Source of the DNA: Trichodelitschia bisporula
Lineage: Eukaryota; Ascomycota; Dothideomycetes; Phaeotrichales; Phaeotrichaceae
Direction: 5' to 3'
DNA length: 64,000 bases
Assembly (NCBI GenBank): GCA_010356995.1
Contig: ML996698.1
Span: 183,923-247,922, forward strand
Shown one piece after another: positions 1 to 64,000 of this stretch (its first letter is position 1; each line of letters opens with the position of its first letter). A program made the position numbers and the translations under genes. The notes under the pieces are model-generated. The model did no database searches and was not told where the DNA came from. It saw nothing but the letters and a program-made list of their open reading frames with translations.

Positions 1-3000
1 TTTTCTGATGGCTCTTTGACATGAAGCAGCGTTCTGGAAAAAGCTGGAAAAGCGTCCCCTTTTCTTGGTCAACCGGCCTTTTAGAAAGACCGGATTCACT
101 ACTGACTACTACTCGTAGAAAAGGCAGCGGCGGGCCTCGAGGGAGTGAAAAGTGAAAAGTCAGCCAGTGCGCAGAAGGATGACGATGTTTGCGATACTTT
201 TCCGGCTTCCGAGATGTGTGGCATTATCAAAGTCGTCCCCTCCTGCGCCCACGATGTCGGGAGACCGCCAGCAGTTGTCGAATCCTAGGCCAACCCTCAT
301 GCCATGAGTATATGGTTGCCGTCTCATTGTTAGGCGGCTCTGTTTAGGCCATGGAGGGGGGGCCTCGTTGCCTGAGGACCGCGTGGAGGAAAACTATGGT
401 TGGTCCAAGCCCAACGAGGGCCACTGTGGCTGCTAAAGCGGCCACGAATCCACAAGCCATCCTCAAGTCCTGCTATATTCGTGTTGAGCTCCTGTGTTCC
501 GACCAGCATCTCCCCAGGCAAGGGTCACAGATGCATTAGCGTTGACATGATAGATGCAGCGGTTCTCAAGATGTTAGTCAATCTTGCGAAGGTCTGGGTG
601 ATAACAAAACGTACGGGCTGTCTAGCACCTGTTCGAAGGCACTGCTAACCAGTAACGCAAGATAGGAAATAAACCTATCGGGAAAGAGCGGACGCTAATT
701 TCCTGTTGAATCCAAGTTCGATCGCACAGCTGTGTTGTGAAGTATGCGACACAAAAGCAAGTGTCAAGTTGCAAGCCACTTTGAAGGGTCAAGAGCTTTA
801 TCCGGGGTGTATCACACTTGAAGTCCACTGGCGGTCCGAATCCTGAAAGTTGCTCCCGAAACCCGTAGCACCGAACAAAACCAACATCGGGCATCACAAG
901 TTCTTAAGCGCCGCGCTGGAACATTTAAGCCCATCAGGCTTAGGCACGAAAGGAGCACGGCCGTTGAGTCCACTCAATAAGGGCGAAAGCCTTGCATCTT
1001 CGTGCGAAATCCCGCTCCACTTGCCACAAAGTATGAGTGTGATTGACTTTTCTGCCTTGTTAACGACAAAATTGTACATGTTAGAGTGGCAGATCCAGTT
1101 CGAGCCACAGAGAATCTCGAAAGCTTGTCTGTGCTGCATCGATGAATTAGCCCAAGCAATTACGGTGCCTCAGAGACCACGCATAGGTTAGGTCCGAAAT
1201 CCAGAAGGGGACGGCAAAGACCGAGCCTCACACCGCCCTTAATGACAGATTCCTTGGTTCTTTTTGATGCGGAACATCATGGCATTGGTACACCTTAACA
1301 TTCGATGGAATCATGGCGTCAGAGAGGATCATGGCGTCACAGGTCATACCGGCGCTCGGACCCAATGCCCGATTTGGCCAGCGATGGGTATTTGGATCTA
1401 GGGCCACCTGAGGGGTCGTGATCCACCGTGTTGGTTGATTTTGCGGGGTTGGAGTTCGCGACTTGCGCGAGTAGCCCTTGACATTCCTCCTTTCGTCCTG
1501 AGTTCGGGTCATTGGGATCGCTAGAATCGGCATGCATCGGTTGGATCTCCGCGGTCTCGAGGCCCCCATACTCAGGATATCCAGAGTAGGCTGTGCTCCA
1601 GTCAGGTCCTTCGGTCTCGTGGCTCGGAGCTCATTCTTCACTAGGGTTGCAGGTTTGAGTGCTTTGCCCTGAAAGTCGGCCTGCATTCCGGTTTCGTATG
1701 TAAGCGCTGGATTTCGTCGGAGCAAGCGCCGATATCTGGTGGCGATTGAGACGATATTGCCTCTGAAGTTGATTCGAGGAAAAAGCGGTTGTCGATGGAC
1801 GGAAGTCAACGCGAGTGGAGTCACATGACCCTCCCATCCCTTTGGAGCCTCAAAACCTCAACACCTGTGCCTGCGAATTCCAAGTCTCTCCAAGCCAACT
1901 CCGAGACGACGCAACATGCAAAGACCAGCCTACCCTGCCCAGTGCAATGCGAAATCGAAATCTCGTTCCGCAGATTTCCAACTCGGTCCAGACTGAAGCG
2001 CGATCGAAGGACACGGTGCGCAACTCCACCCGCCACCTGGTAAAACTTGAGCGCCCAGCAACGCAATTAAGCATATCGGAGGCAAATGACATGCCCAGGA
2101 GCTACAGTCTTCCAGAATCTCCTTGCTATTCTAGCTTCCGTTTCGGACACGGCCGTTTTGAAACTCCGCTTCGCTTTCGTTCCACCCTGCTACCACCCGA
2201 CCCAACCGATCGCCATGTTTTGTTTACTTCAGAATGACCCCACAAGTAGTCGATCGTCACTCGGCCGTCGCTTGACGATGAATCCAAACATCACAAGCCC
2301 TCTGACATGTCCTCAGGTTAGCCGGAATAAATCCGGAGAACTGTCACCTTCAAACAGGCACCACATCTCTAACCTTCGACCCTTCCCAGCCGCTCTCCCT
2401 ATGCGTCGTGGGAGGCCGGTGGCGGCTCGCAAGGAAGGCAGCTGAGCGTTGGGATCCAGTAGGGAAGAGATTGCGAAGGCCTCATATATTCGGAGGTGTC
2501 GCGCCGGATCACGCCCCCGCTTCGATCGCCCGCCCGCCATAGGGCTTCGGGTTCTGTTCCAAAACGACCCTACTGCACCAAGAGGTCTGGAGAAAAGAGT
2601 CTCCTTGGTCTCAACAGGTAACGACAGGAAGCAAGTAACCATTCTCTCAGTGCCTTCGTTGTTTTGGCGGGAATCTGGTAACAGCTTTGCAAACAAAGGT
2701 GACAACAGCGCTGCGAGCAGCGTCGTCATTCTGCTGTCCCGGCCGTTGGGAGCGGCAGTTGAGCAGCCCAACCACATGCCTAGATCGGCCACGCACTATG
2801 CCATCGAAGATTAGCGAAGCGTCGAAGCAGCTCGATATACGAAGACTTGGCCAGATACAGCGTGCCCCCGTCTTTAGCTCCGCCGACTCTCCGCTCAAAA
2901 TGAATGCTCGCGAGCATCCACCGCCGAGGCGAGGGGCGATGAGTGGGGTTACTCGCAGGGCTCCGCGCACGAGACCATGCAATGCGGGGTGATATTCATT

Positions 3001-3258
3001 TATACGCCCCTGTGGGCACCAGACACACTGGATGCCGACGAGCGATGGAGCAGCCTCGTGTGTTTCATGAATATGCCGTGCAATATCCAGCGCACTCTCC
3101 GCCGGTGCTTAGCCCTCCCCATGCCCGCACCACGCGGCAAGCAAGCATTGCGAACTCCACCGACGTGCTGGTGAGATAAATATGAAATTGGCCCTATAGC
3201 CCGACTTCCTGCTCCTCGAATTCCTTCCTCACTCAACCCATTCACTCTTTTCAGCAGG
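1..3258. other. Gene-poor left flank, nothing recognised
   Basis: Open frames occur on both strands (the longest is about 200 codons, minus strand, 1228-1824), but none has a recognisable domain, intron pattern or convincing start. A short direct duplication of 'atggcgtca' lies near 1315-1340. I see no transposon ends, no tRNA and no clear pseudogene. The last roughly 100 bases are the promoter and 5' leader of the secreted protein starting at 3259. Confidence 0.5.
3175..3183 (+). promoter_or_regulatory. TATA-like element upstream of the secreted Nod19-like gene
   Basis: The string 'gataaatat' lies about 80 bases before the ATG at 3259, followed by a pyrimidine-rich leader (cttcctgctcctcgaattcc and on). 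This spacing suits a fungal core promoter. The assignment rests only on sequence and position. Confidence 0.35.
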
Positions 3259-4528
3259 ATGAAGTATTCCAGCTTCCTTTTCGCGGCTTCGGCCGCCGCC
3301 GCGGCCCTCGACATGCAGCAGGGCGCGTGCAAGCTGCCTTCTCCAGGTAGCCCTCAGATTCGCGCTACGGCCCAGCGCAAGTTCTACTCCGTTGGCAGTA
3401 GGTTTCCGTCTTCACCGCATGTATGCCCATCGCTGACGACTGACAACAGCCTACACCCTTAAGGGCAACCCCAACGGCGCAGCAGCCGCAGCGGGCGGCA
3501 GTCACTCGCACGGTGGCAGTGGCGGCGGTATGGGTGGCATGATGGGCGAGGGTGACGCGCAGTCCTTCGCGGCGTCGCCTTCGGGCTCGACCTTCTGCGG
3601 CACCTGCACGGTGCTGGCCGGCCAGATCAAGATCTTCTACCCGGATGGCTCGCCCGCCAACGTGTCGAACGGCATCTACGTCCACCACATCCTTACCAAC
3701 GGCATCGGGTCGCAGCCCGCCTTCGTCCGGTCCGGCCTTGGTGGCTTGTCGGGCGCCATGGGTGCTGGCTTCGTTGGTGCCGGTGATGATAACGGCAACC
3801 GGCCGTGGGTCTATGCGCCCAAGGACGGTTCATTTGAATCCGGCTTCCAGATCGCGCCAACGACGCGCTTCAGCGCTCAGATCGTGCTTGTGAACTAGTT
3901 TGTCTCTCTCCCGCTTTTCTGCCCAGAAACTTACATCCTCCAGCAACAAGGTCCCCAAGACCGTCTGTGTGGCGTACGACCTTGAATTCATACCCGGCCA
4001 CGTCGGCAAGAAGGTCAAGAGCTCGCTCATCTCGGCTGCGGGTATGACGGGCCCGAAGGTGGACCGCGGCCGCGCTGTCAACACCACCAGCTCGCCGATG
4101 GCCTTCTCGGAGCCCGGCTACATCATCCTGGCCAAGGGCCATCTGCGTACGTCTATCCTTCAACTTACTACCTGACATAGCTAATCCCCCTAGACGACGG
4201 CGGCAGCGCCATGTACATGCGCATCTCGGGCAAGAACAGCTACTCGTGCGTCAGCCGCGCGACCTACGGGCACACCGTCGGTGGCGAGGGTGGCCAGGCC
4301 ACCATCTCGGACATGAGCGACTGCAACAGCAAGCCGTGGCGCATCGAATCTGGCGACAGCATGACCATGACGGCCGAGTACGATCTCAAGTCACACCCGC
4401 TGTACGTACTTGCTCTCCTTTCTTGGACCAGAATGCTAACATGACCTAGGCGTGGCACGGCAAGCGGCGGCGAGGCTGGCGTGATGGGCATGTTCCGCAT
4501 CATCTTCGCGCCGGATAAGGCTTGGTAA
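3259..4528 (+). CDS. Secreted SURNod19-like protein (358 aa, 5 exons)
   Basis: Exons read as 3259-3397, 3450-3897, 3944-4146, 4194-4401 and 4450-4528; all four introns are 46-52 nt with GT/AG ends and the frame closes exactly. The first ~16 residues (MKYSSFLFAASAAAAA) form a secretion signal. A Gly/His-rich stretch (GGSHSHGGSGGGMGGMMG) follows. The body contains an FCGTCTVL segment, IYVHHI, and the motif GHLHDGG created across the third intron, then a C-terminal region ending in FAPDKAW. The HLHDGG motif and overall arrangement resemble the 'stress up-regulated Nod 19' family, whose biochemical function is not established. It is probably exported to the wall or medium; the histidine clusters could bind metal, which is inference. 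The family call is moderate; the gene structure is firmer. Confidence 0.72.
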
Positions 4529-6112
4529 GCGTGCGTAGTAGGCCGCGCTTGTAATAGTTAGGCATTCGTTTGGATAGCATTTTACCTCTTTGGAGCCGTT
4601 CTCGTTCCCATGTACTCGTGCACGTCCGCCCAACACTCACTCTGCAGACCAAATGACCGAGCCGCAAACCAGGGTCAAATATCTGCAGCCCGTGCCCAAT
4701 AAACCGCCGGCGATTCCGAGCAAAAATTTCCGTGTCATGCGGGCCCTACCCGGCCCGTCCCAGCTAAATGGCCCACTCTGTCATCTGCCTCCGTGCTCTC
4801 GGCCCGACTCGGCCTAACAGATTTTTCTCGGAGTTGTTCCTCGGAGTTGTTCCTCGGAGTTCGTCCCGAGGCGCTGTCGACTGACATCATCGGCGGGCCG
4901 CGCCGGCTCGGCAAGCGCCCCTCGATCGGAGCTTGGCATATCCCCACCATGGCATTACCAAAGCGCTCTATCTCAAATCTGGTTCCAGCGATGGCGTATC
5001 CCGGCCACCCACCCCGCAATCGGTTCAACAGCGTCCCATACCCTGCGTACCACCTAAGATGCAGAATCGATGCGGAACGGTTCGAGCGGCTTCGTTACAG
5101 GACGTCATGCCGGAGTCGCGTCCAATGCGATGCAATGGTTTCGATGGTTGTTGGGAAACGCTAGACAAGTGGCTTTGCCCCGCCTGACCCCCCGATCTTT
5201 TGCGCTCGGTGCCTGTGAAAGGGTCTGCCACAAACCCCTGGTTCCTGGACCCTCTGACGTCATATCATACGACGTAACCAGTCACGTGGAGTGCGGGAAG
5301 CCTGCCGCACGTGAAGGGGGGTTCTGGGCCCTTCCGGTAGGGTGGGACTGGGGTGCCAGGGGAAGTGAGGCGTGCAAGGCTCGGGGGCGAAAAGTGCATT
5401 GAAGCCTTGAGGAGTCATGGCATTTAGAATGGGCTCGGCCTGTGGCGGTGCTACGGTAGAGGTGGCTATTGGATTCAGTTGGGAATCGTTCATGCGCTAG
5501 TTGGATGGAGGGGTTGTGGAGATACGTTGGTACGTTGTATAAACGGGTGGGTATTCGTAACCCCATGAGGGCGAATATCGCCACTGGATGTTCTCCGGTT
5601 CTGAATGTGAGGTGTGAGGAGGCTTTGTCGATCCATTGCGAGTTTCCGAACCTGCCAGGCGTGCTTACTTGCTCGTCGTTGCCGTGCTGGGCCTTGTGCT
5701 AGCAAGTTGTTCGTGGTGTGCCGTATTCCGCTTCCTGTTGAGTTCATCCGCTGCGGTAGCTGGGGATGAATGCCAACAAACGGGTCAGTCCAGCGAGACC
5801 ACGCACATATGATATCGGGCACGCCGGCAGTGTTGATGCACAAGCGCGACCAGCATGCACAGCCACCAGGTCAAACTGAGGAATTTGCCCCCGACCGAAC
5901 GGGCCCCCTGGCCAACCTCCAACGTGGATTGCCCTTTTTGACTTGGCGAAATCCCATTATCCGTCGCTGGTTCGTTGATGAAATCCCATTCCCGGTTTCC
6001 CATCTCCAGGATTACGAGAAAATCGACTTTTGGCCCACTTCCTGGTCTCTCTCATTCGCCCCATCCCCCTTCGCATCCTCCCACAAGGCTCGCTTCTTCC
6101 CTCCAACCCGCC
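4529..6112. other. Intergenic, one small tandem repeat
   Basis: Apart from the three-copy 13-bp repeat at 4827-4865, I see no gene. Open frames here are short and lack domains or intron signals. The right end is the promoter and leader of the F-box gene; the frame of that gene stays open upstream to about 5975, but through low-complexity Pro/Ser codons typical of a leader. Confidence 0.5.
4827..4865. repeat. 13-bp tandem repeat, three copies
   Basis: The unit 'ctcggagttgttc' is present twice exactly and a third time with a changed end (ctcggagttcgtc). It lies in non-coding DNA about 300 bases downstream of the SURNod19-like gene. It could be a minisatellite or a repeated protein-binding site; nothing decides between them. 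Confidence 0.8.
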
Positions 6113-7567
6113 ATGCACGAAAAGCCCTTCGAAGTTCCCACAGTAATCGCATCAGCGACTACTGTCAATACCGCCTCCGAACCCCCCAAAACCATATTCC
6201 GGAACTCCCTCCACAACTTGCCAGACGAGCTCGTCCTGATCATCGCAGCCCAGGTTCCAGATCAGCCAACGCTCCTCCAGCTAGCTCGCTCATCGATCCG
6301 GCTCTACCGTCTCGTAACCCCCTTCCTCTACCGTCACTTTGAGCACCACCTTTTCTCTGCCCCGCAGCGGCTCCACCTTTTCCTCCGCACGCTCGTTCAC
6401 CACCCCTCTATCCTGACGCACGTCTCATCCCTCGCACTCCGCGATCCCCGCCCCGGCGCCGCCTTCCATGATCTCGAATCTTGGTCTGCCTGGGCAACCG
6501 GCAACTACAACCCGGCATTGCCCTCTCGCGACCATGCATCGTTCATCCGGGCCGCAGCGCCACTGCTGGAGACGCAGCAGCACAGAGCACGCACGAAAAC
6601 CGCCTTGCTAACGCAAGAAGAAGCTCAGGCAGCGCTCCTCCTGACCCTGACGACACACCTCACGGACCTCACGCTCGAAAACCCCGTCGCCGCGACGGAG
6701 CGCCCGCGCTTCGTGCTGGACCACCTCGTGCTGACGCTGCTGCATCCCGTCATCAAGGCAGGCCGGGCGCTGCAGGCCCTGCGGCGGCTGAAGGCTGTGT
6801 CGACACGGATGGAGGGTGGACAGGGAGGATTCCGGCTCAGCAGCATCGCGCCGTTTTTCCACCTCCCACGGTTGGAGTATGTCACGGGGCATGTGTGCTT
6901 TGAGCCAGAGGACGGGCACTTTGTCGACTTCGATTGTCCAGCAGGAACATCTTCGGTGTCTCATATTGTGTTTCAGCGAAGCAGCGTGTGTCCACGGGGT
7001 ATGGGGCAGATGGTGCGGGCGTGTCGGGGCCTGCGAACCTTTGACTGTGACTGGGCGGGTGAGAGCGTGGGGTGGGTCGAGATCAACTTCGGGGACTTGA
7101 AAGCCGCGTTAGAACAGCATAAACACACCCTGGAAAGGCTGAGGCTGGATACTCGGAAGCATTTCGATTCGTGGCCTGAGCGGGATGACGGTCTTGTGTT
7201 GCCCTTGGGGAGGTTGGATGAGTTTGAGGAGCTGAAAGTCCTTGAGGTACCAGCCAGTGCTCTTATTGGATGGGATGAACATGGCGTCGGTGGCTTCCCT
7301 CCGCTGGTAGATGTGCTGCCGCCGCGTATCGAAGAGCTGCGGCTCAATGAGGGTGCACCGGGGGCGCAAGAGGCGGTGGTTCAACTGGCGAGCAGATGCC
7401 TGGAGTACCCGTCGCTACGGACCGTTGTGATCTGTTTGAGTGCAGGGTGGGAGGAAGGTGCGGAGGAGATGAGAGGAAGGCTCGGATGGGGCAACCACGG
7501 CTTGGAGATATGGTTTGAAGACGGAAGCGAAGTGGATCACTTTTCGTCGGGAGGGAGTGATGGGTGA
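6113..7567 (+). CDS. F-box-like protein (484 aa, single exon)
   Basis: Residues about 35-80 (NLPDELVLIIAAQVPD..., then LLQLARSSIRLYRLVTPFLY) have the F-box pattern: a Leu-Pro-Asp/Glu-Glu-Leu start, a hydrophobic helix and a second helix with the 'R.f..l..p.LY' ending. The remainder resembles the irregular leucine-rich C-termini of fungal F-box proteins, with repeated L..L.L segments around residues 230-480. F-box proteins join substrates to SCF (Skp1-Cullin) ubiquitin ligases; the substrate here is unknown. I chose the ATG at 6113 because it follows a pyrimidine-rich leader and precedes the first domain-like sequence; the open frame upstream has no earlier good ATG context. No intron is needed. 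Confidence 0.75.
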   Translation: MHEKPFEVPTVIASATTVNTASEPPKTIFRNSLHNLPDELVLIIAAQVPDQPTLLQLARSSIRLYRLVTPFLYRHFEHHLFSAPQRLHLFLRTLVHHPSILTHVSSLALRDPRPGAAFHDLESWSAWATGNYNPALPSRDHASFIRAAAPLLETQQHRARTKTALLTQEEAQAALLLTLTTHLTDLTLENPVAATERPRFVLDHLVLTLLHPVIKAGRALQALRRLKAVSTRMEGGQGGFRLSSIAPFFHLPRLEYVTGHVCFEPEDGHFVDFDCPAGTSSVSHIVFQRSSVCPRGMGQMVRACRGLRTFDCDWAGESVGWVEINFGDLKAALEQHKHTLERLRLDTRKHFDSWPERDDGLVLPLGRLDEFEELKVLEVPASALIGWDEHGVGGFPPLVDVLPPRIEELRLNEGAPGAQEAVVQLASRCLEYPSLRTVVICLSAGWEEGAEEMRGRLGWGNHGLEIWFEDGSEVDHFSSGGSDG

Positions 7568-8667
7568 CCATTGTACGGGGGCGTCCGGCGCAGCATGTGT
7601 TGTACGGCGTTTGGGTCTTGCGTGTCTGCACAGCGTGTCTGCTCGGCCGGAGCGTGCTCCTGGGCAGACCTTTGGTGCGGAAGTCAGCGAGCGCATCGAG
7701 TATCAAGCGTATATGCTCCACACTACAAGGTGGCGGGTGCACCTTGGTATGCTGCGCCGCGTTTGGTTGTCAGGTAACGCATTCTGCGTGTCGTGCTTTC
7801 CTCCCTTTGCGAATCTTCGACCACAAGTAACATATGGTATGGGACGGACACGGGTGTTGACAGTCGACAATAGCGATAGAGATGATGCGAGGCTCGATGG
7901 ATCTATCTGCCCGGTGTTAGTTGATACTGATGACGATGGGTGTAATGGGGTAGTGGTTAGGCGTGAGTACCGAGTCTTCGCGGCCCCTTTCCTGGCGATT
8001 GGCCACACGGATGCACCCAGAGCCTTCTTCCAGTGGTATATTCGTCTCCAAATCTCAAGACAGGTCGTCAGAAGGGTTCACCGGATGCAGCCCTCCCAAA
8101 CTAGAAGAAATCTTAACGGGATGCCGTCGCAACCCTCGTAGAGATGCGGTGGTATCTCCGTATGCACGTGCGCGGGTAGGGCTGAAGTGTGGCGTGGCAC
8201 CAGGCCGGGGTGCGACGAGTGGAGAGTTGGTGACGTCACTTTTTGTGCTGGATGAAATTGCGACGAGAATAGTATGGTGAGTGGGAGCTAGTAGTGGGAG
8301 GAAGTAGAGCGAGGGTGGGAGAGCGAGGGCGGGAGAGTCGGGATTCATATTCCTATGGTGGGGTGATGGGACAGCATCGATCGCAGTCGATGACCACCGC
8401 GGAACAGATCTCCGGGAAGTATGAAAAAACGACGATTATTGCCGGATTGGGGACGTGGTCCTAAGAACTTATTTACATTTGGTAACCCTGAAAGCTCTTT
8501 TCCGCCAACTCTTTGCTAACCTATAAAAACACGGTCTAGCAATGCATCAAAAGCACAAAATTTATGTACACCGATATCTCGCAAAACCGAAGCAAAGCTT
8601 AGCCGAACGCACGCTCTCTTGTCCTCGTATATCCCTCACATTTCAGGCCTTCATTTGATAACCTTGC
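7568..8667. other. Intergenic between convergent genes
   Basis: This 1.1-kb stretch separates the 3' ends of the F-box gene (plus) and the hemerythrin-like gene (minus). It contains overlapping short open frames on both strands but no domain and no spliceable gene that I can support. An A/T-rich portion around 8430-8600 probably contains the 3' end signals of the hemerythrin-like gene. Confidence 0.45.
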
Positions 8668-9444
8668 TCACTTCACCATCTTCTGTTCCGGCGGGCCAAA
8701 CGCCAACGGCCTCGGCTCGCCATATGTAGTACAGGGCAAGAAACGCCATGCTTTTGCCCAACGGCGCTCATACCAAAAGTGCACAAGCGGAGGCAAGAAG
8801 ACGGGAAATGGCAATGCAGGGCCCAACCCGCCCTCATATGTACGGTCCGAGCAGCCCATCAGGATGGGGGTCTGCACGGTCCGGTCGCAGGTCCTGAGCA
8901 CCCAGGCGGAGGTATCAGTCCAGGCCTTTTGCAGCTCATCATTGGGGTAGGGCGCGAGGCTGAGCAGCGTGGTGATTTCGTCGCTGAGGTGCGTTTGAAG
9001 GATTTCACCAAAGCTGTCAATGATGGCCTGGAGCTTGGACCCATCATATGTCTCCGGCGTGGTGGTCTTGACGTAGGCTTCCAGTGCAGCGAGTCCGGGC
9101 TCGAACGCTTCATGTTGTTCCACATTGCCGCTCATGACGCCGGTGTTGCCGGTGATCTCCTCAACGCGCGGGAAGAACATATCTTCTTCCGTGGTGTGAT
9201 GGTGGTGAAGTTCATACAGCCAGTGCGCGATGAGCTGCAGGAGGTCCCTGATGTCAGTCGGGGTTGAGACATAGGGCGCTTGGTTGTAGATGGCGTTGAG
9301 ACAGCGCAGGACGGCGTTGTGGATGTACACCATCTCTTGGGCCATGCGTACGCTGAAATGTTGCTTGCCGGATTTGTCGGTCGACGTAGGGCGCGGAGTA
9401 GGGATGAGAGGAAAGGGGGTATCGGCCCAGGGTCGAGGAGACAT
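8668..9444 (-). CDS. Hemerythrin/HHE-domain protein (258 aa)
   Basis: Single exon, ATG at 9444. Residues about 35-160 form a hemerythrin-like four-helix bundle with candidate metal ligands: H42 (YIHNAVL), H80-H83 and E87 (LHHHHTTEED), H111 (EQHEAFEPGL), H152 and D155/E156 (THLSDEI). This matches the HHE cation-binding pattern H...HxxxE...H...HxxxD/E. After the bundle a conserved-looking tail (PPLVHFWYERRWAKAWRFLPC) is typical of fungal members. Family proteins bind di-iron or other metal; roles in oxygen or redox sensing and detoxification have been proposed, but the role here is unknown. No signal peptide, so probably cytosolic. A good TATA box lies 160 bases upstream. Confidence 0.85.
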   Translation of the reverse strand: MSPRPWADTPFPLIPTPRPTSTDKSGKQHFSVRMAQEMVYIHNAVLRCLNAIYNQAPYVSTPTDIRDLLQLIAHWLYELHHHHTTEEDMFFPRVEEITGNTGVMSGNVEQHEAFEPGLAALEAYVKTTTPETYDGSKLQAIIDSFGEILQTHLSDEITTLLSLAPYPNDELQKAWTDTSAWVLRTCDRTVQTPILMGCSDRTYEGGLGPALPFPVFLPPLVHFWYERRWAKAWRFLPCTTYGEPRPLAFGPPEQKMVK

Positions 9445-9603
9445 GGTGAACGGTTGGGGTTGAGATTTGTAAAAGAGGTAAGTTCAAAGAACCGCTTTTT
9501 GAGCAAGCCGAGCTTTGAACGTAAACAGAGGTCGAAGTAAGTATATTGTAGGATAGCGGATGAGGAACCTGGTGAACAAACGTCGACCACGACCGGCAAC
9601 TTG

Positions 9604-9612
9604 CTTTATATA
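9604..9612 (-). promoter_or_regulatory. TATA box of the hemerythrin-like gene
   Basis: On the minus strand the sequence reads TATATAAAG, a near-consensus TATA box, 160 bases before the ATG at 9444. A clear TATA box often marks strongly or conditionally expressed fungal genes; that inference is untested here. Confidence 0.55.
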
Positions 9613-10029
9613 CGCACATCCTCTCGACTCCAAAAATATCATCACCAGAGCTGTCTGCTGGGCTTCAACCTCCATCACAACAGCATGCACGAGAGAATGC
9701 CCTCGCGACCCAACCTCCACACCACATACGGCGTATAGACACAGGAGTACGAGGCTCGGCAGAAGCCTCACGGCGTTGCCGACGACTTCCAAGAGCCACG
9801 TTCCCCGGCTTCTAGAAGCCTACAGGGGGAGAAGTGGTGATGCAAAGTGTGGAGGTGAGCCAGCCTGATGGTAACAGGGATGCGCGTGGGGGAAGAATGA
9901 AAAAAGATAACCAGTACGAGTAGACCGCAATGCATGATGAATAGAAATTCCACGACACCATTAGGCATTCGTATGCACTGCGGCTGATTCCCATGCTCCC
10001 GGGGTTATTTTTGGGATGACATATTGGGG

Positions 10030-10488
10030 CTAGGCTGCGTTTGGAAGGGACAGCCTGCGGCTGAGTGTGGCGCCCTTGCGGTGGAGTGTCGCTGCATCTG
10101 AGGGAAATGCACGATATCGGGACGGTGCGCGTGGTTGAGCATAATTTGGTCCCTCAGCACGCATGCAGCGAACGCGTGGGCTTCGAGGTCCGTAAGAGGA
10201 CGCCGTAATACGAAGCACAAGATCAACCGGCACTTCTTGTTGCTCTCCCACGAACGTGACTGGTGCTCTGACCGAATTAACATTGGTGCCGGATTCCCGC
10301 GCATCGCGATGGAAAACCTTAAGGTCGACGAAAAGAATGTAGCGTCCATCCCACAACCCCCCATCACCGCACAGGCGAGGAATTGAAAAAGGTACAGACG
10401 AGCGCAATCGCTCTACAAGGCAGGGAACGGAAGCCCATCCACAACCCACACGCCTATCCTCCACCCACCAACACACTCCATCCCTCAA
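10030..10488 (-). CDS. Weak open frame, possible small protein or relic (152 codons)
   Basis: An uninterrupted minus-strand frame with a plausible central stretch (GRYILFVDLKVFHRDAR and VTFVGEQQEVPVDLVLR) but atypical ends. I do not recognise a family. It could be a chance frame, an exon of an unrecognised gene, or part of a decayed one. A neighbouring frame on the same strand is also open over 120 codons, which lowers confidence. Confidence 0.2.
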   Translation of the reverse strand: MRDGVCWWVEDRRVGCGWASVPCLVERLRSSVPFSIPRLCGDGGLWDGRYILFVDLKVFHRDARESGTNVNSVRAPVTFVGEQQEVPVDLVLRITASSYGPRSPRVRCMRAEGPNYAQPRAPSRYRAFPSDAATLHRKGATLSRRLSLPNAA

Positions 10489-13400
10489 GCCTTAGCCGCG
10501 TTTGGCGACGCGACCAGCTCTCAGAACTAGCGGAACAGTGGTGAATGGAAAGACAAAAGCCGTGGGAGAATGGCCCTCAACTAGTCCGCCGAAGCGGAGC
10601 CTTGATGAAGATTAATTCTTCTACTGATGTTGTTTGGAGGAGGGTCGAGGGAAGCCCACGCTTAAGTACTGGAGAATTTTTCGAGTCATGTGACTACTAG
10701 CCTTGGCGAAACGGAAAAGTTGTGGTCCGTTTGTCCGCGACTTCCACGCTTTGTACAGGCTCTGACTTCTCCGCGCTGTGCTTGGACCAAGGGGTCGCGT
10801 TCGCGGCGCGCGAACGGAGGCCTTGGCGGAATAAAGTCATTGCTGTCCAAGTGGGGCGCGACATCGGTTATGACGGACATGATTTTGTTGACGATATTTG
10901 AACATGTCTGTCACGATAGCGACTAGAAATATATGTTGTAGTTTGTGAGAATTTAAGGCCGATGATGGCGGCTGGCCCTTTCAACTGTAGGAAGGTCAAC
11001 CGCCATGCAGAAAAGGGCGCCTTCAAAGATCCACACACTTAGCAAGATACTCTAACATATGCCTCAACAGGTTGTGCATTACCTATCAGAATCGATGCAG
11101 GCCATGGCGAGAGCCAGAGTAAATGACATTGCAAGGCTGCACCTCAGGAGGGTCACTTGCATGCTGGTGAAGTTCAAGAGAAATTTCTGAGGCTAAGTGC
11201 CTTCTCACAAAAGAGAGCATAGCAGTACCATTGCAGAGTCTGGCAGCGAGGGCTTTCAGAGCAATATTGATTTACTCCATGTCGGCCAAGATAGCCCGAG
11301 CACATCTCTAAACAAGTACTTGAGCAAGAGCCTCAACCGCGTAAGGGACAAGTTGCGGAGGGAGAAGTAACCCCGTCAATAACGAAGCGCCGTGCAGATC
11401 TCTACAGTCAGTTTAGGATTTTCCCGGCACCGGCATATTTGAGCTGTGCATACCACAGTACGCGCGCATTCGGAAGAGCCGGCAGGTTCCCAGATAGATA
11501 TACAAGCAGCGAAGGTACCTGACGCATATCCCATGAGTATATGCAAGTGACGGGCTTTAGCTGGTGATGTCCGGCTCGTCCCATTTTGAGTTCGTGGTAG
11601 GTCTGCCAGTTGTGCAGGCGAGATGACCTGAAGGTATTAAAGATGGCGCTGGTTCTCCGCTGCGAAAACAACGAAATTGACTGAAGGGGATGGGCGGAGA
11701 TAGTCAGCCGCACAGCCGTGTTGATTGTGTCCGCGAAGATTCATTACTGCTAGCCTTCTGGGGGAAGATTGGGCTCAATAATGAGATCAACGTGAGCGAC
11801 AGCTGGACGTATCATGCAAACCATTGCCAAAACAGCTGATATGCTCGACCGCAGTCTCTCCTTTGGATTTGTAGGAGGTGAACTTATCGATCCGCACTAA
11901 CTTCGGCAAAAACGGCAGCTAGAGATTAGTATCAGCCCTCCGAGGGACCGGAAAATTGACCTATGCTCAGAAGCTGAAGAGAGGGATCCAAGCCATAAAG
12001 TTGTGTTACTACTAAATGAGTACCCGGTTTCAGGCCTGAGCGTGCCATTGAACGGTGGGGCCAATGAATGCGTCCGCGGGGGCGACAGTGTATCAGTCCA
12101 AAGTCCACACGAGAGGAGTATACCCACCCTATCCGAATGACGAGCAAAGCGAAGCGAGCAAAAAAAATCTAGGCTATCACGGCCTTGCTTGTCCCTTCGC
12201 GGGCGTGATCAGAACGGCCGAAATCAAGCAAGCATTGAGGCTATCTTGCACCAAGAAGCTTGAGGCTGGGGACACGCAACCCATTGCAGATCTGAAATAC
12301 GGACTCCTGGGCGTTTTTGTCTCAACAGGCCGCCTTGCCCAGAGAACGCGCAGCTCGTTTTCAGATCTTGCAATGTTGTATCCGTATCCGGAAGGCGCTT
12401 CGGAGGCTCAGCGTTAGCCCGTCCGTCCGGAACGTCGTAGTGTACAGAGGCCAAGCGGATATTCGACGCTGGCGCGCTCTTGGAAGGCGATCGTGTGGTT
12501 TTAGTGGCTTCTAGGTACAGCGGGTTAGGTATTGCCATCGTCGTTACTCGTGCTGTGGATATGTGCGCCGTATCGGATGGATGACCACTGCACATCGTGA
12601 ATCCTCTCGTCAAGACGTCAAGTCCTCGGATGTCGTTGGCGGAATCGCAAGCGCCAGACGCGTGGGCGGTGGCGAGGGCTGGTGCGCACCGGACCAAAGC
12701 CGCAACGAGCTTGCTGCCCTGGAGCACCCGGTATGACCCCGCGACAAGGGTATACGCACGCTGATGGAAAAGGCAGAGAGAATAGATTTAGATGGCAATT
12801 TGGAGGAGCGCCATGTGCGGACGTGCTGTGGATGGGATTCCAGCGAGGAGTCTGAGCTCGCTACATTGTCATTCGTGCCCGGGTTCGTAAAGGTGTTCCG
12901 GCGACTTTGTGGGGAAGGGACACGGGGTCAGATGCAACGGAACATCATCCACAAGGGACCCTAAATAGAGTATGGTATGTATCATCGCCACCATGAGGTC
13001 GAAAGAAGAGTGGTGATCGGGCCCGTTAGGCTTGTCGGGCGCTGGCTCGATCTGACAAGCGGAAGGCTTGCATCCGCCGGCATCACGACCCGTGTGCTTA
13101 CCGCGCTTGGCATCCACTGCTTAAATCGCCCAAGGCTCCAAGGCCTATCAAGTCTTGGCCGACTAGAAACTCAATCTTCAAGTCCAAGAGACCAGCTCGT
13201 TCAAAGCCTCACCACCAATGTCTGTCAGCCATGATCATCGTGCCTCGAAACACTCCTTCGGCGCCCCGTCAGGGTTCTTCCCAGACTCAACCTCTTTATG
13301 ACTCCCGCGTGATTGGTGCTCAGCTACCCCACGCTCGTCAAACCTCGGTCGGTGCCCTTATCACGCCCTCATATAGGTTGCGCTGATATCTGTACAACGT

Positions 13401-13830
13401 CGCCTTTTGATTACTGTTCGCCCCAATCCTCGACTTCTGCAACTCCAGCACGCGTACCCATCGCTATACAAGCGGACGCCTGGGCCTCTTTCGCACGGAC
13501 GGATGCCGAACTTTAGAATCAGCCGCGTAATCTTCAAAGTGCCTCTGCCTTGGCTCCCTTGCTACGTCTGGTGGCCCGATGATGCCGTTGAATCTGGCGG
13601 CGACTTGGAGCAATATCGACCGTCGTCCGTTCTGCGGGGGGAGTCTAGCAGCTAGGGACGATCCACTCGTGTGATGATGTGGCAAGCCCAGTTTGCGTTT
13701 CGCATCCATATTGTTGCGCTTGTTGTCGTCGTGATGAATGACTTTAAAGTACCGCTTTAGCTCTCGTGGTTTTTGTAGTCGTTGTGCCAATCGTTTCGCT
13801 CCATGCCAATCGTTTTTCACCTTCCCAGCC

Positions 13831-16460
13831 ATGGCCAGCAAAGACGGAATAACGTACCGCGGGGAGAAGGATGTCTCGGCGGAGCACGTCGAGTACATCG
13901 ATGCAAAGAAGCCGATTGTTGCCGTGGAAGAGGAGAGCGTTGACCACGATGACGACAAACGTTACAACAAGCCGCCCAAGACTGCGCGAGAGCTTGTCAC
14001 AGAAATCCTCTTGGTCGAAGATGACCCAACCGTCAACCCGTGGACGTTCCGTATGTGGTTCATTGGCATCGGGATGTCTGTCTTTGCAGGGTAAGTACAG
14101 ATGTACCTCAAGAAATGGCGCTTACCCTCAAGAACCGTAACGACCATTAATACTTTTAAACCCCAATCCATCCATATTCATCTCGTCTTCGTTGCAGTCA
14201 TTACCTACATCATGGGAATGGGCTTAGCCGCCATACTGCCGTCGAAAGGCCGCCTCGGACGGATCCTAAATCCCGGACCGGTAAGCTTCTTCTTCGTTGG
14301 CTGTCACTGGCTCATAGTTGCAGTTCAACAAAAAGGAGCACGCGGCCATTTGTATCATGTGTGCTGCATCAGCGGCTACTCCAGAGGCCATGACAGTCCT
14401 CGCAGTACAGAAGCTCTATTACAATATCCAGCCCAACCCTGCAGTTGGCGTGTTCCTCATCCTGTCCACGCAAATGCTCGGCTATGGTGTCGCCGGCATG
14501 CTTCGCCGGACCCTCGTATACCCCAGCAATATGTTGTACCCGACGAACCTGCCAACAGCCTCGCTTCTGGAGAGCCTTCACCGTGACCGCAAGAAGAGCG
14601 GCAAGCGAATGAAGGTGTTCTACATCGCCTTTGCTGTCCTTTTCTGTTGGCAGGCTTTCCCACAGTACATTGGTAAGTCGAACGAAGCCGTATCGCAGCC
14701 TCACTGACCATTAGCGCCCATCATGGCCGGTGTGTCCGTCTTCTGCCTCAGCATGCGGCACAACCTCTTCGTCACCAACATGTTCGGCGGGTCCATGGCA
14801 AACGAAGGCTTAGGCACACTATCGCTGTCATTTGACTGGACCATGATCTGTACGTATCCTCGTCGTCTAGGCCATTGTTACCATAGCTCACTCGTCCAGC
14901 GGCACATGGAAATCCGCTCTGGGTGCCCTTTCAGACGATCATGAACTCGCTCTTGGGCTACTTACTTGCCATCGGTTGCTTCATGGGGCTCTACTACAGC
15001 AACATCTGGAATGCGCGGAAATACCCCTTTCTGTCGCCCAATCTTTTCTCGGACAAGTCAACAGCAAAGAAATATGTGACGTACAACCAGACAGCTATCC
15101 TCAACTCGCAGTGGACCGTCGATAAGGCACGCTTGGAGAAGGTCGGCCTCCCATGGCTCTCATCATCGCACGCTCTTGGTATGACCACCCAGAATATTGC
15201 CATTATGGCGACGGTCACCCACATGATCGTGTGGCACTGGGATGATATTAAGACCGCCTTCGAGGTCGTCCACATCAGCAAGCTGAAGAAGCTCCTGAGG
15301 CCGAAAGAGTGGGACCTGAAGTTCTGGAAGCACAAGGAGACCAAAATCAGCGACGAGGAAGCCGAACGGATCGATCCCCACTACCGCCTTATGCAAGCCT
15401 ACAGGGACGTTCCGTCCTGGTGGTTTGCCGGCCTGTGGGTAGCTTCGGCGACCGTCGGCTTGATTACTAGCCGGCTCGCAGGATCAACTCTCGATTGGTG
15501 GGCATTTTTCGTTGCCATCTTCATCTCTACCGTCTCACTGGTGTTTTTCGCCCCGCTCCAGGCTATGTTCGGGTTCAACCTCAACGTACAGCCACTGATC
15601 CAGATGATTGGCGCCTTCATGCTGCCAGGGAGGCCACTGGCGAACATGTACTTCGCGACCTTTGGTTACAACTCGCTGTACCAAGCGAAGAATCTGCTCA
15701 AAGATCTTAAGCTCGGCCAATATGCGCATCTGGCACCGCGCTGCACCTTCAGCGTGCAGGTTGTGGGAACATCGATCGGCTGCCTAATGTCGTACACAAT
15801 GATGCAACAAATCACTACCGACAAGCGAGAAATCCTGCTCGCCATCCAGGGGACAAATGTCTGGTCCGGCCAAACGATCCAGCGGGAAAATTCAGCCGTA
15901 AGTCAGCCCTACTCGTTTGCTTAAGTTGCTCATTCTCATAGGCGGTTACATGGGGTGGACTTGCCAAATACCTGTATGGCGTCGGCGGCCGGTACCAATT
16001 CGTGTCGCTCGGTTTCCTCATTGGTCTTGCGGTCCCATTGCCGACCTGGTTCCTGCACAAGAAGTTCCCAAAGCTGCGGCTCGACTATCTAAATACAGCC
16101 ATTGTCTGCGGCACGATGAATATTTTGTCCCACGGCACCCACAGTGCGCTGCTCCTGCACTACGTGACGGGATTCATCTCGCAGTACTGGCTGCGCAAAT
16201 ACCGCACGAACTGGTTCATCAAGTACAACTACATCCTCAGTGCCGGCATGGACGGCGGAGGTGAGTGACGCCCCTCTAATCCAGCTGAAATATGCTAACG
16301 GCGTCAAGCGCAAGTAATAGCTTTCTTACTCACCTTTACAGTGTTCGGTGCAGGAGGAAAACCGGTCCCTTTCCCGCCGTACTGGGGTAATAACCACCAG
16401 AAAGGGAATTACGATTACTGTATGCGGGATCCGGGTTTGGGAAAGAAGAAAGCGCACTAG
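13831..16460 (+). CDS. OPT-family oligopeptide transporter (775 aa, 7 exons)
   Basis: Exons: 13831-14090, 14133-14280, 14324-14672, 14715-14849, 14900-15897, 15942-16260, 16342-16460; introns are 42-81 nt and the joined frame is exact. The product has a charged N-terminus (about 70 residues) and then some 12-16 membrane spans. Family hallmarks include KGRLGRILNPGP followed across an intron by FNKKEHAAICIMCAASAA, the LSTQMLGYGVAGMLRR segment, MLYPTNLP, a FGFNLNVQPLIQMIGAF stretch and PGRPLANMYF. OPT proteins import tetra-/pentapeptides, glutathione or metal-chelate compounds by proton symport at the plasma membrane; the substrate cannot be told from sequence. Length fits the fungal family. The 42-nt first intron is short but has a usable donor, acceptor and frame. 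Confidence 0.93.
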
Positions 16461-17269
16461 ATACCCTCGTTGCGTCAAGAAATGGGTTTGTTTCGTTAGA
16501 GCTTGAATTGTGAATTTATGGGATGCCGCTCATTAGCTTCGGCCGCAAGTTCCCGAAAAGCTCAAGTCCTGTCGGTGCCTGGATCGGGGACTGGCTGACG
16601 GGGCGACCATGGCCAGTCCGATGAAATGCCCCGCGGAAGAAGCCAACGGCCAAACGTCCTGTTGCGGAACGCCGACTGTGAGATTCATGAATCCACTCCA
16701 TCGGCCGTCCCGGAGCGCATACCATCATGGTAAACAGGGTACGCGTTCGTTTCCGCCCGCCATATCCAAGGCGGCCAAGGCTGCGCGTACGAGGGAGTGG
16801 AGAGCGGGGATAAATTGAAGTTAAACATGAGCAGAGTTCCGAAGTATGGCGACGGTATTCTCAGCCGCATGCCACTTGATTACCTGCTGATTAGCTGGGG
16901 TGAGCCTTACTCTCTTCCGCCGTACGTTTTATCATAAATCCAGTCAACCACTACGCTTGTGCCGCCGACTGCAGGAAAGAGAGAAACCTGGGATTCTGGT
17001 CCATCCGTTATAGAACACGGAGCAAGCCATGCAAGCTTCCCGGCATCTTTCCAGCGCCGTTTAGCCTATGGCACACCAAGACTTCTGAGGGGTTAACATT
17101 GGGCTGGGAGGCATTCACCAGCCTGGTTAGGATGGTTCGCCCCGCCACGTATCTGAGAACCGAATCATCTCATACTGGTAATCAATCTCTAAAACGTCCG
17201 AAAGCTGAAGAAATTTGTACAGTGGAGAAATTGTAGCCTCAAAGAAAAGCCTTTCCACCCAATCGCCGC
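16461..17269. other. Intergenic between convergent genes
   Basis: About 0.8 kb between the 3' ends of the OPT transporter (plus) and the HsbA-like gene (minus). No domain-bearing frame was seen. Confidence 0.5.
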
Positions 17270-17815
17270 TCATGATCTCTTGAACTCGTTGATAGCTGTC
17301 TCAATAAGCATCTTGGCCCGTGTTCCATAGAGCTGCGCAGTCGACTTCGCAAGTGCGGGCATCTTCGCTACCATGGCGTCCGAAAACTCTGCCGCAGCAG
17401 CCAGGTGGTCGTTTAGGATGTTGAGCGTCACCGTCTTGCCTCCTGAGCCGATGATGATACGCTTACTAGCGGACCAGCTCTGAGTGGTCTGCTGCGTCTG
17501 GGTGATCATGTCATTGACCGGCTGGGTGAGGAATAAAGCCTCGTTGACGTTAAGGTCCGGCCCTCTCCGGACCTGGTACGCGCCCTCCCGCATGATGGAC
17601 GTCAACCCATTGCCGTTCCTCATGATCTGACTTGATAAGGAAACGACATCGGCGTTCCGCGCAGTGAGGGCGTTGAGGCTGTTGGAAAGGGTCTTCAGCC
17701 CACGCGTAGTCTGTTGTATGGCGGTTTCGGTCGGGTTGGCGTTTGGTTGTTGCTCGATGGGGAGGGAGAAGGCGAGCGAGGAGAAAGTGAGGAGTGATGT
17801 AACGGAGAAACGCAT
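17270..17815 (-). CDS. HsbA-like secreted cell-wall protein (181 aa)
   Basis: Single exon. Residues 1-17 (MRFSVTSLLTFSSLAFS) are a signal peptide; the mature part starts near LPIEQQP. The rest is a helical, cysteine-free domain of about 160 residues with LKTLSNSLNALTARNADVV and LLTQPVNDMITQ-type segments, matching the hydrophobic-surface-binding protein A (HsbA) / cell-wall galactomannoprotein family. Aspergillus HsbA binds hydrophobic surfaces and recruits cutinase-type enzymes; whether this copy does so is inference. Length equals the usual family size. A TATA-like sequence lies about 150 bases upstream. Confidence 0.82.
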   Translation of the reverse strand: MRFSVTSLLTFSSLAFSLPIEQQPNANPTETAIQQTTRGLKTLSNSLNALTARNADVVSLSSQIMRNGNGLTSIMREGAYQVRRGPDLNVNEALFLTQPVNDMITQTQQTTQSWSASKRIIIGSGGKTVTLNILNDHLAAAAEFSDAMVAKMPALAKSTAQLYGTRAKMLIETAINEFKRS

Positions 17816-17966
17816 CTTGATGTGAAAGGAGGCTCTGTTGTAGGAGGTCGGACTGAGAGGACGTCTGTCTGAAAAGGTACTGATGCTCGTTGGAGATGAC
17901 TTTGCTGGTGTGGAAGAGGAGTGAGTGTGATAGTGAGTGACGGAGAAAGAGGGATTCTCGTTGACT

Positions 17967-17972
17967 GATATA
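17967..17972 (-). promoter_or_regulatory. TATA-like element of the HsbA-like gene
   Basis: Minus-strand TATATC, preceded by GTG, about 150 bases before the ATG at 17815. Position is right, match is partial. Confidence 0.35.
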
Positions 17973-18544
17973 CACGCCCCTCCAGATCCCTACCAAATCA
18001 CCCGCCCGAGCGACCCGAACTCAGTCGACGTACGCAGACTGGCCCGAGCCGACGATTACACTTACGCGTCAAGTTGGCCTGCAAAGTAGAGAAGGAGGAG
18101 AGTGCGCGGTCGGTTGCAATCTCCAGGGGACCGCGGGTGCTCATCCATGGGATCTACACCGCCACCATCTGGCCCTGATTATTTCCCTATCAAATTTATT
18201 TTTGGCGTCGCCGATTGCCCAAATTTCTGGAAGGGACTTGCGCGTTGTGGTGTGAACCGTGCTCATTGCGGTCATGTCAATGTCCGACGTTGATTAGACG
18301 TAAGGCTTAACGACTAGATGCACAGTTGCTCGACGAATCTAGTATCTCATTCCTCTGCCCTTCCGGAAGTTCAAATCTCTGATGTTGACAGATACCAGAG
18401 TGCAATGAGAACAGAAGATGCTTTCGTTCCAGATATTCAACGGTTCGTCCAGTAAGGCTGCGAGTCACTCCATGGGCAGTTCGCAAGCCCTGCGCTAGTT
18501 CCAGCCTTGCGGTCGTCGGCCGTATCTATAACCCCTCTCACACG

Positions 18545-19833
18545 CTACTTGCCGAACCGTTGTTCCTGGCCCTCCCGAAGGCACACACCAATCTCGTTAC
18601 AGTCTCGAATACCACCATCCATGAGCCAAGGGCCAGGTCGCGCCAGGGTTGTAGATTGCACACTTCCGATATGGAGAGCCACATCGCGGCCGATCTCCCG
18701 GACATGCTCTGAGAGCATTGATAGCTCTAGTTGCTGCCAAATGGTGATTAGTGGTGAGTCTACCGAGGTGCATCCAAATGCAGAATGTTGACTTTTTTTA
18801 CCTGGTTTGTTAAAGTTTTGGGCGCTACTATCGAGACTAGCTTCCGATGGCGAGCCCACCAGGTCCTGAGGAGTGGAAACACATCAGATCACTCGAGATG
18901 ACTCCATTGAGATTGAAGGCTCGAAGCTCGAATCGAGAGCCGAATCACCTCAGGCTCCTTAATGTCTACCAGACTATGCGGTGTATCTTCATGCTTCTCC
19001 CTGGCTAGATGCTGCTCTTCATCCTCAGCGAACAGGTTTCGTTCCTCAGGTGCGGATAATCTGACAACCGCGGTATATTACCCGCTAAAACCCTGGTCTG
19101 GCAAGTCACAAATAGCCCGTGCCAAACCCGTCATCTCCGCGTCAACCCAGTAGTTGCCGGAGTGGCTCGTCTAGTCGGAGATTTCCCGATTCTGACGGTG
19201 TCTGAGGCCAACGGCCCTGCAGTGTCAGCTCTGATGAGATCGTTGCAAACAAATTTTGCGCCTCGATTGCCCGTTCTGGATAAGCTTCGACCAAACTGTA
19301 GCTCTTACTGATGAGGCCTTGTTCTACAAGATCCTGATTCTTACCGACTAGATTGCGGATCCATTAAGCATCAGCCTAGTACGAAAACACACCTTCAATT
19401 TCGATATCTCCTCACCGACGTCTTGTTGACCACCCGCTTTCGGTCACATTCCGGCACCTTCGGTACCCAGGTTAAGAACTCCGAAGTCGAGAAGGTGTGC
19501 AATATAGCCGCGATGCCCTGTATCAAGTCTCCAAGCCTCCAAGCCTATAGGCTCTTTCCAAAATAGAACCACCAGCGGCGTCGATATAAACTCACCATCC
19601 AATTCTGCACTAATCTTGCCAGGATCACGTCGCTCGCCCGGCCTCAAACATGCGATGTGCACCGCATCCCTATCATTAACCTCCTTGGGAACACCAGCCC
19701 CAGCGGGAAGCAACGGGCGCGAGACCCTAGGAGCAAGGCCTTCCAACGCTGTGATTCCAGGCAGGCTCATGCCACGGACTTTTGTGGGACCAAGCAAGCT
19801 GACTAGCTGCATGATCGCGGTTCTGGCCGGCAC
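18545..19833 (-). pseudogene. Probable decayed gene, family unknown
   Basis: Three separated minus-strand stretches read like protein but sit in frames closed by stops: 19444-19833 (contains LGPTKVRGMSLPGITALEGL and IAHLLDFGVLNLGTEG), around 19200-19350 (LVEQGLISKSYSLVEAYPER, then AQNLFATISSELTLQGRW), and 18545-18859 (QQLELSMLSEHVREIGRDVA). Composition and hydrophobic pattern look coding, yet I could not join them with credible introns into one frame. The simplest reading is a host gene that has accumulated stops; an unrecognised multi-intron gene is the alternative. Confidence 0.3.
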
Positions 19834-20767
19834 GAGCCTGATATTGCGATTCCTTATGATGATCAGGCGATCGTGACGGTCTTGACCGATGCAGGAACAG
19901 TAAACTCAGGCGCACGGCGCGCGGTGCACACAATTGATCTGCGCTATCACAACAAGGCGCGACATATTTCCACTTTGGGCATCTGCTCGCCTTTCACTGT
20001 AGGGCAGCGCAGCGAGACCCTCCGTCCGACAGCCTCGCACACCGAAGTGACCAGCACCCGGACAGTTGAAGCAATATCGAGCCGAGCACCAGACGTCTGT
20101 CGCCAAAATAGCGCCCAAGTACCATACATCTATTCATAGCTTCCGCGATCTCAACCGTCGTTACTACTACCCCTCTTTCCCTTTCCCCTTCCCCTCCCGT
20201 TACATCTTGGCCCATCTCCGGTACCACTGCCGCCACCTCAGCCAAACCCTTAACCGCGGCCCGGCCTCGTCACGCACGGCCCGCCGCCCGGGTCCAGGGC
20301 CCCTCGCGTGGCACTTCCGGGCTCATAGGGAAAAGCCCTGCCAAGCCGTCAACGACCGGAGATGTTGCCGAACACATAATTTAGGCATGGTTGTGGCACG
20401 GAAGCCTCGGGCGGGGCATCTGTGGCTGAAGATTAAGGTTTTCGGATGGAGAATTGGGGTCCGGGTCGGTTGGTGGAGGGACGACGTGGGCGGGCTTGGC
20501 ACTTTTAAGGTGACGGACGCGCGGCCTTGAATGAGGCCCCTGAAGGCGAGGGCACGGAGGCGGTTCTTGGGTTCGGACGTGAGTGTAGAGTCACGCCGGA
20601 TTTTGCTTTCTGCTTCTCTAAGGCGGATGGAGGCGAGGTCTTGCTTGACGCATATGGCTTACCAGCAGAGGGTTTAACCGCCCACATGTCTTGTTGTCTC
20701 CACATCCAAGACAGACGCAAGAAAATAAAGAGGGAGATATTTGGACCACAGTCGTATAGGTAGCGGC

Positions 20768-22260
20768 TCAAACCGCACCACCAAATCGACCCGTGCGCGC
20801 CAAGGACATCAGCCACTTCATCAAGTCTTCAGCTAATCCATCCGCCAGTTCCTCAGAGATGATACCCTCCTGCCAACACAGTGTGATGGCCAGATCGCTT
20901 CCTCTCACCCCAGCCGCACTGACCGAGACAGCTGCGCCAGCGACATGGCCGGACTGCGAAAATACAAGCCTGTCAACCGTCCACGGGCCTTTCTTTCAAA
21001 GTCTGTGGCCCCGACATTGCTGACTTCCCAGGTATTCTCGCGGCTCGTGCCAATCAGCTTCCTCCACCGCTCGTTCCAGTCGGACACATAGCTCATTAGC
21101 CCGACGTCGTCATTTGGTAGCGAGGCGACCTTGCGCTTGATCTCTTTGCACAAGGAGGAAGCGAGCTCCCAGATGAGGTCTTCCGCCGCACTTTGGCCCC
21201 CTGCTGGCGTACGGATCCGACGAATCGTTTGTGGCGCGAATCGGTGCGACTGGCCCACCAGAACGACGCCCATGTTCTCGTCCTGGTTGAAGCCCTTCAA
21301 GCCGTCGGGGGAGAGAAGCCGGCGCAGGGAGATCGGGCTCACGCTGGTGAAGCCGCCATCGTAATTTTCGGTGACAGGGAGGCGTTTAGCCAGCGAGTAC
21401 AGGACGAGGATGTGGAGGAGGGGCGTCAGAGTCGTGCAGTGCTCTCTACAGCGCTGCAACATGTCTGAGAGGATATGCGCGGAGAAGGAAAGCAGGCGGA
21501 TGCGGGTGTTGTCTGGATGGGGGGTGATTGGTTTACCTGTCAACGCTGGCGCCAGCAGGGCTAGTTTGAGAAACGAGGGTGCGAACTCGGTCCAGAGAGC
21601 CTTGATGAAGTACAGCCAGGAGATTCTAAAATTAATGAGTGCTTCCTGGGGGGATGGAAGCGGGGACCGAGTGCTGATTGTCAGGACGTGGGATGACGGA
21701 TCGAAAGACGGGACAGAGCCTGGGCTGTTCAGAGCACGGAGGAGAGTCCGGTGCAGTATTGTGCCGCTGGGGCCGTCGCCGTAGCCATGATGGTATGCGA
21801 AGACGATGTCCACGGTGAGGGTTTCCGTGGGCAGGGCAGTGCCCACATCGGGACAAAGGACGATGAAGTGGTACCCCGGCCGGCGAGAAATGTCTGGCCA
21901 CGAAGTCGAGTGGCGGGTCTCAAGCACGCGCTGGAGAACTGAGTCACGGTCGGCCGGGGTCTCTAGCTGGAAGTGCTCCCAGCTCAGGAGCTGCGACAAG
22001 TTGATCGCTGGCAGATAGACAAAGTGCGGAGTGCGTGTCTCTTCGCCAACGATGCCAACTTGCAGGATGGAATGAGCAAGAATGGTCTGCGCGATGGCAT
22101 GCTCGACAGCGGATTCGAGGCTCGTGTCCTTCAGCGATGTGCGCCGGACGGTGTATCGAGCTGTCTGTCCTACGTAACGGTAGAAGCCAAGGTTGTGCCG
22201 GCTGGTAGAATACGATTCGCTGAGATATCGTGAGCTTCGCAATCTTGCAGAACTCTGCAT
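20768..22260 (-). pseudogene. Alcohol acetyltransferase-like protein with an apparent frame break
   Basis: The ATG at 22260 opens a 451-codon frame of the alcohol acetyltransferase / condensation-like acyltransferase fold. The HHxxxDG catalytic motif is intact (H157, H158, D162, G163; AYHHGYGDGPSG), as is a later LLHILVLYSLA helix. Near residue 420, within 20985-21000, the conserved ending leaves the frame: the original frame runs into unrelated sequence, while the next frame continues as GPWTVDRLVFSQSGHVAGAA, then ITLCWQEGIISEELADGL, to a stop at 20768. The latter is the family's normal C-terminus. No intron of workable size bridges the two. So this is either a one-base indel in the strain (pseudogene or truncated enzyme) or a sequencing error in the 'aaagaaagg' run. 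Family members make acetate esters from alcohols; substrate unknown. Confidence 0.75.
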
Positions 22261-22890
22261 CTTGCAGTTCTCCTGCGCAAGGAAAGAGTCATCTTCAATA
22301 TGTACTCACATCTGACCGACCGGTCTTGCAATCAATGGCTTAGCGGTTGTGGCACCAAGAGACATCTGGATTTGAAGATGGGAAGTACTTGCTTCGTGTC
22401 CGCTGACATTTAGGACGGGAAAGAGTTTGCGTCGGCGAATTCATTTCCCTCGCGAACTCAAAGCATCTACGCAGTAGGTTAAAGATGTTGTGAAAGACTA
22501 CAACTGCAGAGATGACTCTCTATACGATGATAACCAGACGGCCTGTGCGCACCCCTGGAACGGGACAACGGTTCGGCCGCCGGCAAACCGGCATCATGTA
22601 ACCCACTCTCATCTCTACCTTCGAAGTATGCACACTGATCAAGATCTCACACTCTCCCAGCTCCTGCTGACAATTTCCTACCCTGCATTGTGATGCTTGG
22701 GTTGCTAGACTTGAAGGAAGAGCATTATTGACCCAGGATATCTCGGAAATTACTCGCACTCATCCCAGCAAGGACAACGATTACTTACTCAGAGAATCAG
22801 CGACAACCCCTGGATGACAACATCACCATGCTGGTTCCAGTCTCGAAAGCCAGATTTGTGCTCCGAGGCAAAATCCTATTTGAATAACCC
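22261..22890. other. Intergenic
   Basis: 630 bases between the acetyltransferase-like gene start (minus) and the 3' end of the GNAT gene (minus). Only short frames; nothing recognised. Confidence 0.5.
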
Positions 22891-23626
22891 TTACTCCGCA
22901 TCCTTCTTCCCCAAGTCCATTCGCATAAACATACCCGCCCACCCCTCAGACACAAACCCATCTACCTTTTGAAAGCCCTGTGCCTTGTAGAACCTGTCTC
23001 CCGGTCAGCATCTCGCCTCACGTAAATTTCTCCCTTTCAACCCCTAGGGTTCTGGGTCACTCCAGGAAAATAACATACTTAACCAACTTCCCTTCGTTCC
23101 CTGCCCAGCAGTCGAGGTAAATCACACCCATCTTCAACTCCGTCCTCACCCACTCCCGCGTATACTTCACCAGCGCGGCCCCGGCACCCTTGCGATACTC
23201 TCTGGTCGCCTGGCTGAAATCTGTGACGAGAGTCTCCAAAAACATAAACTCACCCTCTTCCCCAGCCAACGCCCTGCTGGTTACGTCCTGCAAGTGCTTC
23301 TGGTCCAGCACATACTGGGATATGTATCCCCCACGCAGGGTCGCTGCGCCTACAGGGAGGTACTCCCCGCTCGGCAGGGGCGCCTCGGCAATCAGGACGC
23401 GCACGGGGGGGCCAGAACGGGTGAGACGGTATCTCTCGGCGTCGGCGACGGCGGAGATGTAGCGGTCGACGAGGTTGGGGCGGGCCGAAGACAGCGAGTC
23501 GGTTCCCCATTGGCTGGCGCTGCCGATGGCGGCCAGGTGCGGGATGCATGAGTCGAAGGCAGATGTGATGAACTTGGCATCGGTGTTTGAGGCGTCAGGG
23601 ACGGCGTCGCGGATACGGAACGGCAT
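22891..23626 (-). CDS. GNAT-type N-acetyltransferase (216 aa, 2 exons)
   Basis: Exons 23079-23626 and 22891-22993, intron 22994-23078 (85 nt). Start chosen at MPFRIRDAVPD (23626); an in-frame ATG 25 codons upstream is less likely because the domain begins at MPFRI. Motif A of the GNAT fold is visible as YRKGAGAALVKYTREWVR (acetyl-CoA pyrophosphate loop R/KxxGxG/A), followed by IYLDCWAGN and, across the intron, LVKFYKAQGFQKV, the usual beta-5/alpha-4 ending with a catalytic-type Tyr. The C-terminus (GMFMRMDLGKKDAE) closes the fold. It transfers acetyl from acetyl-CoA to an amine, but the substrate cannot be predicted. No targeting signal. Confidence 0.85.
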
Positions 23627-25688
23627 GGTTGCTGGTTTGGCGGCTTGTGAGATCTTGGATGGGGGTTGATGTGAAATGATAGAGGTGCAAGGTGCGCACA
23701 CACATCATACGGCTGCCCTAAACGCGCGTTTGCAACCTCGTGGAGTGGCAGAATCAACGTTGGCCTGCACTTAGAGACGTAGCAATGCCCGGTTTTGGCA
23801 ATTGTTAGACCTGTGCCTTACGCAGGCGTCCGGACTGGGTAAAATAAGCCGAGATACTTTAGCTTAGAGATCGCAATGCCAGAAGTAGTATGGTCGTATC
23901 CTGGGGCAGCCATAGCACAGTCACATGACCAAGTGATTCCTCAGCATGAGCCCAAGTTATGCCGCCTTGTTTTCGGCGTGGCCAGCGAGTGCCCCGCGCT
24001 GATGCACAAACTGATGCCCAGCGCTGTTGCGCAAGCCTTTGAGATGAGACAGAATGAAAAAAAGGACGGAACCAGGCGTGCATATTAAGTGGTGAAGGGC
24101 AGAAACAAAGGCAGTCTTGCTCCATTAGAGCTTGCAAGAATACAAGGGACGGGACTGCATAGCTTGGGCAGGACTGTGGTATGCTCAAAAAATGTCACCC
24201 TCACCACAGTACCTGTCCTCTGATAAGGTCCGGCGACTGGCCAACAAGGCTCAAAGGCCATCCAAGGCGTCTTCGCCATGCCTTGTCCTCTGTGAACACA
24301 CACAATGAAGTGTGCAGGAAATCGCCCAATCCGCCTGCGTTGTCTCCAAACACTGAAGTTGAGATACTGAGCCCACCCCCTTGGTATCGTCCCAGAATTC
24401 GTGTTATCCTAGTAGATGGGATGCGCGTTTTCCCTCTGTTATCTGCTTTCGCAGGGCTGATTCAGGCTGCGGTGGGGAGTATGGGATTCGCTGCGAAGGC
24501 CGAGCAGGACTCAGACTATCATGTCCGTACCCGTACTCTCAGCCGCAAAGAAGTACCACATCGTAGACAGCAAAGTCGAGCACCCAGGTTGCCGGTTTCT
24601 CCAGCCTCTAGACCTAACATAAAAGAGTACGGAGTACGCTGCATGGAATCGTTGATGCCGAAGCACCGCTTGACCTATCAAGAGACCAAGGCAACCGAGC
24701 GGGGGCCGCTGACTTCAGGTGCCTTGACAGCGCAGTTGGGATTCTCGCAACACACGCGCGCACGAAGACGTGTCCGTAAGGCGCGCACTAGTGGGGTTCG
24801 ACAAGAGATGGCGTGGAGGTGGGGAAACCGCTTCTGTTTGCCCGATGCTGATAGTTATGAGTCGGGGAGACGTTTCTCCGAACCCAGGTGACGCGCCGCG
24901 ACTCAAGAGATTACCCCCGCCTACACCGTACTCAGTTGCCATCCAGTTCATCATCCACACTCGGAAGAAGCATTCTGCATGGAATGTGCATCATGCTCGT
25001 GTATGATGAGGCAGCACACATTATAGGTGCATGCAAGACCACGCAGAAGTCGGATTCGCGTCAACGTACCGCGCTGCGATGTTAGCCTCGTTTTGGGCCG
25101 CGCCGCAGCAATCCTTTGGGCACAATCATTTCCGATAGGCTGCGCTGGGGAAAGAGTAGCGTAGAGCCGGCTTCAGATGCCAGCGCGTAGACATTACAAC
25201 TTAGGGCGCATCCCGCATCCCGCATCAATCTACAGGTCACGCCCATGATAGCATTACACTGTGGGCTAATGGTAGCGTAGGAAAATTGAAATTTGCCGCT
25301 TAATGTCCATTCCTACGAGTCTGTCATACTTCGTCGTACAGGGCTCTCCAGCCTTGACGAGCCCAAACCCGTGCGTGCAGCATGTGTGCAATGTGGCTCC
25401 TCAGCATTGGTGAATCCGAATGGTATGCCGGGCGGGTTCCCCCCAAAGGCAACACAGCTGCCAGCTAACGGTCGTTCACGTTGATGAGGTACTACGGTAC
25501 GTTTTTGAGCCGCATTTACAGCGAAACTAATGCTTTTGTAGGGTTGAGCCGTAGTATGCTCTTTAAGTGAACTTCAATCAGGCCCATTTCTTCCTTCGGC
25601 GCCAGGCGAAGTCAATTTCTACTCATACTTCCCCGTCGCGCATTGCTTCTGATATCTTCCCTGGAATCACCTATCACTTCTTCCGTCC
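23627..25688. other. Gene-poor stretch before the patatin gene
   Basis: A 236-codon plus-strand frame at 24181-24891 has no domain, unusual composition and no good start, so it is not called. The last ~200 bases are the leader of the large gene starting at 25689. Nothing else seen. Confidence 0.45.
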
Positions 25689-28600
25689 ATGTCGCAACAG
25701 TCGCCCGTCATAGATCGCGACTCTGTAGTGCGTGAAGCATACTCCGATGCCTCTTCTTCTTTGGAATTGTCTGTCCCTTTGCCCATTCCGGTCGCAGTAG
25801 CCTCCAAATCGCCTGTCATGGATGGCGGCCCTGTGTGTGATGGATGCTGCGATGCCTCCTCTTCCCCCGTATCGTACTGTTCAGCTTGTGGGGTTCACCT
25901 ATGTGAGAAATGCTGGGAAGGAGGTGCGATTTTGCACAGAAAGGAGAATGCCACACGCCCGGCGGCGGTGATACATCAAAAGACAGACCCCCACAAAGTC
26001 AGACTGTTGGATACTATCCTTCGTCCTTCAAACTATCAAGGACCGGAAGTCAACCAGCATGCCGCCAATAAGCACACTAAGTGGTTTGGTATGTGTCATG
26101 GGGAAATCCTCATCCATGCCAGCTCTCCTCTAACGTTGTTTCAGGTTGCTCGACGGATGAAGATCGCAATCCCGTACTTGAAGAGTTCGATGCCTACCCA
26201 AATATCATATCTCGGAGCGTGAGGTACGATGAGACGCCAAAGTGTCCGCAGTTGGTGTCGTTCGTCGGGGGAACAGGTGAGCTCTCTAAACCCCAGCTCA
26301 ACATCATCTCACGATTTTAGGGGCCGGCAAAAGCACAGTAGTGGGGTTGCTCATCAAGGCTCTCCCGCCAACCCCACCGACCATACTGAAGCACCAGGAC
26401 TTCGAATTCACCGCACCTGTGGTCGGCACGCATGCCAACGGCAATGTTCCGACATCGGCTGACGTACATCTCTACGCGGATCCGACTACTTACTATGACG
26501 GAACAACACCTGTTCTTTATGCAGATTGCGAAGGGCTTGATGCTGGCGATATTGCTCCCATGGAAAACGCCGCCCCCATCCGGAATGAGGTCGCCAAGTC
26601 GGACAGGAACGTCGCCACCCACCACATCCCTCGACAAATGAATAGTCGAGTCCGAAGGCTGGAATGGGCCGGTACCGATACACCGCCGCCTCATGAACTG
26701 CCTGCGGGTGTTCAGACAAGTGACCGGGCATTCATCGTGGAGAACTTGTACCCGAGGCTTCTGTATACGTTCTCAGATGTTGTCGTATTCGTGAGTGAAA
26801 ACTCAAGGTGACTACTCCGTACTTTTGCAACCCCTCTCTAATGCCACCCTAGGACCTTTCAGCATGCTCTGTGGCGTTTGATTGCCTGGGGTGCAAAGTC
26901 TCTTGAGCATTCAGTTAATCAACCCGCTCTTCCGCACGTCATTCTTCTGCTCAACCGGACATCTAGGGATGTGCCTGTTACTGAATGGGATGTCGACAGT
27001 GCTACGCAAAACTTGTTGATCCAAGCAAACACTATCCCTTCGAAAAAGGTCAAGGACCTTATGGCCAGCCTCGGATTGGACGTGAATGAACACATTCCGA
27101 CCGTCGAAGGACTCATCAAGCGCTATTACTCGACGTTTTCCGTGATGCGGTTCCCCCAAGGTGACCAGCACAACCTGCTATGGGAACAAATACAAAATCT
27201 GCGGACACGGATTCACGATCTTTGCAAAAGGTCTCATAAAGCCAAGCTGTCTACTAACATGCTGCTTCAATCTGACACCTTCAACATATACCTGAGATAT
27301 GCGCTTGACCATTTTGCCGCAACTCTGGATTCGCCTTTCAATTTCGTTAAAGTGTCTCTGAAACTGCATCCGACACCGGGAAATTTTGGCGACCATGTGG
27401 TTCGACTTGCTGCCAACATGTGCGACAGCAACGGCAATCTGGACCGGCGTCTTTTCTATGAGAGCTGGAGCAAAATGGTTGCCTCCAGTATCGTTCTTGA
27501 CCATATGCGGAAAACAAAGCAAGGTGGGAACTCCTTTCCAAATTATCACTCTGCTGCTAACATACGCTGGCAGGATGGGCGTCCGGAGACGACTATTTCA
27601 GTCATTATCAAGGTTCCTTGAACCAGGCCTTCAAGGCCTTTTGCACTAAGTTCTGGCCCTGCGCTTTCAGCAAAGGTGACGAGAAATGTGTCAACGTCAA
27701 GGCCTCACATGATTCCAAAGGACACCAAAATGCCGACGGAAAGGTCATTCAAGCCGGCAGTTATATACCTGACCGGCACTTCGATACCGATTTGGTTGAA
27801 AAATGGGGTTCCTTCCTCAGAAGTGCCGTCACAAGATTTGAGGAATGTTTGCGGGAAACGCCAACCTATGAGACTGGAATGCCACGACGTCAGTGGATAG
27901 CGCACTTGGAAATAGTCAACGACTTTCTCAGATATTTCGCCCCCGAAGGCTTCCGCAGTCAAAAAACTTGTTTTGGCTGCCTCATGGCCGTGCCAGAACA
28001 TCACCTGGCATGTGGCCATGTGCTTTGCACCCGCTGCGTGAAGGAAATTGGGGAGCAGCTTCCCACTTGGCAGGCCATCAAGATGACGGAATGCCCTCTC
28101 CACACAGTCCCGGAAGCCTTCCCCTCTGCACAAATTATCCGATTCAACCCACCGCTTGCAGGTGTACGTCTGTTGTCTCTTGATAGGTATGTCGCAACTT
28201 TTGCCAAACAGGACTGGGGAACTCAACTGACCGGGTTTGCAGTACTAACGTCTGTGGCATTGTGCAGCTGAAAGTGCTTCAAGCACTTGAAGGGCTTCTC
28301 CCCAATATCCCCCTGCAAGCATTTTTCGACTTGATTGTCGGCACGAGGTATACCTCCACCCTCTCTTGTTATCTTGCCCGCTGACACTACCAGCGGCGGC
28401 GGCACTATTGCTCTTGGCCTTGGTGCCAGTGAGCTGGCGCTGAAGGATTGTACCTCTGGCTTTACCGACTTATGCCGGAATGGGTTTGCGCACCGCAAGA
28501 TTCATTACATTCCCATAGTAGGAAAACTCATCACGAGGCATCGTGGGCACAAGTTTAAAACCAGGCGCTATCATTCGGCTCTGAAAGACTTCCTGCAGGA

Positions 28601-30633
28601 CTCGCCGCTTTTCGGATACAAAAGTAGGGAGCATCTGACTCTCTCCAGCGATGTCAAAGTTGCCTTGGCGGCCGCCAACGAGACGGGCCAGAAGGCCATC
28701 GTCTTGGCAACGTATAACCGCGCCGAAATGGACACAGCCTACGTTTTTGATCATCCAGAAAATCATAAGGACGAACTGAACGTATGGGAAGCGGCTGCTG
28801 CTTCTTCTGCGACTCCCGGCCTGTTCAAACCCTTCTTGCACGAGAAGACAAACCGAGCATATCTTGGTGGCGCATTGTTCCACAGCAATCCCATCAACAT
28901 TGCTATCTCAGAAAGCAAATGCCTTTGGCCCGACTCTGCCCTGGCGGGCCCAGATGTCGTGCTATCAGTTGGCGCAGGACGGTCGCAGAAACGCTCTGAG
29001 CCTGATAGTCGCATAAGTACTTATTCGGATTCGTTCGGATCTACTAATATGCCAAAGGGCCACCGCACCTCTCCTCGTGACCCAGACATGATCTGGAAGA
29101 CCTTCATGGATGGTAGGAACGCATCTGAGACGTCGGATCGCTATATCCGCATTAATCCTTTGCTGCCAGAGGTCCCCGAAGCCGGTGATAGTGGCAGGAT
29201 GAGGGATCTTCAGGCTCTGCCCGCAAAATACCTACTATGCGAAAAGGAGCTCGCGGGGCTCCGGAAGGTGGCTTTGCACCTTGTCGCTAGCCTATTCTAC
29301 CTTGACTCTCCGTATCCAGCAATTTTCACAAAGGACTCGGTATATCGTCGGCGAGGTAAGTATTCAACTTTCATCTCCTTTCCAAGGCTAACCCTTACCT
29401 TGAAAGGCAATATCAAGTGCAGATTTTCTGAGATCGAGGAGCATACCCCACACATTGTTGCTCTAGGGGCATTTCTCCAATCAAAATGCAACGGCGGCGG
29501 GCGAGTATGGTTCGAGGTGACGGAGCAAGGCGAGGAGTCACTCCCGCACCAGGTAATATTCCATCTTTTTTCTTAACCCGCCTCAGCTCTCATCCCTTGT
29601 TATAATCATTCAGTTTGCCTATATATCGGATTTTCACTCAATTTTCAGATCGATCTCTCTGAATCCGTCCTCCGGCACATGACGTCAACCGCGGCGTTTG
29701 ACCTTGGGTCACTATCAGTCACGACATCTCATCGGCTTAACGCAGTTGATATCACCTTGAACTTTGGTGATGATCAGGGCTTCTCCATCAGCGGGTTTCC
29801 GCGGCAAATCATGTGCGACCCGGATCCACCGAGGCCTGGTATGTTTGGAGTGCCCGTCATCAAGCATTGTCGTGCTCACTCCAGCAGCTACAGCTCCTCC
29901 TTCTACCCCATCAGCTCTAAGTTCAATTCAGAAAGAGGCGCTTGACAACTCATCACCATTGCCCCAGCCTCGTGGTCGCCAGCCAGCATCGCTCCCTCCT
30001 GAACCACGAGAATCTCAAGTTTCCCCTCCTACTCCAGTTCAACGTCCTCCGGTCCCCCTGAAACGCAGGTTTTGGATATTCCGACGGCCGCAACCTATCG
30101 CCAATGACCGAAATACCAGCTCCGATGCTCCTCAGCAACCCACCTCAGGCGACTCTGTTGCATCGGACGATGATCCCGCAGTTTCTAGCGAAAGTTCGTG
30201 GCCAACAAGCTTCGATCTCCGTGGCATGGGCGGCGCCTTTGCTCATGTGCCGTCTGAGGGCTCCATACCGGCTTCATTGCAGGTTCCCTCCGAACTGGGC
30301 GAACGAAGCCGCCCTCTCGAGAGCCAGGGACATGCTGGAGACATGCACCCACGACTATTGAATCGCATCTACCATGACCCGCGCCATCCAGACGCTGCAC
30401 ATGAGCTCCGCTCCGCTGAACCAAGGCAACGTTCCTCGGATGAAAATCCAAACTACCAGCTGACACAGTCGGCCGAGAGCAGCACGAGAGGTAATGGCTC
30501 TACGCCACGCATTGTCGATTCCCGGAGCAACTCAGTATTTCCCCGAACTAGTCGAACCGGAGTTGGTAGATCGGGCGTTAGCTTGCGAGGTGAACCAGGT
30601 CAAACCCAGCAGGCAGCAGAGCATTCACAGTGA
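25689..30633 (+). CDS. B-box/P-loop/RING-like/patatin multidomain protein (1474 aa, 10 exons), probable pseudo-enzyme
   Basis: Exons: 25689-26088, 26145-26276, 26321-26807, 26853-27523, 27574-28186, 28243-28347, 28394-29355, 29407-29552, 29649-29838, 29915-30633; the total divides by three. Domains in order: B-box-like zinc motif, residues 50-97 (C50, C53, C64, C67, C72, C75, H83); P-loop GGTGAGKST at 175-183; an NTPase-like region to about 560; RING-like cluster CFGCLM...CGHVLCTRC...C at 696-738; patatin domain from about 764 to 1000; a C2-like or unknown stretch; then a Pro/Ser-rich disordered tail from about 1235. The patatin nucleophile motif GTSGGG is kept (S803), but the oxyanion loop reads DSTNVCG (767-773) instead of DGGGxRG, and the DG(A/G) motif reads YLGGAL, placing Gly961 where the dyad Asp belongs. 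Active homologues hydrolyse phospholipid acyl chains. Fungal relatives combine patatin with NTPase modules in NLR-like proteins, suggesting a sensing role (inference). The ninth intron's acceptor is ambiguous among four in-frame AGs. Confidence 0.88.
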
Positions 30634-31222
30634 AGGCATTGACGTTGTCAAACAGAGACGGCGCTTTTAGCATTGAGTTGATTTTTTCCATGTCTTCAGT
30701 ATGGTTTGGATCGGATCTAGTCGCTGAATGTTCAAGCATGTCAACATCATCCTGTTTCCGTACGTATAGTGTTTTTCGCAATCAATGGATAGCAGACATA
30801 ATCCTTTGCAAAGATTTATTTTCCATTGCTTACCGCTCTCGTGAAAGACTGTTTACGACTCATGTGAGGATCTGACGAGATAGTAGGCATACCGGATAAC
30901 CCGTCAGTTAGCAGAGGGTTATTTCCCGCCACGATCGCCTCTAGAGCGGCCCTTTAACGTCAAAGAGCTAATCGAAACAGCTATGTGGCCGCCACTCTCT
31001 GAATTTTGCTGAGGACAAAATACGCGGAGACTACCGGCAGGGGGCCACATGACATTTTCTGTTAACCCTAGATCCCTGGCCAGCCTTCCTTGCATCCTTG
31101 GCCGTGTAACCCGTCCACGCACATCAGGCGCAGACGGCAGCTGGCACAATGCGGGGCGAGCCGTGAGCCTCATGACTAGCACCAATCGGCACGCTCTTAA
31201 CCAGGGCAAGTGCCGGTAGTTT

Positions 31223-31252
31223 CGCTGGTACCGGTATCGCTGGTACCGGTAT
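31223..31252. repeat. 15-bp direct duplication
   Basis: 'cgctggtaccggtat' occurs twice in tandem. Each unit contains the palindrome ggtacc and the sequence ccggtat; this may be a paired binding site or simple slippage. Confidence 0.75.
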
Positions 31253-31704
31253 CGCTTAAGGATCTTTATTGTATATCAACGTTGAGGTATTCAGTGTTCT
31301 AATTGAAACAAGCATAGGCTACAGCCAACACATCCCAAACACCGCAAACATTTATCCTGCGCTACGGGGTAAGAAGCAATAGCAGAGACCGTGGCTGACT
31401 TTTCGGCCAGCTAATGTATTGGTCCCAGGTCAAATCTCGAAATCCAGCACACATGATAGTACCGTACCATTCGGTCTCTTTCCGGTATGTGGTCACTGAC
31501 TCGTGGGAATTCAACACCAGCCAAGACGAAGTAACCTGTATGGGTACCATATGCAGTTTTGGTCCAGCATCAGATGCGGGTTCATGCAGCCCGACAAAAT
31601 ATTTATGAGGCATAAAGGCGTCTGACTTGACAGAACGGGCCCTCACGCCTTGAAAGATAGTATGCAGCACCACAAGATCTGCCTAGTTTACCGCCACCCT
31701 TGTG

Positions 31705-31759
31705 ATAGCCTGCGCTTTGCCAGCGCACCGGCAGGCTATCTCTTCATATATAAAAAGAA
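31705..31759. promoter_or_regulatory. Inverted repeat beside TATA-like sequence
   Basis: Perfect arms gatagcctgc (31705-31714) and gcaggctatc (31732-31741) enclose 17 bases; 'catatataaaaag' follows at once. This looks like an orphan core promoter or a hairpin. An ATG about 80 bases downstream opens only nine codons (MSHLPFNV then stop), so either an intron follows that I cannot see, or the transcript is non-coding, or the gene is lost. Confidence 0.35.
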
Positions 31760-33272
31760 CTCAAGGGCATCAGCTCGTCTAGCCCCCCAAACTCTACCTT
31801 CTGAGCCCGTATAACTTCTCTGTGCCATGTCCCACCTGCCGTTCAACGTCTGAGACCTTAATAAAAAGCTTTCGTGCATCGACTGTTTCCCAGTCATCCC
31901 GTTTCTTCCATCTTGTCTTAGAACTAATAGTCATAAAAGCATTCCCGGACGGGTTAGCTTGGAACATTGGGATACCCCAGCTCCGCTAAGTCTGTCAAAA
32001 TCAAACCACCTCTACCTGGGGGGTAGCGATTATATATATATATGGCTAACCAAGCGCCGCAGGCGCTCACCTGGGAAAGCGTCTCCATATCCCAAAGATT
32101 CAAAATGTCGAAAGCTCCGTCACCACCCCCTGTCCACCATGCCATGGACTGATATGAACGGTATCATACTTGTAGGACTCTCGGACCTCAGATCTATACT
32201 TCAGCTCGCTGGCTAGCCGCGCAGCTCCAACTCCCGCGGAGCGATTGCGGTCAAGTGTGTTTGCTCAACCAATCCGCACTAGCTACACCCTTTGCGCAAA
32301 ATACACTCGAGTATTCGGCGACATCAAGGTCCGTATGCGCACATTCAAAGGCGAGGCATTAACAACAACCCGGGGCCTCTTCCCCGTACGAAGAAATGCC
32401 ACAGTACGCCTTGCCCCCCTGGCAGAACAAATACATCGTCTCCGACAACATATTCTTCCCGCAACGGGAAACCACTAGCTCGGCCCTTAATTGTTGACAA
32501 ATATAGTGCAAGGTATGTCCTGGACATACGTGAACGGCTCTCGGGACGTCAGCCCAACAGCAAATCAGTTCGGCGCCTATAAAACTCACCCCGTTTAAGT
32601 CATTTATGAACTCGCCGTCGCTTCGCTAATCATTTATAGCCTCATGCTCTACTCTCCCTTGCTTTTCTCGTCACTCATTCCCCCAAGTTCCTATCCATCT
32701 GGTACTTCATCCTCTCGCAGAATCTATCGTATCTGGCCGGACTCTCTCCGATTCGAATCACAACGCACTCAGGGCTCAACACCCATTATTTTTGCTGCTC
32801 CTCACGGCCCATGTCCTGTTACTGCATGGCTAGTATAAGGACTACTCCCTGGGTCTCTCTTCGGTTCTGTTCAGCATCACTCCCAGTTCAGGCGCAACGT
32901 TTTCTTGGCGACACCCTCAGCGAAGTCCCTGATTCATGGCGTCTCAAAGTATTCTTCATGCATGTATATCATCAATGCCTCAATATATTTGCGCACTTGC
33001 ATTATCAACCGGTATGCACCGATACATGAGGAACACAACAGACGTACAAGAGGTCCGAAGAACAGCTAACCTGGTCTATGCATGGGCCGCAATTCTCCTT
33101 CATCCTGTGTAAAAGACCCTTGCACACAGTCCGATGTGGACATGGGAAGATGCCACGTAGCATATCACTCGTACTTTCATACTAAAATCCTGTTTTACCT
33201 CCGTGAGCCCTCTGATCGCTTTCAGATCTTCTGCTCTACCAATTTTCCCATTGAGGTCTGCACTGCTGCTAC

Positions 33273-34502
33273 ATGACCCATCATGCTGCAGATGACGACA
33301 TTCTCTACCCTTGGAACTCTCTTGTCAAAAACGTGGAGGACATTTCGAGGTCGGCCACGAGTTCAGGTTTTGGACAGAGTCCAGCAGCCTTCTCGGACCT
33401 CAACGCATTATCGCCGGAAATCAACCACTTTCGCAACAATCCTATATTTGCTGAAAAGCTCCTATCTGCATTCGTGTGGCAATTCCTATCTCAACGCATT
33501 TTCGGAAACGAGGAGCTCGATTCCGGCAATTTTTGGCTGGAGGTGCCAGCTGATCAAAAAGCACCTTTACGGCTGAGGTATGTGGCCTATCTCCAAGTCC
33601 TCGTAGAAAAGGTCATCGCCCCTCCTTTAGGGTAGCCCTTGCTCCGTTCGTTAAGCAGTGTCTAACTTTTTTACAAAAGTGATATCGAGCAAGCCCAACA
33701 TCAGCGTGCTTTTATTGCTAGGCAGTTTCAGCTAGATCCAGAAGTGTGCCATCATCGGCTCGCATATCTCGGCGACGCCTTGGTCGGTCGTCTACGACAG
33801 TATCTGCAGAGTTCATCCGCCCTGGAGGACCGCCTGCGGGAAGTTGTGGAGCAAGCAGTGTCCCTCGATGCCGATATGCAGAAGCAATCAGCCCATTATT
33901 TCGTCCGCTTTTACCCCTTGGTACTTGCTACAAGCACGTCATTTACTCCCATTTCTCAACGCTTCGATAAATACTTCATGCGCGAAGATGGCGAATCCTC
34001 CGATCCTTCCGCTGAAAACCGGCCAGGCACTTCTTCTGGCAGGCACCCACGGAGCTCAAGTCGAGGGCCAACTTCTAGCAACAGGCCGGGCACGTCTTCC
34101 GGTGAACGCCCACGCAGTAGAAGTCGGCCGAGAACTTCTGGTAACAGACCGGGGACGTCGAGCAACAGACCAGGGACGTCCAGCGGGCGTCCTAAATCAT
34201 CACACAATCGCCCGGGGACCTCGAATGGCCCGGCTCGTCCCGCCACGGCCTTCACTGGAAATCGAGTGGCACTCGTTGTTACGCCGGCGTTGCTCCGAGC
34301 TGGACACATGACCGGCCACAGCTTTGGTTCGCAATATGTGCTCTCCAGGGCATCAGTTATCACGACCCGGCAGCTCGAACGACAAATCCCTGGATTTTCC
34401 ATTGATAACGTGCCTTCCACTTCGTCTCGACGACCATCGAGCTCGGCTGGCCCAGCCCCCGCACCTGAGAAAGAGGCTGGATGTTGCTGTATCGTTATGT
34501 GA
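33273..34502 (+). CDS. CaaX-box protein with NRPGTSS repeats (393 aa, 2 exons)
   Basis: Exons 33273-33631 and 33680-34502 with a 48-nt intron (branch site tctaac). The first ~250 residues are predicted helical and carry no family I recognise (NPIFAEKLLSAFVWQFLSQR; later HHRLAYLGDALVGRLRQYL). A disordered region follows with repeated NRPGTSS/NRPGTSN units alternating with RPRSRSRPRTS-type basic segments (about residues 230-305). The protein ends KEAGCCCIVM: the last four residues CIVM form a canonical CaaX box predicted to be farnesylated, and the two preceding cysteines could be palmitoylated, giving a lipid-anchored membrane protein. It lacks the G-motifs of Ras-type GTPases. The start is the first ATG after an in-frame stop at 33252; an upstream exon cannot be excluded. 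It lies downstream of and parallel to the patatin gene. Confidence 0.72.
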
Positions 34503-36342
34503 GCTGTATCGTTGTCGCTTTTTTCATGTGTCGTGGAGGCCGCCATGGTAAACTGCTTGTTCCCTTACCGACGGCGCTGGCGATGGGCGCTCCACGTGGC
34601 TTGGGTGGTTCTAGTCTGATTCTTCGAAAGTTAATGACCGCAGTACGGAAACACCGTTGAAAGGCGAGGAGCATTATAACATTTCGACCTAGACCAGCTA
34701 ACTGGCGAGCAAGGTACTTGGCTTGGTGGAACGAGATGACAAGTGGAGTGGAGAAGTCCCATATTGTTAGTTATCTACTTTTAACTTTGGAACTCTTTCC
34801 TAACCGATTGAGAGTAGCAAGGCCTTGTTCCACGAGGGATTGCTGCGGTGGCAAAACGAAAACCACGACCTGCTCCGCCCATCACATGTCATCCCGGGGG
34901 TAGGTCCATGATTCTTTTTTTGGGTGGCTCTTGGATGTACAGCGTATGCAAAACGAGAATGTTCGTCCCCGATCAGCGTTCTTCACCACTCATCTAACCG
35001 CCATATGGAGCGATATCCTGTTGAAGAGACGACCCCACCTGCCTGCCGAATAATCGCTGGATTCATTCCGAGATGAGTCTTGGGTTTAAGTCCGAAACAT
35101 AACCACCCGCAGTAGGCTTCTTTATTCCCATCCCGGATTCTTCACACCTGATGCGACCCGAGTATGCATCTTGTGGGCAACCGCCTGGCCTACTAGAGAG
35201 TGACTGTTCTTAAGCAGTCGCATACTGGTAACTGAAGACGCAGCTGGGCGAGGATGGTGCATTTCTGTCGGAACCGCTGGCCACGCTGAGTATGCAGTCT
35301 GGCTTGAGTTGACTCATCATGCACAGACTTAAGAAGAATCATGTGGCTAGTTTACCAGGTTTGAAGGCTGATGCGAAGCGTTCGCATGAGCTTCCACACC
35401 GAAGGCTCCACGACGACAAGGCAACTGTTCTATTAGCCACGGAGTGGGGAGTGTAACAACTAACAGCCGGGGAATGGACCATGAATCTATGGTTACTATT
35501 TTGATATTTGGCTGAGGAGCAACTACCCAGAGTCCCTCGTTACACATCTCAACCTTTGGCAGACAAACCGGGAACAGCAATGAGGTAACGGGCATGAGAA
35601 GAAACCACGAATATCGCGCCTAGGCCCTCAACGAAGAGAGCGCTATGGCAAGAGCAAAGAATGGGATAGGCTAATATGCAAAAGGATGCTTACTATAGGC
35701 CTGGTGATAACCCCTCTTTGCTGCGAGTTTAATGCCCGGAGGCCGCCCGCATCTGCAAAGACGTACAGACAACATGCAGCCCATTTCCCACGATGTGACA
35801 ACATATAGCACAATAGCGAAGTATTGTGGTAGCACGGGTGCTCCATGCAATTGGAGGGACTTCCTGAGAGAAATTATTGCAGCTGACCCTTTTGACGCGG
35901 CGCTATCCAATCACACAGTTGCTTTTGCCTGTTAGTTGCCAATAGTTCGCGTTCGGAATATAAAAATGGCAGATCTCGGCTCCAATTGGTGGAAGTGATG
36001 CTACTAGTCTTGCCAGCGCTGCTCTTCACGCTGGACAATCAAGGGGTGAACATTGCCCGATAGTTTGTTGTCTAAAGGTCATTGATGCTTCAATCTCAAA
36101 GGGCGTAGTACGCCAGGAGCATTCAGGAGCTCAGTGGACAGTTCGACCGAAGTCAATGAGCCGGTTGCAGATGATGAGTCATTTGGCAAAACTACGCCCG
36201 CGTGAGAACAACGTCAGCCATATTCGCGAACCTGGGGAGAGCTTCAGAAAGCTGGAGGTGACACTGACATCAAATTAGAAAGAGACGGCTCGCTGCTGCC
36301 TTCCTAGAGCACGATGGTTTTCGTTCTGACCTGACGTGACCA

Positions 36343-36358
36343 CTAGAACTAGTTCTAG
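36343..36358. other. Perfect 16-bp palindrome
   Basis: ctagaactagttctag is its own reverse complement. It is isolated in gene-free DNA. It could be a dimeric factor site or chance; no neighbouring gene is close enough to suggest a target. Confidence 0.6.
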
Positions 36359-37470
36359 CGAGTCAGCGTCGCTTCCCGATGGACTGCGTTCGTCCTGTGA
36401 ACGAGCATGTGAGCACAGACAGCCAGTATTTAGAAGACCCAAGACTCCCCTGACATCGTCGACGAGTATTGAACGAAGTCGTGTCGCGGTCGTGTAAGGT
36501 GGAAGTCAGAAAGAGTTGGAGGGAAAGACTGGGTTGGCCTATTGCGATAGACGGTGCGGGTTTGCCCATCCTACGTTAGGCGACATGGAGATACCTACAA
36601 GCTTGGAGAGCTTGTAGCACCCACGCTGAACCTAGTTTCAATGGTCTAATGGCTCAATGCATGTTGTCGCAAGGAATTGTCGCTTTGATCCGCGTAGGAT
36701 GAGGTGGCTTTCGAAGAATTGGACGCGAGACGCGTTTCTCGGCTGTACTGAGTTAGTGAAAGAAGACAACAGCAGGAAACATATGGTCTCTTTACCGTTG
36801 ACATACCAAGGTGTTGTAGAAGCAACGTGGATGACTCCATCATGCTGCATAGTGCGGATTTCCCCAACAGAGCAGCATCTTGTCGGCATGAGTGCAGTGC
36901 GTCCTTGAAGGCGTGTCGGGGGTAATCGTCGCAAAATAGCGCATTACACTAACGCGAGATTCACGTATTGTGGGGAGGGAGTGTCAACAAAAACATATTT
37001 AGGTTGAGGACAGGCGATGTGGAAGGGGTCGGTCTCGACATTGGAATAAGCTCCTCTACCAAGTGGTACAAGCCCGACCTGGCGCTCGCGGTCCTTGCCG
37101 CACAGCCTTGTCTGGGCGACATGGGGTACCGGACGTCAAGTGCGCGAACATGAAAAGCCTTGGAGATGCAAGGATATTGAAAATTTTGATGCGGTACGAT
37201 GTGATGAAAGTTCAAGACTTTGGGGTGGACCGACTTGCTTTGGGAGGGAGTCCGGGAAGTAAGCACATGTACTGTACGACAGCCTTACTCGGCCTCGCGA
37301 AAGCGCTGATACGGCGGTCGCGCCAGTTGCCGATATTGTGAGGCAACTGAAGGACATGAAGAGCACATATTTATCACAAGCAGATGTCATACAGATACAT
37401 CATAAAATTACAAAGACGCTAAAATTACAACACCACTAAAAATATATCCCTACCCCCTCCACTCCTCCAC

Positions 37471-37515
37471 TCCTCCTCCTCCTCCTCCTCCTCCTCCTCC
37501 TCCTCCTCCTCCTCC
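37471..37515. repeat. (TCC)15 microsatellite abutting a stop codon
   Basis: Fifteen uninterrupted TCC units. On the minus (coding) strand the neighbouring gene ends TGA followed directly by (GGA)15, so the microsatellite begins at the first base of the 3' UTR. It is likely to vary in length between strains. Confidence 0.9.
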
Positions 37516-38907
37516 TCACCACTCCAGCCGCATCGGATCATACCCCCAGTCATCAATGCCCATGGGGTCATCGACCCAGACCGGCGCCGCCACCGAAGCA
37601 ACCGGCGCTCCTAACGCCCTGGGGGGAAGCGATGGAGGCTGCGCTCAGCGATGACGACGCGCTCGAGATGGAGGCCTATGAGTTGTTGGCACTGGAGGTG
37701 TGGAGGGAGGGGGTAAACTTACGCTCATACATGGCGCGCCGGAGCTGGGAGAGACCAACCCAGCAAATGGCGAGGGCGCAAGCGCGGCGGGAGCGGCAAG
37801 GGCACCAAACGGCGAGGGCGCGAGCGCGGCAGAGCCGGGAGAGACAGACCCAGTGAAGGGCGATAGCGCGAATCCGGCGGGACCGGCAGCGGTAGGCGCA
37901 GGGGCAGCGGCAGGCGCAGCAAATGGCGACGGCGCGATGGGACCAGCAGCGACAGACCCAGCAAACGGCGAGGGCGCAGGCACGGCGGCACCAGCGCCAG
38001 CGTCGACAGACGCAGCGAAGCGCGCGGGCCCGACTGGACCAACAGAGACACGAGGAGGGAAGGAGATTGGCGCGGACGGGGCGGCACCAGCAGACACATG
38101 CGCATCGGAGCGCACGGGCGCGCGCGCGACGAGACCGGCAGCGTTGGAGGCGGCAAAAGGCAGGGGCGCGCCGATGCTGGCCAGAACAGAGCCGATGAAG
38201 GTTGTGGCGGCGGGCGCGGCGGCACTGGCAGAGACAGACACGGTGGGAGCGGCGGAGACGGGCGCAGCGGAAGCCGATGGCGCGGACGTGGCGGGACAGG
38301 CAGAGATAGGCACGGCGGGAGCGGCGGAGGTAGGCGCAGTGGGATCGGCAGGACCAGGCGCAGTGGCAGGCGATGGCTCGCGCGCGGCGGCAGACGATGG
38401 CGCGGACGCGGCGACCCAAGCGGGAACACGCGCAGCGTAGCCCCAGGGCGCGGGCGCGGCGGCACCAACAGGAACACGCCTAGAGGTGCGGTAGCGCGCG
38501 CGCGAGGCGGCAGCAGCACGACCAAGGGCAGCGGAGCGGCGGACGGGCGCGGAACGCTCGGGAGAGGGCGAGGGCGAGGACCGCTTCGGCCCGCATGCGC
38601 GTTTGCGAGGCAGGGTGTTGGGGGAGGCGGGTGGCTGCTCGACGCTCAGGCTGGCCAACGTGTTGGTGATGTCTGTGAGGGCGGTGGCGGGTGGGGAGGC
38701 GCGGCGCTTCTTGGGAACACCAGGGGGGTCGGCGGACTGGCCGTTGTCATCGTTGTAGATGACGAGGCCCAGGTGCGCCGCGGACTTCTTGCCGCCTGGA
38801 TACCGGAGCTGGGGATGTTAGCGGAGTAAGGGTAGGGGAGTGGTGGTTTTACCGGAGCCCTGGAGATGTTAGCGAGGCTTGAGGTAGACTGAGGATTGGA
38901 CTTACAT
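37516..38907 (-). CDS. Ala/Pro/Ser-rich low-complexity protein (405 aa, 4 exons) with split start codon
   Basis: Preferred model: 38906-38907 (AT), 38853-38859 (7-nt microexon, supplies G and two codons), 37723-38808, 37516-37638. Introns are 46, 44 and 84 nt; the first two have near-identical 3' ends containing GCTAACATC and CCAG. The product starts MAPLRYPGGKKSAAHLG, passes a basic PKKRRASPP segment and ALTDITNTLASLS, then about 290 residues of degenerate Ala/Pro/Ser repeats (SPFAGSV, SPFA-type units), and ends DDPMGIDDWGYDPMRLEW after an intron that removes an in-frame TGA. The ordered ends contrast with the repeat core. The PKKRR segment could be a nuclear signal. Alternative: one 97-nt intron joined to an upstream exon starting at 39073 (MAESVHPL...), which reads through a pyrimidine tract. 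The family is unknown. The opposite strand is also widely open over the repeats. Confidence 0.6.
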
Positions 38908-39307
38908 TTTCTGATTGATCAAATGGTCTTGGAGATGTGGGTAGAGGTTTGAAACTGAGGTTAGAAACAGGTTGGGGGTGCGATGTGGGGTTTGTAGAAA
39001 CTGATGAAGAGAAAAGGAAGAGGAAGAGGAAGAGAAAAAGGTTCAGAGTTAGGGGGTGGACAGACTCGGCCATCGTGAACCTGGCGCACAGACCGCGTGG
39101 TGTTGACTTGGCCAAGCCATTGTCGGAGCCATTGTCGACGGCTGAAGCGGCGTAGGACCGGCAAAACGGAGGCCGGAGGCCAAGAAGTGAGATGTCTGCT
39201 GTCGTTAACGGAGGAAGGAGCCCGCAACGACTTGAGGACTTACTAAGATTCATTCAGCCGACTTGATATCAGACAGGAGATCTCTATGCCGTATGTAACT
39301 GCCAGCC

Positions 39308-40155
39308 TCAAGCCACACAAGTGATACGCCTCGTTTGCTCAAAGCCGTGATAGACGCCAAGCTCTTCATGGCTGGTGATATATAAGGTCGGACAAGGGCC
39401 AATCGCTGCATACCGAGCTGTCATTGTATCGATCCAAATGAGCGTATTTACCGCGCCCATTATACCGATGTTTGTAGGCGTCAAAGTAGACTCGCTTTGA
39501 TATAAACCGCAGAGAAGATGCAGTCGAAGAATGACATGCTCCCAAGAGTCAGCATATCTTCTAGCATTCGGGTATCGCATACTTGAATTGCTTGAAAGCG
39601 TGCCTCAGTCATGAATCATCTCTCACCAGCACTTGTGAATGTCGAATATCAACGACCCCTTTTTGGAATTGAAGCGTACCGGCAAACGTCAAGTCGGCAG
39701 TGTCATCAGTAGCCAACCCCCCCGCACTCAACAACATCACCACTAGAACCCCATAATACTCAGCAGAGATCGACAAATGCTGGTCTAGGATACAGACGAA
39801 CATACCCGAAAGCGACGTGGCATATCGTCCATATCTTTCTTCCCCGTCGACATATCGAGGCTGGTGCAGTCGATATGGACGATCTGCGACCGGAGTCAGC
39901 TCTTGAAGATGTGTCACCAGAGCACCAAACGACCCAGCCCATCCCCGACACTGATCCGCCTCTCGTCCCTTTATAAAGTATGAAGTGACGTCGGCGATGC
40001 CTGTGGCGATCATCACGTGCCGCCTTTGCCCGCAGCGGCCCCCGTATCGAAGCCTCCCAGCCAGAATCGCCAAAAGCCCGATACCAGCCAGTCCACATCT
40101 CAGAAATGCAATATAAACTCCGTCCCGGGCACCAGGAGCAACGCCTACAGTCCAA
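39308..40155 (-). pseudogene. Possible relic of a fungal transcription-factor domain
   Basis: Minus-strand stretches at 39609-40073 (QHLSISAEYYGVLVVMLLSA among others) and 39308-39580 (ILRLHLLCGLYQS, then AVNTLIWIDTMTARYAAIGP, HEELGVYHGFEQTRR) resemble, in helix pattern and the W.D...A....P segment, the C-terminal region of fungal-specific Zn2Cys6 transcription factors. No DNA-binding Zn2Cys6 motif, no long continuous frame and no clear start are present. A possible intron (GTATGC...GCTGACTCTTGGGAG) joins two pieces. I read it as a partial or decayed gene; the family call is weak. Confidence 0.3.
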
Positions 40156-41004
40156 ACTCCGCTAGACGTGCCGTTTTCCCTCTCGTTTGCCGCTTCCGCG
40201 CGCTAGTCGTTTGTCACACGACACACAGCGACATGAGTGCTCGCCCTAAGCGTCGACATGATTAAGGGCCGAATCAAGCCGTCACTGGCGTTCATGACGC
40301 AAGCAGGGCAAGTTGGTCTAGATGCTCGCTCTCATGACGAAAGTCGGTGCAGATGCTAGCTCGTAAGGTGCTCGCTTCCAGAAGGTGCTCGCTCCCTGAA
40401 GTCCCATCAGCATACGTCGCCCGCAGAGCAGTCAAAATACCCTACTCCCCCTACCCATTATCCCCATCCCCACACCCCAGACCGCAACGAGATCCAAACC
40501 GGCGCCATCCATCCGGTTTCGGTCCCGCTCGGGGCCAAACTCTAATCCCACGATCTCACCACGGATAAACCCTCCCCCGCTCCGTCCCGCAGGCCTAAAA
40601 CGTTCCTGAGGTTGCTGGTGCGGCAAAATGCCCAAACACCAGCGACTCCAATGCACAAACTCTCCACCCCAATCACCCCGATCACTACAAGCTGCCAACA
40701 CTGGAAATGCCCTCTCAATCGTCATTATTAACTAATTCCGTATGTAGTACAGTATCTTGCAACCCACGCACCCAACAGCCGCCTTCGTCCCGCGCCCACG
40801 CGCCGCAGCTAGACAAAACCCCACCACCAAGCCGTTTCAGCCCACACCAATCGCGAGGGCAGCTCACACACCTCGGTCCCCCGCGACAGGTTCGAAACCG
40901 CAAACAGCACCGCAGGCAGCACGGGCGCATGGTGAGAAACAGGCTTCGTGCACGCACGCATAACGGCCATGCAGCCCCGTCGTAGGAACAATACAAATGG
41001 TCTT

Positions 41005-41034
41005 ACTTCGCTGGCACTTCGCTGGCACTTCGCT
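41005..41034. repeat. 11-bp tandem repeat
   Basis: 'acttcgctggc' occurs twice and a third, partial copy (acttcgct) follows. It lies about 135-165 bases upstream of the ATG of the secreted Asn/Ser-rich protein. Confidence 0.75.
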
Positions 41035-41070
41035 GTATGGGCGTGACGTGATTGTCGATTGCTGTGCTTC

Positions 41071-41128
41071 ACCATTGAGAGGACACTGGACTGTTGAAAA
41101 GGACACTGGACCATTGAGAGGACACTGA
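41071..41128. repeat. Repeated ATTGAGAGGACACTG promoter motif
   Basis: accattgagaggacactg at 41071-41088 recurs at 41110-41127, and a third 'aggacactgga' lies between them, so the core is present three times within 58 bases and ends about 40 bases before the ATG at 41169. These could be leader repeats or regulator sites for that gene. Confidence 0.65.
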
Positions 41129-41168
41129 ATGTCGAGACCTGTGCCGCCTTTTGCGCCGTCACACCGCG

Positions 41169-42199
41169 ATGCTGTGCCTCAGCCTGCTCCACCGCCTCTT
41201 CCTCGTCCCCGGCGCCTTCGCCCTGGCCATTGCGCTCAATTTCACGGCGAGCCGTGCTGGCATCGCACCTGCAGATATCGGAACCCCGCGCACCGACGCC
41301 GTTGGAATCACTCAACCGCGGATCTTGCTCTCTGCGCTCGACGCCTTAGACAGCCTTCTCGGCGACGCAAAGATGCTCGTGCTGGACGACTTACAAACAT
41401 TCAGTAGCGCGCTGGGGGGGATCAAGGCGCCGGCCATTAAGATGAGTGGTGATAAAGGGAGGCCGTTTATGGTCATGCAGGATACTTTTGTGGGTCTCTT
41501 CGAGGGTGGCCCATTGGGTGAGGGAGGCTAATGGTTACAGCCGGATTTCCAAACTGCGGGGAGTCGCTCGTGCGATGTGCAGTACACTATGTGTTCTGAT
41601 GTGAGAGCCTTGCCGGTGCGCGTTTTCTATGGCTGATGATGGGTAGGCTGCGAACGGGAATGGTGACAGTGGGAGTGGAAGCAACAACAACGATAACAAG
41701 AACGGGAATCCGAACAGCGGGAACAACAACAACAATAAGAATGGCAACAGCAACACCAGCAAAGATAACAACGGCGACAGCAGCCCAAAAGGCCGCAACG
41801 GGCCCAAAGCCACCGGTTCAAAGCAGAACAGTAACCCAAAGCCGAGCAACACCTCAAACAGCAATACCTCAAACAGCAACACCAATAACAATCCCAAGTC
41901 CAACGACAACCCGAAGAGCAACAGCGACAACAATAACAGCAGTCCCAAGAATGGCGGCAATGGCAGCGGCAACAGCAACAACCCCAAGTCCAGCGGCCCT
42001 AAAAAGCGCGCAACCTTCTCAGCGCAAGACTGCACAATGCAAAAGAGTACACTCCCATGTCCCTCCGCGATGAACACAGCTAATACCACCAGCCCAATGC
42101 ACCACCACCCAGAAGAATGCCGCTATTCAATCCTTCCAGCTCGTGAACATAGGGCCTGACCCGCAGGATCCGGGGTTCGATTTGCTCTGCTCGCCTTGA
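41169..42199 (+). CDS. Secreted Asn/Ser-rich cysteine-containing protein (295 aa, 4 exons)
   Basis: Exons 41169-41489, 41541-41600, 41647-42046, 42093-42199; introns 51, 46 and 46 nt. Residues 1-21 (MLCLSLLHRLFLVPGAFALAI) are a signal peptide. A helical N-terminal part is followed, across intron 1, by DTFPDFQTAGSRSCDVQYTM and CSDAAN, then about 120 residues of Asn/Ser/Gly/Lys low complexity, then FSAQDCTMQKTQC and, after the last intron, FQLVNIGPDPQDPGFDLLC. The SCDxQ...C / DC...C / IGPDPQ...FDL.C layout is shared by a family of fungal secreted proteins sometimes annotated 'circumsporozoite-like' because of their low-complexity middle. No function is known; wall location is likely. Without the third intron the end would be out of frame, so I favour that intron although its donor (GTACAC) is weak. 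Confidence 0.72.
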
Positions 42200-42819
42200 G
42201 GGTGCTAGGGGGCATACTGTTATACGGTTAAGATGGATAGGGACGAGCAGAGCTCGGAGGGGCGGCTGGGCAAGAATGGGATATGGCCGCCGATATGCGG
42301 AAGCTCCTGTCTAGGGATGGTTGAACACGCTCGGTCGCTCCGCTGGATGGAGGTCCAACACGCGGCTGCTGGGGAGGCGAAGGCAAGACTTGGTCTGGGG
42401 CCGGGATAGGACCGGAGGGACGAGAAGCACGGCAAATCGACGATAGACGTTGGTGACAAGCAGCGTTTGATGTAGACATGTAAGGAGCATTGTTATGTCG
42501 GGAAGGAGCATACTGAGGGACATGATGTCATGAGCGCATGAGAGAAGGAAGGAGCAAAGGAGGACACTTGGCATCACGCATTAAAGTCTCGAGAGTCTCT
42601 GACTCTCTTCCTCCCTGTCTTTACTTCAATCTTGAGTTTTACTGTTGCCTGCGCACGTCATGAGCCCTTGCTCCCATTAGCGTCTCAGCAAAGAGGCAGT
42701 CAAAGTATCGCATTCAGTGCTCAATCAGCATCACTGCATACCCGCATCCAAAAAGCAGTCAATCAAACCCCATTTTGCAACTTATATACAAGAAAGCCGA
42801 ACGCTCACACCCTCCCGAC
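42200..42819. other. Intergenic between convergent genes
   Basis: 620 bases between the secreted-protein gene (plus) and the thiolase (minus). Presumably both 3' UTRs; nothing else seen. Confidence 0.5.
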
Positions 42820-44240
42820 TTAAAACCGGCTCTCAACCTTCGTCTCCACATCCTGCAGCGCCCACTCACTCCTTGCCTTCTTACTCCGCACCGCATCCGC
42901 CTGTTGCTTCGTGAAGCCCTTCGCCTGCACAGCGGGATTATACCCAAGCCCCGTCTTCGCCGCAACCTCCGCGTCGCTCAATTTCCGCGCCGCAGACCCA
43001 TCCGCGCGCTTGTACACCGAGCACACAACCGCGCCGCCGAGACCCAGGTTGTGCTGCAGTGCCGCCTTGGTGCCCTCAACAGCACGGTTATTCGCCCACC
43101 CGCGCAAGTGCCACACCAGTTCCGCGCACTGCGCGATGCCGCTCGCGCCGAGCGGGTGGCCCTTGGAGATGAGGCCGCCGGACGGGTTGACGACGTACTT
43201 GCCGCCATACGTGATATCACCGTTACGAACCAACTCGTGGGCCTTGCCGGGGGGGCAGAGACCGAGCGCATCCAGCGTCACGAGCTCATTGGCGGAGAAG
43301 CAATCGTGCAGTTCCACGACCTTGACGTCGTCGACGGTGGCCTTAGCCTCGGCCAGCGCCTGCGCGGCAGCGTGCTTGCTCATGCTGAACCCGACAAGCT
43401 CGATCGCGGACTTATTGAACAGATTCGGAGAATCAGTGGCCATGCACTGGCCCGCGATGAGGATGGCTTGGTCCTTGAGGTGCGGGCGTGCGTCGAGGAA
43501 GGACTGCGAGACGAGGACGGCAGCGGCGCCGCCGTCGGAGGTGGGGCAGCATTGCAGCTTGGTCAGGGGGCTGTGGATCATTTTGCTGTCTTGGACTTGT
43601 TCGAGGGTGTACACGTCTTGGAATTGCGAGTAGGGGTTGTTGACGCTGTGGGCGTGGTTGACGCGGGCGATTTCGGCGAAGTCCTTGAGGTCGGCGCCGT
43701 ACCTGGATATGTTAGAGGAGTTGGGTTGGGGGAAGGGGAGGTGTACTTCTCCATGTATTCGCGGCCGGCGTTGCCGAAGAGCTGTGCCGCGCCGGGCGCA
43801 TTGGTGATGCCGCGGGTCTCCTTCATAACGAGGTTAGTCGTCGCCGTCGGGTTGGTGCGGTCCTGGAAGAACGTCTGCAGGGAGCCGGGAAACATCTTCT
43901 CGAAGCCGACGACAAGGACGCAGTCCGCCTGGCCATGCTGGATGAAGTTGCGCGCCATGAAGAGGCCCGTGGAGCCGGTAGAGCAGTTGTTGTTCACATT
44001 GTAGATGGGAATCTGGGTCATGCCGAACTGGTAGAAGACGCGCTGGCCGCAGGTCGAGTCGCCGTAGCAGTAGCACGCAACACCCTGCTCGACGTCGTCG
44101 TAGTTGATGTGCGCGTCCAGCATGGCCTTGACGCCGGCTTCGAAGCCCAGCTCCGTGTAGTCGACTTTGCCGCGCGGCTTGATGAACTTGGTCATGCCGA
44201 CGCCGAGGACGTAGACATTCTCCTTGGTGCCCTTGACCAT
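42820..44240 (-). CDS. SCP-x/thiolase-family acyltransferase (458 aa, 2 exons)
   Basis: Exons 43747-44240 and 42820-43702, intron 44 nt (43703-43746). Start MVKGTKENVYVLGVGMTKF; upstream codons belong to the leader. Thiolase-fold features: nucleophilic cysteine C86 in VNNNCSTGSTGLF, ELHDCFSANE (catalytic His loop), GGLISKGHPLGASG (second catalytic His) and the closing LGLGGAVVCSVY. This pattern, NNNCSTGS with HDCFS, identifies the sterol-carrier-protein-x type thiolase, which cleaves 3-ketoacyl-CoA in peroxisomal beta-oxidation of branched or other acyl chains. The C-terminus ...ESRF is only a weak PTS1-like tripeptide (SRF), so peroxisomal import is likely but not certain. No fused SCP2 sterol-binding domain follows. 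A TATA box lies about 150 bases upstream and a GA run lies in the leader (about 44328-44344). Confidence 0.9.
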
Positions 44241-44970
44241 GGTGGCGGTGGTGAGGGGGTTGCGTGGGTAAGTAGTGATAGATTCGACGACGATAAGAAG
44301 TGGTAGACGAAGGCGTTGGTGGTATATGAGAGAGAGAGAGAGAGTCGACAGTAATAAGCAGACGAGGTTCGGATCCACGGGCCCTTTTCTACATATATAA
44401 TGCAGCAAGCGCTAGTGTCGCCCCAGCCATGTCGCTGGCTATCGCCGCCTCGTGAGGCAACGTTCAGACCGAGGTCCTAGCCGGACGCCGCGCATTTTGC
44501 GGGGTGGATATGCTTTGCCGCGACATGTGCAGCACCCCCGGTCACTTCAACCCCACACGCGCTAGTTTCGCCACTGATGCCGCTGCATCGGGAACTTGTG
44601 CGGTAGAGGATACATGGGCGAATATTCATCCATTGATGCTCACTATTCGTTCGTTTTCTGCAGCTTATAGTTAGGCATGCGGTGCAAGCATCGGCCCGTC
44701 GGCCTGGGAGTGGCGCAGTGCTGCTGTACGCGGCTGTTTCGCGACAACAATCCGCAGTTCGCCTCGGCTGTTACGAAGGACAAGCCTCAGAAGGACCGCA
44801 GCTTACGAGCGATGAAGTCGAGATCTGCGGGACCATCACTAACCCGCGGAGCACCATGAAGCAGAAACCCAATCGCAACAGCAACAAGCGGAAGCAGGGC
44901 TAGATTAAGCTATCCCCCAATGCTAAGCCGAACTCCCGAAGAAAAAGCATCCTCCCCGCAAACAGCGCGT
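44241..44970. other. Promoter of the thiolase gene and intergenic DNA
   Basis: Contains the GA-rich leader and TATA box of the thiolase (minus) and the 3' flank of the GPI-protein gene (minus). No other gene is supported. Confidence 0.5.
44392..44400 (-). promoter_or_regulatory. TATA box of the thiolase gene
   Basis: Minus-strand TTATATATG about 155 bases before the ATG at 44240. Match and spacing are both good. Confidence 0.5.
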
Positions 44971-45671
44971 CTAGAACGCAACCATGACGCCCGCCACAGC
45001 AAGGCAGAGCGCTGCCGCCGACCCCACCTGTGTCCGGAGACCCGCAGCACCTGTAAACTTAGCACTGTTCGGGGAGCCATAGGCCGAAGGAAAGGAGGGA
45101 TTGGACATGTTGGACATGTTGGCCGGAGCGGAAGAAATATTTGAAGGAGTGTAGGAAAAATTGGAAGGAATGTAGGAAATATTGGCGCTCGTACCGTTCG
45201 CGCCAGATGCGCCCGTCGCTTTGGCTCCGCTGCCCGTACCACTCGCCGTGGCCGAAGCTCCCGAGGTCTTGGCCGTGCCGGAGGCCTTGCCGGTGGCACT
45301 CGCCGTGGAAGCCGCTGTCATCGTTAGCCAAGTGTGAGAGAGAGTGTAGAGCAGACGTACTGGTAGTGACCACGACGTTGAGGTTCTCCTTGCAGGTGTT
45401 GGCCCAGGACGCGACGGCAGCCTTGCTGTCATCGCCGCAGATGCTCTCGATCTGCTTCTGAAAGTCCTTCGCCTTGTCACCGCAGATGCTCTTCAGGTCG
45501 GTCGGGTCCCAATCCTTCTTGCTGCGCGTGTCAGCGACGGTACGGTGAGAGGGGGTGGTGTAAAACGCACGCGAGCGCGCCCAAGAGACACGGAGGCGGA
45601 GCAGAGGTGCTGTCAGCAGCGACACTGCCAATGGCAAGTGCGGCGAGAGCGAGAATGGTCTTGAACTGCAT
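44971..45671 (-). CDS. GPI-anchored Ser/Thr-rich wall protein (201 aa, 3 exons)
   Basis: Exons 45571-45671, 45361-45521, 44971-45314; introns 49 and 46 nt. Signal peptide MQFKTILALAALAIGSVAA; then a small domain with four spaced cysteines (PPPCLLG, two SICGD repeats, NTCKEN) of about 60 residues; then a Ser/Thr/Ala/Gly-rich stalk; the end LCLAVAGVMVAF is a hydrophobic GPI-attachment tail. The two SICGD units are separated by about 15 residues. The cysteine count is lower than the eight of CFEM proteins, so I do not call CFEM. It is likely a plasma-membrane or wall protein, and the stalk should be O-glycosylated. Exact family unknown. Confidence 0.72.
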
Positions 45672-46502
45672 TGTGAAGATGGTGAAGCTTGATGGGTATT
45701 CGCTGAGCTGGAGGTTGGTGTAGATTTTGGATGTGGTGAAAAGAAGAATCAAAGAAGTACAATGGTCAAGGAGTGACTAGAAAAACACAACGGAATAAAG
45801 AGCGGCAACACGGAGAGGTTGTTGGGTTGGCTGTTTGGGGACGCAAAGCGGCAAAGGAGGCTCAAGATGTCCCTTGAAACGCCAAGACTCACTATCTATC
45901 CCCTTTAGATGGCGCTGTTGGATCCTGACTTCTCAGGTGTCACTGGCAACTACGCGACAACACCATCTTCTCTGGAGTTTATTTTCAGTCGCTATCGACT
46001 TTCACATTCTACACTGATACCTGCCAGCATGCCTGGGAGTTTTCTCAGCTTCGATTTGGGACGCGACGTGGAGAAAAGATGTTCAACCAGAAAGCGGTAA
46101 CCCACTTTCACGGAGATGAGGGTATCACGACCCTGTGGGACATGTGTCCCTACGTCTTTTTACCGGATGGCAAATTTTTCAGCCGACAACTACGAGGTGG
46201 AAGATAGCACTTGGTAGCGAAGCTTCCCGTGACAGAGACCAGAAGAGAAGTGTCCATAGCTCATGACTGAATAGGTTATCACTCAGCCGACATGCAGCAG
46301 GAGATTGAATCCATTTCGTGGTTCGGAGTACCGCACACCATCACTCATAATTACTTTAAAAGACATCTCCGTAAAGATCGTCAGTGCAGCGCACACAGGA
46401 TATCAATGCAAGAAAACCGCGCCAGCGACCGTCCGCAATGCCCTCCCAAACGCCACCCACCCCATTCCCCGAAAAAAAAGCCCTCCCCCAAAACAACCAC
46501 AT
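45672..46502. other. Intergenic
   Basis: 830 bases covering the promoter of the GPI-protein gene and the 3' flank of the four-span membrane protein gene. No gene seen. Confidence 0.5.
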
Positions 46503-47484
46503 CTAAAACACATTCCCCTTCTGACTGGGATGCATATGGCTATCCGGCCGCACCAAATGCGCAAACTGCGGATTAACATTCAGCGGTGCGCTTATCTCCA
46601 TCGGCGCCGTAACGGGCACAGCTTCTTCCTTCTTCCCCGCCTTCGTCGGACTCCGCACTGGGCTAGACGGGAACGCAGCGGCGGGGGGGCTCCGCGGGTA
46701 CGGTGGCACTTGGGAGCGGTAGCTGGGCAGCAGGCTGTCGCGCGCGTTGCGCATGAAGGCCTTGACGGGCGACTTGCGCGGCGACGGCGCGGAGTAGTTG
46801 CTGCTGGCGGCGTAGCTGGGGAACGAGGTCACTATGCTCGTGGGCTTGCTGATGGAGGATTCGAGCGCGGCTTCGCCGGCAGAGATGGCGACGGCGCCCT
46901 TTGAGCGGACTTGCCGTGCTGTGACTCGCAGGGCTGTGTCGCGGAAGACGTAGGTCTGGGATGGTTAGGAGGGGTTATTGAAGGGAATTGGAGGGGGGGA
47001 CGTACGGCGATGATGTTCACGAACCCCAGGGTGAAGACGATGATGCCGGACCCGATTACGATGCGCCAGAAGGCCATACCGAGCGATTTTTGGCTCGTGG
47101 CTTCTTTGTTTAGGTTGCCGAGGATGTTGTTTCCGAGGATCACCATGGCGAGGCCTAGGAAGTTGAACCCGTGGGCTGGGCTGAGGAGTGGCCAGTTGCG
47201 GGCGAAGTACTGTTTGAAGATGGAGCACTCGGACACCACAAGGAACACTAGCCGGATATCAGCCTCGCCCCCAGGCAGGAAAGGAGAGACATACTGCTCG
47301 ACAACGCCGTGATGATGTGAGTCGCGCCGTCGAAGAAATAGAATTTAGAGACGGTGAATGTCTTGACGACCATGATGACACTGGCCGTGATGACGGCGCA
47401 TAGCCCGATGATATTCATCGCCCGGATCACGTTAAGGATGATGAAGCCTGGGCCGGCCAGACTCTTGCTGTTGAACGACACCAT
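46503..47484 (-). CDS. Fungal four-span membrane protein, DUF7598-like (294 aa, 3 exons)
   Basis: Exons 47295-47484, 47006-47247, 46503-46955; introns 47 and 50 nt. Start MVSFNSKSLAGPGF. Four hydrophobic segments at roughly residues 12-40, 48-70, 78-102 and 122-145 contain FFDGATHIITALSSMFLVVS, YFARNWPLLSPAHGF, and GNLNKEATSQKSLGMAFWRI, which are the signature blocks of an uncharacterised Pezizomycotina family. After TYVFRDTALRVTARQVRSKG a Ser/Pro-rich cytosolic tail of about 130 residues has several SPxR/K sites (SPRKSP, SPPAAAF, SPVRSPTK) that could be phosphorylated by proline-directed kinases. Function unknown; the topology resembles MARVEL-type proteins. Confidence 0.82.
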
Positions 47485-48791
47485 GGCTTTGCCGGAGCGT
47501 CGCAAGCTGAGGAATTTAACTGCGCTTGTGAGCATATCGCATATCAACCCAACGGGGCACACATACGCATAAAAGAGGGCTCGTGGGAAGGCTGTCCGGC
47601 AGCAAGAGATCTACAGAGTATGGTACAAGCACGTCGCAGATTCGCTCAGTGTCCAGCACACGCAAAAGAAAGAGTAGAAGGAGATGGAAAAGCACGAAGG
47701 AAACTCTACAGCCAAATCTAGTTGAACTCAAGAAAAACTCCAAAATGGGAGATCAACAGCGGGGCGAAGGCTAGAGATATCTTCATCCCCCCCCGCGCTA
47801 CCAAAAAATCAACCCTTCATTGACGCTCATCACGCGTCGCGAAACCGCCTTCCCCTCCCCAAATCTACTGGCCAGAATCGTCCCGCCCGCCGTCGCGCCT
47901 CTGAAACACTCCACCCGCCGTACCAGAAATATGTCAAGCGGCAGCTCTAGAGCGGGTGAGGCAGTCGAGCCACGACGCGCCGCTGTCTGTCTGCGCAACG
48001 ATTGGTCTCCCCGCCCTGCCCCGGCCCAACGCCTGCGTTTCATACCACAGCGCGCCGAAACGGGCGAACCGCTGTCTCTGGACGCCCGCGGGCTGCACGA
48101 TGAAAGTTTCCAGGTCTGGGTACGATGGGGGAGAGCGGACACCTGTCGCGCGGCGTGCATGAGGTCTTGATAGACTGATCGGCGAGGGAGAAGGTTTGGA
48201 GGGGGTTTGGGCAGGCACGGGGATGGCGAGATGGATATCTGGGTGTTCGTTTCTCCGGCAGTGGGATGGTTGCAGATGAGAAGCCCGAGGTCGCCACGTC
48301 ACTTATGTCTCGCGGGAATGCTACTGCCATGATAGTGATGCAGAAAGTGTTGGACTCGAAGCTGTGAAGCTCGACCTGTGAAGTTCGACACACTGCAAAA
48401 GCCTCGAACTGACCCCGCAGTCCCTCATGCTCACGCTCCCAGTGGACTCTGTAAGCCTCATTGTTCCCTACAAAGTGAAAGTCGTCCGCAAACGCCCACC
48501 AACAACCTCGAATCCTCTTATCATCCACAAGGAACAAATCGGAGCGTCGTGCAAACCGCCCGAGTAAACCGCGATCTGAGCACCGTTGTCTCCCAAAAAG
48601 GCCAAGCGTGCCCTCCGCCATAACACACCAGCGCCGAGCCGCCCGGCCCAGCGCTATTTTTACAAGCGCCTCCCCAACCCACCGCTCTCGAACATTCCCA
48701 TCGCAAGTCCCTCCGCACCAACACCTACTTTAGCACACAGCGTCCTTACAACCGCCCATACCTCCGTCCTACTTTCCCCACCGGACCAACC
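47485..48791. other. Divergent promoter region with one uncertain ORF
   Basis: Lies between the start of the membrane-protein gene (minus) and the start of the SERF-like gene (plus). It contains both promoters and an uncertain minus-strand frame (47934-48302) listed separately. Confidence 0.45.
47934..48302 (-). CDS. Uncertain open frame, possible small gene
   Basis: The C-terminal two thirds (YPDLETFIVQPAGVQRQRF, then RFGALWYETQALGRGRAG and ASWLDCLTRSRAAA) look coding: third codon positions are overwhelmingly G or C. No start is obvious, another minus frame is open over the same bases, and I recognise no family. It may be an exon of an unrecognised gene or a GC-rich accident. Confidence 0.25.
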   Translation of the reverse strand: MTWRPRASHLQPSHCRRNEHPDIHLAIPVPAQTPSKPSPSPISLSRPHARRATGVRSPPSYPDLETFIVQPAGVQRQRFARFGALWYETQALGRGRAGRPIVAQTDSGASWLDCLTRSRAAA

Positions 48792-49078
48792 ATGTCTCGT
48801 GGCAACCAGCGCGACAAGGACCGCGAAAAGGCTCAGAAGAAAGCTGCGGGCGTGAGTACGGGCCTTCATCTCCGCTGCCGCTAGCTAATGGGCCCGCAGA
48901 CGAAGAAGAATACCGACTCCGGCGCTGAGTTCCAGCGCAAGAAGGAGGATGCCGCGGCTATCATGCGCGCGAAGCAAGCCGCCGGTACGTTGTGCATCCC
49001 CATACTCGATCTGTATCTTACTGACCGCTCCCAGCGGATGCGAAACGCTCGGGTGAAGCCGCCGCGAAGAAGAAGTAA
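48792..49078 (+). CDS. SERF/4F5-like small basic protein (62 aa, 3 exons)
   Basis: Exons 48792-48851, 48900-48984, 49035-49078; introns 48 and 50 nt. The product starts MSRGNQRDKDREKAQKKAAG and ends AKRSGEAAAKKK. The N-terminal (M)xRGNQRD.x.R...K pattern is the hallmark of the SERF/4F5 family, short disordered basic proteins. Animal SERF and yeast relatives bind nucleic acid and modify amyloid aggregation in vitro. The tiny exons explain why a simple long-ORF search would miss this gene. Its stop lies 200 bases from the convergent cupredoxin gene. Confidence 0.85.
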
Positions 49079-49280
49079 CCTAGCGATCCCGTGGAAACTT
49101 GGATTCGAAGTTGAATAGAGCGGGAGTCAATGGCGCAGGATATTTGCGGATACGTCTGTTATGGCTCATGAACAATAGGTCAATGCAGAGGTTTTACGAA
49201 TGATGTCTGTTAACCCGCTGTGCGGTGGATATTATGTCTACGCCGCCTATGATGCATTACTTTCTCCCTTATTCGTCCCA

Positions 49281-50296
49281 CTATCGTCGCGCTGGCGCCC
49301 CTCCGACCGCACTGCTCGTCGCGCTTCCCCCCATCGAAGCCGTGGTACTCAGATTCCCCGCGGGCGCCGGAGCGGGCGGCGCCGCCATGGGCGCGGGCTC
49401 AGGCATAGCACCTGTATCGTCAGTCTCTCCTCTCCCAGCACTAACGGAAGGACATACCTAAGAACCCACCAAACGCACCCTGCCCTGCATTCCCCGGGAA
49501 GGCACCTGCACCGCAAAGACACATGCACGAGCACGCCTGACCATTGCCGGTAGACCCCTGGCCCGCAACGACAGAAGGCACAGCGCCGGCCGCCCCCGTC
49601 GCACCCGTCGCCGCTGCGTTCTGGTTCCCGACGTTGATGCTAATGGTGCTAGCGACCTGTGCGACTGCGGAGGGGGCCTGAATGGCGGCGAGGGCGAGGT
49701 TATTCCCACCGACTTTGATGGCGGCCTGCTTGAAGAGGTTGTGCGACTGGCCCTTGCCTTCGGCTGGCGGGTTGATCGTGAATACCATGCCCTTACCGCA
49801 GTGGGTGACTTGGAGGCAGGACATATCTGCTTTGTCAGCCCTTCGACCCTCTCATAGACCGAGACACAACGGGAATCCTACATAGCGGCCCAGCATCCTT
49901 AACGGTGAAGTCCTTGGTTGGTCCAGGGATGGTATTCGCCTCGTTCGCGATAAACCCGCTATTGAACCCGCCTTGCGCGGGCGTGCACGGGCTATCGAAG
50001 CTCGTCTGCACGACGCTGTGGTTGTTGGCCAGGAACTCGAAGCGGATCGTTTGGCCCGGCTGTGCAGTCACGCTTTCGGGGAAGAACTGGAAAGACGGGA
50101 CGGGCTTGCCGGTTGCGCCGGCTGCTTGTGGTCCGCCGGGTAATCCGCCCACGGTCACGGTGAGTGTTTTTGAGGCGTCTGGAGCGGCGGCTTTGGCGGC
50201 CATAACAATCGCTTTCGCAACGACGGGGGCGGGGTGCGTTGCAGCGGCGAGGCCGGCGATTTCGAGCAGATATATAGCGCGCATGGTGAAGCGCAT
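49281..50296 (-). CDS. Extracellular cupredoxin-fold protein (304 aa, 3 exons)
   Basis: Exons 49882-50296, 49458-49826, 49281-49411; introns 55 and 46 nt. Signal peptide near residues 1-25 (MRFTMRAIYLLEIAGLAAAT); a second ATG at codon 5 could also start it. The domain has VGG...FQFFPESVTAQPGQTIRFEF (19 of these shown in two parts: FQFFPESVTA, QPGQTIRFEF), the first copper ligand His in NNHSVVQ, and the C...H...M cluster SCLQVTHCGKGM, so a type-1 copper site H/C/H/M appears complete. The tail is Ala/Gly/Gln-rich with a Cys cluster (CSCMCLC) and ends APARR with no GPI tail. Fungal members are called 'extracellular serine-rich proteins'; they are abundant at the hyphal surface, with no firm biochemical role. 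Confidence 0.87.
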
Positions 50297-50941
50297 TGTA
50301 ATTACAGCCCGCGCAGCGGGGATAAATGAACGAAAGAAAGAAAAAGAGACCTGCTCACGTCACGTTCACGAAGGGAATGGAGTGCTAAGGCTTGGAGGGT
50401 GGGCGGGGGGGTCGCATCGCTTTTGTGGGCGCGATGGGGAGCATCTGAGGCCGTGTGGCGCGGGCGAAACGTGGGCTTCGTTCGGGAGGGGGATTTCCGC
50501 GCGGGTTGGGGGTCATGATGTTTATTGCGGTGGGTGATGGGGGCGGGAATTGGGGCCTCGAGCGTGCGGCGTGTGGAAGGCGTCTCATATCGTTCCAGGT
50601 GTGTTGCAGGCTGGGTCACGTGACCATGATAGGGGAGGTTTTTTGCTGGGACTTTTGCTGCTGCGGCGGGGAGGATTGAAGTCACGAGTAGCTGGGACGC
50701 GGGGGTTCAAGATTATGAGGGCCGTGGAGTGTTTGGTGTTTGCTGCTGCTGCGATCGGGGTCGCGATGCTTGGCTGGTGAAACGGAACGGGCAACGGCTC
50801 GTCAGCTATGGCTTGATTGACAGATGACAATGCTCACATTATCTCGGCCGTAGAAGCTTGTTTAGCCCCAAATCGGTGCTGATGCCCTCAGACTCTCATC
50901 TTAAGTCTGTGCCCGTCGATAAAAAATTCTCCTTTGCATCA
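50297..50941. other. Intergenic
   Basis: 645 bases holding the cupredoxin gene promoter and the 3' flank of SMN. Nothing else recognised. Confidence 0.5.
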
Positions 50942-51896
50942 TCACTTCTTCCCTTGCTGCTGCCCGGCGTAGAGCCCCGAGTAGTACCCAGCGTGGTACC
51001 ACGCCATCATGAGGCCCTTCTGAGCTGGATCTTGCACTGCTTTAATCAGCGAATCTTCCTAATCAAACAAGGCATTGAAAACTCACCAGTCCCAAGTAGC
51101 TCCTGCGGAATCTCGGCCCCGCCCAGCTGACTTTGCGGCCGCGGCTCCGTGGTCGCCGATGATTGTTGCTGCCCATCGTGGAGCCCCGAGTAGTACCCAG
51201 CGTAGTACCATGACATAACAAGGTTCTTCAGCGTGGGGTCTTGCACTGCGCCCATCAGCGGATCTCCTAGATTAAATGGGCATCGGAAACTTACCCGCCT
51301 GTGGAATTCCAGCCCCGCCCGACTGGTTCTGCGGCTGCGGCTCTGTCGCTGATGGCTGCTGCTGTGTCATCGTGGACTGCGCGGTCTGAGGGAGATCGGG
51401 CCCTATGGCTGGCTGCGGGAGGTCGTCATCGGAGTCACCATCGAGCGCCATGGCCTCAGATGCGCCGTCATCGAGCTCGCCTTCTTCGGCCTCCTCTAAG
51501 GAAGACTCGAAATTGCCCTCCGTCGATGCATCAGGTTCGCGTCCGTTGGTGCTGCGGCCGCCGGTGCGGACAAACTCTCGCTGCCTGAACTGGTCAGCGA
51601 TATCTCACGCATGCAAAGACGAGATATTCGGACAATATAAAAAAAAGGATATAATGGCGCCCTGCTTACGCTTGTAACTGCTCAAGCTCCTCGGCGGTCA
51701 AAACATCTTCTAGGCTCTGACCTTTGGCGTGGATGCTATGGTATTTCTATCAGAGTCAGCATCCGTGATATATCGATATAAGGATGTAAGGGTACAAGCG
51801 CCATACCTTGTACTCAGCTAGCGCTGAATCCCACGACTCGATGAGCGCTGAGTCGTCCCAAGCACGCCGATCACCCATATCTATGGAGAAAGCCAT
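50942..51896 (-). CDS. smn1: Survival motor neuron protein SMN with duplicated YG box (236 aa, 5 exons)
   Basis: Exons 51807-51896, 51670-51746, 51295-51584, 51087-51245, 50942-51036; introns 60, 85, 49 and 50 nt. SMN is the core of the complex that loads Sm proteins onto snRNAs. Residues 11-39 (AWDDSALIESWDSALAEYKK, then YHSIHAKG) match the Gemin2-binding helix of fission-yeast SMN. A disordered acidic linker follows, with no Tudor domain, as in other fungal SMNs. The C-terminal YG box, a glycine-zipper helix for self-association, appears twice: NLVMSWYYAGYYSGLHDG (160-177) and GLMMAWYHAGYYSGLYAG (213-230). The two blocks of 28 residues agree at 20 positions by my count. Each is preceded by a TEPxPQxQ-like segment and a phase-1 intron in the same place. 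Fission-yeast SMN has one YG box and 152 residues. SMN is divergent from NOP15. Confidence 0.93.
50955..51360. repeat. 209-bp tandem duplication inside SMN
   Basis: 'gagccccgagtagtacccag' occurs at 50972 and again at 51181, 209 bases apart. The flanking Gln/Pro-rich coding sequence and an intron of 49-50 nt with CGCTGAT branch sites are also duplicated. 209 is not a multiple of three, but the intron lengths (49 and 50) and coding sizes keep the spliced frame. Confidence 0.85.
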
Positions 51897-52204
51897 ATTG
51901 AGTGAGAAGTTGTCAAGTAGAGAATTCGAACCCGAGAAGTTGTGCAGTTGAGAACTTGTGAAGTTGAAATAAACACAAGCTCGCGGCCTAAGAAATAGCG
52001 ATGCGCCCGACACCACAAGCAGGAGTCGCGCTAGTGGAGTAAACTCTTGGCCGCAGCCGGGTGACGGCAAAACCACGGGACGCCCGTGACGCCCAGCCAC
52101 GCCAGCCTTCGGCCAGGGTCCGGCAAAAAAAGTTCGAAGTTCGAACCACAAGTCGCGATTTCACCACCCAACACCCCAACCCCACATCTCCACCGCACGC
52201 AACC
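51897..52204. promoter_or_regulatory. 308-bp bidirectional promoter of SMN and NOP15
   Basis: The ATGs of SMN (minus, 51896) and NOP15 (plus, 52205) are only 308 bases apart, so both leaders and core promoters must fit here. No TATA box is obvious. The SMN side has repeated 'gagaagttgt/gaagttga' blocks (51905-51970) and the NOP15 side has an overlapping 'gttcgaa' pair (about 52132-52145), which could be shared factor sites. Confidence 0.7.
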
Positions 52205-53946
52205 ATGGCTGCGGATTTAAAGAAAAATAAGCGCAAAGGTATGTAGTCTTGAAATTGTGTATATCGAAGCTAATCGTGTCTAGGCGCAGACAAATCTGCC
52301 CCGGCGGCGAAGAAGCTCAAGCCCGCGCCCCAGGCTGAGCTGAAGAAAGATGCGAAGCCCGTGAAGCCCGTTCCTGCGTCCGAAGCGAAGTCCCCGGCTA
52401 AGTCACCTGCCGCTAAGGCTGCGAAGTCAGAGAAGGCTCTGAAGGATACTGGTGCGGTGTCGCCGGCTTCCAAGGCGGGACGCAAGCGTGCTGCGGACTT
52501 TTTCGAGGCTGATGGGACGCCTGTTGAGAAGGCCCCGCCGGCTAAGGTCAAGAAGGTGGTCAAGGGTGATAAGCAGGTTGGAAATATAGTCGAGCAAGTG
52601 CAGAAGGTCAAGGAAGGACTCAAGAAGGCTCAGGCTGCCGAGAAGGAGATGGAGCAGGCGCTCAAGAAGGTTGAGGAGTTCAAAAAGGCTGACGCCACGG
52701 AGAAGACTGGCAAGAAGGCTAAGAAGGCTGGGAAGCAGGCTCAACCGGAGCCTGAGCTCGCTACGGAGGTCGAGCAGGAAGCCACAGAGGCGGACAAGCC
52801 CAAGGAGTCTAAGAAGAGCAAAAAGAACAAGAAGGCTAGCAAGGCCGAGCCGGAGTCTGTACAGGAGGAGTCAACCAAGGCCACAGCCGACGAGGAGCCC
52901 ATGCCGACATCCATCTCCCGCCCCAAGAAGTCGAAGAAGTCGAAACAGTCGGAGTCTAAGCCAGCACCGGAACCCGCGAACGATGACTTCGCTGGCTTCG
53001 AAAGCGAAGATGATGGCAGTGAAGACGAGGGCAACGACGCTGCGGACCACACTGCCGCGCTGTTGGCTGGCTTTGAGAGCGAGGATGAAGAGTCAGGCGC
53101 AGAGACTGGTATGGATGTCGAGAAGCTGCCCGCTGCGCCGATCAGCGCGAAGGCTCGCAAGCAGCTGAGTAAGGCAAACAGCGCAGACAAGCCGGGCACC
53201 ATCTACGTCGGGTATATTCTTTCCCCTCCCCCCAAACTCCTCCTGCTAATCCCCACAGCCGCATCCCCCACGGCTTTTACGAGCCGCAGATGCAAGCCTA
53301 CTTCTCACAGTTTGGCAACGTGACACGGCTCCGCCTGTCTCGTAACAAACTCACCGGTCGCAGCAAGCACTACGCGTTCATCGAGTTCGATTCTGCGGCC
53401 GTCGCCGACGTTGTCGTCAAGACCATGGACAACTACCTGCTCTACCAACATATCCTGAAGGTGCGCCGTGTGCCCGACGACCAGGTACACCCAGACCTGT
53501 GGAAGGGCGCCAACCACCGCTTCAAGGCCATCCCGCGTGCGCGCATCGAGGCCCGCCGCCTCGAGCGCCCGGCTGACCGCGAGGTCTGGGAGAAGCGCGT
53601 CGACCGTGAGGTCAAGCGGCGCCGTGCCCGGGAGCAGAAACTCAAGGCCAGTGGGCTTGATTACACATTTGAGGCGCCACGGGTTAAGCTTGTGGCGGAT
53701 GTCGCGCGCAAGGAACCTGCTGCGGTTGCCGAGACGGAGCCCGAGAGCCCTGCTGATGCCCCCGAGGTCAAGATGCTGGATGCACCGAAAGAGGTGCAGA
53801 CGGTTGAGGCCCTGTTGACGAAGGCTAAGGGTCTGGTTGAGGTTGGCGATGGCGTTGACGAGGTGGAGATGAAGGTCACGGTCAAGAGCAAGAAGGAAAA
53901 GAAGGAGAAGCCCAAGGCAAAATACTTCAAGAAGCCGAAGGCTTGA
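52205..53946 (+). CDS. NOP15: Ribosome biogenesis RRM protein Nop15 (549 aa, 3 exons)
   Basis: Exons 52205-52238, 52284-53211, 53259-53946; introns 45 and 47 nt. The first ~310 residues are Lys/Ala/Glu-rich and disordered, with acidic blocks twice containing AGFESEDxxS. The RRM (about 316-392) has RNP2 GTIYVGRIPHG, formed across the second intron, and RNP1 RSKHYAFIEFD; the linker NKLTGRSKHYAF is characteristic of Nop15/NIFK. After the RRM, the KVRRVPDDQVHPDLWKGANH block and a basic helix (RRLERPADREVWEKRVDREV) follow. Nop15 binds ITS2 of pre-60S particles in the nucleolus. Budding-yeast Nop15 is about 220 residues; a long charged N-terminus is usual in Pezizomycotina. The name could also be given as NIFK-like. 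Confidence 0.9.
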
Positions 53947-54601
53947 GCGGGAGCCGGTCTGGCAACTGGTCGCATCGGGTCAGTCACAGTTGCGAAGAGT
54001 GCAATTGTAGGCTAGAGCGTGTATAGGTTACTCGGATTGTGGCAGTATGGTGTAGGCGTTGTGCTTGGTCGATGTATGTCTGTTGCTCGTTGCAATGGGA
54101 AGTACTCTAGAGCATGGGCTAGCGACGCTATTCAGGATGGGCCACAGGATAACCTCCCGATATTATGTACCTGAATTGAGGAGCAAGCCATATGTATCTA
54201 TGCTGGCTGTCATCTCTGCCAACAAATTCTAGAGAAGGTGTCATCAGACTTGACACGATGAGGTGCTCCCGTAGTCAGAGCATTGGCTACATATCTGTTA
54301 CAGCCAGCTGATGGGCTGGGGGTACTTCAGGCCCAGGGCTACCCCAAAAAGTCAGGTCCTACCCTCACCAAAATTTGGCAGAGGGTCATGTCGCCGGGGT
54401 GGTCAAGACTTCTTTTTCTATGAGCCCTTGAGCCTTACCAACACACAAATTTTGATTGGCATCAGCAGACATCGAAATCTTGGCAAGCCACCCGACATCG
54501 CTCACGACAACTCCACAGCCTTTTCTCTCCGCCTTTCCTCCGCCTCACCTCCGCTCTCCAGCCCCACAACCCACCTCACCCATCCCGTACCCTATACTAC
54601 C
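53947..54601. other. Intergenic between tandem genes
   Basis: 655 bases containing the NOP15 3' flank and the aconitase promoter, which ends in a pyrimidine-rich leader (ttttctctccgcctttcctcc). Nothing else seen. Confidence 0.5.
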
Positions 54602-57145
54602 ATGCGGGCACACACCTTGAGAGTGGGCGCTGTACCAGCCCTCTCAGTATATTTGCCCTCAATCCCTCGCATATCGCAGTCACTGATCAGCCCCGCAGCG
54701 CCGCTCCCCCCGCCTCCGCCGCACCCTCGCAACCGCAACCAATGTCTACCCCTCGCAGCGCGACGTCGCCGCCCGCACACCGCCGTACAGCAAGCTTCTG
54801 CGCAACCTTGCGCGGGTGCGCGAGGTACTCGGCCCGGCGCGGGCACTCACGCTGGCGGAAAAGATCCTGTACTCGCATCTCGAGAACGCGGAGGAGTCGC
54901 TGCTGAGCGGGACGGATAACGGGGCAAGGATACGCGGGAATGCGAATTTGAAGCTTAAGCCGGATCGCGTGGCGATGCAGGATGCGTCGGCGCAGATGGC
55001 GCTGTTGCAGTTCATGTCGTGTGGCTTGCCGGCGACGGCGGTGCCGGCGAGCATTCATTGCGATCATATGATTGTGGGGGAGAAGGGGGCGGATGTGGAT
55101 CTGCCGGAGGGGATTAAGGGGAATAAGGAGGTGTTTGACTTTTTGGAGAGTGCGGCGAAGAAGTATGGGATTGAGTTTTGGCCCCCGGGTGCGGGTATCA
55201 TTCATCAGACTGTGCTGGAGAATTACTCGGCGCCTGGGCTGATGATGCTGGGGACGGATAGCCATACGCCTAATGCAGGCGGACTGGGAGCTATTGCTAT
55301 TGGTGTTGGAGGTGCGGATGCTGTTGACGCGCTCGTGGATGCGCCGTGGGAGCTGAAGGCGCCGAAGGTGCTGGGTGTCCGGTTAGAAGGCGAATTGAGC
55401 GGGTGGGCCTCGCCCAAGGACGTCATCCTGGCTCTTGCCGGGAGACTGACCGTCCGGGTATGTAAATCAGTCCCTGTCAATGCGTTCCCTAATCCTCCTC
55501 GCAGGGCGGCACGGGCAAGATCATCGAGTACTTCGGCCCGGGCGTCGACACGCTCAGCTGCACCGGCATGGCAACGATTTGCAACATGGGCGCCGAAGTC
55601 GGCGCCACAACATCCATCTTCCCCTTCTCCCCCGGCCACGTCCCGTATCTGCACGCCACGCACCGCGGCTCCATCGCCGACGAGGTAACCAAGCTGTCAG
55701 GCATGCCGGAGGCGCAGAATCTGCTCCGCCCCGACTCCAAGGCTGAGTACGATGATGTCGTCACCATCAACCTGTCCACCCTCGAGCCGCACATCAACGG
55801 CCCCTTCACCCCGGATCTCAGCACCCCGCTATCCCAATTCGCCGCCGCCGTCGAGGCGAATAACTGGCCGGCCGAGCTGTCCTCAGGCCTCATCGGCAGC
55901 TGCACCAACAGCTCCTACGCCGACATGACCCGCGCCGAGGACCTGGTCAAGCAAGCCGCGGCCGCGGGCCTAGAGCCCAAGTCTAAATTCTTCATCACGC
56001 CGGGCAGTGAGCAAATCCGTGCCACGCTGGAAGCGGACAACACGCTGCAGACCTTCGAATCCGCGGGCGGCGTCGTGCTGGCCAATGCCTGTGGCCCATG
56101 CATCGGGATGTGGAAGCGCACCGATGGCGTGGTCAAGGGCACACCCAACGCCATCTTCACAAGCTACAACCGCAACTTCCCCGCGCGCAACGACGGCGAC
56201 CGCGCGACACACAATTTCCTCGCATCCCCGGAGCTGGTTACCGCGATGGCGTATGCGGGCACCACGACGTTTAACCCGCTGACGGACGAGCTTCCGACTC
56301 CCAGCGGGAAGCCGTTCAAGTTCCACCCCCCTGAGGGCCGGACTCTTCCTGACTCTGGCTTTGCGCAGGGAAATCCTGAGTTCTTGCCTACGCCTGGCGT
56401 GCCGGATCCCAGCGTCGAGATCAAGATTGATCCTAACAGCACGCGTCTCGCCGTCCTGGACCCGTTTCCCCCTTTCCCACCCACGGACTTCAAGGCCCTC
56501 CGCGTGCTCTACAAGGTCAAGGGGCAATGCACGACGGACACCATCAGCGCCGCAGGCCCGTGGCTCAAATTCAAAGGGCACCTGCCCAACATTTCTGAAA
56601 ACACGCTTATCGGCGCCGTGAACGCCGAGACCGGCGAAACGAACACAGCATACGACGTCGATGGCTCGGCCCGGACGATCCCGGAGCTCGCGAAGAGGTG
56701 GCGGGACAACGGGACCGAGTGGCTGGTGGTCGCAGAGCATAACTACGGCGAGGGCAGCGCGCGCGAGCACGCGGCGCTGCAGCCGCGGTATTTAGGCGGG
56801 AGAGTCATATTAGCGAAGAGCTTTGCGCGGATCCACGAGACGAATTTGAAGAAGCAGGGGGTTGTGCCGCTGACGTTTGCTGACGAGGCGGATTATGATC
56901 TCATCCGGTCGTGCGATGAGGTTGAGACGGTGGGGTTGAGGGAGGTTTTGGAGAAGGGGGGGGAGGGGGAGGTTAGGCTGCTGGTGAGGAGGGGGGGGGA
57001 GGTCGTTGCTGAGGTAAGGACGAAGCATACGCTTAGTGCGGATCAGTGTGGGTTTATTATTGCGGGGAGTGCGTTGAATTTATTGGCTAGGAGGGGGAGG
57101 GAGGGGAGGGAGGAGGTGGTGAGGGAGGTGGAGTTGTCGGATTAG
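54602..57145 (+). CDS. Mitochondrial aconitase-family hydratase, Aco2/AcoB-like (814 aa, 3 exons)
   Basis: Exons 54602-54646, 54699-55457, 55505-57145; introns 52 and 47 nt. The spliced N-terminus [30 protein letters not shown] is an Arg-rich, acid-free mitochondrial presequence formed across intron 1. Domains 1-3 carry [15 protein letters not shown] and the three [4Fe-4S] cysteines: C294 in [14 protein letters not shown] and the pair in [21 protein letters not shown] follows the usual active-site pattern. The swivel domain has [13 protein letters not shown] and [14 protein letters not shown]. Aconitases isomerise citrate and isocitrate; fungal Aco2-type paralogues act on homocitrate or homoaconitate in lysine synthesis. 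The N-terminal block [20 protein letters not shown] differs from the classic tricarboxylic-cycle isoform, so I lean to the Aco2 type, but this is not proven. Confidence 0.9.
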
Positions 57146-57636
57146 GTGTGTGGTGGATATATGCCTCTGGGACTGGGTTTTGAGTGCACTTTGTAGGGTT
57201 TGAAAAGGGGGGGAAGAGTCATTCGTACTGAAAAGAGCAAGATGTCGTCATACAGTCGTTCCGCGATCCAAAAGCCAAAGAACCCATCGCTGATACTCCA
57301 CGCCTCGTCTTCCAACCGCGTTTCTCAACCGGTACTTGACAAGTCCAACAACCGATACACGCCGATTCGCATCCCAGTCCACCATCAGTGATACCCCTCA
57401 CAGGAACTCAAGCCCAACCAAGTGCCGCAGCAGCCGTCAGGAAGTAGCCCATCCCGATTTGCATCCGCGGCGCTGAAGATGTCGACGTCGAGTTCCTGTG
57501 CTGGGCGGACCCGATTGCTGCACGCTCACGTGGTTCCGTGCTGGCCAGCTGGGTGCCGTGTTGGCGGTGTTGGTTCTGCTTTGGAGGCTTAGCTTGACAC
57601 ACTTCTTTGTGGTTTTGACGTACCCGGTTCCGCGCC
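57146..57636. other. Short gap with a GPI-tail-like frame
   Basis: 491 bases between the convergent aconitase (plus) and HET gene (minus). It contains the minus-strand fragment listed next; otherwise nothing. Confidence 0.45.
57408..57602 (-). pseudogene. Possible 3' end of a lost GPI-anchored protein
   Basis: The minus frame ends NSTSTSSAPRMQIGMGYFL and then TAAAALGWA before a stop, that is Ser/Thr-rich sequence, a small-residue site and a hydrophobic tail, as at the C-terminus of fungal GPI proteins. No upstream part survives: the HET gene starts 35 bases away in the same direction. This may be a relic left when the HET gene arrived, or chance. Confidence 0.25.
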
Positions 57637-59829
57637 TTAGATTATTTTGATGGTCGAATACTCTCTCGGAAAGTTACAGTCCGGTATCATATCATCCGAG
57701 GAGGGGATATTTACTTCAGAACTGAAGGCACAGAAAACTCCCACTCGCGTGAAGGTGGCTTTGGCAGATGCGGGCTCCAGAATGAGGTAGTAGCATTTCC
57801 TAGTGGCACGCTCGCCCGGCTCAGCCGCGGCGCAGCCTTGAGCCATGAGCAATATGGCGTCAATGGTGGATTCCCGCCATTTAAATGGAATAATGTCAGG
57901 ATAAAGCCCCCATCCATTAAGACTGGAATAGGGAACTTTGCGCATCGGCCCCCGAAGTACCATGTACCCGTTGGCATCTGCGACTTGCCCGTTGCTTTTC
58001 TGATGTACGTTGACTTCCAGCACCTCGGTATACCAAGTCTCTAAGTTGACGTGTGCCTGACGGTGGTAAACATGCCGAACAAAGCCGCGCTGAGTTGGCA
58101 TCCATGGATCAAGACTAACTGACGCCCAGGACCATGAGGGTGCGACATCGACTTGACGGATTGTGCGGAATCCCCTCGGCTGTTCGTGACTGTCCACGCA
58201 CCAAAGAAGGTCAGATGGAAAGAGCCTCCCGTCCAGCATGCCAGCTACGGCTTTTAGACCGCTGACTTCGACGATAGCCCCTATTGCAACCAGTCTGTCG
58301 GTTGGTTCGGTCAGTCGCAGTTCAGAGTATCTAGCCCGTAGCAGCCGCCACTCACTCAGGACTGTGAACTCCTCATCCAGCAATTGGGAATGCTGAGGGG
58401 TTTTCAGGTTAGCCATTTCGGAAACGTGTCCGGTTAAGTTTCGCAACTTTAACTTCGATTGTTGAAACCGCAGTCCAGCACAAAACTCGTTCTCGTTCGC
58501 GCGATTACAGCTCCAAGAAACATGGTCCAAGCCAAAGGAAAGGGACCGTGATGCAAGCAGCCTTTCCTGGAGAACCCATCCACGGGTATCGAGTGGATTA
58601 CAATCGTCGGATAGAGAATAGCAGGCCGCAATAACCCGGTCTTCACCGAGCCTGTTCTTGTATAAGCACCGGTAAAGCGGCAAGGGGTTCCTTTGGACAA
58701 ATAATCCCATCGTTGGATTTCGACCCCACGCCGCGGCGATATTGAGGACGGCATTGGAGTACACACTGGCCATTACCGCGGATTCTGTTATCCAGTCTGC
58801 GTCCGGCACCTGTCCCTTGTTGGCTTGGATAATGCAAAGGGAGTCGATCCAAAGATAACGATACCCGAGCTGGCGCGTAACAGTGAAAGCATCGGCGAAA
58901 GTAGCTGGAAGCCGATCTTCGGGAATCTTGTTGAGAAACTCATCCAAATTCTGCCGCGTAAGACTGAGAAACTCTGCACCTCCCCAGCAGTGGCTCAGTG
59001 TGAAGTACGGTGGTAACGGATCCATGTTTTCTGTTTTGCACAACCGAGCCGAACCTGGCCGAATGCCAACATCCAACAAGCGCGTCGGCCGGCCGTTGGG
59101 TTTCAACAATGGATTTCGGCATTCAGGATGATCAGAAGAGCAGGTGTGAAGCCAGCGCTTCATTTTGTCTAAGCATGCACGAGACCCAGTCCAGATGGGA
59201 AGGATATCGTCACTGTAGACGTTCTCTCCAGGCTTGAAGTTGATAAATTTTTGAGAGCTTAAATGGCGGCCCTGTGCGTTTGGCATTTCCAACGTCGACT
59301 TTTCGCAGTCCTCAGCACTGTCAAGACCGCATGATACATGGGTCGAGGGAACGATGAACCTCATATTGAAACATGATGGGCTGCTCGGACTTGTCACATA
59401 AATACTGTTATCGCGTTGCTCGCAAAATCTTTCAGTCGACGATCGGGTTTGACTGCAAGAGGTTCCAGGGGTTCCCGACATGCACGGGAAGTTTGATAAC
59501 TCGAATGATCCGAGCTCCTTGAGCAATGTGTAGTACCGTATTGAACAGAGGTGACAGCCCGCGTTGGCCGAGAGCGCTACCTCGCGCAGACATTTGTGCC
59601 GAAGACCCTCATAGGTTGCCTCCAGCCCACTATCGGAGGCGAATGGGTTCAGAAGTCTGGAAAAATCGGAGGCTGATAGGTTCAGAAGTTTGGAACCTTT
59701 AAGGGTGGCCCGACACTCGTCACAGAGCTGGTTCGGCGTCACACAAGCCTCGCCGTCCTGCCCAAAAATTCCACGGGATGGATCAGGAAGCGCCTTGGCC
59801 AGGCTCAGGGGAGGTTGATAGTCCGACAT
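57637..59829 (-). CDS. HET-domain protein (730 aa, single exon)
   Basis: ATG at 59829, no intron needed. Residues about 275-430 form the HET (heterokaryon incompatibility) domain: PYFTLSHCWGG, then LPATFADAFTVTRQLGYRYL and WIDSLCIIQ, DWITESAVMASVYSNAVLNI. Two CxxC pairs in the N-terminal part (LCDEC 36-39, GCHLC 92-95) could bind zinc. The C-terminal ~300 residues carry the usual WVLQERLLASR block (DTRGWVLQERLL) and a WSWAS signature typical of HET proteins. HET-domain proteins trigger cell death on non-self fusion; TIR-like NADase activity has been shown for some. No sensor domain (WD40, NACHT, ankyrin) is fused here. It lies in a locus that also has relics, as is common for incompatibility genes. 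Confidence 0.93.
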   Translation of the reverse strand: MSDYQPPLSLAKALPDPSRGIFGQDGEACVTPNQLCDECRATLKGSKLLNLSASDFSRLLNPFASDSGLEATYEGLRHKCLREVALSANAGCHLCSIRYYTLLKELGSFELSNFPCMSGTPGTSCSQTRSSTERFCEQRDNSIYVTSPSSPSCFNMRFIVPSTHVSCGLDSAEDCEKSTLEMPNAQGRHLSSQKFINFKPGENVYSDDILPIWTGSRACLDKMKRWLHTCSSDHPECRNPLLKPNGRPTRLLDVGIRPGSARLCKTENMDPLPPYFTLSHCWGGAEFLSLTRQNLDEFLNKIPEDRLPATFADAFTVTRQLGYRYLWIDSLCIIQANKGQVPDADWITESAVMASVYSNAVLNIAAAWGRNPTMGLFVQRNPLPLYRCLYKNRLGEDRVIAACYSLSDDCNPLDTRGWVLQERLLASRSLSFGLDHVSWSCNRANENEFCAGLRFQQSKLKLRNLTGHVSEMANLKTPQHSQLLDEEFTVLSEWRLLRARYSELRLTEPTDRLVAIGAIVEVSGLKAVAGMLDGRLFPSDLLWCVDSHEQPRGFRTIRQVDVAPSWSWASVSLDPWMPTQRGFVRHVYHRQAHVNLETWYTEVLEVNVHQKSNGQVADANGYMVLRGPMRKVPYSSLNGWGLYPDIIPFKWRESTIDAILLMAQGCAAAEPGERATRKCYYLILEPASAKATFTRVGVFCAFSSEVNIPSSDDMIPDCNFPREYSTIKII

Positions 59830-60927
59830 CTTTCCAGCACGGTGGATGAAGTAGAAGAGTCAGGATGGCAGGCGATCGACGGAGACAAGGCTGAGAACTG
59901 TTAGGAGGGGTCTTTCTCGTCATGAGCGGGAAACGAACTGAAAGTGCAATATTCCGAGTAGCGCCAGGTCGACGGATTATCCTGGATTTTGATTGATGCC
60001 AGAGATGAGAGCGCTGTGCGTGTGGATGGAAGTTGGGAGTTTGAAGGAAGGCTGCGGAGAGTCAGGCTGGCAGCTTGATCTATGCCCGCCCGCAAAATGC
60101 GCCTCGCCTCGCTCCAGGCCATTTCCCTCCAGTAATACGTCTCCACAGCGAAGCACGTTTGTCACTGGGCGAAGGCGCAGCACGAGCTGAACCCTGAGTA
60201 CCGGTAGTTGAGAGCTGTACGTGGTTACACTTGAGATGTGCCCACTGTAAGTATCGGCCTTTTGGTGCGTCAAACGCGCGGTTGACCGTACGAGATGGGG
60301 TTACAATGGTGCGCCTGCCGCCGCTGCTTATCGTGACGTCAAGAAAGAAAAAGCAAGATACTTGAATTCTGAGCTGAGATGAAGAGAGAAAGCAAAGTCA
60401 CAACTGTTGTCTGCCTTGGTTCCGGCCGATGCTAAGACGCTAGCACTCTGCTCCTTCCGTAGTATCCATGCCACCGGCGATGTAACTGCACACGATGGTG
60501 CCTGCGCATCATCTTCGCTAGGATCAAGGATGCTTTTACAGCACTCGAAGAGGACATAGTAAGCTATATCAACGTAGTCACAAACGCGTATACTACTGGG
60601 ATTGCGGCGCATCAGGGCAATCAAGAGAAAGTCCCAGCACGCTTCAAGACTCCGTGTATCCAGCGGAGGCATCTCCACCATCCAAGGCAGAATCCACGCC
60701 CTACCGGCAACCGCATCCGTCTTGTCGGCGCCCAAATCCGTCACAATACATTATACCCGTACCCGAATACCAATGCAAGGCCAAACAGCCTATACCATAT
60801 ATTGATCATCGCTCATGAGGTATCCATGCCCCGCAACGCCACGAACCGCATCCACACCCACGAACCACTCAACACCCAGCAGTCCAACACAGCGCAAAAC
60901 GCCGGATATACCCGCCTCCCCAACAAC
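59830..60927. other. HET promoter and intergenic DNA
   Basis: The HET gene leader and promoter occupy the left part. A minus-strand frame without a good start (60328-60744) is listed separately. Confidence 0.45.
60328..60744 (-). CDS. Uncertain open frame or gene fragment
   Basis: A 138-codon minus frame with a coding-like centre (RSLEACWDFLLIALMRRN, VDIAYYVLFECCKSILD) but only a GTG at its 5' end and a first ATG at codon 22. No family recognised. It may be a partial gene, an exon joined to sequence I cannot identify, or chance. It lies just downstream of the RhoGAP gene's stop. Confidence 0.22.
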   Translation of the reverse strand: MTDLGADKTDAVAGRAWILPWMVEMPPLDTRSLEACWDFLLIALMRRNPSSIRVCDYVDIAYYVLFECCKSILDPSEDDAQAPSCAVTSPVAWILRKEQSASVLASAGTKADNSCDFAFSLHLSSEFKYLAFSFLTSR

Positions 60928-62686
60928 CTACATACTCCCACCGCCCTCAATAGGACTCACCGGACTCGCACTGGCACTTGCACTCCCCACCGGCTTCCTT
61001 CGCACTGGACTGGCAACAACAGGGCTGACCGGGCCGCTCATACTCGGGCGCACAACCGCATCACCAACGACGACGCGAGGCGCGAGCGGAGTCTGAGAAT
61101 TGCGAGGTGGCAGCGGGGGAGGGATGTTCGCTTCCTTCTCCTTGCCACTGCCCTTCCCGTCAACTAACACAATGCCCTCCTGCTGGCGATCGCCTCCCTG
61201 GTCGACGTTGGAAGAGACCGAGATCATTGCCTTTTCAAGCGGATCTTCATATTCCGCCATATCGGTCGGGGGGGCGATGTCTCGCAAGAAGTCATCAGCG
61301 TGAAGGCCGCAGGCTTCGCGCAGTCCAGTCCCCTGCCCGTCCTTGTCGTCCCAGGCCGTAATCCCCTGTGTTAACAACCCTGCAACCAGCGCCGACATTT
61401 TCACATCTGCCATTTGGTCTGGTCCACGCACCATTGCGGGCGCGAAGCACGTCGCTAAGTTGACGGGAGTCATTTTGTTGTCAGCAGAATGACGCGCGAC
61501 GGCGTGAAGGAGAGGGAGAAGGTGGCGGACGAGTATGGTGCGGCTGATTACAGGTAGCGGAGACCATGTTGAAGCCGGGTTAAAGAGATCTGCCAGCGCC
61601 TGAACGGATGGCGGGTTCGGTAGGCCGCTTACTAAGCGCTGCAGGTCGCTGTATGAGCCCGGAGGCACGATTGGCGTCCGTAGGTCTGCGTACCAAGCCT
61701 TGATCAGTCCAGCGGCGATGTGAACCCCGTAGGCCGATGTTTGATCCGTCTGGCGGATCGTAGCTTCCAGATCTACAGCACCGGGGTACGGGGGGAGGGG
61801 CAAGGCCACGTCGCGTTCCTTCCAAATGATGAACTTTTGGCCCCGGTCGTAGGCCTCGCGAAGTATGTCCTTGAGGCGCATGTGAGCGGGAATACGGAAG
61901 AGGCCTTCTGTATGCAGGTTGTCGGCGAGCATGAGAAAGGAGGTTGTTTCGCGGAGGACGCGGGGGAGACGGCGCCCAGATCTGCCGGTGGGAAATGGCT
62001 GGCGGGTTTGGAAGGCGCGAGGGCCTGAGGCATAAGGAGAGAAGATGGTAGGGGTCCAGCGGCGGTCTTGGAGGTAGGCGGAGGGAGGAATGAGGAGGTT
62101 CTCGATGGGAATGTGGAGAGCGAGGGCTGAGAGGGAGGATGCTAGCTACCGTATTAGCATGCGATCACTCTTTCATACCGATACAAGGCCTACCGTGCAC
62201 AATCTTCCGCCGAAATTTGGGGCTCACAACTGTCGAGAACATCTCCGCCAGTACGCGCACCCACGTGCGTTCATGGACAATATACAGCTTCTGTATGCGC
62301 TTGCGCATCGCCCGCGACAGAACATGGTATGCCTGAATAAACCAACCCCAGCCTGGGCGGCTCTTCTTTGTTGAAGTGGCACCCTCAGCAGCCCCGCCAG
62401 CGAAGAAGATGATCTCATATGCTGTCCCGCCAACTAAATCATCCTCGTCCGGCAGACGCGCAAGCACATACGGTAGCAGCGAGTCGTAGTCGACTTCGGA
62501 GGTATCGGGTAGCGCGGCCGAGTCGAGGATGTAGACTTGGTGTCCGCTAGGCGACGGCAGCGGCGAACGGTACAGGATGCTCTCGGCCGCTTTCGCCATG
62601 TCGGTCGAGTAGTCGGACGAGTGGGCCGGTGGAGGCACCGCGCTTATGTTTGAAGCTTGAGCGCGGTGGAGGAGGTGTGCACGCAT
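60928..62686 (-). CDS. CRAL-TRIO-like plus RhoGAP protein (568 aa, 2 coding exons)
   Basis: Exons 62194-62686 and 60928-62141, intron 52 nt (its acceptor is the second of two overlapping TAGs). Residues about 30-165 (HQVYILDSAALP, WGWFIQAYHVLSRAMRKRIQ, KLYIVHERTWVRVLAEMF) are a divergent CRAL-TRIO/BCH domain. The RhoGAP domain runs from about 225 to 400, with the catalytic arginine finger R247 in HTEGLFRIPAHMRL, then PPYPGAVDLEATIRQ, and MTPVNLATCFAPAMV. The tail is Pro/Ser-rich (NIPPPLPPRNSQTP). This is the p50RhoGAP/Ecm25 layout: it speeds GTP hydrolysis by a Rho or Cdc42 GTPase. Start: I prefer MRAHLLHRAQ at 62686, because CTAACCTCCGTAG just upstream and GTATGT near 62830 suggest a 5' UTR intron; MFASASRK at 62731 is the alternative. 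Confidence 0.88.
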
Positions 62687-64000
62687 GCCGGGTCTACGGA
62701 GGTTAGCTTTGCGGGAGGCTGAAGCGAACATCGAGTGCAAACAAAGAACGGGATGATGAGCGCTAACGTCAAAAGAGATTGATGGGGAAACAGTAAGAAA
62801 GAGAGTAAGAGAAAAGAGATGCTGACATACTTTGGAAGAATACTTGGTTAGGTGTTACACGGGGCGTGGCACGGTGTTGCTGGCAGACTGAGAGGCGCGG
62901 AGTGGGGAGAGTTGAGCTGGCCGCGCTTCGTGATGCGGCCCGTGCGTCAGGTAAAGACACCGGCCGGGATTATGTCAGGCCGGGGGCGGGGCGCAAGGCT
63001 TAAACCCAATTCTAACTGCAGCTGCATAAATACCGTGCATTGAGCATTGTTGCAAGTATGGATGGTGAGTGAGCAGGTCCATTTAAAGCTATGTGCATCG
63101 GGTCCTCCAACACCCTAAAGCTCGAGAACGGTGCAAGGCTGACAAGGTTTGGCATCCAAATCAGGTCCTGAGTTGAAGTATCCAAGGCTTGCAACGCGCC
63201 CCAAATCCATCGTCACCTGCTCCGTTTCCTCCACAATCCATCCCATCCCACCTTTCCTGACGTCAGCTTCTGTAGCTAGATGTAAATATAAGCTGTAGTA
63301 TCATGCTAACTTTCCATAGCCGGCATCGATCTTGAGGTATCAGGATGTACATTTCTCACTGATCAACTGAAGCAAGCCAGGATCGCCCATGGGAACCCCT
63401 TGGGCATTATCATCCGCAATTAGGTGGAACAATGGGACACCATCGAGGATCCTTCCAAGATTTGCACGCAAACTCCAGCGCCATGAAGCCGGCACTCTTC
63501 AGCCTTCTCAAGTCCAACGCTTTTAGTATCATTGTGCAGCGCGTCATAGCCACAAGCAATCCAACCCCGTCAAGCCACATTTGAAGTCAAAACATCACAG
63601 CGTGCTTTTTGTTTGAGACGAGGTTTCGAACTCATCCTTCTTATTGGCTGCAGGCTTTATCCCTAGACCGTGCCCTGGCCGCCAGCTCAAATTGGGATGC
63701 GGTTGATATCGTTGATATCGGGGAACAAGCAACGACAGCTGCATGGAACTGCAGGAACAAATAAGACATGAGGTGTGCTCCGTTCAAGCGCCCGTCGTCA
63801 GGTCTTGGGAAAGAAATAACGGTGCTCTCGCTTTGCAGAGCGAATCAAGTTTATCCTTTAACCCCAGCCCACCAGCCCCGCCTCCCCTGTAGCTTGGCGA
63901 GGGGTTAGGAGGAGGTCCGTAGTGGCGCTGGCGGTGGCACAGGTCTCCTTCACTCTCTCTCGTCCCCATCCCTCATGACAAACACCTCCGCCGCACTCCT
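62687..64000. other. RhoGAP promoter and right flank
   Basis: A probable 5' UTR intron of the RhoGAP gene spans about 62692-62831. From 62850 to the end only short frames without domains are present. No tRNA or repeat recognised. Confidence 0.45.

Follow-up and report, generated by a model that had tools for sequence, protein, structure and literature searches.

The window analysed here, a 64,000-nt stretch of contig ML996698.1 of Trichodelitschia bisporula, contains a five-exon gene that runs on the minus strand from 51896 to 50942. The gene model was built from splice signals and gives a coding sequence of 711 nt, i.e., 236 amino acids and a stop codon. By both of its domains, a Gemin2-binding helix and a YG box, the gene is SMN, of the spinal-muscular-atrophy gene family and of the S. 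pombe Smn1 type. The exons (51807-51896, 51670-51746, 51295-51584, 51087-51245 and 50942-51036 in order of transcription) are 90, 77, 290, 159 and 95 nt long and are separated by introns of 60, 85, 49 and 50 nt. Exon 1 starts with the ATG at 51896 and, according to the PF20636 and 7bb3 alignments, encodes the greater part of the Gemin2-binding helix (residues 8-30), while the end of the Gemin2-binding region (YHSIHAKG) was placed in exon 2 by the Pfam and PDB alignments. Intron 1 (51747-51806) extends from GT to TAG with a branch-like TGCTGAC, and a branch-like CGCTGAC is present in intron 2 (51585-51669). Directly upstream of the start codon, three imperfect copies of a 21-nt repeat of the GAGAAGTTGT type occupy 51904-51970, presumably in the 5' UTR or promoter.

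The remaining exons hold a tandem arrangement of linkers and YG boxes, all on the minus strand. Exon 3 encodes an acidic, Pro/Gln-rich middle region, which from its composition would be disordered, followed by Q-tract 1 (CAGCAGCAG, 51356-51364) and the first copy of a linker (TEPQPQNQSGGAGIPQ, 51299-51346). After intron 3 (51246-51294), exon 4 encodes YG box 1 (VQDPTLKNLVMSWYYAGYYSGLHDGQQQ, 51163-51245; residues 153-180, with the first base of codon 153 at 51295), which ends in Q-tract 2 (CAGCAACAA, 51163-51171), and then the second linker copy (TEPRPQSQLGGAEIPQ, 51103-51150). Intron 4 (51037-51086) is followed by YG box 2 (VQDPAQKGLMMAWYHAGYYSGLYAGQQQ, 50954-51036; residues 206-233, with the first base of codon 206 at 51087), which ends in Q-tract 3 (CAGCAGCAA, 50954-50962), and by the stop codon in exon 5. 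Judging from the splice sites, exons 4 and 5 would both be spliced in together. An earlier reading of these letters without database searches (the sequence-only reading) had described introns 3 and 4 as phase-1 introns of 49 and 50 nt with a CGCTGAT branch and had counted 159 nt, a multiple of three, in exon 4; the gene model agrees on each point, and CGCTGAT precedes a CAG acceptor in both introns.

In the Pfam search of the spliced protein, SMN_G2-BD (PF20636) was matched at residues 8-33 (E = 1.8e-6, above the cut-off) and SMN_YG-box (PF20635) was matched in two stretches (E = 6.5e-8 for the whole protein, over the cut-off), which bears out the claim of the sequence-only reading that this SMN has two complete YG boxes. 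Taken alone, box 2 passed the PF20635 cut-off of 21.3 bits with a score of 23.0 bits, and box 1, submitted with 11 flanking residues, fell just under it (19.3 bits, E = 9.9e-4). The PDB search returned four distinct sequences at E values up to 1, namely the SMN of S. pombe in 7bb3 (E = 1.3e-13, covering both domains) and 4rg5 (E = 8.6e-5) and two human SMN peptides (E = 0.14 and 0.2). Residues 3-37 of 7bb3 aligned with the Gemin2-binding N-terminus; the YG stretch shown in both S. pombe matches was box 1, with box 2 having no stretch of its own. No family of Tudor domains was matched in the SMN protein by Pfam at E values up to 1. A profile search of the genome with Tudor PF06003 also gave no match and was uninformative, since it was equally silent in all 14 controls.

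This gene was the sole SMN locus found in the assembly, which comprises 25,654,952 bases (25.65 Mb) in 30 contigs and in which only the best candidates of each genome search were scored. Five of the six matches of the SMN protein were pieces of the gene itself, and the sixth was weak (contig C5, E = 0.22). Similarly, two of the four matches of the YG-box model were the boxes described above and the other two were weak (contig C1, E = 0.068; contig C14, E = 1.5). A second SMN gene was thus not found by the protein and YG-box searches, and the DNA search with the 408-nt duplicated region matched only the region itself. A relative of Gemin2 (PF04938) was found at C17:34866-35468 (E = 2.3e-20, over the cut-off). 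The Gemin8 model gave one weak match under the cut-off (C3:1762383-1762673, E = 0.495), located in a frame that by eye resembles a CCCH zinc-finger protein, and the Gemin7 model gave no match in the assembly. Both models were also silent in the 14 controls, and therefore the absence of Gemin7 and Gemin8 is not established. In a search for 5.8S rRNA, none was found among the 39 scored of 806 first-look candidates, and the rDNA was possibly missing from the assembly, masked or missed.

Several other putative genes and open frames were observed in the window. A putative Lys/Ala-rich gene, noted by eye, starts at 52205 on the plus strand, divergent from SMN and about 300 bases away; for the frame 52361-53323 (plus strand) in its region, no Pfam match was obtained at E values up to 0.001. 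Just downstream of SMN, a possible small secreted cupredoxin-like protein was noted by eye at 49800-50300 (minus strand). A HET (heterokaryon incompatibility) domain (E = 5.9e-25) is present in a 730-aa open frame at 57637-59829 (minus strand), which would be in keeping with a filamentous ascomycete, and two long low-complexity open frames, one Ala/Pro-rich and one Leu/Pro-rich, overlap on the same strand at 37645-38658 and 37725-38525 (minus strand).

The two units of the SMN gene, each consisting of a linker, a phase-1 intron and a YG box, agree at 146 of the 195 positions aligned without gaps. The similarity extends through the introns, with 37 of 48 aligned positions identical between introns 3 and 4 and an inner alignment score of 28, compared with a maximum of 15 in 2,000 shuffles; chance similarity of the units was rejected on these grounds. 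The sequence-only reading had proposed a 209-bp intragenic duplication. The intragenic tandem copy, including its intron, was confirmed. Its size depends on the copy, as unit 1 measures 193 nt and unit 2 measures 209 nt from Q-tract to Q-tract. The difference of 16 nt comprises two in-frame stretches, one of 12 nt (ELLG) and one of 3 nt by the Q-tract, and 1 nt in the intron. The boxes are spaced 209 nt apart and the linkers 196 nt apart, mainly because of the 12-nt in-frame insert in copy 2.

The copied unit is bounded by Gln tracts of CAG and CAA codons that start at 51364, 51171 and 50962, of which the first marks the upstream edge of unit 1 and the last the downstream edge of unit 2. The middle tract is a chimera of the other two: the GGG before it also precedes tract 3, and the linker start YCATCRGCGAC after it also follows tract 1. 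Because it shares its left side with tract 3 and its right side with tract 1, it reads as a recombinant junction. We infer from this sequence arrangement that the copy arose when the Gln-coding tract preceding the Pro/Gln linker and the one following the YG box recombined by unequal crossover. A crossover between Gln tracts would be a plausible route to a tandem oligomerisation domain. With a view to dating the duplication, the viral_contigs set was scanned, and its 29 pattern matches included no relative.

The divergence of the copies was estimated on 44 aligned codons (16 of the linker and 28 of the box), excluding the first Q-tract and the indel codons and including the QQQ that ends the box. 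Synonymous and nonsynonymous changes numbered 14 each, over 29.3 and 102.7 sites respectively, giving dS of 0.76, dN of 0.15 and dN/dS of 0.20 (bootstrap 0.07-0.46; 1 of 2,000 replicates at or above 1), a ratio that could have been lowered by gene conversion. By reasoning rather than computation, a ratio of about 0.5 is expected if one copy was frozen and the other neutral. As this value lies just above the bootstrap interval, constraint on both copies is favoured, although not beyond doubt. Survival of a neutrally evolving exon 4 was simulated with 20,000 runs per setting, survival meaning that the frame stayed open, that the splice dinucleotides were intact and that nine motif positions were conserved, with small residues counted as interchangeable. 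The exon survived in 2.0% of runs at 0.15 substitutions per site, which is the share of one copy if the divergence is split equally, in 0.09% at 0.30, and in none of the 20,000 runs at either 0.5 or 0.76. Both copies, then, look old and constrained. A run of seven codons (AGYYSGL, within 51163-51245 and 50954-51036) is identical in DNA between the boxes, with no synonymous change, which could possibly be caused by codon bias, chance or gene conversion.

In agreement with the sequence-only reading, the boxes are identical at 20 of 28 residues, and its suggestion that both are under constraint gains support from the dN/dS ratio. The six positions of the Y/G dimer motif do not differ between the boxes. 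The eight differing positions are 259, 260, 262, 264, 266, 269, 277 and 278 in human numbering. They touch none of the six dimer positions, five of the 11 positions (260, 266, 269, 277 and 278) on a list for higher-order assembly drawn from the consulted part of PMC8287954, and three of the 11 others; for dimer positions against the rest, this is a non-significant trend (Fisher p = 0.14). Around hsY277, box 2 reads LYAGQ and box 1 reads LHDGQ. Box 2 retains the fungal-consensus Tyr at hsY277 and is off consensus at the Glu, and box 1 has His in place of the Tyr and Asp in place of the Glu. In the same part of PMC8287954, Tyr at hsY277 is described as favouring higher-order assembly and substitutions around the hsY277 region as being allowed in fungi, so the His of box 1 may be harmless. 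The small-residue face is S-A-S in box 1 and A-A-S in box 2, and the natural Ala found at small-residue positions in S. pombe and Drosophila is regarded as compatible with stacking (PMC8287938, in the part used here).

These observations could be explained as follows. The mature SMN protein would carry both YG boxes, and within a single chain these two boxes would pair in parallel to form an intramolecular glycine zipper. A parallel zipper within the chain is feasible because the boxes share all six residues of the Y/G dimer motif. The boxes are separated by about 27 residues, probably a flexible linker, and the local concentration of the partner helix was estimated at 1.6-4.5 mM with a generic formula for disordered chains, taking the gap to be 30-40 A. 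A single-chain dimer of this kind might stay paired at concentrations where separate chains dissociate, and the pre-formed zipper units could stack via the small-residue face into a larger SMN core. Box 2, with Tyr at hsY277, may favour higher-order stacking, and the main role of box 1, with His, may be that of zipper partner. Each Gemin2-binding arm in the core would then correspond to two YG helices and not to one. We give an even chance to the account as a whole, i.e., crossover between Q-tracts, a two-box protein and a single-chain YG zipper stacking into the core; the score of box 1 alone (19.3 against the Pfam cut-off of 21.3 bits) is a point against it. The same zipper chemistry permits pairing between chains. 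A stricter form, in which SMN self-association has shifted into the single chain through an obligate zipper and labour is divided at hsY277, box 1 (His) serving the zipper only and box 2 (Tyr) driving assembly, seems doubtful, if conceivable. Under that form, the zippered unit would be present whatever the amount of protein, and the core would have its Gemin2-to-YG ratio cut by half.

The retention of the Y/G and small-residue positions in both boxes would equally suit their use between chains. SMN would then be divalent for the zipper, and longer polymers or denser condensates than those of one-box SMN could be formed; the endless stacking of YG dimers in the S. pombe crystal, as reported in the consulted part of PMC8287938, fits with this. 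However, the tether of about 27 residues and the local concentration estimated from it favour within-chain pairing at ordinary protein levels, and linking between chains, the main alternative, is considered rather unlikely. A single working box accompanied by a tolerated spare, with no special assembly, would be in line with the score of box 1 just under the Pfam cut-off and with the tolerance of S. pombe for the YG-box changes A141Q, A145Q and G143V, although most of the tested changes failed (PMC8287954, in part). Such redundancy is improbable in view of the high dS (0.76) combined with a low dN, exon indels of lengths divisible by three, unbroken splice sites and the rare survival of a neutral copy in the simulations at 0.15 and 0.30 substitutions per site. 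An assembly or annotation artefact was also considered, and nothing in the one assembly examined spoke for it. With 49 of 195 aligned positions, a quarter of the total, differing between the copies, collapse or expansion of a repeat is very unlikely, and the frames, splice sites and motifs are intact; this explanation was rejected as extremely improbable.

It is also possible that the duplication mainly serves alternative splicing, with one-box isoforms of different oligomer grades. According to the sequence-only reading, skipping of either exon would restore a one-box SMN. This holds for exon 4, the skipping of which is predicted to leave box 2 only; exon 5 is terminal, so the skipping route works for exon 4 only, and a protein with box 1 only would need retention of intron 4. 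Retention of that intron is predicted to give box 1 and linker 2 followed by 13 residues (GEFSMPCLIRKIR) and a stop, and retention of intron 3 is predicted to give no box. The 159-nt length of exon 4 with its matching phase-1 junctions, the predicted termination after box 1 and the predominance of intron retention in Trichoderma longibrachiatum (9,369 of 10,034 alternative-splicing events; PMC4324775, in the part used here) are consistent with such a role. Introns 3 and 4 as a whole are more alike (37/48) than the synonymous sites (15/29 unchanged; p = 0.026), but the difference is not significant when the splice signals are excluded (22/32 vs 15/29; p = 0.20), and intron conservation was rejected as a sign of regulated splicing. 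Moreover, introns of 49-50 nt with GTAAGT and GTGAGT donors look constitutive in our judgement. A main role in alternative splicing is accordingly regarded as quite unlikely, and the single-chain zipper described above is the preferred reading.

The departure of this gene from known SMN is the presence of two YG boxes. To our knowledge, one YG box is usual in SMN. The consulted parts of PMC8287954 and PMC8287938 likewise present a single YG box as usual; this architecture, usual but not defining for SMN, is not found here, with two boxes in one gene model. No two-box SMN was among the matches listed in the open-licence literature (titles and abstract openings), and it is quite possible that two-box SMN is wider in fungi or was already noted there. 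Self-association through the YG boxes is predicted for the present protein. Two covalently tied boxes are a natural test of why SMN must multimerise, and as all eight changes between the boxes lie outside the six Y/G dimer positions, dimerisation could be separated from higher-order assembly in one molecule. The tied boxes could also constrain the possible stacking geometries. In the parts of the two 2021 papers used here, parallel stacking of YG dimers is favoured by PMC8287954 and antiparallel stacking is reported by PMC8287938, and the required size of the SMN oligomer is also treated differently.

Among the known systems, Smn1 of S. pombe (7bb3, 4rg5; PMC8287938 and PMC8287954, both in part) resembles the present protein in its Gemin2-binding N-terminus, flexible middle region, lack of a Tudor domain and C-terminal YG box. 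The absence of the Tudor domain is described for fungal SMN in the consulted part of PMC8287954. Of 24 core YG residues of Smn1, 15 are shared with box 1 and 12 with box 2. Unlike the present protein, Smn1 has one YG box, and Ala (spA141) is found at hsY277, where box 2 has Tyr and box 1 has His. Human and Drosophila SMN share the YG zipper and the small-residue motif. Relative to human SMN, hsY276 is the one Y/G dimer position that differs: both boxes have Leu there, as do S. pombe (L140) and Drosophila (L207). In contrast, metazoan SMN combines a Tudor domain with a single YG box, and its higher-order oligomers are formed between separate chains. The predicted splice variants recall SMN-delta-7, the product of exon-7 skipping in human SMN2. 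In that case too, splicing truncates the YG box and self-association is altered (PMC8287954, in part). Unlike in SMN-delta-7, however, retention of intron 4 here would keep one full YG box, and only retention of intron 3 would leave the protein without a box.
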